Assembly: GCA_031268195.1 (NCBI GenBank)
Contig: JAIRXQ010000038.1
Location: 1 to 58,413 of the forward strand
Reading direction: 5' to 3'
Source of the DNA: Azoarcus sp.
GTDB taxonomy: Bacteria > Pseudomonadota > Gammaproteobacteria > Burkholderiales > Rhodocyclaceae
DNA: 58,413 nucleotides
Shown: piece by piece, positions 1 through 58,413 of the stretch
Numbering within the stretch: the stretch's first letter is position 1
Layout: each line of letters begins with the position of its first letter
Notes under the pieces: model-generated
Seen by the model: only the letters and a program-made list of their open reading frames with translations
What the model was told of the DNA's origin: nothing
Database searches by the model: none
Position numbers and translations under genes: made by a program

Positions 1-1358
<1,358 letters not shown>

Positions 1359-1359
1359 A

Positions 1360-2655
1360 TCAGCCCGCGCGTGCCTCTTTTATCCTGAAAATCCGTTGCA
1401 GCAGCGTCGGGTGCGAATACTGACAAAAGACGACCAGCGGGTGCGGATTCAGGTTGATGAGCGCCTTGGTCGATATTTTTTTCAGGCCCGAAATCAGCGC
1501 ATCGCCCAAGCCGAAGCGAACGGCGAAACCATCGGCTTCGTATTCGTTTTTGCGCGAAATGTAATTGACGATCACATGCAGGATTTCTGACGCCGGGCTG
1601 AACAGCAGCAAAAAGCCGATCGCGCCGAGGTGAAAGGATGCCACCTCGCCGCCCAATGCCCTGGCAATGCGCGGGCTATCGAGGAAAAACGACAGGAGCG
1701 CGCACATGACGCCCATGCTGGCCACGGAAATGAGCATGGATTTCACGATGTGCTTGCGCTTGTAATGGCCGATTTCGTGCGCGAGCACGGCGACGATTTC
1801 GGTGGTGCCGAGCTCGTTCATCAAGGTGTCGAACAGGACGATGCGTTTCTTTTTGCCAAAGCCGGTGAAATAGGCGTTGGCCTTCGTGCTGCGTTTCGAG
1901 CCGTCCATGACGTAAATATTGTCCAGCCTGAAACCGGCCTTGTCCGCGAAGGCTTCGATGGCCGTACGCAATTCGCCCGCCGCGAGCGGCGTCTGTTTGT
2001 TGAACAGCGGCACAATCCATTCTGAATAAAAAAAGGTCATCAGCAGCGAAAAGCCGGAAATGAACAGCCACGCCAGCAGCCAGAACCAGCCTCCCGTGTA
2101 TTGATAGATGTACAAAACGGCGGTGAGGAGAATGCCGCCGATGAGCAGACTCAACAGCATGCCTTTCAGGAAATCGGCGATGAACAGTCCCGGCGTGGAA
2201 TTGTTGAAGCCGAAGCGTTCTTCGATCGTGAAGACGGCATACCATCTGAAGGGCAGGTGAACGATTTCGCTCGCCACGAGCAGGATGCCGAAAAATGCCA
2301 ATGGCAACAGCAGGAAATGCGACGTGTGGCCGCGCAGGAAATCGTCGAGCCACCCCAGTGCGCCGAACGACAGGACAAACAGCACGATCGTGAACGAAAG
2401 CGCGGCGGAGAGCTGGCTAAAGCGGCTACTCGCTTTTTGGTACGCCTGCTGGCGGGCGTAATCCTCTGCGTTGTAGATTTTGCCCAATTCGGGCGGGATT
2501 CGGGGCGACATCCTTTTGATGTCGAGACGCAGCAGGAACTGCTCCCAGAGGAAGCCGAAAACGAAAAATGCGATGATGAAAAATGCCATAGCCAAAGTTG
2601 CCCAAATCCGCCAATCCACCAGAAGCGGGTCCCATCTACCAGAAGCGGGCCGCAT
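1360..2655 (-). CDS. M48-family (Ste24-like) integral membrane zinc metallopeptidase
   Basis: A protein of about 431 residues with several membrane segments and the zinc motif HEIGH; a second glutamate ligand is expected in the NEYEADGFA segment. The N-terminal region (KRMSP.IP.EL..IYN.EDYARQQAYQ) matches the CAAX-protease N-terminal domain of bacterial Ste24 homologues, usually 410-430 residues long. Bacterial members probably act in membrane-protein quality control, because prenylated substrates are absent. The start is uncertain. The ATG at 2653-2655 is the only in-frame ATG that keeps the first membrane helix, but it has no clear ribosome binding site and sits in a 20-nt tandem repeat. 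The frame stays open upstream to 2832. Confidence 0.8.
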   Translation of the reverse strand: MRPASGRWDPLLVDWRIWATLAMAFFIIAFFVFGFLWEQFLLRLDIKRMSPRIPPELGKIYNAEDYARQQAYQKASSRFSQLSAALSFTIVLFVLSFGALGWLDDFLRGHTSHFLLLPLAFFGILLVASEIVHLPFRWYAVFTIEERFGFNNSTPGLFIADFLKGMLLSLLIGGILLTAVLYIYQYTGGWFWLLAWLFISGFSLLMTFFYSEWIVPLFNKQTPLAAGELRTAIEAFADKAGFRLDNIYVMDGSKRSTKANAYFTGFGKKKRIVLFDTLMNELGTTEIVAVLAHEIGHYKRKHIVKSMLISVASMGVMCALLSFFLDSPRIARALGGEVASFHLGAIGFLLLFSPASEILHVIVNYISRKNEYEADGFAVRFGLGDALISGLKKISTKALINLNPHPLVVFCQYSHPTLLQRIFRIKEARAG

Positions 2656-2673
2656 CCACCGGAAAAGCGCGGT
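2614..2673. repeat. 20-nt tandem repeat at the 5' end of the M48 protease gene
   Basis: Three consecutive 20-nt units begin at 2614, 2634 and 2654. The first two share 17 of 20 positions and include CCAGAAGCGGG; the third has diverged. The in-frame ATG of the protease (complement of 2653-2655) spans the junction of units two and three. Because 20 is not a multiple of three, gain or loss of a unit between start and body would change the reading frame. Another repeat lies just upstream of the coding start: GGTTGCGCT at 2674-2682 and 2690-2698. Confidence 0.7.
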
Positions 2674-2859
2674 GGTTGCGCTAAGCGGCGGTTGCGCTGA
2701 GTATAGCCGTCCATTCGCCTCACCGGCGTCCTGGAAAACGAAATGGATCGGCGCGAGCCTGTGCCTTGCCAGGGCGCTGGCCTCATACCGCACTGAAACG
2801 TGTCGCGTTCGCTGGCACGGCGAGCCGCGCAAAGCGGCTCAGGTGCAGAGGGCGTCCAT

Positions 2860-3696
2860 TTATTCGAACAACTTTGCGATTCCGTCCAGCCCGACGCGAT
2901 CCAGACAGCAATCCGCCACTTCGCGGAGCGCGGGCTTGGCCTGGTACGCAACGCCGAAGCCCGCGGCGCGGAACATGGGGATGTCGTTCGCGCCATCGCC
3001 TGCGCAGAGGACTTCGTTTGGCGCGAGGCCGAGGGTGTCGCGGGTTGCGGTGAGGTGATCCGCTTTCGCTTGCCCGTCGATGACGGGGCCGATGACGAGG
3101 CCCGTGAGGTGACCGTCGGCGACTTCCAGCTCGTTGGCCCAGGCGTGGTCGAAGCCGAGTTCGCGCTTGAGGTGTTCGGTGAAGTAGGTGAAGCCGCCGG
3201 AGACGAGCGCCGTTTTCATGCCGACCGCTTTGAGGCGCGCCATCAGTGTCTGCGCGCCGGGGTTCAGGCGCAGGCGCTTGGCGTGTACCTTCGCCAATGC
3301 CTGTTCCGGCAAACCTTCGAGCAGCGCGACGCGGCGAGCGAGCGAGGTGCGGAAATCGATTTCGCCGCGCATCGCACAGGCGGTGATGGCCGAGACTTGC
3401 GGTTTCAGGCCGTGCAGGGCGGCGATCTCGTCGATGCATTCGATGTTGATGAGGGTGGAATCCATGTCGGTGATGAACAGCCCGAAATCGGCCAGTCGCA
3501 AGCCTGCCGGCACCCAGGCGTGATCGAGCGCGGCTTTTTCGCAGAAGGCGGCGATGAGCGAAGCGTTGCCGCGCTCGGCCTCGCCCAGGCGAAAGGCGTG
3601 TTCGTCGATGAGATCGATCTCGGACGTTCCGGCCAGCACCGCCAGATGGCGGAGTACCGCCGGGGTCATCTGGCCGCCCTGGACGACCAGATTCAT
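2860..3696 (-). CDS. serB: Phosphoserine phosphatase SerB
   Basis: A 278-residue HAD-superfamily enzyme that hydrolyses O-phosphoserine to serine, the last step of serine synthesis. The nucleophile motif DMDSTLI is followed by the SerB-typical NIECIDE. Motif II is LVSGGFTYFTE, and the metal-binding motif GDGANDIPM lies near the C-terminus. About 80 residues precede the catalytic domain, comparable to the N-terminal extension of E. coli SerB. The ATG overlaps the TGA of aroG (ATGA), so the two genes are translationally coupled on the minus strand. The start is set by this overlap. Confidence 0.93.
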   Translation of the reverse strand: MNLVVQGGQMTPAVLRHLAVLAGTSEIDLIDEHAFRLGEAERGNASLIAAFCEKAALDHAWVPAGLRLADFGLFITDMDSTLINIECIDEIAALHGLKPQVSAITACAMRGEIDFRTSLARRVALLEGLPEQALAKVHAKRLRLNPGAQTLMARLKAVGMKTALVSGGFTYFTEHLKRELGFDHAWANELEVADGHLTGLVIGPVIDGQAKADHLTATRDTLGLAPNEVLCAGDGANDIPMFRAAGFGVAYQAKPALREVADCCLDRVGLDGIAKLFE

Positions 3697-4769
3697 GCAG
3701 CGGCGCTCCGGCGGTTGAGCACGTCGCGCAGCTCTTTGTGCGCGCTGCGAATCATTTCTTCCGTGCTCTCCCAGCCGACGCAGGCGTCGGTGACCGAGCA
3801 GCCGTATTTCAGTTGCGTGAGGTCGGCGGGAATCGGCTGGTTGCCTCCGACGAGGTTGCTTTCGATCATCAGTCCGACGATGGATTCGTTGCCGTCGCGG
3901 ATTTGATGGATGACATCTTTCATCACCAGCGGCTGCATTTCCGGCTTCTTCCACGAATTGCCGTGCGAGCAGTCGATGACGATGTTGCACGGCAGCCCGG
4001 CTTTGGCGAGCGCCTGCTCGGCGCAGGAAACCGATACCGAGTCGTAGTTGGGCCGCTCGCCGCCGCGCAGCACGAGGTGGCCGTGGCGGTTGCCGCGCGT
4101 GCGCACGATGGCCGACTGGCCTTGCGCGTTGATACCGAGAAAACTGTGCGGATTGGCCGCCGAGACGATGGCGTTGACCGCGGCGGCCACATCGCCGTCG
4201 GTGGTGTTCTTGAAGCCGACCGGGGTGGAGAGGCCGGAGGCCATCTCCCGGTGCGTCTGCGACTCCGAGGTGCGCGCGCCGATGGCCGTCCATGAGATGA
4301 GATCGCCGTAATATTGCGGCGCAATGGGATCGAGCGCCTCGGTCGCGATGGGCAGCCCCACGCGCGCCACTTCGCGCAGAAAATGCCGCGCCCGCTCCAT
4401 GCCCTCGTCGACGCGGAAGGAGTCGTTCATGTGCGGATCGTTGATGAAGCCCTTCCAGCCCGTTGCGGTGCGCGGCTTCTCGAAATAGACACGCATCGCC
4501 AGCAGCAGCGTGCTGTTGACTTCCCGCGCGAGCGCGGCGAGCCGATGCGCGTAGTCGAGCCCCGCTTTCGGGTCGTGAATCGAGCACGGCCCGACCACCA
4601 CGAACAGGCGCGGGTCGTGGCGTTCGAGAATGCCGGTGAAGCCTTTGCGCCCCGCCACGACCGTGGCGGCGGCCGCCTCGTCCAACGGCACGCGCGCCTT
4701 GATCTCATCGGGCGAGGGCATGTGGTCGATGGCGAGGATGTTGAGGTTTTCGGTCTGGAGAACGGTCAT
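3693..4769 (-). CDS. aroG: 3-deoxy-7-phosphoheptulonate synthase (class I DAHP synthase)
   Basis: A 358-residue enzyme joining phosphoenolpyruvate and erythrose 4-phosphate at the entry to the shikimate pathway. Family marks are VVGPCSIHD (metal-binding Cys), the KPRT segment, IGART-SESQ, and DCSHGNS..K near the C-terminal third. The length is that of the AroF/AroG/AroH class I-alpha enzymes (about 350 residues). Which aromatic amino acid inhibits it cannot be read safely from the sequence. It is the first gene of an aroG-serB pair, linking aromatic and serine synthesis, both of which feed tryptophan. The promoter should lie in the 76-base gap toward xth. Confidence 0.93.
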   Translation of the reverse strand: MTVLQTENLNILAIDHMPSPDEIKARVPLDEAAAATVVAGRKGFTGILERHDPRLFVVVGPCSIHDPKAGLDYAHRLAALAREVNSTLLLAMRVYFEKPRTATGWKGFINDPHMNDSFRVDEGMERARHFLREVARVGLPIATEALDPIAPQYYGDLISWTAIGARTSESQTHREMASGLSTPVGFKNTTDGDVAAAVNAIVSAANPHSFLGINAQGQSAIVRTRGNRHGHLVLRGGERPNYDSVSVSCAEQALAKAGLPCNIVIDCSHGNSWKKPEMQPLVMKDVIHQIRDGNESIVGLMIESNLVGGNQPIPADLTQLKYGCSVTDACVGWESTEEMIRSAHKELRDVLNRRSAAA

Positions 4770-4845
4770 TGCGGACTCTGGCGGGTGCGGCTGGGAAGGC
4801 GGTGAATTGTACGCTTGGCCGGCATTGTTGCGGCGCGGAAAGCGG

Positions 4846-5634
4846 CTATGGGTCGAGGTCGTAGTCGATGATGAGCGGCGCGTGATCCGAGAAGCGTCGT
4901 TCCTTGTAGACGCTGGCGCGGCGGGCGCGGGCGGCCGCGGCGGGGGTGGCGATCTGGTAGTCGATGCGCCAGCCGACGTTTTTGGCCCATGCCTGACCGC
5001 GATTCGACCACCATGTGTAGCTCTCGTCGCTGGCCTCGGGGTGGAGGCGGCGGTAGACGTCGACCCAGCCCTGTTCGGCGAAGACGCGGGAGAGCCAGGC
5101 GCGTTCTTCGGGCAGGAAGCCGGAATTTTTCTGGTTGCTTTTCCAGTTCTTGAGGTCGATTTCCTGGTGGGCGATGTTCCAGTCGCCGCAGATGATGAAT
5201 TCGCGGCCGCTCGCGGCGAGTGCCTGCAATTTGGGCAGGAAGCGGTTCATGAAGCTGAATTTGGCCGCTTGCCGCTCGGGGGAGCTGGAGCCGGAGGGCA
5301 GATAGAGCGAGACGACCGAGAGGGCGGGAAAATCCAGTTGTAGATAGCGGCCTTCGGCGTCGATGTCAGGATGGCCCAGGCCGGTGACGATGCGTGTGGG
5401 GCGCGGGCGGCTGTAGAGGCCGACGCCGCTGTAGCCTTTCTTTTCGGCGTAGTGGAAATGGCCGCTCATGCCCGTGCCGGCAGGTTCGAGCAGGGCGGCG
5501 GAGAGGTCGGCGGCTTGTGCCTTGAGCTCCTGCACGCAAACGAGGTCGGCGCCGGCGTGCGCCAGCCAGTCGAAAAATCCTTTGGTGGCGGCCGCGCGAA
5601 TGCCGTTGAGGTTGGCAGAAATAATGCGTGTCAT
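4846..5634 (-). CDS. xth: Exodeoxyribonuclease III (AP endonuclease)
   Basis: A 262-residue member of the exonuclease III/EndA family of DNA repair nucleases, which cleave at abasic sites and remove 3' blocks. The N-terminal motif ISANLNGIR and CVQELKA supply the metal-binding Asn and Glu. GDWNIAH carries the catalytic Asp/Asn pair, and WRIDYQIA plus FSDHAPLI give the C-terminal Asp-His. The start is the ATG at 5632-5634 (MTRIISANLNG), where all relatives begin. An upstream in-frame ATG at 5712 would add 26 unconserved residues and overlap pyrE. The gene is divergent from pyrE. Confidence 0.93.
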   Translation of the reverse strand: MTRIISANLNGIRAAATKGFFDWLAHAGADLVCVQELKAQAADLSAALLEPAGTGMSGHFHYAEKKGYSGVGLYSRPRPTRIVTGLGHPDIDAEGRYLQLDFPALSVVSLYLPSGSSSPERQAAKFSFMNRFLPKLQALAASGREFIICGDWNIAHQEIDLKNWKSNQKNSGFLPEERAWLSRVFAEQGWVDVYRRLHPEASDESYTWWSNRGQAWAKNVGWRIDYQIATPAAAARARRASVYKERRFSDHAPLIIDYDLDP

Positions 5635-5711
5635 GGGCGGGTATTCCGGTATTTTTGGGCGCAGTTGAATTGGTGTAATGTAGCGCGCCGTGAACTTTTT
5701 GGGCCAAGACA

Positions 5712-6356
5712 TTGTTTAGCCGTGATTTTATCGCTCTCGCATGCCGTCGGGGTGTGCTACGGTTCGGTTCGTTCGTGACCAAGGCGGGCAGGACGTCGCC
5801 CTATTTTTTCAATGCCGGGTTGTTCGATGATGGCGCTTCGTTCGATGCGCTGTGCGGTTTTTATGCACAGGCGATTCGTGAGTCCGGCGTGGCGTTCGAT
5901 ATGCTGTTCGGGCCGGCCTACAAGGGCATTCCGCTGGCCGCGGGCACGGCGATGCGGTTGGCGGGAGAGGGCGTCAACGTGCCGTTCGCCTTCAATCGCA
6001 AAGAGGCCAAGGATCATGGCGAGGGGGGCACGCTGGTTGGCGCGCCGTTGAAAGGAAAAGTGCTGATTCTCGACGATGTGATTTCGGCGGGCACCTCGGT
6101 GCGCGAGTCGGTCGACATCATCCGCGCGCATGGTGCGACGCCAGCGGGGGTGGCGATTGCGCTCGACCGCATGGAACGCGGGCAGGGCGAGGATTCAGCG
6201 GTGCGGGAAGTGGGCAAGACCTACGGCATTCCCGTGCTGGCAGTGGCGACGCTCGAAGACTTGATCGCGTATCTGGCCGACGATGCGGCGCTGGCAAACA
6301 ATTTGGCGGCGGTTCAGGCTTATCGGGATACCTATGGAACACATGCGACGCGCTGA
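5712..6356 (+). CDS. pyrE: Orotate phosphoribosyltransferase
   Basis: A 214-residue enzyme converting orotate and PRPP to OMP in de novo pyrimidine synthesis. [20 protein letters not shown] is the family N-terminal signature. [14 protein letters not shown] is the flexible catalytic loop, and [13 protein letters not shown] is the PRPP-binding motif. The start codon appears to be TTG at 5712: the frame is closed by a TGA at 5691-5693 and contains no ATG before conserved sequence. The ribosome binding site is weak. The next gene starts inside its 3' end. Confidence 0.92.
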
Positions 6357-6972
6357 CTTTTTCGTGGTGGCCGTTTTTGCGTGCCTTGCGTCCGTCGCAT
6401 CGGGGCAGGGCAGTGCGGCGAAAGTGTTCAGCTGTGTGGTCGACGGCCATACCGTGTTCGGCGACACATTGCCGAAGCAATGCTATGGCCGCGCCTGGGT
6501 GGAGAAGATAAACGGCGTGGTCGTCTACCGCGAAACGGCGCAGCCCACGCCCGACGAGAGCGCTCGCCGCCGCGAGCAGAAGCGGCTGAAGGAGATCGCG
6601 GAGCAGGACGCGGCGAAACAGCGCCGGCAGGACGAGGCGTTGCTCGGCCGCTATGCGTCGCTGGAGGCGTTCGACCGCTACCGTGATCGGGAAATGGGGC
6701 AATTGGACGGCAGCATTGCCGGTCTGCGCACCGAGGAACAGCGCCTGGCCGAGCGGCGTGGCAGTTTCGATGCCGACATGGCGGCGTTGGGCGGCAAGCC
6801 GGTGCCGCCGGATCTCGCCCGCGCCATCGCCTACGCCGACGAGGAGTTGTCGCGCGCGCGCGCCGCCCTTGAACTCAAGATGAAAGAGCGCGACGAGTTG
6901 CAGCAGCGGTTCGATGCCGAGCGCCGCCATTACATCGAAATCACGCAGCCCACCCAGGACGCGCAACGATGA
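6334..6972 (+). CDS. Secreted coiled-coil protein with DUF4124-like N-terminus
   Basis: About 212 residues, function unknown. An N-terminal hydrophobic stretch ([16 protein letters not shown]) looks like a signal peptide. The mature part opens with [16 protein letters not shown], resembling the short DUF4124 module common in proteobacterial envelope proteins. Long charged alpha-helices rich in Arg, Glu and Ala follow (roughly residues 65-205), probably a coiled coil. It starts inside pyrE and its stop overlaps the sirtuin ATG (ATGA), so it is co-transcribed with both. An ATG three codons downstream (6343) is an equally good start. The periplasmic location is inferred. Confidence 0.7.
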
Positions 6973-7745
6973 GCGCGTCCGCCGAAGCGGTGCTGGAGGC
7001 GGCGGCCGCGTTGCTCGCGCGGGCGAAAAAGCCGCTTTTCATCACCGGCGCGGGCATTTCCGCCGACTCCGGCCTGCCCACGTATCGCGGCATCGGCGGG
7101 CTCTACAATGACAACAAAACCGAGGAAGGCTTCCCCATCGAGGAGGCTTTGTCCGGTCACATGCTGGCCGCGCGCCCCGAAATCACCTGGCGCTACATCG
7201 GCCAGATCGAGCGTAATTGCCGCGAGGCCGGGCCGAATGCCGCGCACCGGCTGATTGCGGCAATCGAGGCCGAAAAATCCGGAACATGGGTGCTCACCCA
7301 AAACATCGACAGCCTGCATCGCAAGGCCGGCTCGAAGAACCTGATCGAAATCCACGGCACCGTGCACCGCCTGCTGTGTACGCGCTGCGACTGGCAATGC
7401 GACGTTGCCGGCTACGACGCGCTGACGTTGCCGCCCTCCTGTCCTGCTTGCGGACGGCCCGCGCGCCCGGATGTGGTGCTGTTTGGTGAAATGCTGCCGC
7501 AAGCGGCGCTGGCGCAACTCGCGCGGGTGATGGACGCGGGGCCGGATCTGGTGTTTTCCATCGGCACCACCAGCGTTTTTCCCTACATTGCGCATCCGGT
7601 GTGGTGGGCGCGGCAAAACGGCGTCGCCGCCATCGAAATCAATCCCGGCGAAACGGGCGTGAGCGACATTGCCTCGCACCGCCTGCGGATGGGGGCGGCA
7701 GATGCGCTCTCCGCGCTCTGGGCGCGCGCCCATCCAGAGCGTTGA
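6969..7745 (+). CDS. cobB: Sir2-family NAD-dependent protein deacylase
   Basis: A 258-residue sirtuin that removes acyl groups from lysine using NAD+. The NAD-binding motif GAGISADSGLPTYRG is at residues 27-41 and TQNIDSLH near 110-117. The catalytic His129 is in EIHGTVH. A zinc site is formed by Cys137/Cys140 and Cys158/Cys161. The Tyr/Arg pair of class III desuccinylases is not evident in the YNDNKTEEG segment, so deacetylation is the more likely activity. The ATG overlaps the preceding stop. It forms an operon with pyrE and the coiled-coil protein. Confidence 0.87.
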   Translation: MSASAEAVLEAAAALLARAKKPLFITGAGISADSGLPTYRGIGGLYNDNKTEEGFPIEEALSGHMLAARPEITWRYIGQIERNCREAGPNAAHRLIAAIEAEKSGTWVLTQNIDSLHRKAGSKNLIEIHGTVHRLLCTRCDWQCDVAGYDALTLPPSCPACGRPARPDVVLFGEMLPQAALAQLARVMDAGPDLVFSIGTTSVFPYIAHPVWWARQNGVAAIEINPGETGVSDIASHRLRMGAADALSALWARAHPER

Positions 7746-7748
7746 TAG

Positions 7749-8333
7749 ATGTTGACGGATGCATTGCTCGTTCCGACCGGGGTTGTCGCGCTGGCCGAAA
7801 TCGGGGACAAAACACAATTGCTCGCCTTCGTGCTGGCGGCGCGCTTCAAGAGAACATGGCCCATCGTGCTCGGCATCCTCGCCGCCACCGTGCTGAATCA
7901 CGCCCTCGCCGGGCTGCTCGGCGCGCTTGTGGCCAGGTTCATTGGGCCGGAGCTGCTGCGCTGGGTGCTTGGGCTGTCGTTCATCGTCATGGCGGGGTGG
8001 ATTCTCGTGCCGGACAAGATCGACGACGAGGCGGCGGGCGCGGTCACGAATCACGGCGTTTTCCTTGCCACCGCCATCAGCTTTTTCCTCGTTGAAATGG
8101 GCGACAAGACGCAGCTCGCAACCGTGGCGCTGGCGGCGCATTACAACGCGCCGCTCCTGGTGGTGATCGGCACCACGCTCGGCATGCTGGTGGCCGACGT
8201 GCCGGCGGTGTTCGTGGGCGACAGGCTCGGCCAGAGGCTGCCGGTGCGGGCCATCCACCTCGTTGCCGCGCTGGTGTTTGCGGCGCTTGGCGTGGCGACG
8301 CTCGTCGGGGCGGGGAAAAGCGTCGGGCTATAG
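7749..8333 (+). CDS. GDT1/TMEM165 family (UPF0016) divalent-cation exporter
   Basis: A 194-residue membrane protein with six predicted helices in two repeats. Each repeat carries the family signature E-x-GDKTQ (ALAEIGDKTQLLAF near residue 17 and LVEMGDKTQLATV near residue 115). The family includes Mn2+ exporters in bacteria and Ca2+/Mn2+:H+ antiporters in eukaryotes; manganese export is the best guess here. It begins three bases after the sirtuin stop, as the last gene of the pyrE-led run. Confidence 0.85.
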   Translation: MLTDALLVPTGVVALAEIGDKTQLLAFVLAARFKRTWPIVLGILAATVLNHALAGLLGALVARFIGPELLRWVLGLSFIVMAGWILVPDKIDDEAAGAVTNHGVFLATAISFFLVEMGDKTQLATVALAAHYNAPLLVVIGTTLGMLVADVPAVFVGDRLGQRLPVRAIHLVAALVFAALGVATLVGAGKSVGL

Positions 8334-8358
8334 AAAACGACACATCCATTGCATTTGT

Positions 8359-8373
8359 TGTTGCACTGCAACA
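8359..8373. promoter_or_regulatory. 15-bp perfect palindrome in the frdC upstream region
   Basis: TGTTGCA-C-TGCAACA is a perfect inverted repeat around C8366, in the 104-base gap between the GDT1 gene and frdC and 65 bases before the frdC ATG. It is followed by a T-run (about 8381-8387), so it could be an operator for frdCAB or a short terminator of the upstream operon. No FNR-type TTGAT-N4-ATCAA box is visible in this gap. Confidence 0.4.
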
Positions 8374-8437
8374 TTGTCGGTTTTTTTCGCTCGAAGCGTG
8401 CATTATCCCAAGCTATGTCATCGACTACGGAGCTGCG

Positions 8438-9247
8438 ATGCCGTACGAAACCATCATTGTACAGACAGGGCTGGCCGAACGTGTCGCCAAGAACCGCTGG
8501 CCGGCCAGACTCGACGTATTGCAAAGTGGCACGGGCTTGTTTCTGGCGTTGTTCATGTGGGGGCACATGTTCTTCGTCGCCTCGATCCTGCTTGGCGAGA
8601 CGCCGATGTGGGTCATCACCAAGTTTTTCGAGGGCCATTTCATCTTCGGCTCCTCTCATTACTGGCTGGTGTCCTGTGTGGTGGCGCTCGTCGCCGTGGT
8701 CTTTGTTGCGCACGCGGGACTGGCGGTGCGCAAATTCCCGATCAACTACCGGCAGCTACGCGCGATTCGCGCCCACTCGCGGGCGATGCGCCACGAGGAC
8801 ACCACCCTGTGGGTGTGGCAGGTCTATACCGGCTTTTTGCTCTTTTTTTTCGCCTCGGCGCACCTTTATCAAATGCTGGTGTGGCCGGAGAAGATCGGCC
8901 CTTATGGGTCTGGCGACCGCATGTGGAGCGACGGACTGTGGCCGTTCTACCTGACGATGCTGCTGGCCGTGGAGTTGCACGGCGGCATCGGACTCTACCG
9001 GCTGGCGGTGAAGTGGGGCTGGCCCGATGCGCCGCGCGCCACGCTCAAAAAGCTGAAATGGGCGCTCACCGCTTTTTTCTTCGTGCTTGGGCTGGCGACG
9101 CTCGGCGCGTACATGAAGATCGGCTTCGAGCATCGCGCTCACTACGGCGAACGCTACACGCCTGCGTGGATCGCCGCTGAGCCTCAAAACGAAAACAGGG
9201 CCGTCGCACCCGCGCCGCAGGCCGCCCCGTCGGGAGAGAACGAGTGA
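8438..9247 (+). CDS. frdC: Fumarate reductase di-haem cytochrome b subunit (Wolinella-type FrdC)
   Basis: A 269-residue membrane anchor with five hydrophobic helices. The candidate axial haem histidines are His43, His92, His142 and His181, each exactly one position before the four ligands of Wolinella succinogenes FrdC. Glu65 and Glu179 likewise match the menaquinol-site Glu66 and the proton-path Glu180 of that enzyme. This identifies a single-polypeptide, di-haem (type B) anchor that transfers electrons between menaquinol and the FrdAB head. The C-terminus is extended and Pro/Ala-rich. First gene of frdCAB; its TGA overlaps the frdA GTG. Confidence 0.88.
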
Positions 9248-11235
9248 AAACGATCATGACCGACGTGCTGGTGATTGGCGGCGGGCTGGCCGGATTGCGC
9301 ATGGCGATCGCCGCCAGGAAGCGTGGCCACGAAGCCATCGTGCTCTCGCTCGTGCCGCCCAAGCGTTCGCATTCGGCGGCCGCGCAGGGCGGCATGCAGG
9401 CTTCGCTCGCCAACGTCGCCAAGGGCATTGGCGACAATGAGGACGTGCACTTCGAGGACACCGTGCGCGGCAGCGACTGGGGCGCGGATCAGGTCGTGGC
9501 GCGCATGTTCGTGAACACCGCCCCGAAAGCGGTGCGCGAACTCGCGGCATGGGGCACGCCGTGGAGCCGGGTACGCGCGGGCGATCACCAGGTCATCATC
9601 AACGAACAAAAAGTCACGCTCTCCGAGCGCGCCGAAGCGCACGGCCTGATTTCGCAGCGCGACTTCGGCGGCACCAAGAAGTGGCGCACCTGTTACGTCT
9701 CGGACGGCACCGGGCACGCGATGCTATTTACCACCAGCGATCAGGCGATCCGTCACGGCGTCGAAGTGCATGAACGCACCGAGGCGCTGGCGCTGATCCA
9801 CGACGGCGAACGCTGTTACGGCGCAGTGGTGAGGAACCTCGTCACGGGCGAACTCGTGGCCTATCTCGCCAAGGCCACGGCGATGGCCACCGGCGGCGCA
9901 GGGCGGCTGTACCGCGTCACCACCAACGCCGTGATCTGCGAAGGCATGGGCCAGGCGCTGGCGCTGGAGACCGGGGTGGCGGCGCTCGGCAACATGGAGG
10001 CGGTGCAGTTCCACCCCACCGGCATTTTTCCGGCGGGCATCCTCGTCACCGAGGGCTGTCGCGGCGACGGCGGTCTGCTGCGCGACGTCGACGGCCATCG
10101 CTTCATGCCCGACTACGAGCCGGAAAAAAAAGAACTCGCCTCGCGTGACGTCGTATCACGCCGCATGGAGGAACACATCCGCGCCGGCAAAGGCGTTTCC
10201 ACCCGCTTCGGGCCGCATCTGTGGCTGGACATCACCCTGCTGGGCCGCCGCCACATCGAACACAACCTGCGCGAAGTAAAGGAAATCTGCCAATATTTCC
10301 TCGGCATCGACCCGGCGGAAAAGTGGATTCCCGTCCGCCCGGCGCAGCACTACACCATGGGCGGCGTGCGGACCGACCACACCGGGCAGTCGCCCACGCT
10401 CAAAGGGCTGTTCGCCGCGGGCGAGGCCGCCTGTTGGGACTTGCACGGCTTTAACCGCCTCGGCGGCAATTCCGTGGCGGAAACCGTGGTCGCGGGCATG
10501 ATCGTCGGTGAATTCATCGCGGATTTCTGCGACAAACCGGAGAACACCGTGCCCGCGCCGCTCGCTTTGGCGCGCCAGTTCGTCGAGCGCGAGCGCGAAA
10601 AACTCTCGCTGCTGCTCGAATCCCCCGGACGCGAAAACCCTTTCCAGCTGCTCGCGAAGATGCAGCAGATCATGACCGACTACGTTGGCATCTTCCGTCA
10701 GGGCGATGCCCTGCTCGCGGGCGTGGCGCAGTTGCAAGACTTGCTGGAGCGCAGCCGCGGCATCGGCATCTCCGGCAAATCGCGCGCCGCCAACCCTGAA
10801 CTCGTCGCCGCCTACCGCCTGCGCCGCATGCTGAAGCTCGCGCTGACCATCGCCTATGGCGCGTACCAGCGCACCGAAAGCCGGGGCGCGCATTTTCGCG
10901 AGGATTTCCCGCGCCGCGACGATCAGGACTGGTTGAAGCGCACGCTCGCCGTCTGGCCGGAAGAAGGCGCCAACCTGCCGCATCTGAACTACGAAGTCCT
11001 CGATGTGATGCGGATGGAATTGCCGCCGGGCTGGCGCGGCTACGGCGCGAAGAACTACATCGAGCATCCCGACACCCCCCGCCGCCAACAGGAGGTGGAG
11101 GCGCGGCGCAACGCCATGCTGGGCCGGGATCGCCATGCCGTGCAGGAGGCGCTGATGCCCTTCACCGACCAATTGCCCGCCTCGCTCGCGGGGCGCAACG
11201 AACGGCTCGACGAGCCGCTGGAGCAGGCTAAATGA
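9244..11235 (+). CDS. frdA: Fumarate reductase flavoprotein subunit
   Basis: A 663-residue FAD subunit. The dinucleotide fold GGGLAG begins at residue 12. His43 in the [10 protein letters not shown] segment is the covalent FAD attachment site, at the same number as in Wolinella FrdA. QFHPTGI and the [10 protein letters not shown] segment carry substrate-binding residues; the C-terminal capping domain is complete. It reduces fumarate to succinate, or works in reverse. The GTG at 9244 has GGGAG seven bases upstream and overlaps the frdC stop; a downstream ATG at 9256 is an alternative. It overlaps frdB by an ATGA junction. Confidence 0.93.
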
Positions 11236-12005
11236 GCGCCTCCGCCCAAACCCACGGCAACGGCAGCATCCCCAAACCCCGATCGCAGCGCCAACTCGTT
11301 TTCAACGTCCTGCGCTACGACCCCGCCCGCCCCGAAGCCGTGCCGCGCATGCAGGCGTACAAAATCGAGGAGGCGGACAGCATGACGCTTTTCATCGCGC
11401 TGAACGAAATCCGCGAGCAGCAAGACCCGACGCTACAGTTCGATTTCGTCTGTCGCGCGGGCATCTGCGGCAGTTGCGCGATGATGGTCAATGGCCGCCC
11501 GCAGCTCGCCTGTAGAACGCTGACCAGCGCCCTGCCGGAAGAAACCACCCTCGCGCCGCTGCCGTTTTTCGAGCTGATCGGAGACTTGTCGGTCAACACC
11601 GGTAAATGGATGCGCGGCATGAGCGAGCGCCTGCAAACCTGGTTGCACACGCAGGAGGGCGAACGCGATCTGCGCCGCATCGAAGAGCGTATGGAACCCG
11701 AGCTGGCCGAGCAAATCTACGAGATGGATCGTTGTGTCGAATGCGGCTGCTGCGTCGCGGCCTGCGGCACGGCGCAGATGCGCAAGGATTTCGTCGGCGC
11801 GGTCGGCTTCGGCAAGATTGCGCGCTTTCGGCTCGACCCGCGCGACGGACGTTCCGACGACGATTTCTACGACATGATCGGTGACGATACCGGCGTGTTT
11901 GGCTGCATGTCGCTGCTCGCCTGCCACGACGTGTGCCCCAAGTCGCTGCCGTTGCAGACGCAGATTGCCTTTTTGCGGCGGAAAATGGCGGCGATGGGGC
12001 TTTGA
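11232..12005 (+). CDS. frdB: Fumarate reductase iron-sulfur subunit
   Basis: A 257-residue three-cluster protein. The [2Fe-2S] ligands are Cys74, Cys79, Cys82 and Cys94. The [4Fe-4S] motif [11 protein letters not shown] uses Cys168, Cys171, Cys174 and Cys178. The [3Fe-4S] cluster is marked by [12 protein letters not shown] near the C-terminus. It wires FrdA to the haem anchor. It is the last gene of the operon and faces the pilE end across a repeat-filled gap. Confidence 0.93.
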
Positions 12006-12042
12006 CAGGTGGCATTGGCGAAGTTTCTGCTTCCGTCACGCC

Positions 12043-12111
12043 GTAGGGGCGGGTTTGAAACCCGCCCCTACATGGGTTGGCGGGTTTGAAACCTGCCCCT
12101 ACATGGGTTGC
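12043..12111. repeat. Tandem 31-nt repeat containing a palindromic REP-like element
   Basis: 12043-12071 is a perfect 29-nt palindrome: a 14-base arm GTAGGGGCGGGTTT, a central G, and the reverse complement. Two nearly identical 31-nt units at 12050-12080 and 12081-12111 share GGGTTTGAAACC and GCCCCTACATGGGTTG. The 351-base gap between frdB and pilE contains this element, a GC-rich stretch with hairpin potential (about 12155-12200), and the 22-nt array at 12221. I see no gene in it. Confidence 0.75.
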
Positions 12112-12220
12112 ATGAACACCCCTTGCCGCTTTGCCCCCTCCGTCACGCGGCTTCGCCGCGCGACACTTCCCTCGGGGAGGGAGGCCAGAACCGGGCTGGC
12201 ACGGGGGCAGTCCCTACGCA

Positions 12221-12308
12221 AGAAATGACCTCGGTCATTTTTAAAAATCACCGTGGTCATTTTTGAAAATCATCAAGGTGATTTTTTGAAATCGCCGCAC
12301 TCGTTTTT
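12221..12308. repeat. Array of four imperfect palindromes in exact 22-nt phase
   Basis: Units begin at 12221, 12243, 12265 and 12287. Each is a dyad around its midpoint. Unit 1 contains AAATGACC-TC-GGTCATTT, a perfect 8+8 inverted repeat. Units 2 and 3 are slightly imperfect, and unit 4 retains only the A-rich left and T-rich right ends. The approximate consensus is AAATnACCnnGGTnATTT. The centres are exactly 22 bp (about two helical turns) apart. The array lies between the convergent ends of frdB and pilE. It could act as a bidirectional terminator cluster or a protein-binding array. Confidence 0.7.
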
Positions 12309-12356
12309 TGATGCGCACACTGGCCTGCGCCGCGCGCGCCGGGAGGAGAAAGCGTC

Positions 12357-12764
12357 CTACCGCCAGCACTCTGCCGACGTGAGCGCCGAGCCTTTGCTTC
12401 CCGTGTGATCCAGCGTGAGCGTGCCGCAACGGTCGCCGGTTTGTCCGCCCGCGGGTATTGCGTTCAACTTGAAGCCGCCCGTGTCGAGAATCTCTTTTTT
12501 GAAGGTGTAGGTCGCATCGCCGCCACCGGGCGGGCATTGGAGCGTGCTCTCCACTTCTGTCGTAAAAGCGTAGACGTAATTGGCGGAATGATGCCGCTCC
12601 AGCATGCTCGCCGCTTTCAGCAGCACGGCTTCGCACTCGGCCCGCTTCGTCCGCCGCACCTGTTCGCGGTAAGAGGGCAGGGCGATGCCGACCAGAAGCG
12701 CGACGATGACGATGGCGATCATCAGTTCGATCAGGGTGAAGCCTTTTTGTGAGTGGGCGAGCAT
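12357..12764 (-). CDS. pilE: Type IV minor pilin, PilE-like
   Basis: A 135-residue prepilin. A short leader ending in Lys-Gly precedes the conserved FTLIELMIAIVIVALLVGIALPSY helix, with Glu at mature position 5, so PilD would cleave before Phe. Two C-terminal cysteines (CGTLTL and AECWR) probably form the D-region disulfide. It belongs to the fimT-pilVWX-pilY1-pilE operon that primes pilus assembly. The start is the ATG at 12762-12764 with GGAG upstream; the frame extends further but without conserved sequence. It is the last gene of the operon. Confidence 0.85.
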   Translation of the reverse strand: MLAHSQKGFTLIELMIAIVIVALLVGIALPSYREQVRRTKRAECEAVLLKAASMLERHHSANYVYAFTTEVESTLQCPPGGGDATYTFKKEILDTGGFKLNAIPAGGQTGDRCGTLTLDHTGSKGSALTSAECWR

Positions 12765-12801
12765 GCTTTTGTCTCCGTTGCCTTCAGAAGCGCAGATTAT
12801 C

Positions 12802-15800
12802 TCAGCGTCCCTTGAGTTGTAGCCAGGATTCGCGGCCCTTGCCTTCGGAGGCATCGAGCTGGAAGGCGGCATTGTCCTTGTTGTCCGCGCCGTCGTTCGA
12901 GGGGGAGGATATGCCGTAGAGGTAGCCCAGCGAACCGTCGCCGGTGGTGCTGGCGCCGCCGACCTGTATCGTGAATCCCGGTTGCACGCCTTTTAGCCCA
13001 CTGACGACTTGCGAACCCGATTCGTCCAGGGCGTCGAATTTTCCGTCGCCATTCAGATCGAAGACGCTGGCGTCCGGTTGTGCGCCTGTCAGGGTGATCG
13101 TATAGAACCAGCCGTAGGTGCCACTGGTTGCGCAGGGATTCTCCGGCGTGGCGTCGGGAACCAGCGTACTGAAGATGATCCGGTCGGTCAGCAGCATTGG
13201 CGAGAAGGTGACGCGTTCACCTTCTTTCTTGTTGCCGATCAGCAGGTCGATGTAGAAACCGAAGTCGCTGTTGTAATCGACCTTGTTGTCCGACAGGTAG
13301 CGCAATTCGGATTTGTCGTAATTGCCGATGCCACTCGCCGTTTCAAATATCTTCTGTGCCACCAGCTGTGTGCGGCTCAGGCCGACCGTGCTGTCATCGT
13401 CCAGCACGCCGTAGAAAGTCTGTACGGAGGTATCGGAGAGGTCGTCACGCGGGGTGTTTTTCGTCCCTTTCTCGAAGAACTTGCCGGTGCCGAACAGAAC
13501 CAGTACGCCGTTTCCTTTGGGCGAGGAGATGGCCTCCGGCCGTGCGTAAATGGGCTGAACGGCGTTGGCCGGGCCGCGCGCCTTGAACAGGACCTTGGCT
13601 TCATTTTTCTTCAGATCGAACTTCCACAGGTTGCCGAGCATGTCTCCGGCATAGACCGTATCCGCGCTGCCGTCGCCGTCCTTGTCGATGACCAGCGGCG
13701 TGGACAGTCCGTTGGGCGCATCGTTGTCCGCCGAATTGTTGGCGACGATGTCCATGCCCGCAATGAGTGTGCCGTTCTGTGCATTGACGATATAAAGGTG
13801 CGCCTTGTTGTCCGCGCTGTTATAGCCGTTGCCGAAAATCGCCACCCATGTGCCGTTTTGCAGGCGCGCGAGGGTGGCTTGCCCAAGCGTTGCGCCCAAA
13901 TTTGTAAATCCCGGCACGGAGGGGGTGATGTCCCAAAGCGCCGTGGGGTTGTTCGGGTTTTCGATGTCGAGCGCGAAATAGCCGTTGCCGCCCGCGCCGG
14001 TCGAGCCGACCAGCACGGTGTGCCAGTTGGGCGTGCTGCCCGTGCCGCGATTGATGTCCGCTGCCCTGGGTGAGCCGTCGACGAAGTAGCGGTGCTGGTA
14101 TTCCGGGTCGAACAGCTTGGGCAGGTAGGGGAACACGGCGTTGGGGATGTAGGCAAACACCTCTGCGCCATCCCCGATGTTTGCATGGCTGGCCGGCGCT
14201 TTGAACGCATGCAACATGCCGTCATTGGCACCCACGTAAATCATGGGTTGGCGCGGGTGGTCACGGTAATTGTTCGCACGTGCGTTGTAGGCGTCCCGCT
14301 CTGCCGAGGTCAGGCTGCTTGCCAGGCCGTAGCCGAAATCCTCGTTGCCGACGAAAAGCGGCCCAGAGTTGATGATGTCGCCGAACGTGTGTTCATCGCG
14401 CCCGAAGTTGGCGCGCAGGCGCTCCCACTGGAGCGCGGTGATCGGGGAATTCGTGGGGGCATAGCCTGTCTTCAGCGGCGTCGGCACCGTCGCTTTGTCG
14501 GTGAGCGTGGAGGCGCACGCTGCGGTCGTCGTATTGCCGCAGAGGTAGATTTTGCGGGCATCTTTGCCCGGGATGGCCGCTTTCCATACAGCGGGCTTCA
14601 CGATGTCGCCTTCTTTGTTGCAGCCCGCCTTGCTTTCGACGGACGGGTTCTGGCAGAGCCAGTAGCCACTGAGCGCGCCTGTCCAGTCGACGTTGTAGGT
14701 GGCCTCGAACAGGAAGGAAACCGAACGTAGCGAACCGCTCGTCGCCGACAGCGGCGCCACCGGGCTGGTCCCGCGTATCTGGTCGATGAACTCCTTCATG
14801 GCTTTGACGAATTCATCGGGATTTCCCGCCGTGGCCGTGCCGCCGTGGCCATTGACGGCAGCATGGACCAAGTCGTCGATCTGGTATGAACTGGCGTTTG
14901 GCCAACCGGGATTCGGCGCAAGCGCCGTGGATGTATTGGCGTTTTTTTCCGTCGCGAGCGCCGTCCAGATATCGACGTAGCCTGGTGTGGGAGTTTGTTT
15001 CACCACGTCCGGCGCGACGCCCAAACCGATGGTGTAGGTCGTCATGTGTTGCCAGAAAGCCGGGTCGCGGGTCGTTGGCACGACTCTATTGGCGGCGTTG
15101 GGGCGCAGGTCGCGGCTCCAGTAGTAGTACGCGATATCCGCCAGAGTGTTGGAATAAGCGTCCGCAACCGGCTTCTTGCTCCACGTATGGGTTCTGTTTT
15201 CCTGGTCTGGCGGAGTGGTGAACGTGCTTCCGGTGCCATCGACATTGGTTTTCGCGGCCGCAGTGCCCGCTTCATAGCTGGTGCCCGACGACCAGTATCC
15301 GTCAGTCATCAGGATGGTATAGCTTTTCCGGCACTGTGCTTCGTCGGAACTCCCCCAGGGATGCTCGGCGCTGTAGTACTTGCCCGCATCGTCCAGCGCT
15401 TTCCGCAGGGGCGTGCTGCCGGTGGGGGCGACTTTATATAACCAGTTGAAAAAATCGGTCTTGCGGGCGCTGTCGAAAGGCTTGACGCCCTCCATGATCG
15501 TCGTGAAGGACGTTCCGTCGATATTGGTCGAAGTAGATTTATTGATTCTTCCCCAACCCAGACGGAATTCGTCACCGATCTTGTCGAAAGCCAGCGCGAC
15601 GCCCGCGCGGGCGGCGTAATTCCGCGTGCGATAATAGGAATACCAATTGGCAAAATTTTGTTTTTCGGTATCGTTCGCCATGTAATACGGGCCGGTACAA
15701 GCATTCCCGGAGCAGTTGTAATAGTGCGCGGCGCCCGCTGTCGTCTCCAGAAATTCTTCGTTTTGGCCGACCGAGAAATACGGGCCGTAATACTTCGTGG

Positions 15801-16287
15801 CCTTGTATGAGGTACTCAGGTTGACCCGGCGCGGCGTCGTGCCCGCATAGTTTCCTGCCGCGTTTCTCCCGGCAAGATCGTAGCCATCGAACCAGGCATC
15901 GGTAAACCTTGCGTTGCCGAGTGTTCCTTCGGGCTGGACCGAGGCGCCGTTGGAATAGGTTATGACAACGCCAGCGGGTGCGGGTGGGGGGAGATAAGTG
16001 ACAGCAGGATCGTAATAAACCTTATTGCCCTGTGGGGACTTGAAGGTGTTGCGGGCCGCGTTGTACACGCTATCCGGCATGAATGACCAGTACATCGAAC
16101 CCGAATCGTCATGGATGTATAGCAAATTGGGATGGACCCCCTGCCCGGAGGTAATCGGCTCCTGAACCAGATTGAACGCGGGAGTGGGGGTTTGCGCCAT
16201 GCTGCCGCTGCTGAGCGCGAGCGCCACGAGGCAGGCGAGTGGGCGAATGCGCAGGGACGGCGAGAGGCGTTCGTACGTGGTTTTCAT
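12802..16287 (-). CDS. pilY1: PilC/PilY1-type pilus tip adhesin with von Willebrand A-like domain
   Basis: An 1161-residue exported protein. A signal peptide ends near residue 31 (SMA-Q). A vWA-like region begins at about residue 50 with MIDAS motif D60-x-S62-x-S64, followed by ILMTDGYW around residue 330. The C-terminal half is the PilY1 beta-propeller: NPTALWDI..., and a calcium loop DKDGDGSADTVYAGD near 870 followed by GNLWKFDL. A second EF-like loop DLNGDGKFDALDE sits near 1077. PilY1 sits at the pilus tip, mediates adhesion and surface sensing, and controls retraction through calcium. It is downstream of pilX in the minor pilin operon. Confidence 0.92.
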   Translation of the reverse strand: MKTTYERLSPSLRIRPLACLVALALSSGSMAQTPTPAFNLVQEPITSGQGVHPNLLYIHDDSGSMYWSFMPDSVYNAARNTFKSPQGNKVYYDPAVTYLPPPAPAGVVITYSNGASVQPEGTLGNARFTDAWFDGYDLAGRNAAGNYAGTTPRRVNLSTSYKATKYYGPYFSVGQNEEFLETTAGAAHYYNCSGNACTGPYYMANDTEKQNFANWYSYYRTRNYAARAGVALAFDKIGDEFRLGWGRINKSTSTNIDGTSFTTIMEGVKPFDSARKTDFFNWLYKVAPTGSTPLRKALDDAGKYYSAEHPWGSSDEAQCRKSYTILMTDGYWSSGTSYEAGTAAAKTNVDGTGSTFTTPPDQENRTHTWSKKPVADAYSNTLADIAYYYWSRDLRPNAANRVVPTTRDPAFWQHMTTYTIGLGVAPDVVKQTPTPGYVDIWTALATEKNANTSTALAPNPGWPNASSYQIDDLVHAAVNGHGGTATAGNPDEFVKAMKEFIDQIRGTSPVAPLSATSGSLRSVSFLFEATYNVDWTGALSGYWLCQNPSVESKAGCNKEGDIVKPAVWKAAIPGKDARKIYLCGNTTTAACASTLTDKATVPTPLKTGYAPTNSPITALQWERLRANFGRDEHTFGDIINSGPLFVGNEDFGYGLASSLTSAERDAYNARANNYRDHPRQPMIYVGANDGMLHAFKAPASHANIGDGAEVFAYIPNAVFPYLPKLFDPEYQHRYFVDGSPRAADINRGTGSTPNWHTVLVGSTGAGGNGYFALDIENPNNPTALWDITPSVPGFTNLGATLGQATLARLQNGTWVAIFGNGYNSADNKAHLYIVNAQNGTLIAGMDIVANNSADNDAPNGLSTPLVIDKDGDGSADTVYAGDMLGNLWKFDLKKNEAKVLFKARGPANAVQPIYARPEAISSPKGNGVLVLFGTGKFFEKGTKNTPRDDLSDTSVQTFYGVLDDDSTVGLSRTQLVAQKIFETASGIGNYDKSELRYLSDNKVDYNSDFGFYIDLLIGNKKEGERVTFSPMLLTDRIIFSTLVPDATPENPCATSGTYGWFYTITLTGAQPDASVFDLNGDGKFDALDESGSQVVSGLKGVQPGFTIQVGGASTTGDGSLGYLYGISSPSNDGADNKDNAAFQLDASEGKGRESWLQLKGR

Positions 16288-16319
16288 GAGTGTCTCCTCT
16301 ATTGTCTTGTCGGGGTCGG

Positions 16320-16901
16320 TTAGCGGCTGATCGTCGTTTGCAGCACGACATCACTGACCGGGACGTTGCTTTCTTCCTGCATGCCCCTGCCCAGCGCGGT
16401 CACTCTGTAGACGCTGGCTTGTGGGAGCTTGTCCTTGGCGGCGCCCAGCGCAAGCGAGCCGCTCAGGAGTTTGTCTCCTGTCTTGCCTTCGCCTGATTGC
16501 AGCTCGATGATGTATTTCGGGTTATTCGTGTTGCCTGCGCCGTAGAGGGGATAGTCCATGGGGCGGTGGCTGCTCGGAAAATGGCTGCTCCAAAAGGCGT
16601 ACCCCTGCGCCAGATCCTTGACGGCGGGGGCGGGATCGTCCTTGATGTTGAAAATGTTGTAGCCGTCCGGCTTCGTATCGGCCTTGATCGCGGCCTCGCC
16701 GGCGCGAAGTGCCGCTTCCGCTGCCTGAAATGCCTGGTTGTGGTCGACTGACGAACCGGACAGACGTTCCTGAAGCGTCACCGTGCGCATCGCGGCCATG
16801 CCGAGCAGCATGACCATCGCCAGCAGGATCAGGCCAGTGATGAGCACCGCGCCACGTTCGCGGCGGGGGCTCGTTGCCGTTTCGGCTTTGAATGGTTTCA
16901 C
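16320..16901 (-). CDS. pilX: Minor pilin assembly protein PilX
   Basis: A 193-residue protein with the PilX N-terminal domain. RRERGAVLITGLILLAMVML is the prepilin-like leader and helix, with the G-A cleavage site typical of PilX. The conserved QERLSG....NQAFQAAEAALRAGE segment follows. The start is GTG at 16899-16901 with GGGAG nine bases upstream. It is a minor pilin that helps to initiate pilus fibres. Between pilW and pilY1. Confidence 0.88.
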   Translation of the reverse strand: MKPFKAETATSPRRERGAVLITGLILLAMVMLLGMAAMRTVTLQERLSGSSVDHNQAFQAAEAALRAGEAAIKADTKPDGYNIFNIKDDPAPAVKDLAQGYAFWSSHFPSSHRPMDYPLYGAGNTNNPKYIIELQSGEGKTGDKLLSGSLALGAAKDKLPQASVYRVTALGRGMQEESNVPVSDVVLQTTISR

Positions 16902-16920
16902 GTTTGGGCTCCCGGTCGAA

Positions 16921-17949
16921 TCAGCGCACCCGGTTGCGCAAGGTCACGGAGGTGCTGAACAGACGGCGCAGGCGGTAGGCGTGGGCCGAATCATCGGACG
17001 TTCCGGACGGCTGCCAGTACCCGCTGCCGTTCGGGCCGCAAACCGAATAAGTCGGCTGTACCGCTTGATCTTGCACGCGTTGTCCCGGCGGCGAGGCCAG
17101 CACCAGATTGACGTGGATGGTCAGCGGTATTTCGTTGCCGTGCAGCGCCGTGGCGTCCCAATTGGCAAAACGGGTTTCGTCGATTTTGTTGTCCTTGTCG
17201 GTATCCACGCCGATGCAGACCCGGAATAGCTCCACGTTATTCGCCAGCAGTTGTCCGTTGCGGCGCAATTCATTGTTGGCGTAGGTATAGACCGTGCCGC
17301 CCTGACCGTTGGCGCTACTCCAGTCGTACCAGTTCACCGTCGTGCCCGCGGCGTATTCGGCATTGGCTTTGGCCCCGGCGGACATGTTGATCACGCCTGC
17401 GGCAGTGGGTGTGGCTTCGACGAACTGCGCACTGCCGCAATCGTCGATCAGCACGAAGGAGACATGCGCGGTACTGCCCCAGGCGGAGTCGCTGCTCTGA
17501 TCGGGCGTGATCGCCGCGGTGGTGGCGCTCGTACCATCCTTGGCCAGCTTCGTCGTCAGCTGGAAATTGCCGCCAGGGATGGGGCCGAAAAGATTGAGTT
17601 CCGTCGTCGTTTTGGCGCTGCCCGCGCCGTTCGTGATGCCAACGCCGTTGACCAGCAAAGCGTCCAGCTTGGGGATATTCGGCAGGGAGGGCACCGGGGC
17701 GCTGGAGGCGATGCTCTTGCAGCCCATGTAGCCCGCCAGCCGTATGTCGCCGGTGAGCATATTCAGGATGTAGCGGCCGCGGTCCTGCAAGCGCGCGTCC
17801 TGCTCGTTGAACATCCACGAACGCTTGTTGGCAAGGTAGGCATAGCTCGTCAATGCCAGCACGACCAGGCCGATCGTCATGGAGATCATCAGTTCGATGA
17901 GGGTCATGCCGCGCTCGCGGGCGGGACGGGAGCCAGATTTTCCGCGCAT
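16921..17949 (-). CDS. pilW: Minor pilin assembly protein PilW
   Basis: A 342-residue prepilin-like protein. RERGMTLIELMISMTIGLVV gives the PilD cleavage site (G-M) and helix, followed by the PilW-typical ...QDRGRYILNMLTGDIRLAGYMGC. The large C-terminal domain contains several cysteines. It is one of the minor pilins forming the priming complex with PilV, PilX and FimT. Starts with ATG. Close spacing to its neighbours (about 20 bases) indicates one transcript. Confidence 0.88.
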   Translation of the reverse strand: MRGKSGSRPARERGMTLIELMISMTIGLVVLALTSYAYLANKRSWMFNEQDARLQDRGRYILNMLTGDIRLAGYMGCKSIASSAPVPSLPNIPKLDALLVNGVGITNGAGSAKTTTELNLFGPIPGGNFQLTTKLAKDGTSATTAAITPDQSSDSAWGSTAHVSFVLIDDCGSAQFVEATPTAAGVINMSAGAKANAEYAAGTTVNWYDWSSANGQGGTVYTYANNELRRNGQLLANNVELFRVCIGVDTDKDNKIDETRFANWDATALHGNEIPLTIHVNLVLASPPGQRVQDQAVQPTYSVCGPNGSGYWQPSGTSDDSAHAYRLRRLFSTSVTLRNRVR

Positions 17950-17969
17950 GTCGCTTTCTCCTCGATGTT

Positions 17970-18512
17970 TCAGAACAGCTTCGCCGCAGCCCAGATGGAC
18001 TGGTCGTTCGTGCCATTGCTGGCGCCGATGCCGAGCTTGGCGTCATTGCCTTGACTCCAGCCGATGCAGACGACGAACACCTCGCCGCCGGGTTGATCCT
18101 CTGGGCCGAAGCAACCCGTGTCGGGGGTGACGTCGGCTGTTTCACGTCGGAAAATGCGTGCCTTGGCCTCAGGCAGGGAAGGCGTCCACACTGCGCTGTC
18201 GCCCTGCTTCCCGCTCAACTGGGACCAGAATGTATCGAGATCGCTGCCAGCGGGCTGGGCGCGCCCCGCGCACTGGCTCAGGTTGCCGCAGATGTAGTCG
18301 GCGGCGCCGTCCTTGCCTCGGCTGCGAACTTTGTCGAGCATCGCATAGGCATATTGTGTCGCGAGCGAGCGCGCCGAGGCGGCCTGATTCATCTTGAGCG
18401 CGGTAATTTGCAAGCCAGCCAGCCCCATGAGTCCAAGAGACAAAACGACGAGCGTGACCAGCACTTCGATCAGGCTGAAACCCCTTATGTGACGTTTCTG
18501 GCTGGCGTTCAT
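17970..18512 (-). CDS. pilV: Minor pilin modification/assembly protein PilV
   Basis: A 180-residue prepilin with leader MNASQKRHIRG, cleavage before Phe, and FSLIEVLVTLVVLSLGLMGLAGLQ helix. The sequence LKMNQAASARSLATQYAYAMLDKVR is characteristic of PilV. The C-terminal globular part has four cysteines in two pairs. Minor pilin of the type IV pilus priming complex. Follows fimT by 16 bases. Confidence 0.87.
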   Translation of the reverse strand: MNASQKRHIRGFSLIEVLVTLVVLSLGLMGLAGLQITALKMNQAASARSLATQYAYAMLDKVRSRGKDGAADYICGNLSQCAGRAQPAGSDLDTFWSQLSGKQGDSAVWTPSLPEAKARIFRRETADVTPDTGCFGPEDQPGGEVFVVCIGWSQGNDAKLGIGASNGTNDQSIWAAAKLF

Positions 18513-18528
18513 GACGCAACCTCCTGGA

Positions 18529-19029
18529 TTACTGGCACGCCTGACGTGCCGCGTCGATTTCCAGCAGTGGCGAGAAGGTGAGCGCGCGGCGCGCGCCCGG
18601 ATCGTCTTTTTTACATTGCGCCGCCTGGATGACGAAGCCGTCGTTGAGCCAAGTCGCTTTTGCGACGCCCATCGGGTTGACAGTCAATGGCGCCGTGATC
18701 GCCCCGCCCGGAAAGTCGATTCCCGTCAGTTCGTCGCGCTCAACCAGGACGATGTTGCTACTGGCGCATGTGCTGCCGATCTGAACCGTCCAGCCCTTGT
18801 GCAGCCCGCCAGCGGCGGGGCACAGGGACACCGCCTTGCCGCGCCGTACCGCTTCGCCGCGTGTGTAGGTCATGGAGCCGACCAGATCGCTGGAGGCGGT
18901 GGCGATGCGGTTTTGTCGCATCAGGTTGGCCAGCCCGGGCGCGGCGACCGCGAGCATGATGCCGGCGACGGCGATCGTCGCCATCAGTTCGATGAGGGTG
19001 AAGCCGCGAAGATATTTTTTTGCGTTCAT
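18529..19029 (-). CDS. fimT: GspH/FimT-family pseudopilin, first gene of the minor pilin operon
   Basis: A 166-residue prepilin. KKYLRG is followed by FTLIELMATIAVAGIMLAVAAPGL and the GspH/FimT motif (LVGSMTYTRGEAVRRGKAVSLCP). FimT has been linked to DNA uptake and pilus priming. The ATG at 19027-19029 places the cleavage site nine residues in; an upstream in-frame ATG at 19098 would give an unlikely 33-residue leader. The promoter probably lies in the gap 19030-19239 shared with the divergent protease gene. Confidence 0.85.
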   Translation of the reverse strand: MNAKKYLRGFTLIELMATIAVAGIMLAVAAPGLANLMRQNRIATASSDLVGSMTYTRGEAVRRGKAVSLCPAAGGLHKGWTVQIGSTCASSNIVLVERDELTGIDFPGGAITAPLTVNPMGVAKATWLNDGFVIQAAQCKKDDPGARRALTFSPLLEIDAARQACQ

Positions 19030-19195
19030 TTTCGTGCGTTCCGTGGAATCGCCCGCCCCCTCTGTTCGGAAATGATGTACACATTCGAGGCGTGGCAAAG
19101 CTGGTCATCCGCTCTGAATCGTAGTCAACGGCGCGGCTTTTGGCCGAGTCGCCTGCGACGAAAGGACGAGGGCGGGAGATGGCCGGTATTTAACG

Positions 19196-19227
19196 TGAAT
19201 AAGTCACACTTGTTGTATGAATAAGTC
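19196..19227. promoter_or_regulatory. Direct repeat TGAATAAGTC, 22-nt spacing, in the divergent fimT/protease region
   Basis: TGAATAAGTC occurs at 19196-19205 and again at 19218-19227, start to start 22 bp, so both copies lie on the same face of the helix. The gap separates the leftward minor pilin operon from the rightward protease gene. Same-face direct repeats are typical of activator or response-regulator binding sites, but no specific regulator is identified. Confidence 0.4.
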
Positions 19228-19239
19228 GCGCGGTGAATC

Positions 19240-19962
19240 GTGAAATTTGTCATGGATGCGGGAGGGCGGTGTTCGCGCTGCCTGGGGCTGGCCTTGTGTG
19301 GCATGCTGCTGGCGGGCGGCGCGCACGCGGTCGATCTGACGCTTGCGGGGCTGCTCGGCGGCAAGGCGGTGCTGATCGTCGATGACGGGCCGCCGCGCAC
19401 GGTCGCGGTGGGGAAAAGCACCCCGGAAGGCGTGCGTCTGCTGGCGATTTCGGGCGATACGGCGACGGTCGGTTTCGGCGGTCGCCGCTATGGGTTGCGT
19501 CTGGGCGGACGGCTGGCGCGGCCGAAAGCGGGCGAGGGCGGGGCGCGCGGCAATGCGATGAGCAGCGAGCAAGCGCGCAAAATACTGGCGCGCGGGGTGG
19601 AAGTCGTCATCGAAGCCAACGCGCAGGGACAATTCGTGGTCGATGGCGAAATCGAAAACCGCCGCGTGCGTTTTCTGGTCGACACCGGCGCCTCGGTGGT
19701 GTCGCTCGGCCGCTCGGAAGCGTGGCGGCTGGGCATCGACTTCGAAGGCGCGCCGCAAGGCCGGGCGCACACCGCGGCGGGCGAAGCGCGCCTGTGGAAC
19801 GTCACCCTGAAGATGCTGAAAGTGGGCGGCATCCGCTTCGAGGACGTGGAGGCCGTGGTGATGGAGGCCGACATGCCCCAAATTCTGTTGGGGATGAACG
19901 TACTCGAACAGATGGAGATGCGGCGCGATGGCGCGCAAATGCGGTTGCGGAAAAAACTGTGA
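19240..19962 (+). CDS. Periplasmic retropepsin-like (clan AA) aspartic protease
   Basis: A 240-residue protein. A signal peptide spans about residues 12-30 (ends GGAHA), and a linker leads to a single retroviral-type aspartic protease domain. The catalytic motif D148-T-G-A-S and the downstream ILLGMNVLEQMEM segment match the TIGR02281-type family found in many proteobacteria. As a single-domain enzyme it would dimerise. Substrates are unknown. The start is a GTG at 19240; an ATG at 19252 is equally possible and leaves the signal peptide intact. A Nudix gene follows 18 bases downstream. Confidence 0.8.
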   Translation: MKFVMDAGGRCSRCLGLALCGMLLAGGAHAVDLTLAGLLGGKAVLIVDDGPPRTVAVGKSTPEGVRLLAISGDTATVGFGGRRYGLRLGGRLARPKAGEGGARGNAMSSEQARKILARGVEVVIEANAQGQFVVDGEIENRRVRFLVDTGASVVSLGRSEAWRLGIDFEGAPQGRAHTAAGEARLWNVTLKMLKVGGIRFEDVEAVVMEADMPQILLGMNVLEQMEMRRDGAQMRLRKKL

Positions 19963-19980
19963 ATCGGGCGCGGGGGCGGC

Positions 19981-20589
19981 ATGAACGATGCCGCGCTGCT
20001 CGCACGCCTGCGGGCGCTGCTCGCGCGTTCCTGTGACGCCATGCCCGCTGGCGGCGACTGGCCCGGCGCGGGCGGCGCGCGCCACCGTCCGGCGGCGGTG
20101 CTGGTGCCGCTGGTGCTGCACGACCCGGAGGCGGGCGGCATCACGTTGTTGTTGACGCAACGCACCGATCACCTGCATCACCATCCGGGGCAGATCAGCT
20201 TTCCTGGCGGCGGCATGGAGGCGGGCGACGCCTCGCCGCAAGCGACGGCGTTGCGCGAAACGGAAGAAGAAATCGGACTCGACCCCTCCGCGGTCGAAAT
20301 CATCGGCCGCCTGCCCGATTACCTCACCGGCACCGGCTTTCGCGTCACCCCGGTCGTCGGTCTGCTGCGCCCGCCGCTCGCCTTGCGGCTGGACAGCTTC
20401 GAGGTGGCCGAAGCCTTCGAGATCCCGCTGGCGCATTTTCTCGACCCCGCCCGGCACCAACGCCACAGCATCGACATCGCGGGCCGGACCCACCACTTCC
20501 ACGCCATGCCCTACGGCGAACGTTTCGTCTGGGGCGCGACGGCGGGAATGTTGATGTCGCTTTATCGGTTGTTGACTGATGGGCAATGA
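19981..20589 (+). CDS. Nudix hydrolase, CoA pyrophosphatase type (NudL-like)
   Basis: A 202-residue protein. HHHPGQISFPGGGMEAGD followed by ALRETEEEIGL combines the Nudix box with the upstream UPF0035/CoA-pyrophosphatase signature found in NudL (YeaB). Such enzymes cleave CoA and CoA esters to 4'-phosphopantetheine and adenosine 3',5'-bisphosphate. The ATG follows the protease stop by 18 bases, suggesting co-transcription. No membrane or signal segment is seen. Confidence 0.85.
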   Translation: MNDAALLARLRALLARSCDAMPAGGDWPGAGGARHRPAAVLVPLVLHDPEAGGITLLLTQRTDHLHHHPGQISFPGGGMEAGDASPQATALRETEEEIGLDPSAVEIIGRLPDYLTGTGFRVTPVVGLLRPPLALRLDSFEVAEAFEIPLAHFLDPARHQRHSIDIAGRTHHFHAMPYGERFVWGATAGMLMSLYRLLTDGQ

Positions 20590-20621
20590 GATTTTGTGCG
20601 CCGCAAAAATTTTTTCGCAAA

Positions 20622-20675
20622 ATAGTTGACTAAATTACATAGCTATTGCTATAGTTGATCAAATTTCTCTGGAAT
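20622..20675 (+). promoter_or_regulatory. iscR promoter with IscR type-1-like binding sites
   Basis: A -35 TTGACT (20626-20631) and -10 TATAGT (20650-20655) are 18 bp apart. 20622-20646 reads ATAGTTGACTAAATT then ACATAGCTAT and agrees with 22 of 25 positions of the E. coli type 1 IscR consensus as I remember it. A second, half-conserved site starts at 20651 (ATAGTTGA). The first site covers the -35 element, so holo-IscR would repress the isc operon. Confidence 0.75.
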
Positions 20676-20757
20676 TCAGAAAAATTTCACGCTTCAACCC
20701 TCCGCTTCAACCCCTCGCTTCAATTTCCATTGCCACCCCACCAGGAAGGGAAAAATC

Positions 20758-21240
20758 ATGAGGCTGACAACCAAGGGCCGCTTTGCGGTCACGGCGATGA
20801 TCGACGTCGCTTCCAGACAGGATGACGGGCCGGTGACGCTGAACGGCATCGCCGAGCGACAAAACATCTCTCTTTCGTATCTGGAGCAGCTTTTCGGACG
20901 GCTGCGGCGCAGCAATCTCGTCAAAAGTGTGCGCGGCCCCGGCGGCGGCTACCGGCTGTCGCGCGACATGGACGAGATCACCATTACCGACATCGTGAAC
21001 GCCGTCGATGAATCCATGGACGCCACCCGCTGCGGCGGCCGGGCGAACTGCAACAACGCCGCGCAGTGCATGACGCACGACCTGTGGACGAACCTCAACC
21101 GGCGGATGCTGGATTATCTGGATTCCGTCTCGCTGGGTTCGCTGGTCGGCTATCGCGCCACCTGTGCAACCCCCGCGACTGGCACGTATGGGCAGTCGGT
21201 GCCGCAAAAAGCGCGCGCGATGGGGGCGCTCCGGGCGTAA
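20758..21240 (+). CDS. iscR: Fe-S cluster assembly regulator IscR (Rrf2 family)
   Basis: A 160-residue winged-helix regulator. The N-terminal MRLTTKGRFAVTAMIDVA and recognition-helix segment ISLSYLEQLF are those of IscR. Cluster ligands Cys92, Cys98, Cys104 and His107 (CGGRANCNNAAQCMTHDLW) are at the same positions as in E. coli, so it binds [2Fe-2S]. It senses Fe-S status and represses its own operon through the sites at 20622-20675. First gene of the isc operon, four bases before the NifS-like gene. Confidence 0.94.
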   Translation: MRLTTKGRFAVTAMIDVASRQDDGPVTLNGIAERQNISLSYLEQLFGRLRRSNLVKSVRGPGGGYRLSRDMDEITITDIVNAVDESMDATRCGGRANCNNAAQCMTHDLWTNLNRRMLDYLDSVSLGSLVGYRATCATPATGTYGQSVPQKARAMGALRA

Positions 21241-21244
21241 AAAC

Positions 21245-22399
21245 ATGCCCGCGCCGGCCGTCTATCTCGACTGGAACGCCACGACGCCGCTCGATGCGGC
21301 GGTGCGCGAGGCGATGTTGCCGTGGTTGTCGGAGCGCTTCGGCAATGCATCGAGCAACCACGCTTTCGGGCGATACGCGCGCGCGGCGCTATACGAAGCG
21401 CGCTCACGGGTGGCGGCGGCGGTGGGCGCGCATCCCACGGAAGTGATTTTCACCAGCGGCGGTTCGGAGGCGAACAACCTGTTTCTGAAAGGCGCGGCGG
21501 TGTGCCTGCCGCCGGGACGGCTCGCGGTGAGCGCCATCGAACATCCGTGTGTGCTGGAGCCGGCGCGGCAGCTCGCCCGCCAGGGCTGGACGCTGACCGA
21601 GATCGGCGCGAGGGCGGACGGCACGATCGATCCCGAGCATTTTCGCGCCGCGCTGGCCGCGCGGCCCGCCATCGTTTCGGTGATGGCGGCCAACAACGAA
21701 ACCGGCGTCTTGCAGGCGCTCGCCGCGCTCGCGGCCGAAGCGCGTGCGGTGGGGGCGTGGTTCCACTCCGATGCGGTGCAGGCGTTCGGCAAGGTTGCGC
21801 TGGATTTTCGCGCACTCGGCCTCTCTGCCTTGACGCTTTCCGCGCACAAGATCGGCGGGCCGTTGGGCGCGGGTGCGCTGGTGCTCGACAAGCGCCTCGA
21901 ACTTGCGCCGTTGATCGCTGGCGGCGGACAGGAGCGCGGCTTGCGCGCCGGCACGGAGAACATCGCCGCGCTCGTGGGCTTCGGTGTTGCCGCCGAGCGC
22001 GCCATGCAGCGGCGGGAAAAAGACGCCGCGCGGCTCACCGCTTTGCGCGACGGCTTGCAGGCGCGCGTGACGGCGTTGGGCGCGACGGTGTTCGCCCCTG
22101 AATCGGCGCGGCTGCCGAATACGCTTTATTTCGCTTTCCCCGGCATCAACGGCGATGCGCTCGCGGGACGGCTGGATGCGATGGGCTTTGCCTGTGGCAG
22201 CGGTTCGGCCTGTTCCAGCGCCCGGTCGGGCGCATCGCATGTGCTGGCCGCGATGGGCGTTGCGCCCGATCTGGCGCGCGGTGCGCTGCGAGTGAGCACG
22301 GGTTACGGCACGTGCGCCGAAGACATCGCCGCCTTTGTGGGGGCGCTTATGAATTCCATTGCTGAACTTGGAAGTCTTACCGCAGTTTCGGCGCGCTGA
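21245..22399 (+). CDS. NifS-like cysteine desulfurase (second desulfurase of the isc operon)
   Basis: A 384-residue PLP enzyme that takes sulfur from cysteine. VYLDWNATTPLD opens the fold. Lys202 in SAHKIGGP binds PLP, and Cys323 in CGSGSACSS is the persulfide-forming residue on the mobile loop. It lacks the IscS C-terminal [13 protein letters not shown] tail, so it is a distinct paralogue and not a duplicate. The ATG at 21245 gives the family N-terminus. It sits between iscR and iscS; an operon-linked NifS-like paralogue is seen in several betaproteobacteria. Its specific acceptor is unknown. Confidence 0.88.
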   Translation: MPAPAVYLDWNATTPLDAAVREAMLPWLSERFGNASSNHAFGRYARAALYEARSRVAAAVGAHPTEVIFTSGGSEANNLFLKGAAVCLPPGRLAVSAIEHPCVLEPARQLARQGWTLTEIGARADGTIDPEHFRAALAARPAIVSVMAANNETGVLQALAALAAEARAVGAWFHSDAVQAFGKVALDFRALGLSALTLSAHKIGGPLGAGALVLDKRLELAPLIAGGGQERGLRAGTENIAALVGFGVAAERAMQRREKDAARLTALRDGLQARVTALGATVFAPESARLPNTLYFAFPGINGDALAGRLDAMGFACGSGSACSSARSGASHVLAAMGVAPDLARGALRVSTGYGTCAEDIAAFVGALMNSIAELGSLTAVSAR

Positions 22400-22453
22400 A
22401 TAATGGTGTAAAAAGCCCAAGCTCCGGGCCCGATAAAAACACGAGAGACAGAA

Positions 22454-23662
22454 ATGAAGCTCCCAATCTACCTCGACTATTCCGCGACCACGCCGGTCGA
22501 CCCGCGCGTTGCGCAGGCGATGATTCCCTGGCTTGCCGAGAAGTTCGGCAATCCGGCGAGCCGCTCGCACGCCTTTGGCTGGGAGGCGGATGCGGCGGTG
22601 GAGGCGGCGCGCGAAAACGTCGCGGCCCTGATCGGCGCGGAAGCGCGCGAAATCGTGTGGACGTCGGGCGCAACCGAGTCCGATAACCTTGCCATCAAGG
22701 GCGCGGCCCATTTCTATCAGGACAAGGGCCGCCACATCGTCACCGTCAAGACCGAGCACAAGGCCGTGCTCGATACCGTCCGCGAACTCGAACGCGAAGG
22801 GTTCGAGGCCACTTATCTCGATGTACGGGAAAATGGCATCGTCGACCTCGATGTGTTCCGCGCCGCGCTCAAGCCTGGCACGAGCGTGGCGTCGGTCATG
22901 CTGGTCAACAACGAAATCGGCGTCATCCAGCCCGTCGCGGAGATGGGCGCGATCTGCCGCGAAAAGGGCGTCATCTTCCACGTCGATGCGGCGCAGGCCA
23001 CCGGCAAGATCGGCATCGACCTCAAAAATCTGTCTGTCGACCTGATGAGCCTGTCGGCCCACAAAACTTACGGCCCCAAGGGGATCGGCGCGCTCTACGT
23101 GCGGCGCAAACCGCGTGTGCGGCTGGAAGCGCAGATGCACGGCGGCGGTCACGAACGCGGCATGCGCTCCGGCACGCTCGCCACGCACCAGATCGTCGGC
23201 ATGGGCGAAGCATTCCGGCTGGCGCGCGAAGAAATGGCGACCGAAACGCCGCGCGTCCGCGCCTTGCGCGACCGGCTGCTCGCGGGCATCCAGGGGATCG
23301 ACGCGACCTACGTCAATGGCGATATGGAGCAGCGCGTCGCCCACAATCTCAACGTCTCCTTTGCCTACGTCGAAGGCGAATCGCTGATGATGGCGATCAA
23401 GGACATCGCGGTGTCCTCCGGCTCGGCGTGCACGTCGGCCAGTCTGGAGCCCTCCTACGTGCTGCGCGCACTGGGCCGCGACGACGAACTCGCGCACAGC
23501 TCGATTCGCTTCACGCTCGGCCGCTTTAGCACCGAGGAAGAAATCGACTACGCCGTGCAACTCCTGCGCGCCAAGGTCGGCAAGCTGCGCGAGCTCTCGC
23601 CGCTGTGGGAAATGGTGCAGGAAGGCATCGATCTGAACACCGTGCGATGGGTGGCCCGGTAG
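22454..23662 (+). CDS. iscS: Cysteine desulfurase IscS
   Basis: A 402-residue housekeeping desulfurase. PLP Lys204 ([12 protein letters not shown]) and persulfide Cys326 ([10 protein letters not shown]) lie two positions before the E. coli Lys206 and Cys328. The C-terminal [13 protein letters not shown] is the IscU-binding tail. It supplies sulfur for Fe-S clusters and tRNA thiolation. A 54-base gap separates it from the NifS-like gene; iscU follows after a 13-nt tandem repeat (23685-23710). Confidence 0.95.
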
Positions 23663-23725
23663 AATCCAACTTTGGCCGTCGGGGCCCCCAACGGCGGCCC
23701 CCAACGACGGCGGGAGAAAGACAGC

Positions 23726-24112
23726 ATGACCTATAGCAGCAAAGTTCTGGATCATTACGAAAACCCGAGAAACGTCGGCTCTTTCGCGCAGGACGAGGAG
23801 GGTGTGGCAACCGGCATGGTGGGCGCCCCCGCGTGCGGCGACGTAATGAAACTCCAGATCAAGGTCGGCAAGGATGGCGTGATCGAGGATGCGCGCTTCA
23901 AGACTTACGGCTGCGGCTCGGCCATCGCCTCCTCGTCGTTGGTCACCGAATGGGTCAAGGGCAAAACGTTGGACGAGGCGCTGACCATCAAGAATGCGCA
24001 GATCGCGGAAGAACTGGCGCTGCCGCCGGTGAAAATCCACTGCTCGGTGCTGGCCGAGGATGCCATCCGCGCGGCGGTGGCCGACTACAAGAAAAAGTAC
24101 ACAGGAGAATGA
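23726..24112 (+). CDS. iscU: Fe-S cluster scaffold protein IscU
   Basis: A 128-residue scaffold. [20 protein letters not shown] is the invariant N-terminus. The three cluster cysteines are in [18 protein letters not shown] and [11 protein letters not shown], and the LPPVKIHC segment is the HscA recognition motif (LPPVK). The start is the ATG at 23726, with GGGAG upstream; earlier in-frame starts lack conservation. Confidence 0.96.
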
Positions 24113-24113
24113 A

Positions 24114-24437
24114 ATGAGCGTCACCCTGACAGAACGCGCCGCCGCGCACGTCGCCAATTTCCTCGGCAAGCGCGGCAAGGGCCTGGGCATCCGTCTGGGC
24201 GTCAAGACTTCCGGCTGCTCGGGTATGGCCTACAAGCTCGAATTCATCGATGCCGCGCTCGATGACGACGAAGTGTTCGACAGCCACGGCATCAAAGTGG
24301 TGGTCGATCGCAAGAGCCTCGTCTATCTCGACGGCACCGAGCTCGACTATGTGCGCGAAGGCTTGAACGAAGGCTTCAAGTTCGACAATCCCAACGCCAG
24401 GAACCAGTGCGGGTGCGGTGAAAGCTTCAATGTATGA
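24114..24437 (+). CDS. iscA: A-type Fe-S carrier IscA
   Basis: A 107-residue A-type carrier. The three conserved cysteines are in [14 protein letters not shown] and the C-terminal [11 protein letters not shown]. Begins one base after the iscU stop with a good AGGAGA. Delivers clusters to apo-targets. Its TGA overlaps the hscB ATG. Confidence 0.95.
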
Positions 24438-25048
24438 CGTTAGATTCTTGTGCGGGCGCGCCGCGTGCGCCCGCGGATGACTGCATGGCCGTCGACTTTA
24501 CCGCGGATTATTTCGCCCTGTTCGGCCTGCCGCGCCGTTTCGGCATCGACGAGGCGGTGCTCGACCGGGCGTGGCACACGCTGCAAGCCGAAGTGCATCC
24601 CGATCGCCACGCCAGCCGGCCCGATAGCGAGCGTCGCCGCGCCATGCAAGGGGCGCTGCGGGTCAACGAAGCCTACGGCACGCTCAAGAAAGCCTTGCCG
24701 CGCGCGCAATATCTGCTCGAACTCGCCGGGTTCGGACACGGGCATGGGCACGGGCTTGAGCTCGGGCACGGGGCCGTCGCCAGCAGCACAATGGCGCCGG
24801 AGTTCCTCATCGAACAGATGCAATGGCGCGAAGCGGTGGCCGAGGCGCGCGCCGTGGGCGATGTCGCTGCGCTCGAACGGCTGGCGCAGCGCCTGCGCGC
24901 GCACGCCGGGGAGATGACCACGCGGCTGGCGGCGCAGATCGACGAGCGCCGCGACCTGGAAGCTGCCGCCGATACGGTGCACCGCCTGATGTTCCTCGAC
25001 AAGCTCCGCCGCGAGATCGATGATGCGCTGGCGGCGCTCGACGGCTAA
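24434..25048 (+). CDS. hscB: Fe-S co-chaperone HscB, with a His/Gly-rich linker
   Basis: A 204-residue J-protein that brings IscU to Hsc[13 protein letters not shown], the HPD motif at residues 55-57 and the C-terminal [16 protein letters not shown] bundle are HscB-specific. Between the J domain and the C-terminal bundle there is an unusual [13 protein letters not shown] stretch (residues 101-113), absent from typical HscB, which might bind metal. The ATG overlaps the iscA stop; an ATG at 24485 would give the more usual short N-terminus ([13 protein letters not shown]). Confidence 0.92.
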
Positions 25049-25062
25049 AGGAAAAGGAAAAC

Positions 25063-26928
25063 ATGGCCCTGCTGCAAATCGCCGAACCCGGCCTGTCCAC
25101 TGCGCCGCACCAGCACCGGCTGGCGGTGGGCATCGACCTGGGCACCACCAATTCGTTGGTCGCGACGGTGAAAAACGGCATTGCCGTGTGTCTGGTCGAC
25201 GAACAGGGGCGCGCCCTCGTGCCCTCGGTCGTGCACTACCGTGGCGACGGCGGGGTGGACATCGGCGTCGCCGCCCTGGGCGCCAGGCTCGAAGATCCCA
25301 AGAACACCATCGTCTCGGTCAAGCGTTTCATGGGGCGCGGCCTCACGGACGTGACCCACATCGAAGCCATGCCCTACGTATTCGAGGAGACGCCGGGCAT
25401 GTTGCGCCTGCGCACCGTGCGGGGCAGCAAAAGCCCGGTGGAAATCTCCGCCGACATCCTGCGCGCCTTGCGCGCGCGGGCGGAAGCGAGCCTCGGCGGC
25501 GAACTCACTGGCGCGGTCATCACCGTGCCCGCCTATTTCGACGACGCGCAACGGCAGGCCACCAAGGATGCCGCGCGGCTGGCGGGCCTGCATGTGCTGC
25601 GCCTGCTGAACGAACCGACGGCCGCGGCGGTGGCCTACGGGCTGGACAACGCCGCCGAGGGCGTTTATGCCGTCTACGATCTGGGCGGCGGCACCTTCGA
25701 TCTGTCCATCCTCAAACTCACGCGCGGCGTTTTTGAAGTGCTTGCCACCAACGGCGATGCGGCGCTCGGCGGCGACGACTTCGATCATCGCCTCTATTGC
25801 TGGGCGCTCGACCAATCCCGCATCGCGCCGCCGTCCGCCGAGGATGCGCGCCGCATGCAGATGAAGGCGCGCGCCGTAAAAGAGCTGCTCAGCGTGAGCG
25901 AGGAGGCGCCGTTTCGCGTGCGGCTGGCCTCGAACGAGGAAGTCGATCTCAACATCGGGCGCGAAACCTTCTTCGAGATGACGCGCCCGCTGGTGCAAAA
26001 AACCCTCGCCCCCATTCGGCGCGCGTTGCGCGACGCGGGGCTGGTGGCGCAAGACATCAAGGGCGTGGTGATGGTCGGCGGCGCGACGCGCATGCCGCAC
26101 GTTCTGCGCGCCGTGGCCGAATTCTTCGGACAAGCGCCGCTCACCAACCTCGACCCCGACAAAGTGGTCGCCCTCGGCGCGGCGATGCAAGCCAACGCCC
26201 TGGCGGGCAACCGGCGCGCGGGCGACGACGATTGGCTGCTGCTCGATGTGATTCCACTCTCGCTTGGGCTGGAGACGATGGGCGGCTTGTCGGAGAAGAT
26301 CGTGCCGCGCAACGCCACGCTGCCGATTGCGCGTGCGCAGGAATTCACCACCTTCAAGGACGGCCAGACCGCGATGGCCTTCCATGTCGTGCAGGGCGAG
26401 CGCGAATTGGTGGCCGATTGCCGCTCGCTCGCCCGCTTCGAGTTGCGCGGTATTCCGCCGATGGTGGCGGGCGCGGCGCGTATCCGTGTCACCTTCCAGG
26501 TCGATGCCGACGGGCTGCTCTCGGTGTCGGCGCGCGAAGCCAGCACCGGCGTGGAAACGAGCATCACCGTCAAGCCGTCCTATGGACTCACCGACGACGA
26601 AATCGCGGACATGCTGCGCGCGGGCATCGACCGTGCGGGAGACGACTTCGCGGTGCGCGCCCTGCGCGAACAGCAGTTGGAAGCCGAGCGCCTGCTCGAA
26701 GCCACCGCGCGCGCGCTGGAGACTGACGGCGAGCTGCTGGGCACGACCGAGCGCGCTGCCATCGAACACGAAGCCGCCAAGCTGAAAGCGCTCGCCGCCG
26801 GGGGCGATGCGCCTGCCATCGGCGCGGGCATCGCGGCGCTCGCCCGCATCACCGACGCCTTCGCGGCGCGGCGCATGGATCGCTCCATCCGCAGCGCGCT
26901 CGCGGGCCACAAGATCGAGGAGCTTTGA
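25063..26928 (+). CDS. hscA: Fe-S specialised Hsp70 chaperone HscA
   Basis: A 621-residue Hsp70. [14 protein letters not shown] is the phosphate loop of the ATPase domain, [13 protein letters not shown] the second, and [11 protein letters not shown] the adenosine-binding motif. The substrate domain follows from about residue 390. Length and position after hscB fit HscA (E. coli 616 residues). It works with HscB to release clusters from IscU. RBS AAGGAAAAGGA precedes the ATG. Confidence 0.95.
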
Positions 26929-27273
26929 ATGACCCGCATCGTCGTTTTGCCCCATGCCGAAATTTGTCCGCAAGGGGCGGTCGTCGACGCCGCGCCGGGG
27001 GCGTCGCTCTGCGACGCGCTGCTCGCGGGCGGCATCGAGATCGAACACGCCTGTGAACAATCCTGCGCCTGCACGACCTGTCACGTCATCGTGCGCGAAG
27101 GACTCGACTCCCTGCCCGAGGCCAGCGAAGACGAGGAAGATTTGCTCGACCGCGCCTGGGGACTCACGCCGCGCTCGCGGCTGTCGTGCCAGGCCATCAT
27201 CGGGGAGACGGATCTCGTGGTGGAAATTCCACGCTACACGATCAACCTTGTGCGTGAGGAGAAACACGGATGA
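26929..27273 (+). CDS. fdx: Isc-type [2Fe-2S] ferredoxin
   Basis: A 114-residue adrenodoxin-like ferredoxin. The cluster ligands lie in HACEQSCACTTCHVIV (first, third and fourth Cys of that run; C-x5-C-x2-C) with the fourth ligand in SRLSCQAI. It supplies electrons for sulfur reduction during cluster assembly. Starts at the hscA stop (TGAATG) and overlaps iscX by ATGA. Confidence 0.95.
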   Translation: MTRIVVLPHAEICPQGAVVDAAPGASLCDALLAGGIEIEHACEQSCACTTCHVIVREGLDSLPEASEDEEDLLDRAWGLTPRSRLSCQAIIGETDLVVEIPRYTINLVREEKHG

Positions 27274-27464
27274 AATGGACCGACGTTGCCGAGATCGCCA
27301 TTCAGTTGGCCGACGCCCGACCGAACATTGATCCGGCGCAGCTGAATTTCGTCGACCTGATGGCCTGGGTGCAGGCGCTGCCCGGTTTCGACGACGATCC
27401 CGCCCACTGCGGCGAGCGCGTGCTGGAAGCGATCCAGCAAGCATGGATCGACGAAACCGCCTGA
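27270..27464 (+). CDS. iscX: Fe-S assembly regulator IscX
   Basis: A 64-residue acidic protein. MKWTDVAEIA, DPAQLNFVDL and the C-terminal ERVLEAIQQAWIDE are the IscX (YfhJ) signatures. It binds IscS and iron and tunes desulfurase activity. Last recognisable gene of the isc operon. The dyad at 27486-27517 follows 21 bases after the stop. Confidence 0.94.
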   Translation: MKWTDVAEIAIQLADARPNIDPAQLNFVDLMAWVQALPGFDDDPAHCGERVLEAIQQAWIDETA

Positions 27465-27481
27465 TTTTCGCGCCTTGCGAC

Positions 27482-27517
27482 TTGCACGGGATACTGTAAA
27501 AGATTACAGTATCCCGT
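27482..27517 (+). promoter_or_regulatory. Promoter with a near-ideal LexA (SOS) box
   Basis: TACTGT-N8-ACAGTA (27492-27511) contains the CTGT-N8-ACAG core used by LexA of gamma- and betaproteobacteria. It is the centre of a 14-bp perfect inverted repeat (27486-27499 and 27504-27517, four-base loop). A -35 TTGCAC (27482-27487) and -10 TACAGT (27505-27510) are exactly 17 bp apart, so bound LexA would occlude the promoter. There is no U-run after the dyad, so a terminator is the less likely reading. Confidence 0.72.
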
Positions 27518-27541
27518 ATCGTCCATTCGCGGAGTTTTGCC

Positions 27542-27682
27542 ATGAAAGCCAGAGTCGATTATCTGCTGGTTTCGCTCGGCCTGCTGGCCGGTCTGTCCCT
27601 GGGGGCCGGTCAGTTCGGCGGCGCCATCGTCCTCGCGGTCGCGGCGGTGGGCGGGGCGAAGCTGTGGCGCGAGTGCTTTTGA
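27542..27682 (+). CDS. Putative SOS-inducible 46-aa membrane peptide
   Basis: A 46-codon frame beginning MKARVDYLLV and ending GGAKLWRECF. Residues about 7-38 are almost entirely Leu, Val, Ala, Gly and Ile, enough for one long or two short membrane helices, with basic residues at both ends. GGAG lies seven bases before the ATG, and the predicted transcript begins about 25 bases upstream from the LexA-box promoter. I do not recognise the family. The size, hydrophobicity and SOS control recall TisB-type toxins and SidA-type division inhibitors, but function is inference only. It is read in the same direction as the isc operon. Confidence 0.6.
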   Translation: MKARVDYLLVSLGLLAGLSLGAGQFGGAIVLAVAAVGGAKLWRECF

Positions 27683-27869
27683 AAACGCCCCTTCCAAAAC
27701 ACGTTGGACCGGCAGGCCCGAAGGCCCGTCGCTAATTTCTTGCTGATATTAAATATTTTCCTGCCGCCGTCCTAAAACGACGGCGTTCGCGATTGTCGAT
27801 GAGTCCCACGCATGACCGTGCGGGCCCTTTCAGCTACAATCCACGATCCACAATCTACCTAAAGAACAG

Positions 27870-27942
27870 GCCCTTGTAGCTCAGCCGGTAGAGCAGCGGT
27901 TTTGTAAACCGAAGGTCGCGGGTTCGATTCCTGCCGGGGGCA
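27870..27942 (+). tRNA. tRNA-Thr (anticodon TGT)
   Basis: A complete cloverleaf. The acceptor stem is GCCCTTG/CGGGGGC with two G-U pairs, the D-arm GCTC-AGCCGGTA-GAGC, the anticodon loop TTTGTAA (TGT) and the T-arm GCGGG-TTCGATT-CCTGC. Discriminator A27942. The 3' CCA is not encoded (CCG follows). A -10-like TACAAT is at 27835-27840. The 187-base gap before it also holds a hairpin, CGCCGTC/GACGGCG, at about 27764-27786. A weak GACAAA/TTTGTC inverted repeat (27955-27971) follows the tRNA. Confidence 0.95.
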
Positions 27943-28015
27943 CCGTATTCCATAGACAAACCGACTTTGTCGAATCTGCCATCCATCATTATCGGACGAA
28001 TATTATTTATACGGC

Positions 28016-28957
28016 ATGAAAAACGTCCTCGTCGTTTCCTATTCGCAAAGCGGGCAACTGGCCGGTATCGTCGATGTGATGACGCAGCCGCTCAGGGAGG
28101 CGGGCGTCAGTGTCCACCACGAGATGTTGCGCCCCGAGCCGGAATTCCCGTTTCCCTGGCCGTTTTTGGGTTTCCTCGACGCTTTCCCGGAATCCGTGCG
28201 CCTCGACCCAAGGCCCAATCGCCCCTTGTCCGTGCCGTCCGGGGCCGAGTTCGATCTGGTGATTCTTGCCTGGACGGTCTGGTATCTGTCGCCCTCGCAA
28301 CCCGTGACCGCCTTCTTGCTCAGCGAGGAAGGCAAGCGTCTGCTGGCGGGCAAGCCCGTGGTGAGTGTGGTGGCGTGTCGCAATATGTGGCTGGGCGCCT
28401 TCGATACGGTGAAAACGCTCGTGACGCAGGGGGGTGGGCGGCTGGTGGATCATGTGGCACTGATCGACGACGGGCCGGCGCTGGCGACTTTCATCACCAC
28501 GCCGCGCTGGATGTTCACCGGGCGGCGCGACGCTTTTCTCGGCCTGCCTCCGGCCGGGGTAAATGCGCGGCACCGCGCGGACGCGGCGCGTTTCGGCGTG
28601 GCGTTGGCCGAGGCGCTGGCGCGGGACGGTGAAAAGACGGGCGTGCCGATGCTCACGGGCTTGCGGGCGGTGAAGGTCACCCCGCATCTGCTGCTCTCCG
28701 AGCGCGCCGGACGGCGGGCGTTCCGGGTGTGGTCGGGGTTCGTGCGCCTGTTCGGGCGTGCGGGACAATGGCGGCGCGCGCCCGTGCTGTTGCTCTTTCT
28801 GCTCTATCTTGTTGTCATGATCCTTACTGTCGTGCCGCTGAACCTCGCCCTGCAACGGCTGGCCGCGCCGCTTCTCGCACGGCGGCTGGCGGCGCGGGCG
28901 CGGCAATACGAACTTCCTTCGGGCGCAGATGGCGCACGGATGGCCGCCCATGAGTAA
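28016..28957 (+). CDS. DarA-like flavodoxin-fold protein of dialkylresorcinol-type loci
   Basis: A 313-residue protein. KNVLVVSYSQSGQLAGIVD is a flavodoxin-like start with an FMN-phosphate loop (SYSQSGQL). The central part resembles NAD(P)H/flavin reductases (LVILAWTVWYLSPSQP). A C-terminal hydrophobic helix (about residues 262-285) would attach it to the membrane. Proteins of this layout are annotated as DarA, the partner of the ketosynthase DarB in dialkylresorcinol and flexirubin clusters; a role in ring condensation or aromatisation is inferred. No clear ribosome binding site precedes the ATG. It overlaps the next gene by eight bases. Confidence 0.7.
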   Translation: MKNVLVVSYSQSGQLAGIVDVMTQPLREAGVSVHHEMLRPEPEFPFPWPFLGFLDAFPESVRLDPRPNRPLSVPSGAEFDLVILAWTVWYLSPSQPVTAFLLSEEGKRLLAGKPVVSVVACRNMWLGAFDTVKTLVTQGGGRLVDHVALIDDGPALATFITTPRWMFTGRRDAFLGLPPAGVNARHRADAARFGVALAEALARDGEKTGVPMLTGLRAVKVTPHLLLSERAGRRAFRVWSGFVRLFGRAGQWRRAPVLLLFLLYLVVMILTVVPLNLALQRLAAPLLARRLAARARQYELPSGADGARMAAHE

Positions 28958-30095
28958 GGTGTTCATCACCGCCACGGCGGCGGCGCTGCCCAACGCGCCG
29001 ATTGGCAACGAGGCTGTCGAGGGCGTGCTCGGCATGATCGGCGGACAGCCTTCGCGGGCGCGGCGCATCGTGCTGCGGCAAAACGGCATCAAAAGCCGCC
29101 ATTACGCCATCGACCCGGCCACGGGCAAGCTGACGCATTCCAACGCCAGCCTCACCGCCACGGCCGTGCGCGGGCTAAAAGAAGCGGGTTTCGACCTCGA
29201 TACGCTGCGCTGTCTGGTGACGGGCACCTCGATACCCGACCAGATCATGCCCAATCACGGCGTCATGGTGCACGGCGAGCTCGGCAATCCACCCTGCGAG
29301 GTGGTATCGACGGCAGGTATCTGCCTGTCCGGGCTGACGGCGCTCAAGTATGCGTGGCTCGCGGTAGGCTCCGGCGATGCCGCCAACGCGGTCGCCGCCG
29401 GCTCCGAAATGCCATCGGCCGTTTTGCGCGCCGGGCATTTCGCCGACGAGTCCGCCGATGTCTCCGAGGCGTTGGAGTTGCGGCCCTGGCTCGCTTTCGA
29501 GAAAGATTTTTTGCGCTGGATGCTCTCCGATGGCGCGGGCGCCTTCCTCGTGGAGCCACAGCCGCGCGCGGGCCGGGTGAATCTGTGCATCGACTGGATC
29601 GACCTGTCCTCCGCCGCGAATCGCCTGCCGGTGTGCATGTACTCGGGCGGCGAGCGTGACGCAGGCGGCGAACTCATCGGCTGGGCGCGCTTCTCGTCCC
29701 GGCAATGGGCGGAAAAATCGATTTTCGCCATCAAGCAAGATGTGAAACTGCTCGATCGCAGCGTGATCGAAGCCACGCTGGAGACGCCCCTGCGCGAGAC
29801 TGTCGCGCGGCGCGGCCTGACGGTGGCGGACATCGACTGGTTCTTGCCGCACATGTCTTCGTACTACTTCCGCCAGCCCATCGCCGATGCGCTGGTGCGC
29901 GCGGGGCTGCCCATCCCGTTCGAGCGCTGGTTTACCAACCTGGCGACGTGTGGCAACACGGGCTCGGCCTCGATCTACATCATGCTCGATGAACTCGTGC
30001 GCTCCGGGAAGCTCGCAGCGGGGCAACGGTTGCTGTGCTTCGTGCCGGAGAGCGGACGTTTTTCCAGCGGCTTCATGCATCTGACGGTGGTGTGA
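28950..30095 (+). CDS. DarB-like 3-oxoacyl-ACP synthase III (resorcinol-forming ketosynthase)
   Basis: A 381-residue thiolase-fold enzyme. The KAS III triad is present as Cys125 (STAGICLSG), His301 (WFLPHMSSYYF) and Asn336 (TCGNTGSAS). It lacks the usual acetyl-CoA-type FabH context. Together with the upstream flavodoxin it matches DarB enzymes, which join two fatty-acid-derived units head to head to give cyclohexanedione/resorcinol lipids. Translationally coupled on both sides: eight-base overlap with the DarA-like gene and TGATG with the next. Confidence 0.75.
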   Translation: MSKVFITATAAALPNAPIGNEAVEGVLGMIGGQPSRARRIVLRQNGIKSRHYAIDPATGKLTHSNASLTATAVRGLKEAGFDLDTLRCLVTGTSIPDQIMPNHGVMVHGELGNPPCEVVSTAGICLSGLTALKYAWLAVGSGDAANAVAAGSEMPSAVLRAGHFADESADVSEALELRPWLAFEKDFLRWMLSDGAGAFLVEPQPRAGRVNLCIDWIDLSSAANRLPVCMYSGGERDAGGELIGWARFSSRQWAEKSIFAIKQDVKLLDRSVIEATLETPLRETVARRGLTVADIDWFLPHMSSYYFRQPIADALVRAGLPIPFERWFTNLATCGNTGSASIYIMLDELVRSGKLAAGQRLLCFVPESGRFSSGFMHLTVV

Positions 30096-30490
30096 TGGAC
30101 GTCGCCGACGTGCCGCAAGAAGGCAACGCTACGCATGTGGGACAGCACCGGCGCGTTTATGCGCGCGGTTCGGATGGACGGCTCGGACTCGTGGCCTCGC
30201 GTGGCTGGGAGGTGGAGGAGATCGTCACGTTGCAGGCGACGAAGGCATTCGACGATCTAGCCGAGGCGGCGCGCGCCCGGGGGCGGGCGGGGAGCGCCGC
30301 GCCGCTCGAATTTCATATGTACCGCGCGCGCATGGACGAAGCGCTGCTTGCGCAAGCCGTGGGGCTGTGGCGCTGGCGGGTGCATCGTCACCTGCGCCCG
30401 GAGGTGTTCGCGCGCCTCTCCCCGGCGCTGCGTGCGCGTTATGCGGCGGCCCTCGGCATCGATGTGGCGTGCCTGGAGACGGTCGATTGA
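30095..30490 (+). CDS. Small protein of unknown function in the resorcinol-type locus
   Basis: A 131-residue protein I do not recognise. The N-terminal half looks like beta strands (RRVYARGSDGRLGLVASRGWEVEEI). The C-terminal half is helical and Arg-rich (LWRWRVHRHLRPEVFARLSPALRARYAAALGI). There is no signal peptide or membrane segment. Its ATG overlaps the DarB stop and the BtrH-type gene starts two bases after its own stop, so it is made with them. Its placement between ketosynthase and acyltransferase suggests an accessory or partner protein. Confidence 0.65.
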   Translation: MDVADVPQEGNATHVGQHRRVYARGSDGRLGLVASRGWEVEEIVTLQATKAFDDLAEAARARGRAGSAAPLEFHMYRARMDEALLAQAVGLWRWRVHRHLRPEVFARLSPALRARYAAALGIDVACLETVD

Positions 30491-30492
30491 CG

Positions 30493-31494
30493 ATGGCGAC
30501 AGGTTTCGTTCACCAGCAGGCTTCCCATTGCGAAAGTGGGGTGATGAGCGCCATCGTGCGTCACTACGGCTTGCCACTCTCGGAGGCGGCGGCTTTCGGG
30601 CTGGCCTCGGCGCTCACTTTCGCCTACATCCCGTTCATCAAGTTTTACGGGCTGCCGCTGGTGTCGTACCGCATGCCGCCGCGCGCCATCATGCGCGGGT
30701 TGCAGAAGCCGCTCGGCTTCAAGATGCACGCGGAAACCTTTCGCACCCCGGAAGCGGGCGCGGCGCGCCTGAACGAGCTGCTCGCCGCCGGGCGGCTGGT
30801 CGGGTTGCAGGTGTCGGTGTTCTGGCTACCGTTCATGCCGCCGGATTTCCGCTTCCATTTCAACGCTCACAACCTGCTCGTCTACGGACGCGATGAGGCA
30901 AGCGGCGACTACCTGCTCTCCGACCCGGTGCTGGAAGCGCCTGTGCGTTGTGCCCCGGCGGACTTGGCGAAGGCGCGTTTCGCACGCGGTGCGCTCGCGC
31001 CCAAGGGACTGCTCTACTACCCGGCCGGGGTGCCGCGGGAGCCGGACTGGAAACAGGCGCTGCCCGCCGCAGTCAAAAAGACGGCGCGCATCATGCTGCG
31101 CACCCCGATTCCGCTCGTTGGCGTGCGGGGTATCGAACGTCTGGCGCGTGCCATCGAACGCCTGCCCGTGGCCACCGATCCGGACAGAACCAGACAGTTC
31201 ATTGGACACATCGTCCGCATGCAGGAAGAAATCGGCACCGGCGGCGGCGGGTTTCGCTACATGTATGCAGCTTTCCTCGAAGAAGCCGCGCCGCTCGCGG
31301 GGCGTCCCGCGCTTGCCGATCTGGGGGCGGAACTGGTTGAAATTGGCGATCGCTGGCGTGAATTCGCGCTTGCCACCGCGCGCATGATCCGCGCGCGTGA
31401 CCCGCTCGATCCGGCGCGCCTCGCGGCCCTGCTGCGCGAGCAGGCCGGGCGCGAAAAGGCGTTCTTCATGGCGCTGGACAAGGCCGGGCGTTGA
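30493..31494 (+). CDS. BtrH N-terminal-domain protein (cysteine acyltransferase-like)
   Basis: A 333-residue protein. FVHQQASHCESGVMSAIVRHYG (residues 5-26) is the BtrH_N signature, with putative nucleophile Cys13 next to His12 and the pattern F-x-H-x(4)-HC-x-x-G. RFHFNAHNLLVYGRDE and YLLSDPVLEAP fit the papain-like fold expected of this family; a DUF4872-like helical C-terminus follows. BtrH in butirosin synthesis transfers an acyl group from an ACP to an acceptor, so an ACP-dependent acyl transfer is plausible here, with the ACP encoded four genes downstream. Substrate unknown. Confidence 0.72.
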   Translation: MATGFVHQQASHCESGVMSAIVRHYGLPLSEAAAFGLASALTFAYIPFIKFYGLPLVSYRMPPRAIMRGLQKPLGFKMHAETFRTPEAGAARLNELLAAGRLVGLQVSVFWLPFMPPDFRFHFNAHNLLVYGRDEASGDYLLSDPVLEAPVRCAPADLAKARFARGALAPKGLLYYPAGVPREPDWKQALPAAVKKTARIMLRTPIPLVGVRGIERLARAIERLPVATDPDRTRQFIGHIVRMQEEIGTGGGGFRYMYAAFLEEAAPLAGRPALADLGAELVEIGDRWREFALATARMIRARDPLDPARLAALLREQAGREKAFFMALDKAGR

Positions 31495-31504
31495 AGGAGG
31501 CGCG

Positions 31505-32233
31505 ATGATCCGCGTCGAAACCCTGCGCTATCGCTACCGCCCGGATGCCCCTCCCGCGCTCGACGGGGCGACGCTCACCATCGGGCGCGGCCTCGTCTAC
31601 GGGCTGCTCGGCCCCAACGGGGCAGGCAAGACGACGCTCATTTCGCTCCTGGCCGGGCGGCTCAAGTTGCAGGAAGGCGGCATTCGCATCGATGAAGCGC
31701 CGCTTGCCGGCTGGCGCGCGGCGCATCCTAATGCACTGGCGCTCGTGCCGCAGGATTACGCCTTTTACCCGATGCTCACCGTGACCGAAAACCTCGATTT
31801 CTTCGCTGGCGTGCAAGGCGTGCCGCGCGTGCGACGGCGGGAAAACTGTGAATGCGCCATCGCCTTCGCGCGGCTGGAGGCGGTGGCCGCACGCCGTGCG
31901 GGCGAACTCTCCGGCGGGCTGCGCCGTCGCCTCAACCTGGCGATCGGGCTGACCGGCGCGCCAGATATTTTGCTGCTCGACGAACCGACGGCGGGCGTCG
32001 ATCCGCAATCGCGTCACTTCATGCTGGAGTCGGTCGCGCGCTTTGCCGCAGGCGGCGGCACGGTGCTCTACACCAGCCACCACATGGATGAAGTGGAAGC
32101 CGTGTGTGGAGAAGTCGCCATCGTCGATCACGGCAAACTCATCGCCGCTGGCACCTTGCAGGAAGTGCGGGGCGATGCGGCGAATCTTGAGGATGTTTTC
32201 ATGCGCCTCACGCACCATTCGCTGCGGGATTGA
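31505..32233 (+). CDS. ABC transporter ATP-binding protein
   Basis: A 242-residue ATPase. Walker A GPNGAGKTT (about residues 39-47), signature LSGGLRRRLNLAIGL, Walker B ILLLDEPTAGVDPQ and the switch His in YTSHHMDE are all intact. It belongs to the ABC-2 exporter type (CcmA/NatA-like). GGAGG precedes the ATG. Paired with the overlapping permease gene, it probably exports the lipid product of the locus, which is an inference from context. Confidence 0.92.
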   Translation: MIRVETLRYRYRPDAPPALDGATLTIGRGLVYGLLGPNGAGKTTLISLLAGRLKLQEGGIRIDEAPLAGWRAAHPNALALVPQDYAFYPMLTVTENLDFFAGVQGVPRVRRRENCECAIAFARLEAVAARRAGELSGGLRRRLNLAIGLTGAPDILLLDEPTAGVDPQSRHFMLESVARFAAGGGTVLYTSHHMDEVEAVCGEVAIVDHGKLIAAGTLQEVRGDAANLEDVFMRLTHHSLRD

Positions 32234-33447
32234 ACGGCGTGAAGAGCACATTCGTCCGCCTCACGGCATTGTGGAAGAAAGAACTGCTCGCGCTCGGCCG
32301 CGACCGGCTCGGGCTTGCGGCGCTGTTCTTGATGCCCGTGATCTTCATCCTCGTCATGTCGCTCGCGCTCGCGGATTCGCTCTCCGGGCAACACGAGGCC
32401 CGCGTCGCTTTCGCGGTGCTCGATCTCGACGGCTCGCCGCCCGCGAAGCTGCTCGACGAGCGCCTCGTTGCGAGTGAGGTGCTTGCCCGCCACGAGGCGC
32501 CCGCCGACGAGGGGCAGGCGCGCCGCCGGGTAGAGGCGCGCGAGCTTGCTTTCGTCGTGGTGATTCCCGCCGGTTTCGGCGCGCAGATCGGCGCCAATCA
32601 CGCGCCGACGCTACGTTTTTTGCTTGATCCCGCCGTGCCGGGGATGTTGCGCGAAGGCTTCCGGCAGCACGTGGAAGTAGCGGCAACCCGTGTCTGGCTG
32701 GAATACGCACTGGAGCGGCTCGGGAGCGCCATGATGCTGCCGCAGCTGCGCCACGCGACGCAGCACGTCGGCCCGCCCGCCATCGCGCTCGAAGCCGTGG
32801 GAGGCGCGGTCACGCTGCCTTCGGCCGTGCAGCAGAACGTGCCCGCATGGTTGATTTTCTCGATGTTTTTCGTGGTCGTGCCGATTTCAGCAGTGTTCAT
32901 CGGCGAGCGTCAGCACGGCACCTTGCAGCGGCTGGCGACGCAACGTGTGCCTTTCGGCCTCGTGCTGGCGGGCAAGTTTGTGCCCTTTGTGCTTGTCAAC
33001 CAGTTACAGGCGCTGGCAATGGTCGCGGTTGGACGCTGGGGGGTGCCGCTTTTCGGCGGCGAGGCGCTCGTCATGCCAAGCGGCGCCTGGATGCTTGCGG
33101 CGTGGTGGACGGTGAGCCTTGCCGTGAGCGTCGCCGCCGTGGGGTGGGCGCTTCTCCTCGCCAGCCTTGCGCGCAGCAGCGAGCAGGCGACGGTGTTCGG
33201 CGGCGTCGGCAACATCCTGATGGGCGTGGTGGGCGGCGTCATGGTGCCACGCTTCGTGATGCCCGCCGCGATGCAACCCTGGACGCGGCTCTCGCCGATG
33301 GACTGGGCGCTCCAGGGCTTTCATGACGTGATGTTGCGTCACGGCGGCATGGCGGACATCCTGCCCGCCGCCGGCGCGCTGCTATGCTTCGGACTGGCCG
33401 CGCTCGCCGTGGCTGCCCTCCTCGAGCACCGTACGAGCTTGCCATGA
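32230..33447 (+). CDS. ABC-2 type transporter permease
   Basis: About 405 residues with an N-terminal membrane helix (LAALFLMPVIFILVMSLALAD). A large extracytoplasmic loop of about 180 residues follows, then five C-terminal helices from residue 218, with the ERQHGTLQRL motif after the second helix as in ABC-2 permeases. It ends four bases into the ACP gene. The start is uncertain: TTG at 32230 overlaps the ATPase stop, while GTG at 32239 has GCGGGA nine bases upstream. Confidence 0.87.
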   Translation: MNGVKSTFVRLTALWKKELLALGRDRLGLAALFLMPVIFILVMSLALADSLSGQHEARVAFAVLDLDGSPPAKLLDERLVASEVLARHEAPADEGQARRRVEARELAFVVVIPAGFGAQIGANHAPTLRFLLDPAVPGMLREGFRQHVEVAATRVWLEYALERLGSAMMLPQLRHATQHVGPPAIALEAVGGAVTLPSAVQQNVPAWLIFSMFFVVVPISAVFIGERQHGTLQRLATQRVPFGLVLAGKFVPFVLVNQLQALAMVAVGRWGVPLFGGEALVMPSGAWMLAAWWTVSLAVSVAAVGWALLLASLARSSEQATVFGGVGNILMGVVGGVMVPRFVMPAAMQPWTRLSPMDWALQGFHDVMLRHGGMADILPAAGALLCFGLAALAVAALLEHRTSLP

Positions 33448-33728
33448 CCGATCCCGATCCCCTCGACCTCAAACTCGCACTCAAAACCCTCATCGTCGAT
33501 GCCTGCGACAAGGCGGTCGAGCCCGCGGCCATCACCGACGATGAAATCCTTTTCGGCTCCGGCGCGCGCCTGGCGCTCGATTCGCTCGACGCGCTGCAAC
33601 TGTCGATGGCGTTGCAAAAGAAATTCGGCGTGCGCTTGACCGACAGCAAAGAGACGCGGCAGGTGCTGGCCTGCGTCGGCAACCTTGCGGACTGGCTGAT
33701 CGCGCGTGGCAAGACGGGCGCCGTGTGA
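33444..33728 (+). CDS. Acyl carrier protein
   Basis: A 94-residue carrier. The 4'-phosphopantetheine attachment site is Ser47 in LALDSLDALQLSMALQ. The following helix and the LADWL C-terminal motif are typical. It is acidic and free of other domains. Its ATG overlaps the permease end and its TGA the ketosynthase start (TGATG). It presumably carries the acyl chains used by the DarB-like, KS-like or BtrH-like proteins of the locus. Confidence 0.88.
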   Translation: MTDPDPLDLKLALKTLIVDACDKAVEPAAITDDEILFGSGARLALDSLDALQLSMALQKKFGVRLTDSKETRQVLACVGNLADWLIARGKTGAV

Positions 33729-34771
33729 TGGTGGCCGCCCGCTCCCGTCCGGTTCATATCGAGCGCATCGCGCATGCTTCGGCCTTGGGTGTCTCGGCGG
33801 CGTCGGCGGCGTGCACGTTTCTGGCGGGCGGCGCCCGTCCGGGCGGGCGTGAATTGCTCGGCGAGCATTACCCGTGGTTCGCGCTGCCGCTGATCGAGAC
33901 GGACTGGCTGGTGCGCGCGCGCGGCGCACTGGGGTCGGTCGCCGCTGAACTCACGGCGGGAAGGGGGGCGCCGCCGCTGTTCGCGGGTTCATCCGCGCGC
34001 GCGACTGGCGCGGTCGAGCTGTTCGCGCGCCGCGCGGCGCGCGTGGACATGCCGCCTGACGAGGAAATCGTTTTCTTCAGCCGGGAACTCGCCGCCGCGT
34101 TCGGCGGCGTGCAGCCGTGGCTATTTTCCACGGCGTGCACATCGGGCTTCGCGGCGCTGGAGGCCGCCTGCGCGCTGATCGGCGGCGGTGACATCGACGA
34201 AGCCATCGTACTGGGCGCGGAATTCGCCAGCGATACAGCGCTTGCCGGTTTCGCCGGATTGGGGCTGCTGGCGCGCGATGCGGATGCCGATGGCCTGATC
34301 CTTGGCGAAGCGGTGGCCGGGCTGCGTCTTTCCACGCGCCCCGGCACGGGCTGGGTGGTCGCGGCCTGTCGTCTGGGCCTCGATGCTTTTTCCGCCACCT
34401 CGCCCACGCCGGACGGCGGCCCGATCGCCGAAAACATCGCCGCCGCGCTCGCCGACGCAGGACTGACGGCCGCCGACATCGACTTGCTCAAACCACATCG
34501 CGCTCGCCTGTCCGCCACCGATGAACCCGAGCAAGCGGCCCTGTCGAACGTGTTCGGTGCGCGCCGCGCGCCGGAGATCACGTTCAAACGCCATCTCGGC
34601 CACACCCTCGGCGCGTGCGGCCCGGCAGAGCTCACCGTGCTGCTGGCGCTGCTCGACACCCCCGAAGGCGCGGCGCGCTACGGACGCCCTCGTCACGTCC
34701 TGCTCAACCTCGTCGGCTTCGGCGGCAGCCTCGCTACGGTGATCGTCTCGCGCGCGGAGGAAAAGCGATGA
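33728..34771 (+). CDS. Divergent beta-ketoacyl-ACP synthase (KAS I/II type)
   Basis: A 347-residue thiolase-fold protein, shorter than FabF (about 410). The nucleophile is Cys137 (FSTACTSGFAAL). The first His is His257, but the usual NAHGT motif is replaced by KPHRA. Lys287 and His292 lie in FKRHLGHTLGACG, equivalent to the KSxxGHxxGAAG motif. The catalytic set is therefore complete although the surroundings are not. It may elongate or initiate the aryl/alkyl chain for the DarB-like enzyme. Coupled to the ACP gene upstream and the small gene downstream. Confidence 0.78.
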   Translation: MVAARSRPVHIERIAHASALGVSAASAACTFLAGGARPGGRELLGEHYPWFALPLIETDWLVRARGALGSVAAELTAGRGAPPLFAGSSARATGAVELFARRAARVDMPPDEEIVFFSRELAAAFGGVQPWLFSTACTSGFAALEAACALIGGGDIDEAIVLGAEFASDTALAGFAGLGLLARDADADGLILGEAVAGLRLSTRPGTGWVVAACRLGLDAFSATSPTPDGGPIAENIAAALADAGLTAADIDLLKPHRARLSATDEPEQAALSNVFGARRAPEITFKRHLGHTLGACGPAELTVLLALLDTPEGAARYGRPRHVLLNLVGFGGSLATVIVSRAEEKR

Positions 34772-35193
34772 GTGCGATGCGCCGGGCCGGCGCCGTGGCC
34801 AAACAAGTCATGGCGGACGTTGCCGCCAATCTTTCCGGGGAGCCGGACGTCTCCACTGCCGTGTTGTGGGGGTCGCGCTCGGGCGTGGGCGAAGCGGGCC
34901 AGCGCGTCGTCACCGATGTCGTGCTCAAATGCGAGCCGCCTTTCCCGTTCGATTTCCTTGCCACGCAACCGAATCTCGTCGCCATCTCTGTGCGGCAGGC
35001 GTTCGCCTGCGTCGACAACGTCATCCATCTACCTTGCGCGGGCGAGGCGGAATTGCACTGGCGGCGCATGGAAACCCTCGCCGCCGCCTGGCTGCGCGCC
35101 AGACGCTATGCGCGTGTGCTTTGCGGGCAAGTCGGGGCGGAGGCGGGGGCGGAGGTGGGCGGACACACAGCGCGGTGGCGCGTTTTTCGTTAA
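34768..35193 (+). CDS. Small protein of unknown function ending the resorcinol-type locus
   Basis: A 141-residue protein I do not recognise. It has a positively charged N-terminal helix, then alternating segments (VVTDVVLKCEPPFPFDFLATQPN, SVRQAFACVDNVIHLPCAGEAELHW) with two cysteines, and an Arg-rich end. There is no signal peptide. The ATG overlaps the ketosynthase stop (ATGA) and has GGAGG upstream. The tight coupling suggests a stable partner of the KS or a small accessory enzyme. Downstream is lysC, 34 bases away. Confidence 0.65.
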   Translation: MSAMRRAGAVAKQVMADVAANLSGEPDVSTAVLWGSRSGVGEAGQRVVTDVVLKCEPPFPFDFLATQPNLVAISVRQAFACVDNVIHLPCAGEAELHWRRMETLAAAWLRARRYARVLCGQVGAEAGAEVGGHTARWRVFR

Positions 35194-35227
35194 AATCAGC
35201 ACTTTCCCCAAGCACCCGAAGGCGGCA

Positions 35228-36454
35228 ATGGCACTTATCGTTCAGAAATACGGTGGCACCTCGATGGGGAGCCCCGAACGCATCAAAAATGTGGCGAAAA
35301 GGGTGGCGAAGTTTCGTGCGCAGGCGCATCAGGTCGTGGTCGTGGTGTCCGCGATGAGCGGCGCAACCAACCAGCTGATCGCACTCACCAAAGAGCTCAC
35401 CGCAAACCCCGCTCCGCGCGAGCTGGATGTGGTGCTCTCCACCGGCGAACAGGTCTCCATCGGCCTCCTGGCGATGGCGCTGCAAGACATTGGCGTGGCG
35501 GCAAAGAGCTACACCGGCGGACAGGTGAAAATCCTCACCGACGACGCTTACGGCAAGGCGCGCATCCTCGCCATCGACGATGCGCCGATACGGCGCGATC
35601 TCGATGCGGGCAACGTGGTCATCGTTGCCGGATTCCAGGGCGTCGACGCCGAGGGCAATATCACCACGCTCGGACGCGGCGGCTCGGACACCACTGGCGT
35701 GGCGCTGGCGGCGGCGCTCAAAGCTGACGAATGCCAGATCTACACCGATGTCGATGGCGTCTATACCACCGATCCACGCATCGTCCCCGAAGCGCGCAAG
35801 CTCGATACCGTCACCTTCGAGGAGATGCTGGAGATGGCCAGCCTCGGCTCCAAGGTGCTGCAAATCCGCTCGGTGGAATTCGCCGGCAAGTACAAAGTCA
35901 AGCTGCGCGTGCTCTCCAGCTTCGAGGACGAGGGCGAGGGCACGCTCATCACCGTTGAGGAAAACAGAGACATGGAACAACCCGTCATCTCCGGGATCGC
36001 CTTCACCCGCGACGAAGCCAAGATCACCGTGCAGGGCGTGCCCGACCAGCCCGGCATGGCTTTTCAGGTCCTCGGCCCGGTGGCCGAGGCCAACGTCGAC
36101 GTCGACATGATCATCCAGAACGCCGGACGCGACGGCACGGCCGATCTGTCCTTCACCGTGATGCGAGGCGATCTGGACAAAACCCTCAACGTGCTCGACC
36201 GCGTGAAAGCGGTGATTGGTGCCAAGTCGGTGGAAGCCGACAAAACCTTGTGCAAGGTGTCACTGGTCGGCGTCGGCATGCACTCGCACCCCGGTGTTGC
36301 GGCGCGCATGTTCCGCACCTTGTCGGAAGAAGGCATCAACATCCGCATGATTTCCACCTCTGAAATCAAGATTTCGGTGGTGGTCGACGAAAAATATCTC
36401 GAACTTGCCGTGCGCGTCCTGCACAAGGCATTCGATCTCGACCGCGCCGTGTGA
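35228..36454 (+). CDS. lysC: Aspartokinase
   Basis: A 408-residue enzyme phosphorylating aspartate, the first step to lysine, threonine and methionine. The kinase motif KYGGTSMG is at residues 7-14. RGGSDTTGVALAAAL and YTDVDGVYTTDPRI follow, and two C-terminal ACT domains (about 265-408) bind the feedback inhibitors. The length fits monofunctional aspartokinase of Pseudomonas and betaproteobacteria. The ATG at 35228 lies 34 bases after the resorcinol-type locus and may share its transcript. Confidence 0.95.
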   Translation: MALIVQKYGGTSMGSPERIKNVAKRVAKFRAQAHQVVVVVSAMSGATNQLIALTKELTANPAPRELDVVLSTGEQVSIGLLAMALQDIGVAAKSYTGGQVKILTDDAYGKARILAIDDAPIRRDLDAGNVVIVAGFQGVDAEGNITTLGRGGSDTTGVALAAALKADECQIYTDVDGVYTTDPRIVPEARKLDTVTFEEMLEMASLGSKVLQIRSVEFAGKYKVKLRVLSSFEDEGEGTLITVEENRDMEQPVISGIAFTRDEAKITVQGVPDQPGMAFQVLGPVAEANVDVDMIIQNAGRDGTADLSFTVMRGDLDKTLNVLDRVKAVIGAKSVEADKTLCKVSLVGVGMHSHPGVAARMFRTLSEEGINIRMISTSEIKISVVVDEKYLELAVRVLHKAFDLDRAV

Positions 36455-36465
36455 CGCAGCTCAAA

Positions 36466-36505
36466 TTGACCGGAAGGCGGCCAGCCGATATAGTCCCGCC
36501 TTCCG
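36466..36505 (+). promoter_or_regulatory. tRNA-Ser promoter inside a 10-bp inverted repeat
   Basis: TTGACC (36466-36471) and TATAGT (36489-36494) are 17 bp apart, predicting a start near 36501, about ten bases before tRNA-Ser. CGGAAGGCGG (36471-36480) and CCGCCTTCCG (36496-36505) are perfect inverted repeats that bracket the -10 box. As RNA they could also form a hairpin ending lysC, though no U-run follows. Confidence 0.6.
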
Positions 36506-36510
36506 AAAAC

Positions 36511-36603
36511 GGAGACGTGGCCGAGAGGTCGAAGGCACTCCCCTGCTAAGGGAGCATGCGGGCAAAACCTGCATCAAGGGTTCGAATCCCTTCGTCTCCG
36601 CCA
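36511..36603 (+). tRNA. tRNA-Ser (anticodon GCT), CCA encoded
   Basis: A 93-nt class II tRNA. The acceptor stem is GGAGACG/CGTCTCC, the anticodon stem-loop CTCCC-CTGCTAA-GGGAG (GCT), with a long variable arm (CATGCGGGCAAAACCTGCATC), the T-arm AGGG-TTCGAAT-CCCT, discriminator G36600 and encoded CCA at 36601-36603. Confidence 0.96.
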
Positions 36604-36941
36604 GAAATACCCGGAAATACAGTCGCCGCCACCGCTGCGGCGTCTCTCGCTTTTTGCGTTCAGTCTTTTTGCGGTTGGCCCTTTTGCGGTTGGTCCTTTC
36701 GCGGTTAACCTTTTCGCGGTTAACCTTTTCGCGGCCGTTCAGTCACGGCTCTTTGCGCTGCCGGTGCCTGAACCTACCGTTTACCGGAATCGATGCTCTC
36801 AACGCGCGCCTCGACGCCCTGCGCCTGCTCGCGAACGACTTTGAGGCGATCGCCTGCGCTTGCAAGCGGCAGGATGAAAGTGGGCCGAACCCGCACAGGC
36901 GCGGCGAGCTTCGCCCTTGCAAGCGGCATTGCGCGCAGCCA
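36604..36941. repeat. 338-base gene-free gap with a 15-nt tandem repeat
   Basis: Between tRNA-Ser and the end of fnr. Five tandem units lie at 36665-36740: a 16-nt first copy, then 15-nt copies from 36681, 36696, 36711 and 36726. They share TTTTCGCGGTTAACC or close variants (TTGCGGTTGG in the first two). The rest shows no convincing gene: the frames that cross it have no ribosome binding site or recognisable domain. Confidence 0.65.
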
Positions 36942-37682
36942 TCAACGCAACCCCGCCTGATGCTGAATCAGGTTTTTGAGTCCGCTGTTGTCGAGAATGC
37001 GGATATGTTTTTGCTGCACGGCGACCAGACCTTCTTCCTGAAAACGGGAGAAGGCGCGCGAGACGGTTTCCAGCTTCAGGCCGAGGTACGAGCCGATTTC
37101 CTCGCGCGTCATGCGCAGGTGAAATTCGGCCGATGAAAAGCCGCGCGCCGTGAAGCGTTGCGACATGTTGAGCAGGAAGGCGGCCAGCCGTTCTTCGGCG
37201 CGCATCGAACCGAGTAACATCATCACGCCGTGATCGCGCACGATCTCGCGGCTCATGACTTTGTGGAACTGGTGCTGCAAGCCTTCGACGAGGCGGGAGA
37301 GCTCTTCCAGACGGGGGTACGAGATCACGCACACCTCGCTGTCTTCGAGCGCGACGGCGTTGCAGGAGTGCAGTTCGACGCTGATGCCGTCGAGCCCGAG
37401 GATTTCCCCGGTCATCTGGAAGCCCGTGACCTGCTCGCGCCCGTCTTCGAGCAGCACGTCGGTCTTGAACGAGCCGGTGCGGATGGCGTAGATCGCCTCG
37501 AACGGGTCGCCGGTGCGGTAGAGCGGCTGCTGGCGTTTGATTTTGCGGCGCGCCCCCACGAGGTCGTCGAGGCGGTGGAGGTCCTGGTTGTCCATCCCGA
37601 ATGGCAGGCACAATTCGAGCAGGTTACATTGGGAACAGACTCTTTTCAGATCCGCTGCCGTGACGGGTACGGGATTTTTCAT
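36942..37682 (-). CDS. fnr: FNR-type oxygen-sensing transcription regulator
   Basis: A 246-residue CRP/FNR-family protein. The [4Fe-4S] ligands are expected to be Cys16, Cys19 and Cys25 (CSQCNLLELC) with Cys118 (SEVCVISY), as in E. coli FNR, where the ligands are 20, 23, 29 and 122. The cyclic-nucleotide-like barrel spans about 40-150. The helix-turn-helix TREEIGSYLGLKLETVSRAFSRFQ carries the E-x-x-S-R recognition residues for TTGAT half-sites. It is divergent from hemN with a shared FNR-type box at 37724-37743. Confidence 0.94.
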   Translation of the reverse strand: MKNPVPVTAADLKRVCSQCNLLELCLPFGMDNQDLHRLDDLVGARRKIKRQQPLYRTGDPFEAIYAIRTGSFKTDVLLEDGREQVTGFQMTGEILGLDGISVELHSCNAVALEDSEVCVISYPRLEELSRLVEGLQHQFHKVMSREIVRDHGVMMLLGSMRAEERLAAFLLNMSQRFTARGFSSAEFHLRMTREEIGSYLGLKLETVSRAFSRFQEEGLVAVQQKHIRILDNSGLKNLIQHQAGLR

Positions 37683-37723
37683 TTGGAGGCAGACTCGTTT
37701 ACCGGGGGCTTTCGTTATTGTTG

Positions 37724-37743
37724 CGGTTGACCCACGTCAACCG
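37724..37743. promoter_or_regulatory. FNR/ANR-type box between fnr and hemN
   Basis: CGGTTGAC-CCAC-GTCAACCG is a perfect 8+8 inverted repeat. The core TTGAC-N4-GTCAA differs from the FNR consensus TTGAT-N4-ATCAA only at the fifth base of each half. It lies 51 bases upstream of the fnr start codon and 60 upstream of hemN, so it can serve both activation of hemN and autoregulation of fnr. Confidence 0.75.
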
Positions 37744-37793
37744 GAAAATGAAGGCTTTCTGCCATCTTTGCTCTACTTTCGGGCAGCGTATCC

Positions 37794-39185
37794 ATGACCA
37801 CTCATAACAAACTCATCTTCGATCCCGATTTGATCCGTCGCTTCGACATCAACGGGCCGCGTTATACGTCGTACCCTACCGCAGATCGCTTCATCGAGGC
37901 GTTCGATGCGCGCGCGCTCGCCGATTGGCTGGGAAAGCGGGCCGTGGGCGGAGTGAGCCGACCGCTCTCATTATACTTTCACATCCCCTTTTGCAACACG
38001 ATCTGCTATTACTGCGCCTGTAACAAGATCGTCACCAAGGATCACGGCCAGTCGGCGCAATATCTGGATTACATCGATCGCGAAATTCGCCTGCAAGTGG
38101 CCGCGCTCGGCGGGGCGCGGCAGGTCACGCAACTGCATCTGGGCGGCGGGACGCCGACTTTCTTGTCGCATGACGAATTGCGCCGCCTCATCGCCTCGGC
38201 GCGCGAGCATTTCGAGCTTGTTCCCAACGGCGAATATTCAATCGAGCTCGACCCGCGCAAAGTCGATTTCGACACCGTGGAATTGCTCTCCGATCTCGGC
38301 TTCAACCGCATGAGCGTCGGCGTGCAGGATTTTACCGAGGACGTGCAGATCGCGGTCAACCGCGAGCAGAGCTTCGAGGAAACCAAGCTGGTGATGGATT
38401 CGGCGCGCGCCACCGGCTTTCATTCGATCAGCATGGACTTGATCTACGGCCTGCCCAAGCAGAGCCTCGCCAGCTTTGGGCGCTCGCTCGACAAAGTGGT
38501 CGAGCTCTCGCCCGACCGCATTTCGCTTTACAGCTACGCGCATCTGCCGGGGCTGTTCAAGCCGCAGCGCCGCATCCTGGAAGCCGATCTGCCCACGCCC
38601 GATACCAAGCTCGGCATCCTGCAACTGGCCATCGACCGCCTGACCGATGCGGGCTACGTCTATATCGGCATGGACCACTTCGCCAAGCCGGACGATGAGC
38701 TCACCGTGGCGCAGCAGCAGGGGAGGTTGCACCGCAACTTTCAGGGCTACTCCACACAGGCCGAGTGCGACATGCTCGGCTTCGGTGTCTCGTCCATCGC
38801 CAAGATCGGCCCGGTGTACGCGCAGAACTACAAGACGCTCGACGAGTATTACGACGCGCTCGAGCGCGACGTGCTGCCCGTGCTGCGCGGCATCGAGCTG
38901 ACGGCGGACGATCTCCTGCGCCGCTCGATCATTCAGGCCCTGATGTGCCATTTCGCGCTTTCCATCGAGTCGATCCAGATCGCGCACCTGATCGATTTCA
39001 AGGAATATTTCGCGGACGAACTCTCCGATCTCCGCGAAATGGAGGGCGCCGGACTGGTGAAGGTGGAGGACGACTGGATCACCGTGCTGCCCGCGGGCCG
39101 CCTGTTGGTGCGCGCCATCGCGATGGTGTTCGACCGTTACCTGCGCGCCGATCGCGAACGCAGGCGTTACTCCCGCGTGATCTGA
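37794..39185 (+). CDS. hemN: Oxygen-independent coproporphyrinogen III dehydrogenase
   Basis: A 463-residue radical SAM enzyme that decarboxylates coproporphyrinogen III to protoporphyrinogen IX without oxygen. GPRYTSYPTADRF opens the protein. The cluster motif is CNTICYYCACNK (C-x3-C-x2-C plus a following Cys), and LHLGGGTPTFL binds SAM. ELDPR and the C-terminal HemN domain are complete. The pairing with fnr and the palindromic box fits induction under low oxygen. Confidence 0.95.
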   Translation: MTTHNKLIFDPDLIRRFDINGPRYTSYPTADRFIEAFDARALADWLGKRAVGGVSRPLSLYFHIPFCNTICYYCACNKIVTKDHGQSAQYLDYIDREIRLQVAALGGARQVTQLHLGGGTPTFLSHDELRRLIASAREHFELVPNGEYSIELDPRKVDFDTVELLSDLGFNRMSVGVQDFTEDVQIAVNREQSFEETKLVMDSARATGFHSISMDLIYGLPKQSLASFGRSLDKVVELSPDRISLYSYAHLPGLFKPQRRILEADLPTPDTKLGILQLAIDRLTDAGYVYIGMDHFAKPDDELTVAQQQGRLHRNFQGYSTQAECDMLGFGVSSIAKIGPVYAQNYKTLDEYYDALERDVLPVLRGIELTADDLLRRSIIQALMCHFALSIESIQIAHLIDFKEYFADELSDLREMEGAGLVKVEDDWITVLPAGRLLVRAIAMVFDRYLRADRERRRYSRVI

Positions 39186-39205
39186 CGCGTGCCGTCCCGT
39201 CCATC

Positions 39206-39907
39206 ATGACTGTCGTCACCGATTATTCTTCTGCTTTTTTGCTCGGACTCTTTGGCGGCGTCCATTGCGTGTCGATGTGCGGCGGCATCGTCGGCGCGCT
39301 CCTGCCGCGGGTGGAAGCGTCATCCGCGCGCTTGTGGCAATGGCCGTTGCATCTGTCCTACAGCATCGGCCGCATCGGCTCCTATACGGCGGTCGGCGCC
39401 TTCGTCGGCGCCTTCGGCCTGCTGTTCAAGGACATTCAGCCGGTGTCCTTCGCCTTTTTCGTGCTCGCCAACCTGATGCTGATCGCGCTCGGGTTGTACC
39501 TCGCCGGCTTTACCCGCTTGCTGGCGCCTTTCGAGCGCGGCGGTCAGGTGCTGTGGCGCTACATTCAGCCCTTGACGAAGCGGTTCCTGCCCGTGCGCTC
39601 GGTGGCGCAGGCCCTGCCGCTCGGCGTGTTGTGGGGTTTCCTGCCCTGCGGGATGGTCTATTCGGTCCTGTCCTTCGCGCTCCTCTCCGGCTCCGCGGCG
39701 CGCGGCGCGGGGCTGATGCTTGTCTTCGGCCTGGGCACCTTGCCCAATCTGCTGCTCGCGGGGCTGGTGCTGGGCCGTTTCCGCGATTTCACCCGCAACG
39801 GCAAGGTGCGCCTGCTCGTGGGGCTGCTGGTCGTCGGTTTCGGCGTCTATGGGCTCGTTCGCGCGCCCGGCCTCTGGGAGTTCCTGTGGGAAAACGAGAT
39901 ATGCTGA
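39206..39907 (+). CDS. TauE/SafE-like (COG2836) membrane protein of copper/oxidase assembly
   Basis: A 233-residue protein with about six membrane helices. The first helix carries H20-C21-x3-C25 (GGVHCVSMCGGIVGAL), the metal-handling motif of the sulfite-exporter-like family associated with cbb3 oxidase assembly (CcoH/RdxH neighbourhoods); GFLPCGMVYSVL supplies a further Cys. It lies between hemN and copA and its stop overlaps the copA start. A role in copper delivery or thiol chemistry is inferred from this context. Confidence 0.78.
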   Translation: MTVVTDYSSAFLLGLFGGVHCVSMCGGIVGALLPRVEASSARLWQWPLHLSYSIGRIGSYTAVGAFVGAFGLLFKDIQPVSFAFFVLANLMLIALGLYLAGFTRLLAPFERGGQVLWRYIQPLTKRFLPVRSVAQALPLGVLWGFLPCGMVYSVLSFALLSGSAARGAGLMLVFGLGTLPNLLLAGLVLGRFRDFTRNGKVRLLVGLLVVGFGVYGLVRAPGLWEFLWENEIC

Positions 39908-42141
39908 TGAACGAGTCTGCACAGGAGCGGCTCGATCTCGCTATCTCCGGCATGACCTGCGCCGCTTGCTCGGCGCGGCTGGAAAAAGTACTCAATCGTC
40001 TGCCGGGCGTCGAGGCCACGGTCAATCTCGCCAGCGAACACGCCATCCTGCGTTTCGCGCCCGGCCTGCTCACCCTGGAAGCTGCGTGCGCCGCTGTGGG
40101 AAAGGCCGGTTTTTCCGCTCGCCCCGCCGCCAATCGCGAGGAAGAACGCGCGAAGAAGCGCGAGGAATGGCGGGCGAGCCTCGTTCGCTTCTGGATCGCC
40201 GCCGCCTTCACCTTGCCGCTGGCGGTACAGATGCTGGCGATGTTCGGCCTGTGGCCGGGCGCTTCCCGCGGGCACGACGAGTTCCTCCCGCGCTGGCTGC
40301 AATGCCTGCTGGCGATGCCGGTGCAATTCTGGATCGGGGCGCGTTTCTATCGCGGTGCGTGGAATTCGCTGCGCGGCGGCGGCGCGAACATGGATGTGCT
40401 GGTGGCCCTCGGCACGACGATGGCCTACGTCTACAGCCTCGCGGTGACGCTCCTGGGACGGCACGATCTGCACGTCTACTTCGAGGCATCCGCAATGCTC
40501 ATCACGCTGGTGCTGCTCGGCAAGCTGCTGGAAGCGCGCGCCAAGGCCCGCACCGGCGCCGCACTCGATGCCCTCGTGCGCTTGCAGCCGAAGCGGGCGC
40601 GTCTCGAACGCGACGGCGAAGTGGTGGAGGTCGACATCGATGCCCTGCAACCGGGCGCGATCTTCGTCCTGCGCCCCGGCGACGCCGTGCCTGTCGATGG
40701 CGTGGTGATCGAAGGCGAATCCGCGCTCGACGAAGCGATGCTCACCGGCGAGAGCATGCCGGTGGATAAACATCCGGGCGATCCGCTCTATGCCGCCACC
40801 GTCAACGGCCACGCCTTGTTGCGCTGCCGTGCGACCGGCGTCGGCGCGAGCACGCTTCTCGCGGGCATCATTCATCTGGTCGAGCAGGCGCAAAGCTCGA
40901 AAGCGCCCGTGCAGCGTCTGGCCGACCGCATCGCCGCCGTGTTCGTTCCGGCGGTGGCGGCGGTGGCGCTGGCGACGTTCGCGTTTTGGTGGTGGCAGGG
41001 CGATTTCCAGGCCGCGCTTATCGATGCCGTCGCGGTGTTGGTGATTGCCTGCCCGTGTGCGCTCGGTCTGGCGACGCCGACCGCGATCATGGTGGCGGTG
41101 GGGCAGGGCGCGCGCGCCGGGCTGCTCATCAAGAACGCCGAGGCGCTGGAGCGCGCCGGGCAGCTGACGGCGCTCGCCGTCGACAAAACCGGCACCCTGA
41201 CCGCGGGTGAACCGGCGGTGACAAAAATCGTCCCCGCGCCGCCGTGGTCGTCCGCCGAATTGTTGCGTCTGGCGGCGGCGCTGGAGCGCACGAGCTCGCA
41301 TCCGCTGGCGCGGGCCATCGTGCGGGCGGCCGAAGCTGAGCCGGAAATAAGCGAAAAAGCAGGCGAAAAATTAGACGTGACCGAGGCGCGCGCCGCGGCT
41401 GGGCAAGGCATCGAAGGGCGGGTCGCCGGACGTGCGCTGCGGCTCGGTTCGCTGGATTTTCTCGCTGCGCACGGCATAGATGTGTCGGGCGGTGAATCCG
41501 ATGCCGGAACGCTCGCCGGGCTCGGCAATGCGTGCGTGGCGCTCGCCGTCGAGGGTGTTTACGCGGGCCTGATCGCCATCTCCGACCGCCTGCGCGACGA
41601 TTCAGCGGCGGCGGTCGCGCGGCTGCGCGCGGCGGGGGTGAAAGTGGTGATGCTGACCGGCGATCACCCGCACACGGCAGCGGCCATCGCCCGCGCGACC
41701 GGCATCGACGATTGGCGCGCCGGCATCCTGCCCGCAGGCAAAGCGGAGGCGGTCAAAGCCCTGAAGCAAGCGCCCGGCGCGCGCTGCGTCGGCATGGCGG
41801 GCGACGGCATCAACGATGCTCCCGCGCTGGCGGCGGCGGACGTGTCGTTTGCCATCGGCGCCGGTGCGGACGCGGCGGTGCAGGCGGCGGACATCACCCT
41901 CGTGCGCGGCAGTCTCGCCGGGGTGGCCGATGCCGTGGCACTCTCGCGTGCGACGCTGGCGAAAATCCGCCAGAATCTCTTTTTTGCCTTCATCTACAAT
42001 GTGCTTGGCATTCCGCTGGCCGCCTCCGGCCACCTCGACCCGGTGCTGGCGGGGGCGGCGATGGCCCTGAGCTCGGTGTCGGTGGTGAGCAATTCCCTGC
42101 TGTTGAAGCGCTGGCGGCCGAAGCGCGCGCCGCAACGATGA
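39901..42141 (+). CDS. copA: Copper-translocating P1B-type ATPase
   Basis: A 746-residue heavy-metal ATPase. One N-terminal metal-binding domain (MTCAAC, Cys20/Cys23), eight membrane helices, TGES actuator motif, the transport motif C384-P-C386 (IACPCALGLATPTA), the phosphorylated Asp428 in DKTGTLT, and GDGINDAPAL. The CPC motif and the NxxxxxxxG/MxxSS features of the last helices (YNVLGIPLAA, MALSSVSVVSNS) indicate Cu+. It could be a cytoplasmic copper exporter or the CcoI type for oxidase assembly; the neighbours favour the latter. Start ATG 39901; ATG 39907 is also possible. Confidence 0.9.
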   Translation: MLMNESAQERLDLAISGMTCAACSARLEKVLNRLPGVEATVNLASEHAILRFAPGLLTLEAACAAVGKAGFSARPAANREEERAKKREEWRASLVRFWIAAAFTLPLAVQMLAMFGLWPGASRGHDEFLPRWLQCLLAMPVQFWIGARFYRGAWNSLRGGGANMDVLVALGTTMAYVYSLAVTLLGRHDLHVYFEASAMLITLVLLGKLLEARAKARTGAALDALVRLQPKRARLERDGEVVEVDIDALQPGAIFVLRPGDAVPVDGVVIEGESALDEAMLTGESMPVDKHPGDPLYAATVNGHALLRCRATGVGASTLLAGIIHLVEQAQSSKAPVQRLADRIAAVFVPAVAAVALATFAFWWWQGDFQAALIDAVAVLVIACPCALGLATPTAIMVAVGQGARAGLLIKNAEALERAGQLTALAVDKTGTLTAGEPAVTKIVPAPPWSSAELLRLAAALERTSSHPLARAIVRAAEAEPEISEKAGEKLDVTEARAAAGQGIEGRVAGRALRLGSLDFLAAHGIDVSGGESDAGTLAGLGNACVALAVEGVYAGLIAISDRLRDDSAAAVARLRAAGVKVVMLTGDHPHTAAAIARATGIDDWRAGILPAGKAEAVKALKQAPGARCVGMAGDGINDAPALAAADVSFAIGAGADAAVQAADITLVRGSLAGVADAVALSRATLAKIRQNLFFAFIYNVLGIPLAASGHLDPVLAGAAMALSSVSVVSNSLLLKRWRPKRAPQR

Positions 42142-42158
42142 ATCTGGAGGAGAGAAAA

Positions 42159-42368
42159 ATGTCCGAAATAACGATCAAGGTCGAAGGCATGTCCTGCGGC
42201 GGCTGCGTGCGCAACGTCACCAGGGCGCTGGAGGCGCTGCCCGGCGTGGCGGCCGCGCAGGTTTCGCTGGAGGGCGCCAGCGCCACCGTGCAGTACGACC
42301 CCGCCAGAGTCGATGCCGCCGCGCTGCGCGCGGCGGTGGAGGGCGCCGGGTTCGACGTGCCGGCGTAG
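42159..42368 (+). CDS. copZ: Copper chaperone CopZ-like (HMA domain)
   Basis: A 69-residue single heavy-metal-associated domain. GMSCGGCVRNVTRALEALPGV carries the C-x2-C copper site. A strong GGAGGAGAG precedes the ATG. It hands Cu+ to the ATPase encoded 17 bases upstream. It converges with truB, nine bases between the stops. Confidence 0.92.
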   Translation: MSEITIKVEGMSCGGCVRNVTRALEALPGVAAAQVSLEGASATVQYDPARVDAAALRAAVEGAGFDVPA

Positions 42369-42377
42369 TCAACCGGC

Positions 42378-43310
42378 TCAGTGCGCGATCAGGCGCTTCG
42401 GCCATAGCTGCCCATCGTGCCCATCGTCTTTCCATTGCCCAAGGCCGAGAAATCCTGCCGGGCCGTAGAGACGTACGCAGCCGCCGGGGGCGCTTTTCCC
42501 GGCGGTTGTTTTTTGCGGTGCGAGCGGCTGGCCTTGCAGGATCAGGCGGGCAGCGTCCGGATCGAGATCGAGGCGCGGGAATGCCGCCACCAGGGTGTCG
42601 ACTGGCGCGAGCAGGGCGGTGCGGTTGTCCGGCGCGGCCGCATCCAGCGCGTCCGGCGTGACGGCTTGCGACACATCGAACGCACCGATGCGGGTGCGGC
42701 GCAGGGCGTCGAGGTGCGCGCCGCAGCCGAGGGCGCGGCCGATGTCGATGGCGAGGCTGCGGATGTAGGTGCCTTTGCTGCACGCGACGCGAACATCCAG
42801 ACGGCAGCCGTCGAAGCGGAGCAGGGCGCATTCGGAGAGCGTCACCTTGCGCGGGGCGCGTTCGAGTTCGATGCCGGCGCGGGCGTATTCATAGAGCGGC
42901 TTGCCGTTGCGTTTCAGGGCCGAATACATGGGCGGGATTTGTTCGATTTCGCCGGTGAAACGGGCGAGCGCGTAGCGCAAGGTGGCCTCATCGACCGCCA
43001 CGGGTTTCGTCGCCAACACGTTGCCCTCGGCGTCGCCGCTGTCGGTTTCGATGCCGAGGCGGATTCCGGCCTCATAGACCTTGTCCGCGTCGAGCAGCAT
43101 TTGCGAGAACTTGGTGGCCTCGCCGAGCGTGAGCGGCAACAGGCCGCTGGCGAGTGGGTCGAGGGTGCCGGTGTGGCCGGCTTTGCGCGCGTTGAGCAGG
43201 CGGCGCGCGTTTTGCAGCGCGGCATTCGAGGTCATGCCCGCCGGTTTGTCGAGCAGCAGCACGCCGTCGACGGCGATTCTGGGAGGGCGATTCAGTTTGG
43301 CGGTTGCCAA
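42378..43310 (-). CDS. truB: tRNA pseudouridine-55 synthase
   Basis: A 310-residue enzyme making pseudouridine 55 in the T-loop of tRNAs. GVLLLDKPAGMTSN and the catalytic Asp51 in GHTGTLDPLASG identify TruB, with SKGTYIRSLA in the second half and a C-terminal PUA-like region. The start is probably TTG at 43308-43310, with GAGG six bases upstream; there is no ATG near the conserved N-terminus. Last gene of the rimP-nusA-infB-rbfA-truB operon. Confidence 0.94.
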   Translation of the reverse strand: MATAKLNRPPRIAVDGVLLLDKPAGMTSNAALQNARRLLNARKAGHTGTLDPLASGLLPLTLGEATKFSQMLLDADKVYEAGIRLGIETDSGDAEGNVLATKPVAVDEATLRYALARFTGEIEQIPPMYSALKRNGKPLYEYARAGIELERAPRKVTLSECALLRFDGCRLDVRVACSKGTYIRSLAIDIGRALGCGAHLDALRRTRIGAFDVSQAVTPDALDAAAPDNRTALLAPVDTLVAAFPRLDLDPDAARLILQGQPLAPQKTTAGKSAPGGCVRLYGPAGFLGLGQWKDDGHDGQLWPKRLIAH

Positions 43311-43382
43311 TGTCAGCCTCGATGCCCCTGCCTCAATCTGCGCGCCTCTGCCTCAATCGGTGTTTTCGCACTCACCCCCGTT

Positions 43383-43763
43383 TCACTCATCTGTCTCGCG
43401 GGCGCGGGCTTCATCCTCGCGCACGGTCTGGTCGATGAGTTGCGACAGGCGGCTGCCTTCTTCCAGCGAGGGGTCGTACTGGAAGTGCAATTCCGGCAGG
43501 GTGTGGATGCGGATGCGCTGGCCCAGTTTGCGGCGCAGGAAACCGCCGGCGCGCTGTAGCCCTTCGAGGATGCCGGGGACGGCCTCCGCGCCTTGCAGGG
43601 CGGTGAAGAACACCTTGGCATGGGCGTAGTCGGGCGTGAGCTCGATGTCGGTGAGCGAGATGAAGCCCACGCGCGGGTCTTTCAGCTCCAGACGGATCAA
43701 CTCGGCCAGCTCGCGACGGATTTGCTCCGCGATGCGCTGGCCGCGCGAAAACTCTTTCGGCAT
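43383..43763 (-). CDS. rbfA: Ribosome-binding factor A
   Basis: A 126-residue KH-like protein needed for 16S rRNA maturation and cold growth. RGQRIAEQIRRELAELI, DPRVGFISLTDIELTPDYAHAKVFF and the ...LRIHTLPELHFQYDPSLEEG-type segment are RbfA signatures. It begins one base after the infB stop, as in many proteobacteria. Confidence 0.94.
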   Translation of the reverse strand: MPKEFSRGQRIAEQIRRELAELIRLELKDPRVGFISLTDIELTPDYAHAKVFFTALQGAEAVPGILEGLQRAGGFLRRKLGQRIRIHTLPELHFQYDPSLEEGSRLSQLIDQTVREDEARARETDE

Positions 43764-43764
43764 G

Positions 43765-46707
43765 TCAGAGCGTCCGCGCCACTTCGCGGATTTCGAACAC
43801 TTCGAGCTGGTCGCCGGTCTGGATGTCGTTGTGGCTGCGCAGTTGCAGGCCGCATTCGTAACCGGCCTTGACCTCTTTGACGTCGTCCTTGAAACGCTTG
43901 AGCGATTCCAGCTCTCCCGCCCAGATGACCGTGTGGTTGCGCAGCAGTCGTACCGATGCGCCGCGCCGCACCGCGCCTTCGAGCACCTGGCAGCCCGCGA
44001 CCGCACCCACCTTGGAGATGGTAAACACCTGGCGGATTTCGACCATGCCGATGATTTCTTCGCGCTTTTCGGGCGAGAGCATGCCGGAGAGCGCGGCCTT
44101 CACCTCGTCGACGGCATCGTAGATGATGTCGTAGTAGCGGATCTGGACATCGAAGTTCTCCGCAAGCTTTCTCGCGCCCGTGTCGGCGCGGGTGTTGAAG
44201 CCGATGACGATTGCGTCGGATGCCTGCGCGAGGTTGATGTCGGATTCGGTGATTGCTCCGACGCCCGCGTGAATGACGCGCACCTTGACTTCATCGTTGG
44301 AGAGCTTTTGCAGCGACTGCGACAGGGCTTCCTGCGAGCCTTGCACATCAGCCTTGATGATGAGGGCCAGCGTCTTGGTTTCGCCCTCGCCGATTTGTTC
44401 GAACATGTTTTCGAGCTTGGCTGCCTGCTGCTTGGCGAGCTTCACGTCGCGGAACTTGCCTTGGCGGAAGAGGGCGATTTCGCGCGCCTTCTTTTCGTCC
44501 GCGAGCACGATGGCCTCGTCGCCCGCGGCGGGCACATCCGACAGGCCGAGGATTTCGACCGGGATTGCCGGGCCTGCTTCTTCGATGTTGTCGCCCGCTT
44601 CGTCCAGCATGGCGCGGATGCGGCCAAAGGTGGCGCCGGCCAGCATCACGTCGCCGCGCCGCAAGGTGCCGGATTGCACCAGCAGGGAAGCCACCGGGCC
44701 ACGGCCCCTGTCCAGCCGCGCTTCGATGATCATCCCCTTGGCGGGGGCATCGAGCGGGGCGCGCAGATCGAGCACGTCGGCCTGAAGCAGCACGGCTTCG
44801 AGCAGTTGGTCGACGCCCAGGCCGCTTTTGGCGGACACCGCCGCGAACAGCACGTCACCACCGTATTCTTCCGGCACGACTTCTTCCGCGACCAGTTCCT
44901 GCTTGACCTTTTCGATGTTGGCGTTGGGCTTGTCGATCTTGGTGATCGCCACCACCAGCGGCACGCCCGCTGCCTTGGCGTGGTGGATGGCTTCGCGCGT
45001 CTGCGGCATGACGCCGTCGTCGGCGGCCACCACCAGAATGACGATGTCGGTGGCCTGCGCGCCGCGGGCGCGCATGGCGGTGAATGCTTCGTGTCCCGGC
45101 GTATCGAGGAAGGTGATCATGCCGTGCGGCGTCTCGACGTGGTATGCGCCGATGTGCTGTGTGATGCCGCCCGCCTCGCCCGCCGCCACTTTGGCGCGGC
45201 GGATGTAGTCGAGCAAAGAGGTCTTGCCGTGGTCGACATGGCCCATCACCGTCACGACCGGGGCGCGCGGCAGGACTTCGTAATCCTTGTGTTCGTCTTC
45301 TTCCGCGAGGAAGGCATCGGGGTCGTCGAGCTTGGCGGCGAGCGCCTTGTGACCCATGTCCTCGACCAGGATCATGGCGGTTTCCTGATCGAGCACCTGA
45401 TTAATCGTCACCATCATGCCCATCTTGATCAGGGTCTTGATGACTTCGGTGGCCTTGACCGCCATCTTGTGGGCGAGATCCGCGACCGAGATGGTTTCCG
45501 GCACGTGCACTTCGCGCACGATCGGCTCGGAGGGCGCCTGAAATGCGGCATGCTGCTCTTCGATATGGCCGCGACCGTGGCGAGCGCCGCCTCTGGCGCC
45601 GCGCCAGTTGCTGCCCGCGCCGCCGGTGACGTCGCCACGGGTTTTGAGTCCTCTGCGCTTACTGCTGTTATCGCCATCACGGGCCGCGCCGGTGCGTTTG
45701 CCGGGCTCGCGGCCGGCGGGTTTTGCGGCCTCGCGCGTTGGGCGGTGCAGGGTGCCCGTGGCCTTTTTGCCCGGCGTCTTGGCGGCGGCGGCGGGCGCCT
45801 CTTTGCTCTTCGTGGATTCCTGCGCGGCGCGGGCAACGGCCTGCTCTTCTTCGAGCTTGCGCGCCTCGGCAGCGGCCTTGGTCGCGGCTTCGCGTTCCTG
45901 GCGGGCACGCAGGTCGGCCTGCTGGCGTTCGCGCAACTCGCGATGGCGGCGCGATTCCTGTTCGCGCGCGGCGAGTTCTTCCTTGCTGAGAATTTCGGTG
46001 ATCGGCGTCGGTTCGGGCGCGGCGCGCTTGCGGCGCACGGTTGTCTTGGCGTCTCCTGTGGGCTTTTCCGCCTCGGCGGGGGCTTCCGTGCTCGCGGCGG
46101 GAGCGGTTTGCTCTGCCTTCGCCGACTTTTTGGCCTTGGAGCCCTTGGCCGCGGGTTTGGCTTCGGGTTCAGCCTCGGGCTCAGCCTTGGCCTCGACCTC
46201 GACCGCCTCGGGCGGCACTTGCGGCGCAACGGGTTCAGCCGCGGTGTCGAGCGGCGCTTCAGGCGCGGCAGCGGGCTCGGCGGCGGCTTCGGTGGCGGGT
46301 TCGGCGACCGGCGCGGGCGGTGTTGTGGCGGACACCGACTCCGGCGGCGGTGCGACGGGTTCGGGCGCAGCCACGGCGGCCGCGGCTGCGGCCTCCTCGC
46401 TGATGGCTTCGGCGTTCTCGCCACGCTTGACGAAAACGCGCTTCTTGCGCACCTCGACCTGCACAGTGCGGGCGCGTCCAGTGGAATCGGTGGCGCGAAT
46501 CTCGGAAGTCTGCTTGCGGGTCAGGGTGATCTTGCCCCGTCTGCCGTCGCCGTGCGATTCGCGCAGATATTCGAGCAGGCGTGATTTGTCCCGCTCGGTG
46601 AGCAGATCTGTTTCGTCGGACTTGTCGACGCCCGCACGCTTGAGCTGCTCCAGGAGCGCGGCTGCCGGCATTTTCAGTTCGCCGGCAAACTGGGTCACAC
46701 TTTCCAT
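43765..46707 (-). CDS. infB: Translation initiation factor IF-2
   Basis: A 980-residue GTPase positioning initiator tRNA on the 30S subunit. The N-terminal IF2_N domain (about 1-50) is followed by a long low-complexity Ala/Pro/Glu region (about 115-240) and a second IF2_N domain (about 400-460). The G domain begins near residue 480 with [18 protein letters not shown], then DTPGHEAF and NKxD-like TKIDKP. The C-terminal domains bind fMet-tRNA. The long linker explains the large open frames on the opposite strand. Confidence 0.96.
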
Positions 46708-46720
46708 TGCAAAACTCCCG

Positions 46721-48199
46721 TCATTGCCGCTCGAACCAGTGGGCGCGCGCGTTGGTAATCAGCGCGCCGGCGCGCTCCTCGTCGATGCCGGTCAGCTCGA
46801 CCAGCTCGTCGACGGCGAGATCGGCCAGATCGTCCCGTGTCCGAATTTCCTGACTGGCGAGCCTGGCCGCCAGTGTTTTATCCATGCCGCCGAGCGCAAG
46901 CAGATCGTCGGCAACGCCTTCGAGTTTTTCCTCGGTGACGATGGCTTCGGTGAGCAGCACGTCGCGGGCGCGGTTGCGCAACTCGTTGACGGTAGCCTCA
47001 TCGAAATCCTCGATTTCCAGCATTTCCGCAAGCGGCACGTAAGCGATTTCCTCCAGCGAGGAAAAGCCTTCATCGATCAGGATGTTCGCCACGTCCTCGT
47101 CGACGTCGAGCCGCTCCATGAAGAGCGCGCGCAACGTGCCGCGTTCTTCCTCGCCGCGCGCGGCGGATTCCTGCTCGCTCATCAGGTTGATCGTCCAGCC
47201 AGTCAGCTCGGAAGCGAGCTTGACGTTCTGGCCATTGCGCCCGATGGAGATAGCGAGATTGTTCTCATCGACCACCACATCCATCGCGTGCGCTTCTTCA
47301 TCCACCACGATGGAAACGGCTTCCGCCGGTTGCAGGGCGGAGATCACGAACTGCGCCGGGTCGGAGTTCCAGACGATGATGTCGATCTGCTCGTTGGCGA
47401 TCTCGTTGCGCACGGCGGTGACGCGCGAGCCGCGCAGGCCGACGCAGGTGCCGATGGGGTCGATGCGCTGGTCGTTGGCCTTGACGGCGATTTTGGCGCG
47501 CAGGCCGGGGTCGCGCGCGCATGCCTTGATTTCCAGCAAACCGTCTTCGATTTCGGGCACTTCCAGCTCGAACAGGTTGGTAAGGAATTCGGGTACGGTG
47601 CGCGACAGGATCAGTTGCGGGCCGCGCACGCCGCGGTCGATCTTCAGCAGATACGCCCTGACGCGGTCGCCCGCGCGCAGGTTTTCGCGCGGAATTTGTT
47701 GATCGCGCGGCAGCACCGCTTCCATGCGGCCCACCTCGATGATGGCGTTGCCACGCTCGACGCGCTTGATGGTGCCGGAGACGAGGAATTCCTCGCGCTC
47801 CAGAAAATCGTTCAATACTTGTTCGCGTTCGGCATCGCGGATTTTTTGCAGAATGACCTGCTTGGCCGCCTGCGCGCCGATGCGCCCGAAGTCGATGGGC
47901 TCCAGCGCCTCCTCGATGAATTCGCCCAGTCCGATTTCCGGGCGAATGTCGCGGGCATCGATGATGCCCATCTCGGCTTCGTCGTTGGTCACTTCCTCAT
48001 CGGGCATCACCACCCAGCGCCGGAAAGATTCGTAATCGCCGGTTTCGCGGTCGATGGCCACGCGCACGTCGGCATCGTCGTGGACGCGTTTTTTGGTTGC
48101 GGAGGCGAGCGCCGACTCCAGCGCGGCGAACACGATGTCCTTAGCGACGTTCTTCTCGCGCGCCAACGCATCAACAAGCAACAGGATCTCGCGGCTCAT
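46721..48199 (-). CDS. nusA: Transcription termination/antitermination factor NusA
   Basis: A 492-residue protein. [18 protein letters not shown] starts the N-terminal RNAP-binding domain. S1 (around 130-200), KH1 and KH2 ([13 protein letters not shown] and [14 protein letters not shown]) follow. Two C-terminal acidic repeats with helix-hairpin-helix character ([28 protein letters not shown]) complete the layout of gamma/betaproteobacterial NusA. The ATG at 48197-48199 has GGAGG upstream. Its own leader contains an intrinsic terminator, so autoregulation is plausible. Confidence 0.96.
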
Positions 48200-48219
48200 G
48201 CTCGGTGAAACCTCCAGAT

Positions 48220-48651
48220 TCAGAATTTTGGAACGAGGCGCGCTTTTTCGACATCCGCAAGGGCGACCAGAAGTTCCCCCTTCTCGGTGTCTACCGCGAC
48301 CGCGCCATCTCGCAGCCCCAGCAGCACGCCGGTAAAGTTGCGCTGGTTGTCCACCGGCACGCTGGTGCGCAACCGGATTTCCTGCCCGGCGAAACGCTCG
48401 AAGTCGGCGGCTTTCATGAGCGGACGATCCAGCCCCGGCGAGGAGACTTCCAGACGGTCGAAGTCGATGTTCTCGACCTCGAAGACGCGCGTCAACTGAT
48501 TGCTGACCGTGGCGCAATCATCGACCGTGACGCCGCGCGCGATGTCGATGAAAACGCGCATCAGTCGTCCACGCGGCGAATGCTCGACCGTCACCAGCTC
48601 GAATTCGAGCCCGGTCACGACTTCCTCGATGAGCTCCGTCACATCCCGCAC
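48220..48651 (-). CDS. rimP: Ribosome maturation factor RimP
   Basis: A 143-residue protein for 30S maturation. [31 protein letters not shown] and [16 protein letters not shown], then the SSPGLDRPL motif, are conserved in RimP. The best start is GTG at 48649-48651: GGAGAG lies at an ideal distance upstream, and relatives start at this point. First gene of the operon; its ribosome binding site follows directly on the U-run of the terminator at 48661-48689. Confidence 0.93.
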
Positions 48652-48660
48652 GCCCGCTCT

Positions 48661-48689
48661 CCAAAAATAAAAAATGGGCGTAACGCCCA
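48661..48689 (-). terminator. Intrinsic terminator in the rimP leader (probable attenuator)
   Basis: On the minus strand TGGGCGT-T-ACGCCCA forms a GC-rich hairpin (48675-48689) followed at once by TTTTTTATTTTT. The U-run ends at the GGAGAG ribosome binding site of rimP, ten bases or so before its start codon. There is no room for a promoter between terminator and rimP, so any transcript reaching rimP from upstream must read through it. Confidence 0.8.
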
Positions 48690-48743
48690 CCCCGTCCTTC
48701 AACCGGAAAAAACATGGCAAACACAAACACTTACGCCTGCCTG

Positions 48744-49136
48744 TCAAAGCCTGTCGATTTTAGCGTGGAAAGCGCGATTTGCAAAGGGATAATTGGCGGC
48801 GCGACAGGGCAATCGGGTGATCGTTGCGTGACGAGTCCGTGCCGGCCCCAGTTGCTCGGCCGCATCGGCCCCGGCGATGATCCGGGCCATCGCATGCCTA
48901 CCGGCCACCTCAATATGTTCGGCGATGAAGGCGTCGACGATGGGTTGGGTGATGGGGTAGTTGTTGACGGTGAGGTAGGGTTTGGTGGCGGGTTTGGGGG
49001 CGGGCGCGGCAGCGGGCGCGACGGCGGGTTTGGCGGCGGCGCTCTGGAGGGCGGATGCGGAAGTCTGGGCGTGGGCGGGCATGAGGGCGGCGCTCAGGAG
49101 CAGCGCGGGAAAGAAAAAGAAGCGGGAGATGGGCAT
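48744..49136 (-). pseudogene. Truncated secreted parvulin-like (PpiC/SurA N-terminal type) protein
   Basis: A 130-residue frame. A signal peptide (PISRFFFFPALLLSAALMPAHA) is followed by an Ala/Pro-rich linker and then PYLTVNNYPITQPIVDAFIAEH, which resembles the start of SurA/PrsA-type peptidyl-prolyl isomerases (VNG.PI....VDAF). The conserved part then breaks off: no parvulin domain follows, and the last 50 residues are Arg/Ala-rich without recognisable features. A frameshift or truncation is the likely cause, though a short functional secreted protein cannot be excluded. GAGGA precedes the ATG. Confidence 0.45.
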
Positions 49137-49169
49137 GGGGGGTTCCTCGGGGGCAGGAAGGTTATGGTG

Positions 49170-49222
49170 TTCGGAACTCGGACGATGGGGTTCGGAACTC
49201 GGATGTCGGGGCTCGGAAGTCC
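49170..49222. repeat. 21-nt spaced direct repeat TTCGGAACTCGGA upstream of the parvulin-like remnant
   Basis: TTCGGAACTCGGA occurs at 49170-49182 and 49191-49203, with a decayed third copy (GCTCGGAAGTC) near 49211. It lies in the 282-base gap between mutS and the parvulin-like remnant. No promoter can be assigned with confidence. Confidence 0.55.
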
Positions 49223-49418
49223 CTCGCCGGTGGGCGGAGCGTCGAGGCCGGTTCCGGGAACGCGGAGTTCGTCTGACCCAGCTTCTCATGCCGTCCCGAC
49301 CCCGTCCCGCGCAAAGGGGACATCGAGCTGCGCCGACTCATCGCCGCAACTTCCGATCTCTATCGCGAACGCCTGTTCGGTATGGCGGTGTCGCGGCAAG
49401 GGGTGGGGGCGTGCCCGC

Positions 49419-52028
49419 CTATGCCATCAGCCGCTTCAACACGTACAACTTTTCCAGCGCCTCGCGCGGCGAGAGGGCGTCCGGGTCGGTTTGGGCGAGT
49501 TCGGTGAGCGCGGGATGCGAGATCGGGGGCTCTTCTTCTTCTTGCGGCGGCGAGGTGAACAGGTCGGCTTGCGGGCCGGTGTCGATCGCGCGGTTTTCAA
49601 GATCGCGCAGGCGGCGGCGGGCTTCGCGGATGACCGCGGCGGGGATGCCCGCCAGCGCCGCGACTTCGATGCCGTAGCTCTGGCTCGCGGGGCCGTCTTC
49701 GAGCGCGTGCAGGAACACGATGCCGTGACCATGTTCGAGCGCGCCGAGATGGACGTTGGCGCATTCGGGTGCCTCGGCGGCGAAGCGGGTCAGCTCGAAA
49801 TAGTGGGTGGCGAACAGTGTGAAGGCGCGCGTTTTTTCCAGCAGATGACGGGCGATGGCGAAGGCGAGCGCGAGGCCGTCGAAGGTGGATGTGCCGCGGC
49901 CGATTTCGTCCATCAGCACGAGGCTGTGGTGGGTTGCGCCGTGCAGGATGGCGGCCGCCTCGGTCATTTCCACCATGAAGGTGGAGCGGCCCGAGGCGAG
50001 CTCGTCGGAGGCGCCGATGCGGGTGTAGATGGCATCCAGCGGGCCGATGACGGCGGCGGTGGCGGGCACGAAACTGCCGATGTGGGCCATGAGCGCGATC
50101 AGCGCCACCTGCCGCATGAAGGTGGATTTGCCGCCCATATTGGGGCCGGTGATGAGCAGCATGCGGTGCGTGGGGTCGAGCGTTGCGTCGTTGTGGATGA
50201 AATGCTCGAGCCGGCGTTCCACCACCGGGTGCCGCCCGCTTGTGATGCGAATGCCCGGCTGTGCGGAGAATTCGGGCGCGACGTACTCGAAATTGCGCGC
50301 GGCCACGGCGAAGGCGGCGAGCGCATCGAGCGTGGCCAGGGCGCGCGCCGCGCGCTGGAAGGCGGGGATGTGGATGGCGAGCGCATTGAGCACGGCCTCG
50401 AACAGCATCTTCTCACGCGCCAATGCCCGTTCCTGCGCCGAGAGCGCTTTGTCCTCGAACGCTTTCAGCTCGGGGGTGATGTAACGTTCGGCGTTCTTCA
50501 GGGTCTGGCGGCGGCGGTAGTCGTCGGGCACGCGCGTGGTGTTGGCGTGGCTCACTTCGATGTAGAAGCCGTGCACCTTGTTGAATTCGACTTTCAGGTT
50601 GGCGATGCCGGAGCGGGCGCGCTCTCGTTGTTCGAGTTTGATGAGAAAGGCTCCGCAGTTGCTCTGGATGGCGCGCAACTCGTCGAGCTCGGTATCGAAC
50701 CCCGCGGCGATCACGCCGCCGTCGCGCACCATCGCGGCCGGTTCGGGGGCGATGGCGCGGCTGAGCAGCTCGTGCGGCGCGGCGGGCACGTCGAGATCGG
50801 CGGCGAGCGCATCGAGCAGGTCGGCGGCGCCGTCGAGCATCGGCGCGATCTTCGGCAGGCGGGCGAGGCTTTCGCACAGCGCGGAAAGATCGCGCGGCCG
50901 TGCGTTTTTCAGCGCCACGCGCGCGGTGATGCGTTCGAGATCGGCCACATTTTTGAGCACGTCACGCACCGCGTCGGCGCGTGCGTCGATGGCGTGCGCC
51001 TTGCCTGGTTCGAGCAGCGCGGCGACGGCGCGCTGGCGCGCGGCGGGGATGGCGGGATCGCGCAGCGGATGGTGGATCGCGTGCCGCAGCCAGCGGCTGC
51101 CCATACTGGTGATGCAATCATCGAGCAGCGAGAGCAGGGTGGGGGCGGGTTCGCCGCGCAGCGTCTCGGTGAGTTCGAGATTGCGCCGGGTGGCGGCGTC
51201 CATGCGCAGGAATTCGGAATCGCGTTCGAGCACCAGACCGGTGACGTGGGCGAGGTTTTGTCGTTGCGTGGCGCGGGCGTAATCGTGCAACGCTCCGGCT
51301 GCGCCGAGCGCCACCGGCACGTCGGTGGCGCCGAATCCGGCGAGGTCGCGGGTGCCGAAATGCTCCGCGAGCAGGCGCGCGGCGTTCTCGCTATCGAATT
51401 GCCAATCCGCCAGCCGCCGCAGCGTTGGGGAGAGCGTCTCCATCAGCGGCAGCGTCAGGCTGTCCGGCACCAGCACCTCGGCGGGCGCGAGGCGCTCGAA
51501 CTGCGCCGCCAGCATTTCCGGCGAGCATTCGGTCAGCCGCAGATCGCCGCTGGCGAGGTTGAGCCACGCCAGCCCCAGTACGCCGCGATGCACGTTGAGC
51601 GCCAGGAGCAGCGCGTCCTTGCGCTCGTCCAGCAGCGCCGCCTCGGTGATCGTGCCGGGGGTGACGATACGGCTCACCACGCGTTCCATCGGCCCCTTGT
51701 TCGCATTCGGTTCGCCCACCTGTTCTGCGATGACGGCCGATACGCCCAGTTTCATCAGCCGGGTCAGATATTGTTCGAGGGCATGGAACGGCACGCCCGC
51801 CATCTTGATCGGCTCTCCGGCGGATTTGCCACGTGTGGTAAGCGTGATCTCCAGCAGGCGCGCGGCATTCTCCGCGTCGGCAAAGAACAGTTCGTAGAAA
51901 TCGCCCATTCGGTAGAACAGCAGTGCGTCCGGGTGCTGCGCCTTGATGCGCAGATATTGCTGCATCACGGGCGTATGTGCGGCGATTTCGGGCTCGGAGA
52001 GCGCGGGCGTTTCGTTCGGGAGCTTCAA
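49419..52028 (-). CDS. mutS: DNA mismatch repair protein MutS
   Basis: An 869-residue mismatch-recognition ATPase. [20 protein letters not shown] and GDFYELF carry the mismatch-contacting Phe-x-Glu. Walker [10 protein letters not shown] is near residue 625, Walker [17 protein letters not shown] follows, and a helix-turn-helix and short C-terminal tail end the protein. There is no ATG before the conserved N-terminus; a TTG at 52026-52028 gives the expected length of about 20 residues ahead of TPVMQQY. Confidence 0.96.
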
Positions 52029-52085
52029 GGGGATTTCCGGAGAATCGGGATGCGCCAGATTGTAGAGTATCTGCCCCTGGTTTTT

Positions 52086-52880
52086 CTAACCCCGCAGGGC
52101 GTTTGCGATCAGCGTCCGAATATTGCCGCCATCGAACGGCTTGTCGCAGATCGCGGACACGCCCGCCTTTTCCACCGCCGCCAGCCGGCCCTCGTTGTTC
52201 TCGCTGGTCAGCATCAGGATCGGCACTTCGGTCTGCCAGCTTTGCGTGCGGACGTATTCGACCAGCGCGCGGCCGTCCATTTCCGGCATGTTGTAGTCGG
52301 TGAGGATGAGATCGAACATCGTCTCCGCCAGAAGCGGGAGGGCTTCGCGGCCGTTTTCGGCTTCGAGCACATGCTCGATGCCCATGCCTTCGAGCAGATG
52401 GCGGATGTGGCGCCGTGACATCGCGCTGTCATCGACCAGCAGCACTTTGAGGTGATCCACATCGTCGCCGCTGATCTGTTCGATGCCCGCGAGCTGGTCG
52501 ACGACGGCATGCAGGGCGCGCTGCATCTGCGCGGCGGTAAACGGTTTGGCGATGATGCAGCATGCCCCCGACTGCCGCACCGGGTTCAACACCTGCGGGC
52601 GCGTTTCGCTGGAGATCAGGATAAACGGCAGCCACTCCAGATCCTCGTCCTCGCGCATCGCCGCGACCAGTTCCGTGCCCGCCATGTCCGGCAGGTAGAG
52701 CGCGCTGATGACGGCATCGGGCCGCAACGTCCGCATCTTGGCGAGCGCGGCCCCGGCGCTGTCGGAGCGGCTGATCTGATGCACGCCCATCTCTTCGAGC
52801 ATCCGCCGCACCACCTCCGCTTGCATGGTCGATGGCTCGACCAGCTGGATTTTCAGATTGCTCAGGGAAATCTCCGCCAT
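52086..52880 (-). CDS. Double-receiver response regulator with a degenerate first receiver
   Basis: 264 residues in two CheY-like domains and no output domain. The second (about 143-264) is canonical: Asp150/Asp151, phospho-acceptor Asp195 (LILTDYNMPEMDG), Thr225 and Lys247. In the first (about 8-130) the acceptor position is Ala60 (VISALYLPDMAG) and the acidic pair is reduced to Glu15-Pro16, whereas Lys112 is kept. It probably relays phosphate through the second domain only. The start is the ATG at 52878-52880. No kinase gene is adjacent. Confidence 0.87.
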   Translation of the reverse strand: MAEISLSNLKIQLVEPSTMQAEVVRRMLEEMGVHQISRSDSAGAALAKMRTLRPDAVISALYLPDMAGTELVAAMREDEDLEWLPFILISSETRPQVLNPVRQSGACCIIAKPFTAAQMQRALHAVVDQLAGIEQISGDDVDHLKVLLVDDSAMSRRHIRHLLEGMGIEHVLEAENGREALPLLAETMFDLILTDYNMPEMDGRALVEYVRTQSWQTEVPILMLTSENNEGRLAAVEKAGVSAICDKPFDGGNIRTLIANALRG

Positions 52881-53091
52881 CGCCGTTCTCCGCACTCAAG
52901 GTAGAGGCCAGGGGCATTGTAGGGCGGGGAGGGTGGGGGGCGTGTGGAGTGTGTTACGTGTGAATGTGTGAATGCGGTTTCAGGGGATGGGTTTTTCGCG
53001 CGCGAAGGCGCGGCGGCGCAATTGCGGGAAGCGTTCGCCGTCTGTAATAAACTGTGCCCCTTCGCTGCCAACCCGCCTCGATGCCGCGCCC

Positions 53092-54261
53092 ATGCTTCCC
53101 CTTGCTTCCGCCCGCCTCATTCAATCCGAACTGCAAGCCCTGCGGCGCGATCTGCATGCGCATCCTGAAACGGCGTTCGAGGAAAAGCGCACGGCCGGCG
53201 TGGTGGCGGCGCGGCTGGAAGCGTGGGGCATCGAGACGCATCGCGGCCTGGCGGACACAGGTGTGGTGGGGGTGATTCGCGGCGCGGGCAGTGGCGAAGC
53301 GATCGGATTGCGGGCGGACATGGATGCGCTGCCGATTGCGGAGGCCAACGAATTTGCGCACCGTTCCACCGTTGCCGGGCGCATGCATGGCTGCGGGCAC
53401 GACGGGCATACCGCCATGCTGCTGGGCGCGGCGCGGGTGCTGGCCGATGGGCGTGATTTCGACGGCACGGTCTATCTGATTTTCCAGCCCGCCGAAGAGG
53501 GCACGGGCGGCGCGCGGGTGATGATCGAACAAGGGTTGTTCGAGCGCTTTCCGATGCATGCCGTGTTCGGGATGCACAACTGGCCGGGGCTGCCCGTCGG
53601 AGAATTCGCGGTACACGCGGGGGCGGTGATGGCGGGCACGGATCGCTTTCGCATTCGCATCGAGGGCGTCGGCGGGCACGCGGCGATGCCGCATCTGGGC
53701 GCCGACCCGGTGCTCGCGGGCGCGGCGCTGGTGCAGGCGGTGCAAAGCGTCGTGGCGCGCGCGCTCGATCCGCTGGAGGCCGCCGTGGTGTCGATCACCT
53801 GCTTTCATGCGGGTGACACCTTCAACGTGCTGCCGGGGACGGCGGAGCTGGCGGGCACTTTGCGCGCCTTCTCGCCCGCCGTGCGTGAGAAGGCGCTGAC
53901 GCGGTTGCGCGAACTGTGCGCGGGAATCGGGGCGGCGTTCGGGGTCGACATCGCCTTCGAGCTGCAACCGGGCGGCTATCCGCCGACGATCAACGTCGCC
54001 TCCGAAGCGGCGTGGTGCGTGCAGGCCGCCGCTGCCGTGGTCGGGGAAGATGCCGTACACACGGCCGAGCATCCGAGCATGGGCGCGGAAGATTTCGCTT
54101 TCCATCTGCAAAAAAGACCGGGCGCGTACATCTGGATCGGCAATGGCGCGAGCGCCGCGCTGCATCACCCGCGCTACGACTTCAACGACGACATCCTCGC
54201 CCTCGGAACGGCGTACTGGGTGGAACTCGCCCGCCGCCGGCTGGCGCGCGAACACGCCTGA
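53092..54261 (+). CDS. M20-family amidohydrolase (hippurate hydrolase-like)
   Basis: A 389-residue metallo-amidohydrolase. LRRDLHAHPETAFEE is the usual N-terminus. GLRADMDALPI and MHGCGHDGHTAMLLGAA hold metal ligands, QPAEEGTGGA the catalytic Glu pair, and GHAAMPHLGADP the dimerisation lid. The class covers N-acyl amino acid, hippurate and indole-conjugate hydrolases; the substrate cannot be told. No signal peptide from the chosen ATG, where conservation begins. Confidence 0.9.
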   Translation: MLPLASARLIQSELQALRRDLHAHPETAFEEKRTAGVVAARLEAWGIETHRGLADTGVVGVIRGAGSGEAIGLRADMDALPIAEANEFAHRSTVAGRMHGCGHDGHTAMLLGAARVLADGRDFDGTVYLIFQPAEEGTGGARVMIEQGLFERFPMHAVFGMHNWPGLPVGEFAVHAGAVMAGTDRFRIRIEGVGGHAAMPHLGADPVLAGAALVQAVQSVVARALDPLEAAVVSITCFHAGDTFNVLPGTAELAGTLRAFSPAVREKALTRLRELCAGIGAAFGVDIAFELQPGGYPPTINVASEAAWCVQAAAAVVGEDAVHTAEHPSMGAEDFAFHLQKRPGAYIWIGNGASAALHHPRYDFNDDILALGTAYWVELARRRLAREHA

Positions 54262-54281
54262 ACCAACTGAAGGACGCCCTG

Positions 54282-55463
54282 ATGCAAACCCTGCCTCATA
54301 GTCTGCTGCTGCTCAGTCTGGGGCTGCTGCTGTTCGTCACCTTTTTGCTGCTCTGGCGAGTAATCGGCGCGCCCAGACGCGACCGGCGGCGGCGCGATGA
54401 GCTCCGCGAACTGATCGCGCGCGGCGGCATCGAGCAGCACCGCGAAATGCTGCGCGACCTGCATGCGGGGCTGGATCGCCAGACCGACCGCATGGGCGAG
54501 CATGCCCGCGCCAACGGCGAACTGCTCCAGAACGGCGTCACCGCCGCCTCGCTGCAATTGTCGCGCTCCGTCGAAGCCCTCACGCGCGGCGTGGAGGAAC
54601 AGTTGCGCACCCTGTCGGGGCAGGTGAATCTGCGCCTCGACGAAGGGTTGAAAAAGACCAACGACACCTTTGCCAGCGTCATGGCGCGGCTGGCGACCAT
54701 CGACGAGGCACAAAAGAAAATCGACGGCCTGACCACCAGTGTCGTGAGCTTGCAGGAAATCCTGGGCGACAAGCGCGCGCGCGGCGCGTTCGGAGAAGTG
54801 CAGCTGGAGGCGCTGGTGAGAAACGCGCTGCCCCCGGATGCCTACACTTTCCAGACCGCGCTGCCCAACGGCACGCGCGTCGACTGCCTGCTCGAACTGC
54901 CGCCGCCCACCGGCAGCGTGGCCATCGACGCCAAGTTCCCGCTCGAAAACTACCACCGCATGTTCGATGACACGCTCTCGCCCGCCGAGCGCAAGGGCGC
55001 GCGCACGGCCTTTCGCGCCGACGTGCGCCGCCACGTCGATGCCATCGCGGGCAAATACATCCTGCCCGGCGTCACGGCGGACGGCGCGGTCATGTTCCTG
55101 CCCGCCGAAGCCGTGTTCGCGGAACTGCACGCCTCGCACCCCGAAGTCGTCGCCCACGCCCAGTCCAGGCGAGTGTGGATCGTCTCGCCCACCACGCTGA
55201 TGGCGGTGCTCAACACCGCGCGCGCCGTGTTGAAAGACATCGAAACCCGGCGGCAAATCCACGTCATCCAGGACGAACTGGCGAAGCTCGCGCAGGACTT
55301 CCAACGCTTCGATACCCGCATGGAAGCACTCGCCCGCCACATCGAACAGGCCGGCAAGGACGTAGAACAGGTGCACGCCTCCAGCCGCAAAATCACCGCC
55401 AGGTTTCAACGCATCGAGTCGGCGCGGCTCGACGGAGAGGCGCCGAAAGAAATCGAGGAGTAA
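54282..55463 (+). CDS. rmuC: DNA recombination protein RmuC
   Basis: A 393-residue protein. An N-terminal membrane anchor (SLLLLSLGLLLFVTFLLLW, about residues 7-25) is followed by a coiled-coil (40-150). The RmuC nuclease-like domain follows: LQEILGDKRARGAFGEVQLE, VAIDAKFPLENY, and PTTLMAVLNT. RmuC limits DNA inversions and rearrangements. Starts 20 bases after the amidohydrolase, with AAGGA upstream. Confidence 0.92.
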   Translation: MQTLPHSLLLLSLGLLLFVTFLLLWRVIGAPRRDRRRRDELRELIARGGIEQHREMLRDLHAGLDRQTDRMGEHARANGELLQNGVTAASLQLSRSVEALTRGVEEQLRTLSGQVNLRLDEGLKKTNDTFASVMARLATIDEAQKKIDGLTTSVVSLQEILGDKRARGAFGEVQLEALVRNALPPDAYTFQTALPNGTRVDCLLELPPPTGSVAIDAKFPLENYHRMFDDTLSPAERKGARTAFRADVRRHVDAIAGKYILPGVTADGAVMFLPAEAVFAELHASHPEVVAHAQSRRVWIVSPTTLMAVLNTARAVLKDIETRRQIHVIQDELAKLAQDFQRFDTRMEALARHIEQAGKDVEQVHASSRKITARFQRIESARLDGEAPKEIEE

Positions 55464-55593
55464 GGGCCCGGCGCATCGCCCGATCGGTTGCGGGCGGTGC
55501 TGTCGCGGTCGGCTTGCCTCGCGCCATCGCTTCGGGGTATAGATGCCCCTTTTCCCGCCCATCGCGCCTCATGAGCGCGGGGAGTTCGACGAC

Positions 55594-58050
55594 ATGGCCG
55601 CCGCGCCGACACCTGACACCGCCACCATCGCCGCTTTGCCGGCGGAACGCCTGCGGGCGCACTGCGATCTTTCGCACTTCGATTTCGATACCACCGCCGA
55701 ACTGAGCGATCATCCCGGCGATCTCGGGCAAGAACGCGCGATGGAGGCGTTGCGCTTCGGGCTGACGATCGGGCAGGACGACTACCATGTGTTCGTGCTG
55801 GGCGACACAGGCTGCGGCAAGCACGCCGTGACCTTCCGGCTGCTGCGCGAGCACGCGGCGGCCAGGCCGGTGCCGCCGGATTTGTGCTATCTGCATCACT
55901 TCGACGAGCCGCTGCATCCACGCCTGTTGACGCTGCCCGCCGGTCGCGGCGCGGCGTTTCGCGCCGACATGCAAGGTTTCGTGCGCGAACTGAAACCAGC
56001 CATCGAAGCGGCGCTCGACAGCGCGCCCTATTCCGAACGCATCGAAGCCCTGCAAAGTGCGCACAAGGCGCGCGAGGACGCGGCCTTGCGCGAAGTGGGC
56101 GAGCAATGCGGCGCGGACGGACTGGTGTTGTTGCAAAGCGCCGATGGTTTCGTCTTCGCGCCCCAAAAGAACGGCGAAGAGCGGCCGGAGGCGCTCACCG
56201 CGGAAGAATTCGAGGCCCTGCCCGCGGCCGGGCGCGACAAGATCAAAGCCGCCATCGAGACATGGGGCGATCGGCTCGCGGCGTTGCTCGACGAATTCCC
56301 CGACTGGCGTGCCACGCTGCGCGAGTCACTGGTCAAGGCAGCGCGCGAGGCGCTCACCCCCGCGCTTGCCCACCTGCTGCGCGACCTGCGCACCCGTTAT
56401 GCCGATCTGCCCGACATCCTGAAATTCCTCGACGCGGTGGAAAAAGACGTGCTCGGTGCCGCCGTCTCCGGCGCCGCTGCCGACGACAAAGAAGAAGACG
56501 GCGAGGGCGAGGAGGCCGCGCGCTACCCGCGCTATCAGGTCAAGCTCCTCGTCGATCACGCCTGCGCCGCGGGCGCGCCCATCGTCTTCGAGGACAACCC
56601 CGGCTACGGCAACCTCGTCGGGCGCATCGAACACGTCGTGCAGCAGGGCGTGCAGGTGAGCCATTTCAACCTCATCCGCTCCGGCGCGCTGCACCGCGCC
56701 AATGGCGGCTATCTCGTGCTCGATGCGGAACGCCTGTTCGCGCAGCCCTACGCCTGGGAAGGCTTGAAGCGCACGCTCAGGCGCGGCGAGATCCGTGTCG
56801 AGCCGCCCGCCGAGGCGCAGGGCTGGGGCGGGGCGCTGACGCTCGAACCGCAGCCCGTGCCGTGCGCGCTCAAAGTCGTGATGATTGGCGATCGGGAGAC
56901 TTACTACACCCTGATGGAGAACGACCCCGAGTTCGCCGAACTGTTCAAGGTTGCCGCCGACTTTGGCGACGATCTGCCGCGCACGCCGGAGAACGAGCGC
57001 GAATACGCGCGCCTGCTGGCGATGTTGGCGCGCTCGGCCAACATCCTGCCGCTCGACCGCGCCGCCGTCGGACGCATGGTGGAGGAGGGCGCGCGTCTGG
57101 CCGAGGACGCCGAACGCCTGTCACTTTCCACGCGGCGTCTGTCCGATCTGATGCGCGAGGCCGACCACTACGCGCGCGCCGCCGCCCGCCCGGCCATCGG
57201 GTGCGGCGAAATCGAGGCGGCGCTCGCCGCGCGGATGCGCCGCGCCAGCCGCTATCCGGCGCTGGTGCGCGAATCCATCCTCGATGGCACCACGCTCATC
57301 GCCACCTCGGGGGCGCGTGCCGGGCAAATCAACGGTTTGGTCGTGGTCGAACTCGCGGGCGAGCGATTCGGCTATCCCACCCGGATTTCCGCCACCGTTC
57401 GCCTGGGCGACGGCGATGTGCTCGACATCGAGCGCGAATCCGATCTCGGCGGCGCGATCCACTCCAAGGGCGTGATGATCCTCTCCGCGTTCCTTGCCGC
57501 GCGCTACGCCCGCCACCAGCCGTTGTCACTGTCGGCGAGCCTGGTCTTCGAGCAGTCCTACGCCCCGGTCGAGGGCGATTCCGCCTCGCTCGCCGAACTG
57601 TGCGCGCTGCTCTCGGCGCTCACGCGGCTGCCCATCGAACAACGGCTGGCGATTACCGGCTCGGTCAACCAGTTCGGCGAAGTGCAGGTCATTGGCGGCG
57701 TCAACGAAAAAATCGAAGGCTTCTTCGATCTGTGCACCCTGCGCGGACTCGACGGCAGCCACGGCGTCGTCATCCCGGCGGCCAGCGTTCGCCATCTGAT
57801 GCTGCGCGAGGAGCTGCTCGAAGCCGCCCGCGCCGGGCGTTTCCACATCTACCCGGTTTCCACCGTCGATGAAGCGATGAGCGTGCTCACCGGCGTGGCG
57901 GCGGGCGAAGCCGATGCGCGCGGCCTGATGCCCAGGGATTCGATCAACGACCGCGTGGCGAGGGCGCTTGCGGGCATGACCTACGCCCAGCATGCCTACG
58001 CCGACGGCCACGCACTCGGCGGGCGCAGAAGGCCGGGCGGGCGGCGTTGA
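55594..58050 (+). CDS. Lon-like ATP-dependent protease (LonB/AsrA type)
   Basis: An 818-residue AAA+ protease of the Lon-related family found in Pseudomonas (AsrA) and betaproteobacteria. The Walker A-like loop GDTGCGKHAV is near residue 70, and a long helical insertion follows. The second ATPase half contains GGYLVLDAERLF (Walker B-like). The C-terminal Lon peptidase domain has catalytic Ser663 (EGDSASLAE) and Lys706 (GGVNEKIEGFF). The start is taken as the ATG at 55594, with GGGGAG upstream; an in-frame ATG at 55543 would add 17 residues. Stress-response roles are known for relatives. Confidence 0.87.
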   Translation: MAAAPTPDTATIAALPAERLRAHCDLSHFDFDTTAELSDHPGDLGQERAMEALRFGLTIGQDDYHVFVLGDTGCGKHAVTFRLLREHAAARPVPPDLCYLHHFDEPLHPRLLTLPAGRGAAFRADMQGFVRELKPAIEAALDSAPYSERIEALQSAHKAREDAALREVGEQCGADGLVLLQSADGFVFAPQKNGEERPEALTAEEFEALPAAGRDKIKAAIETWGDRLAALLDEFPDWRATLRESLVKAAREALTPALAHLLRDLRTRYADLPDILKFLDAVEKDVLGAAVSGAAADDKEEDGEGEEAARYPRYQVKLLVDHACAAGAPIVFEDNPGYGNLVGRIEHVVQQGVQVSHFNLIRSGALHRANGGYLVLDAERLFAQPYAWEGLKRTLRRGEIRVEPPAEAQGWGGALTLEPQPVPCALKVVMIGDRETYYTLMENDPEFAELFKVAADFGDDLPRTPENEREYARLLAMLARSANILPLDRAAVGRMVEEGARLAEDAERLSLSTRRLSDLMREADHYARAAARPAIGCGEIEAALAARMRRASRYPALVRESILDGTTLIATSGARAGQINGLVVVELAGERFGYPTRISATVRLGDGDVLDIERESDLGGAIHSKGVMILSAFLAARYARHQPLSLSASLVFEQSYAPVEGDSASLAELCALLSALTRLPIEQRLAITGSVNQFGEVQVIGGVNEKIEGFFDLCTLRGLDGSHGVVIPAASVRHLMLREELLEAARAGRFHIYPVSTVDEAMSVLTGVAAGEADARGLMPRDSINDRVARALAGMTYAQHAYADGHALGGRRRPGGRR

Positions 58051-58206
58051 GGGCCGTAAAAGCCCAATCCCGTGGCCATCGCGCCGACAATGCTCACCGC
58101 TTGATACGCCTTCACATAGGCAGACAGAAGTGTGGATTGGCAACACTGCGGAAGGCAGAACATCGTCGTCTTATATTTGCTTATACAGCGTCATGCTGCT
58201 AAATTC

Positions 58207-58238
58207 ACACAGCGTGTGACATATGTCACACGCTGTGT
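58207..58238. promoter_or_regulatory. 32-bp perfect palindrome containing a consensus CRP/Vfr-type site upstream of tpsA
   Basis: The left arm ACACAGCGTGTGACAT (58207-58222) is followed by its exact reverse complement (58223-58238). The inner core TGTGA-CATATG-TCACA (58215-58230) is the full CRP consensus with a six-base spacer. It lies about 92 bp before the TpsA start codon, in an AT-rich stretch unlike the surroundings. The rest of the 264-base gap shows no gene. Confidence 0.75.
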
Positions 58239-58314
58239 ACATATGTAATTTACGTAATTTTCCTTCTGAACCCCGCCGACGCGTCCCTGTTCCGCCCGCG
58301 TCCTGGAAGCTGCC

Positions 58315-58413
58315 ATGACCCCGCACACCCCCTTCCATCGCGCGATTGCGCTCAGCGTCGCCAGCATCATGATCTGGAACCCGCTCTTTGCAGCGGCGGC
58401 GGAACTGGCGGTG
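58315..58413 (+). CDS. Start of a TPS exoprotein (filamentous haemagglutinin-like TpsA), truncated by window end
   Basis: Only 33 codons are in the window. The translation (MTPHTPFHRAIALSVASIM then IWNPLFAAAAELAV) is a signal peptide of the type seen in haemagglutinin-family exoproteins: a positively charged start, a hydrophobic core, and the FAAAAELAV cleavage region. Further assignment needs the sequence beyond the window, above all the TPS domain with its NPNL-type motif. The upstream palindrome suggests CRP-type control. Confidence 0.55.
   Translation, partial: MTPHTPFHRAIALSVASIMIWNPLFAAAAELAV

Follow-up and report, generated by a model that had tools for sequence, protein, structure and literature searches.

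The 46-codon hydrophobic frame behind iscX in the window, i.e., the whole stretch of 58,413 nucleotides from Azoarcus sp. that was analysed, belongs, on sequence grounds, to a new family within a known class, i.e., that of small SOS-type, probably membrane-bound peptides. Comparison with its homologues gives good support that the gene is real, selected and placed under a conserved LexA-type box. Peptide and box are conserved together in relatives, and the sequence family they define is present in 49/297 sampled genomes of a single taxonomic family. Most knowledge of SOS regulons stems from a few model bacteria, and annotation easily misses small SOS peptides.

Direct reading recovered the hexamers, the box, the GGAG motif and the 46-codon frame of the original prediction (Table 1). 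The -35-like and -10-like hexamers are spaced by 17 bp and the predicted mRNA leader spans about 25 nt in the window (both by direct reading). Both hexamers are weak, and the peptide promoter is absent from the list of the consensus promoter scan. The palindrome around the box is longer than had been predicted, i.e., its arms comprise 13 bp each (27487-27499 and 27504-27516; CGGGATACTGTAA / TTACAGTATCCCG) around an AAGA centre. A TTGC element 5' of the box recurs in many homologous loci (by eye).

Table 1. Features of the peptide locus in the window
Feature	Position	Strand	Basis and remarks
iscX	27270-27464		PF04384, E 3e-30
-35-like hexamer TTGCAC	27482-27487	+	direct reading; weak, 3/6 vs TTGACA
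Perfect 30-bp inverted repeat enclosing the LexA-type box	27487-27516		direct reading
TACTGT-N8-ACAGTA	27492-27511		direct reading
LexA-type box, core CTGTAAAAGATTACAG	27494-27509	not assigned	direct reading and boxes before homologues
-10-like hexamer TACAGT	27505-27510	+	direct reading; 4/6 vs TATAAT; overlaps right half of the box
GGAG ribosome-binding site	27531-27534	+	direct reading; ATG 7 bases on
46-aa hydrophobic glycine-zipper peptide	27542-27682	+	ATG 27542, stop TGA 27680-27682, 46 codons
tRNA-Thr(tgt)	27870-27944	+	downstream of the peptide gene, same strand

The peptide frame begins 77 bp behind iscX. Upstream of iscX are genes for an HSP70 (HscA-like) and a ferredoxin (Fer2), both identified by profile matches, and these are preceded by IscS/IscU/IscA-like frames (by eye). 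The operon is an incidental neighbour, since tRNA-Thr(tgt) is close to the peptide in 20/45 family loci outside the genus as well as in G005 and the window. That the peptide gene is part of the isc operon is ruled out by its own box, its promoter-like hexamers and the homologues located elsewhere. Within the genus, the neighbours shift stepwise (tRNA-Thr, an amidase-like gene, a Mop-like gene; by eye). The neighbour survey combined inspection by eye with a clustering that is blurred by shadow frames; it yielded no neighbour clearly pointing to division and no conserved second gene. A phage, plasmid or otherwise mobile origin is unsupported, i.e., the viral contig scan gave no relative and tblastn, run with one member each, gave no plasmid or phage match.

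Beyond the tRNA (28016-33447), the window holds a ketoacyl-synthase-III-like gene and ABC-transporter genes (the latter by eye), perhaps a lipid or polyene pathway. Furthermore, 15 family genomes have a common frame downstream of the peptide (mean 554 aa; e.g., L153, L166) with SEIARE..PTPDN near its start, by eye possibly a diguanylate cyclase.

The window has a single CTGT-N8-ACAG core. The same pattern is also present in 20 of 100 shuffled windows (mean 0.23), which contradicts the original argument that a LexA box of such quality is rare by chance. The box by itself is not strong evidence of control. Homologues were collected by protein profile alone, and the 150 bp preceding each start were then searched for the box. 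Here, the box is present at every one of the 45 non-genus loci (36 exact CTGT-N8-ACAG, 9 with one mismatch), compared to an expected share of about 2% of upstream intervals with a site of at most one mismatch. Outside this interval, the 499,985 flank positions of all 52 loci contain a single exact box. Among the 7 loci of the genus, 2 boxes are exact, 1 has one, 2 have two and 2 have three mismatches. The latter are those of G018 and G020, where the box has drifted to GTGAATAAAATTACAC / GTGAATAGAATTACAC with the mismatches at the CTGT/ACAG letters. Judged from these counts, conservation takes the box far beyond chance.

The peptide itself was followed with two profiles. A first search of 60 relatives (E <= 0.1) gave 9 matching genomes. 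Of these, 7 belong to the window's genus, with the window's genome among them; these 7 genus members form profile A1, and profile A3 comprises 31 members. With A1, 7/21 genus genomes match at E <= 1.3e-20 and two more only weakly; A1 also matches 29/297 sampled family genomes. A3 matches 50/297 from 11 genera. One of these (G237) was rejected as a homologue, its match being inside a 602-aa frame without a box, which leaves 49 genomes from 10/68 genera with a weakest E-value of 6e-4. Among 399 genomes of the order, the clear matches are the window's genome (G000) and G070. Two further candidates (G644, G348) were rejected as other frames, with best sites of 2 and 3 mismatches, respectively, and weak matches inside long frames were set aside (G055, G057, G013, G014).

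No match above a family cut-off or at a clear E-value was obtained in Pfam, NCBIfam, PHROGs, PADLOC or PDB sequences, in agreement with the predicted lack of resemblance to any known peptide. The best family match is NF004888, V-type ATP synthase subunit K (E 5e-5, 23 bits vs a cut-off of 101), and 8/31 members show weak matches (E <= 0.1) to this proteolipid profile. Glycine spacing is the most likely cause of such matches; two peptides scrambled by hand, a rough control, gave none. The best matches in PHROGs and PADLOC are weak (E 0.024 and 0.012, respectively). Among the literature matches listed, judged by title and start of the abstract and with subscription literature thinly covered, there is no paper on a peptide of Rhodocyclaceae under LexA control.

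The frame is open in all 52 loci read, that is, stops do not accumulate in close homologues. Over 16 chosen close pairs, some of them sharing a genome, dN/dS is 0.06-0.33 and the differences at codon positions 1/2/3 amount to 72/36/179. From this coding-type change, we judge the frame to be under purifying selection. An SD-like motif precedes the start in 47/52 loci.

The family consists of hydrophobic glycine-zipper peptides of about 50 residues. Lengths are 46-59 aa in 48/52 loci and most members are almost without a tail, while three genus members have C-terminal extensions (80-114 aa in total). All 31 rows of the alignment share G13, G17 and G23 and have Gly or Ala at position 21, i.e., G13-xxx-G17-xxx-(G/A)21 forms a glycine zipper; R43 is present in 30/31 and W40 in 26/31 rows. 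The window's copy is the shortest of the 52 and has K in place of W at position 40. In 26/31 rows, the centre has a polar residue (H, N or Q), which could indicate a turn that joins two short helices or be embedded in a single helix. A specific partner is favoured because the residues that are kept concern the sequence and not only the composition. The mean core hydropathy is 1.6 and 35/52 cores are without a charged residue; a membrane location is predicted from this hydropathy.

The window's genome has a lexA gene (PF01726, E 8e-23; 215-aa open frame). Its product retains an AG site as well as the Ser and Lys regions characteristic of the self-cleaving protease, and its DNA-binding domain contains FRSPNAAE. 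The gene is preceded by the box CTGTATATTATTACAG, an exact match to the pattern CTGTATAWWATTACAG, from which the peptide box differs by 2 mismatches. Other lexA boxes of the genus are, e.g., CTGTATATTATTGCAG (G003), CTGTATAAAATGCCAG (G005) and CTGTATATATTTACAA (G014). Outside the genus, lexA loci were read for 20 of the 45 peptide-bearing family genomes and all 20 have a box (12 exact, 8 with one mismatch); in G150, the peptide box and the lexA box both end in ACAC. For 30 other family lexA loci, none of them counted as peptide-bearing, 26 boxes are exact, 3 have one and 1 has two mismatches. Two loci are peculiar: G005 has CTGTATAAAATGCCAG twice before lexA, 248 bp apart (L022:209-224, 457-472), and G006 has lexA twice, one nearly whole and one as an N-terminal piece on another contig (L018, L024), possibly due to an assembly break.

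Within the genus, 11/21 genomes have a LexA match above the cut-off, of which 10 are counted as full (G017 was excluded, with an 86-aa frame at E 7e-11). The peptide occurs only together with a full-length LexA, i.e., in 7/10 such genomes vs 0/11 others (Fisher 0.001, ignoring kinship). LexA is present in G001, G004 and G014 (completeness 87, 72 and 93 percent), for which the profile search found no full-length peptide. In the whole family, 48/49 peptide-bearing genomes have a LexA match vs 218/297 overall, again ignoring kinship; the one without it, G258, has an assembly completeness of 86 percent. In a recA tree built from 12 genomes of the genus, the LexA-less ones stand in at least 2 places, with support below 70 at five inner nodes and two of the recA sequences being partial. 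The peptide and lexA are at least 185 kb apart in the 6 non-genus genomes with both on one main contig (G070, G129, G181, G234, G273, G324). In G009, they are about 8 kb apart on contig C17 (L128, L020), while they are on different contigs in the other six peptide-bearing genus genomes.

The original prediction of a LexA-controlled peptide thus gains support from a conserved box of the type found before lexA. The palindrome might instead serve another regulator, or frame and box might coincide by chance. Such a view could draw on the shuffled windows that contain the core, on the drifting box letters in the genus and on the promoter unlisted by the scan. We consider it highly improbable, given that the same box type stands before lexA in the peptide-bearing genomes read, that the peptide tracks LexA presence, that 45/45 family loci have at most one mismatch where about 2% are expected for each, and that the substitutions are of the coding type. 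A chance box, which the shuffles alone would permit, is excluded by the conservation together with the shared box type.

We propose, with middling confidence, that the locus is a one-gene SOS unit whose peptide acts as a partner-binding brake on division. Here, LexA bound to the palindrome that overlaps the -10 element would hold the gene off. RecA on single-stranded DNA would lead to LexA self-cleavage, and the short mRNA would then provide the roughly 50-residue peptide, which would enter the inner membrane. Its G13-xxx-G17-xxx-(G/A)21 face would pack on a partner in the membrane, for which a late division protein is the likeliest candidate. In this SidA-like checkpoint, cell division would be paused and would resume only after repair of the damage and the return of LexA. 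LexA binding, induction by DNA damage and membrane insertion are predicted from the sequence features above; the zipper partner and the division pause are suggested with less certainty. What inclines us towards a division brake is that the predicted leader is short and the zipper conserved. Against this reading, nothing in the neighbour survey ties the peptide directly to division, and glycine zippers are also found in oligomerising and pore-forming peptides. Further points against the proposal as a whole are the weak promoter hexamers, the drifted boxes of G018 and G020, the LexA-bearing G001, G004 and G014 in which no full-length peptide was found, and the short window copy with K at position 40.

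It is possible, if on the unlikely side, that the peptide is instead a LexA-controlled membrane toxin similar to TisB or DinQ, which would depolarise the inner membrane, lower ATP and lead to a tolerant dormant cell. Its size, hydrophobicity and LexA-type control fit this role, as do the weak proteolipid-profile matches of some members. The short predicted leader speaks against it, and so do the lack of a conserved second gene in the neighbour survey and the weak PHROGs and PADLOC matches. Most cores are uncharged, whereas TisB is described as amphiphilic and net positive (PMC8309996). The scan listed no minus-strand promoter-like site in 27260-28020, which means little given that it also missed the gene's own promoter.

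We regard it as unlikely that the peptide, instead of being a toxin or a division inhibitor, serves as an SOS-induced membrane adaptor, e.g., one that regulates a respiratory, transport or proteolysis complex while repair proceeds. The conserved Gly, W and R positions would suit a generic adaptor and no neighbour clearly points to division; the LexA-controlled small membrane peptides described in the cited literature, on the other hand, act on division or on membrane potential.

The extent of LexA control within the genus was also considered. A search of the window's genome with CTGTATAWWATTACAG (at most 3 mismatches) found lexA with 0 and the peptide with 2 mismatches as well as 6 hits with 3, while the reversed control gave 11 in total; note that CTGTATAWWATTACAG was chosen after seeing the lexA and peptide boxes and favours both. 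Searches for further boxes at the same tolerance gave totals near those of the reversed-pattern control. The recA gene of the window's genome is without a LexA-type box (L052; scanned up to 400 bp upstream). Likewise, 8/11 genus recA loci, including that of the window's genome, have no site of at most 2 mismatches with an AT-rich core up to 400 bp upstream. Of the others, G003 and G006 show a single 2-mismatch site each, while two sites are present in G007, a genome without LexA. A boxed lexA together with an unboxed recA, as in the window's genome, is an unusual SOS layout; for alpha- and beta-proteobacteria, the core SOS genes are given as lexA, recA, dinB and/or polB, uvrA and imuA-imuB-dnaE2 (PMC3323433). 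A tentative reading is that the SOS response of the genus has shrunk, with LexA governing little beyond itself and the peptide, and that the peptide is the core effector, which is lost along with LexA. If true, what a shrinking SOS response retains to the last would be a cell-cycle or membrane brake rather than DNA repair. As a separate observation, G018 and G020 (L107, L108) have the box-like CCGTATAAAATCACAC and CTGTATAAAGTCACAC at the same distance before an opposite-strand response-regulator-like gene (by eye).

The peptide may help cells to pause during DNA repair. Its link to LexA, including its absence where no full LexA was found in a genus of small genomes, provides a natural experiment on the purpose of the SOS response.

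Finally, we compared the peptide with known systems. One comparison concerns hypA and hypB of Betaproteobacteria, described as predicted LexA-regulated hypothetical proteins in a study that names Burkholderiaceae and Comamonadaceae as its beta-proteobacterial families (PMC3323433). Like the peptide, they are predicted new LexA targets. They differ in that hypA is reported to be without homologues outside multi-chromosome beta-proteobacteria and hypB to be exclusive to Burkholderia (PMC3323433).

SosA, YneA, ChiZ and DivS of Gram-positive bacteria are described as SOS-induced small membrane division inhibitors with one TM helix and an extracellular C-terminal part, their genes being commonly beside lexA (PMC6851548). 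Judged by its LexA-type box and hydropathy, the peptide may likewise be a small SOS-type membrane protein. In contrast, most of its members are almost tailless, and lexA is far away in the six non-genus genomes given above.

TisB (29 aa) and DinQ (27 aa) of Escherichia coli are reported as LexA-controlled hydrophobic inner-membrane peptides, where tisB and dinQ have antisense RNA antitoxins and processed mRNAs (PMC8309996, PMC3567139). A hydrophobic peptide with LexA-type control is common to both systems; here, in contrast, the predicted leader is short and the promoter scan, a weak test, lists no antisense promoter-like site.

SidA of Caulobacter crescentus is described as an SOS-induced inner-membrane peptide of 29 aa that binds FtsW (PMC4211646). 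It belongs to another bacterial class, it is shorter than the roughly 50 residues observed here, and it was compared by description. The two would be alike in being small SOS-type inner-membrane peptides, for which the LexA-type box and the predicted membrane location speak in our case.
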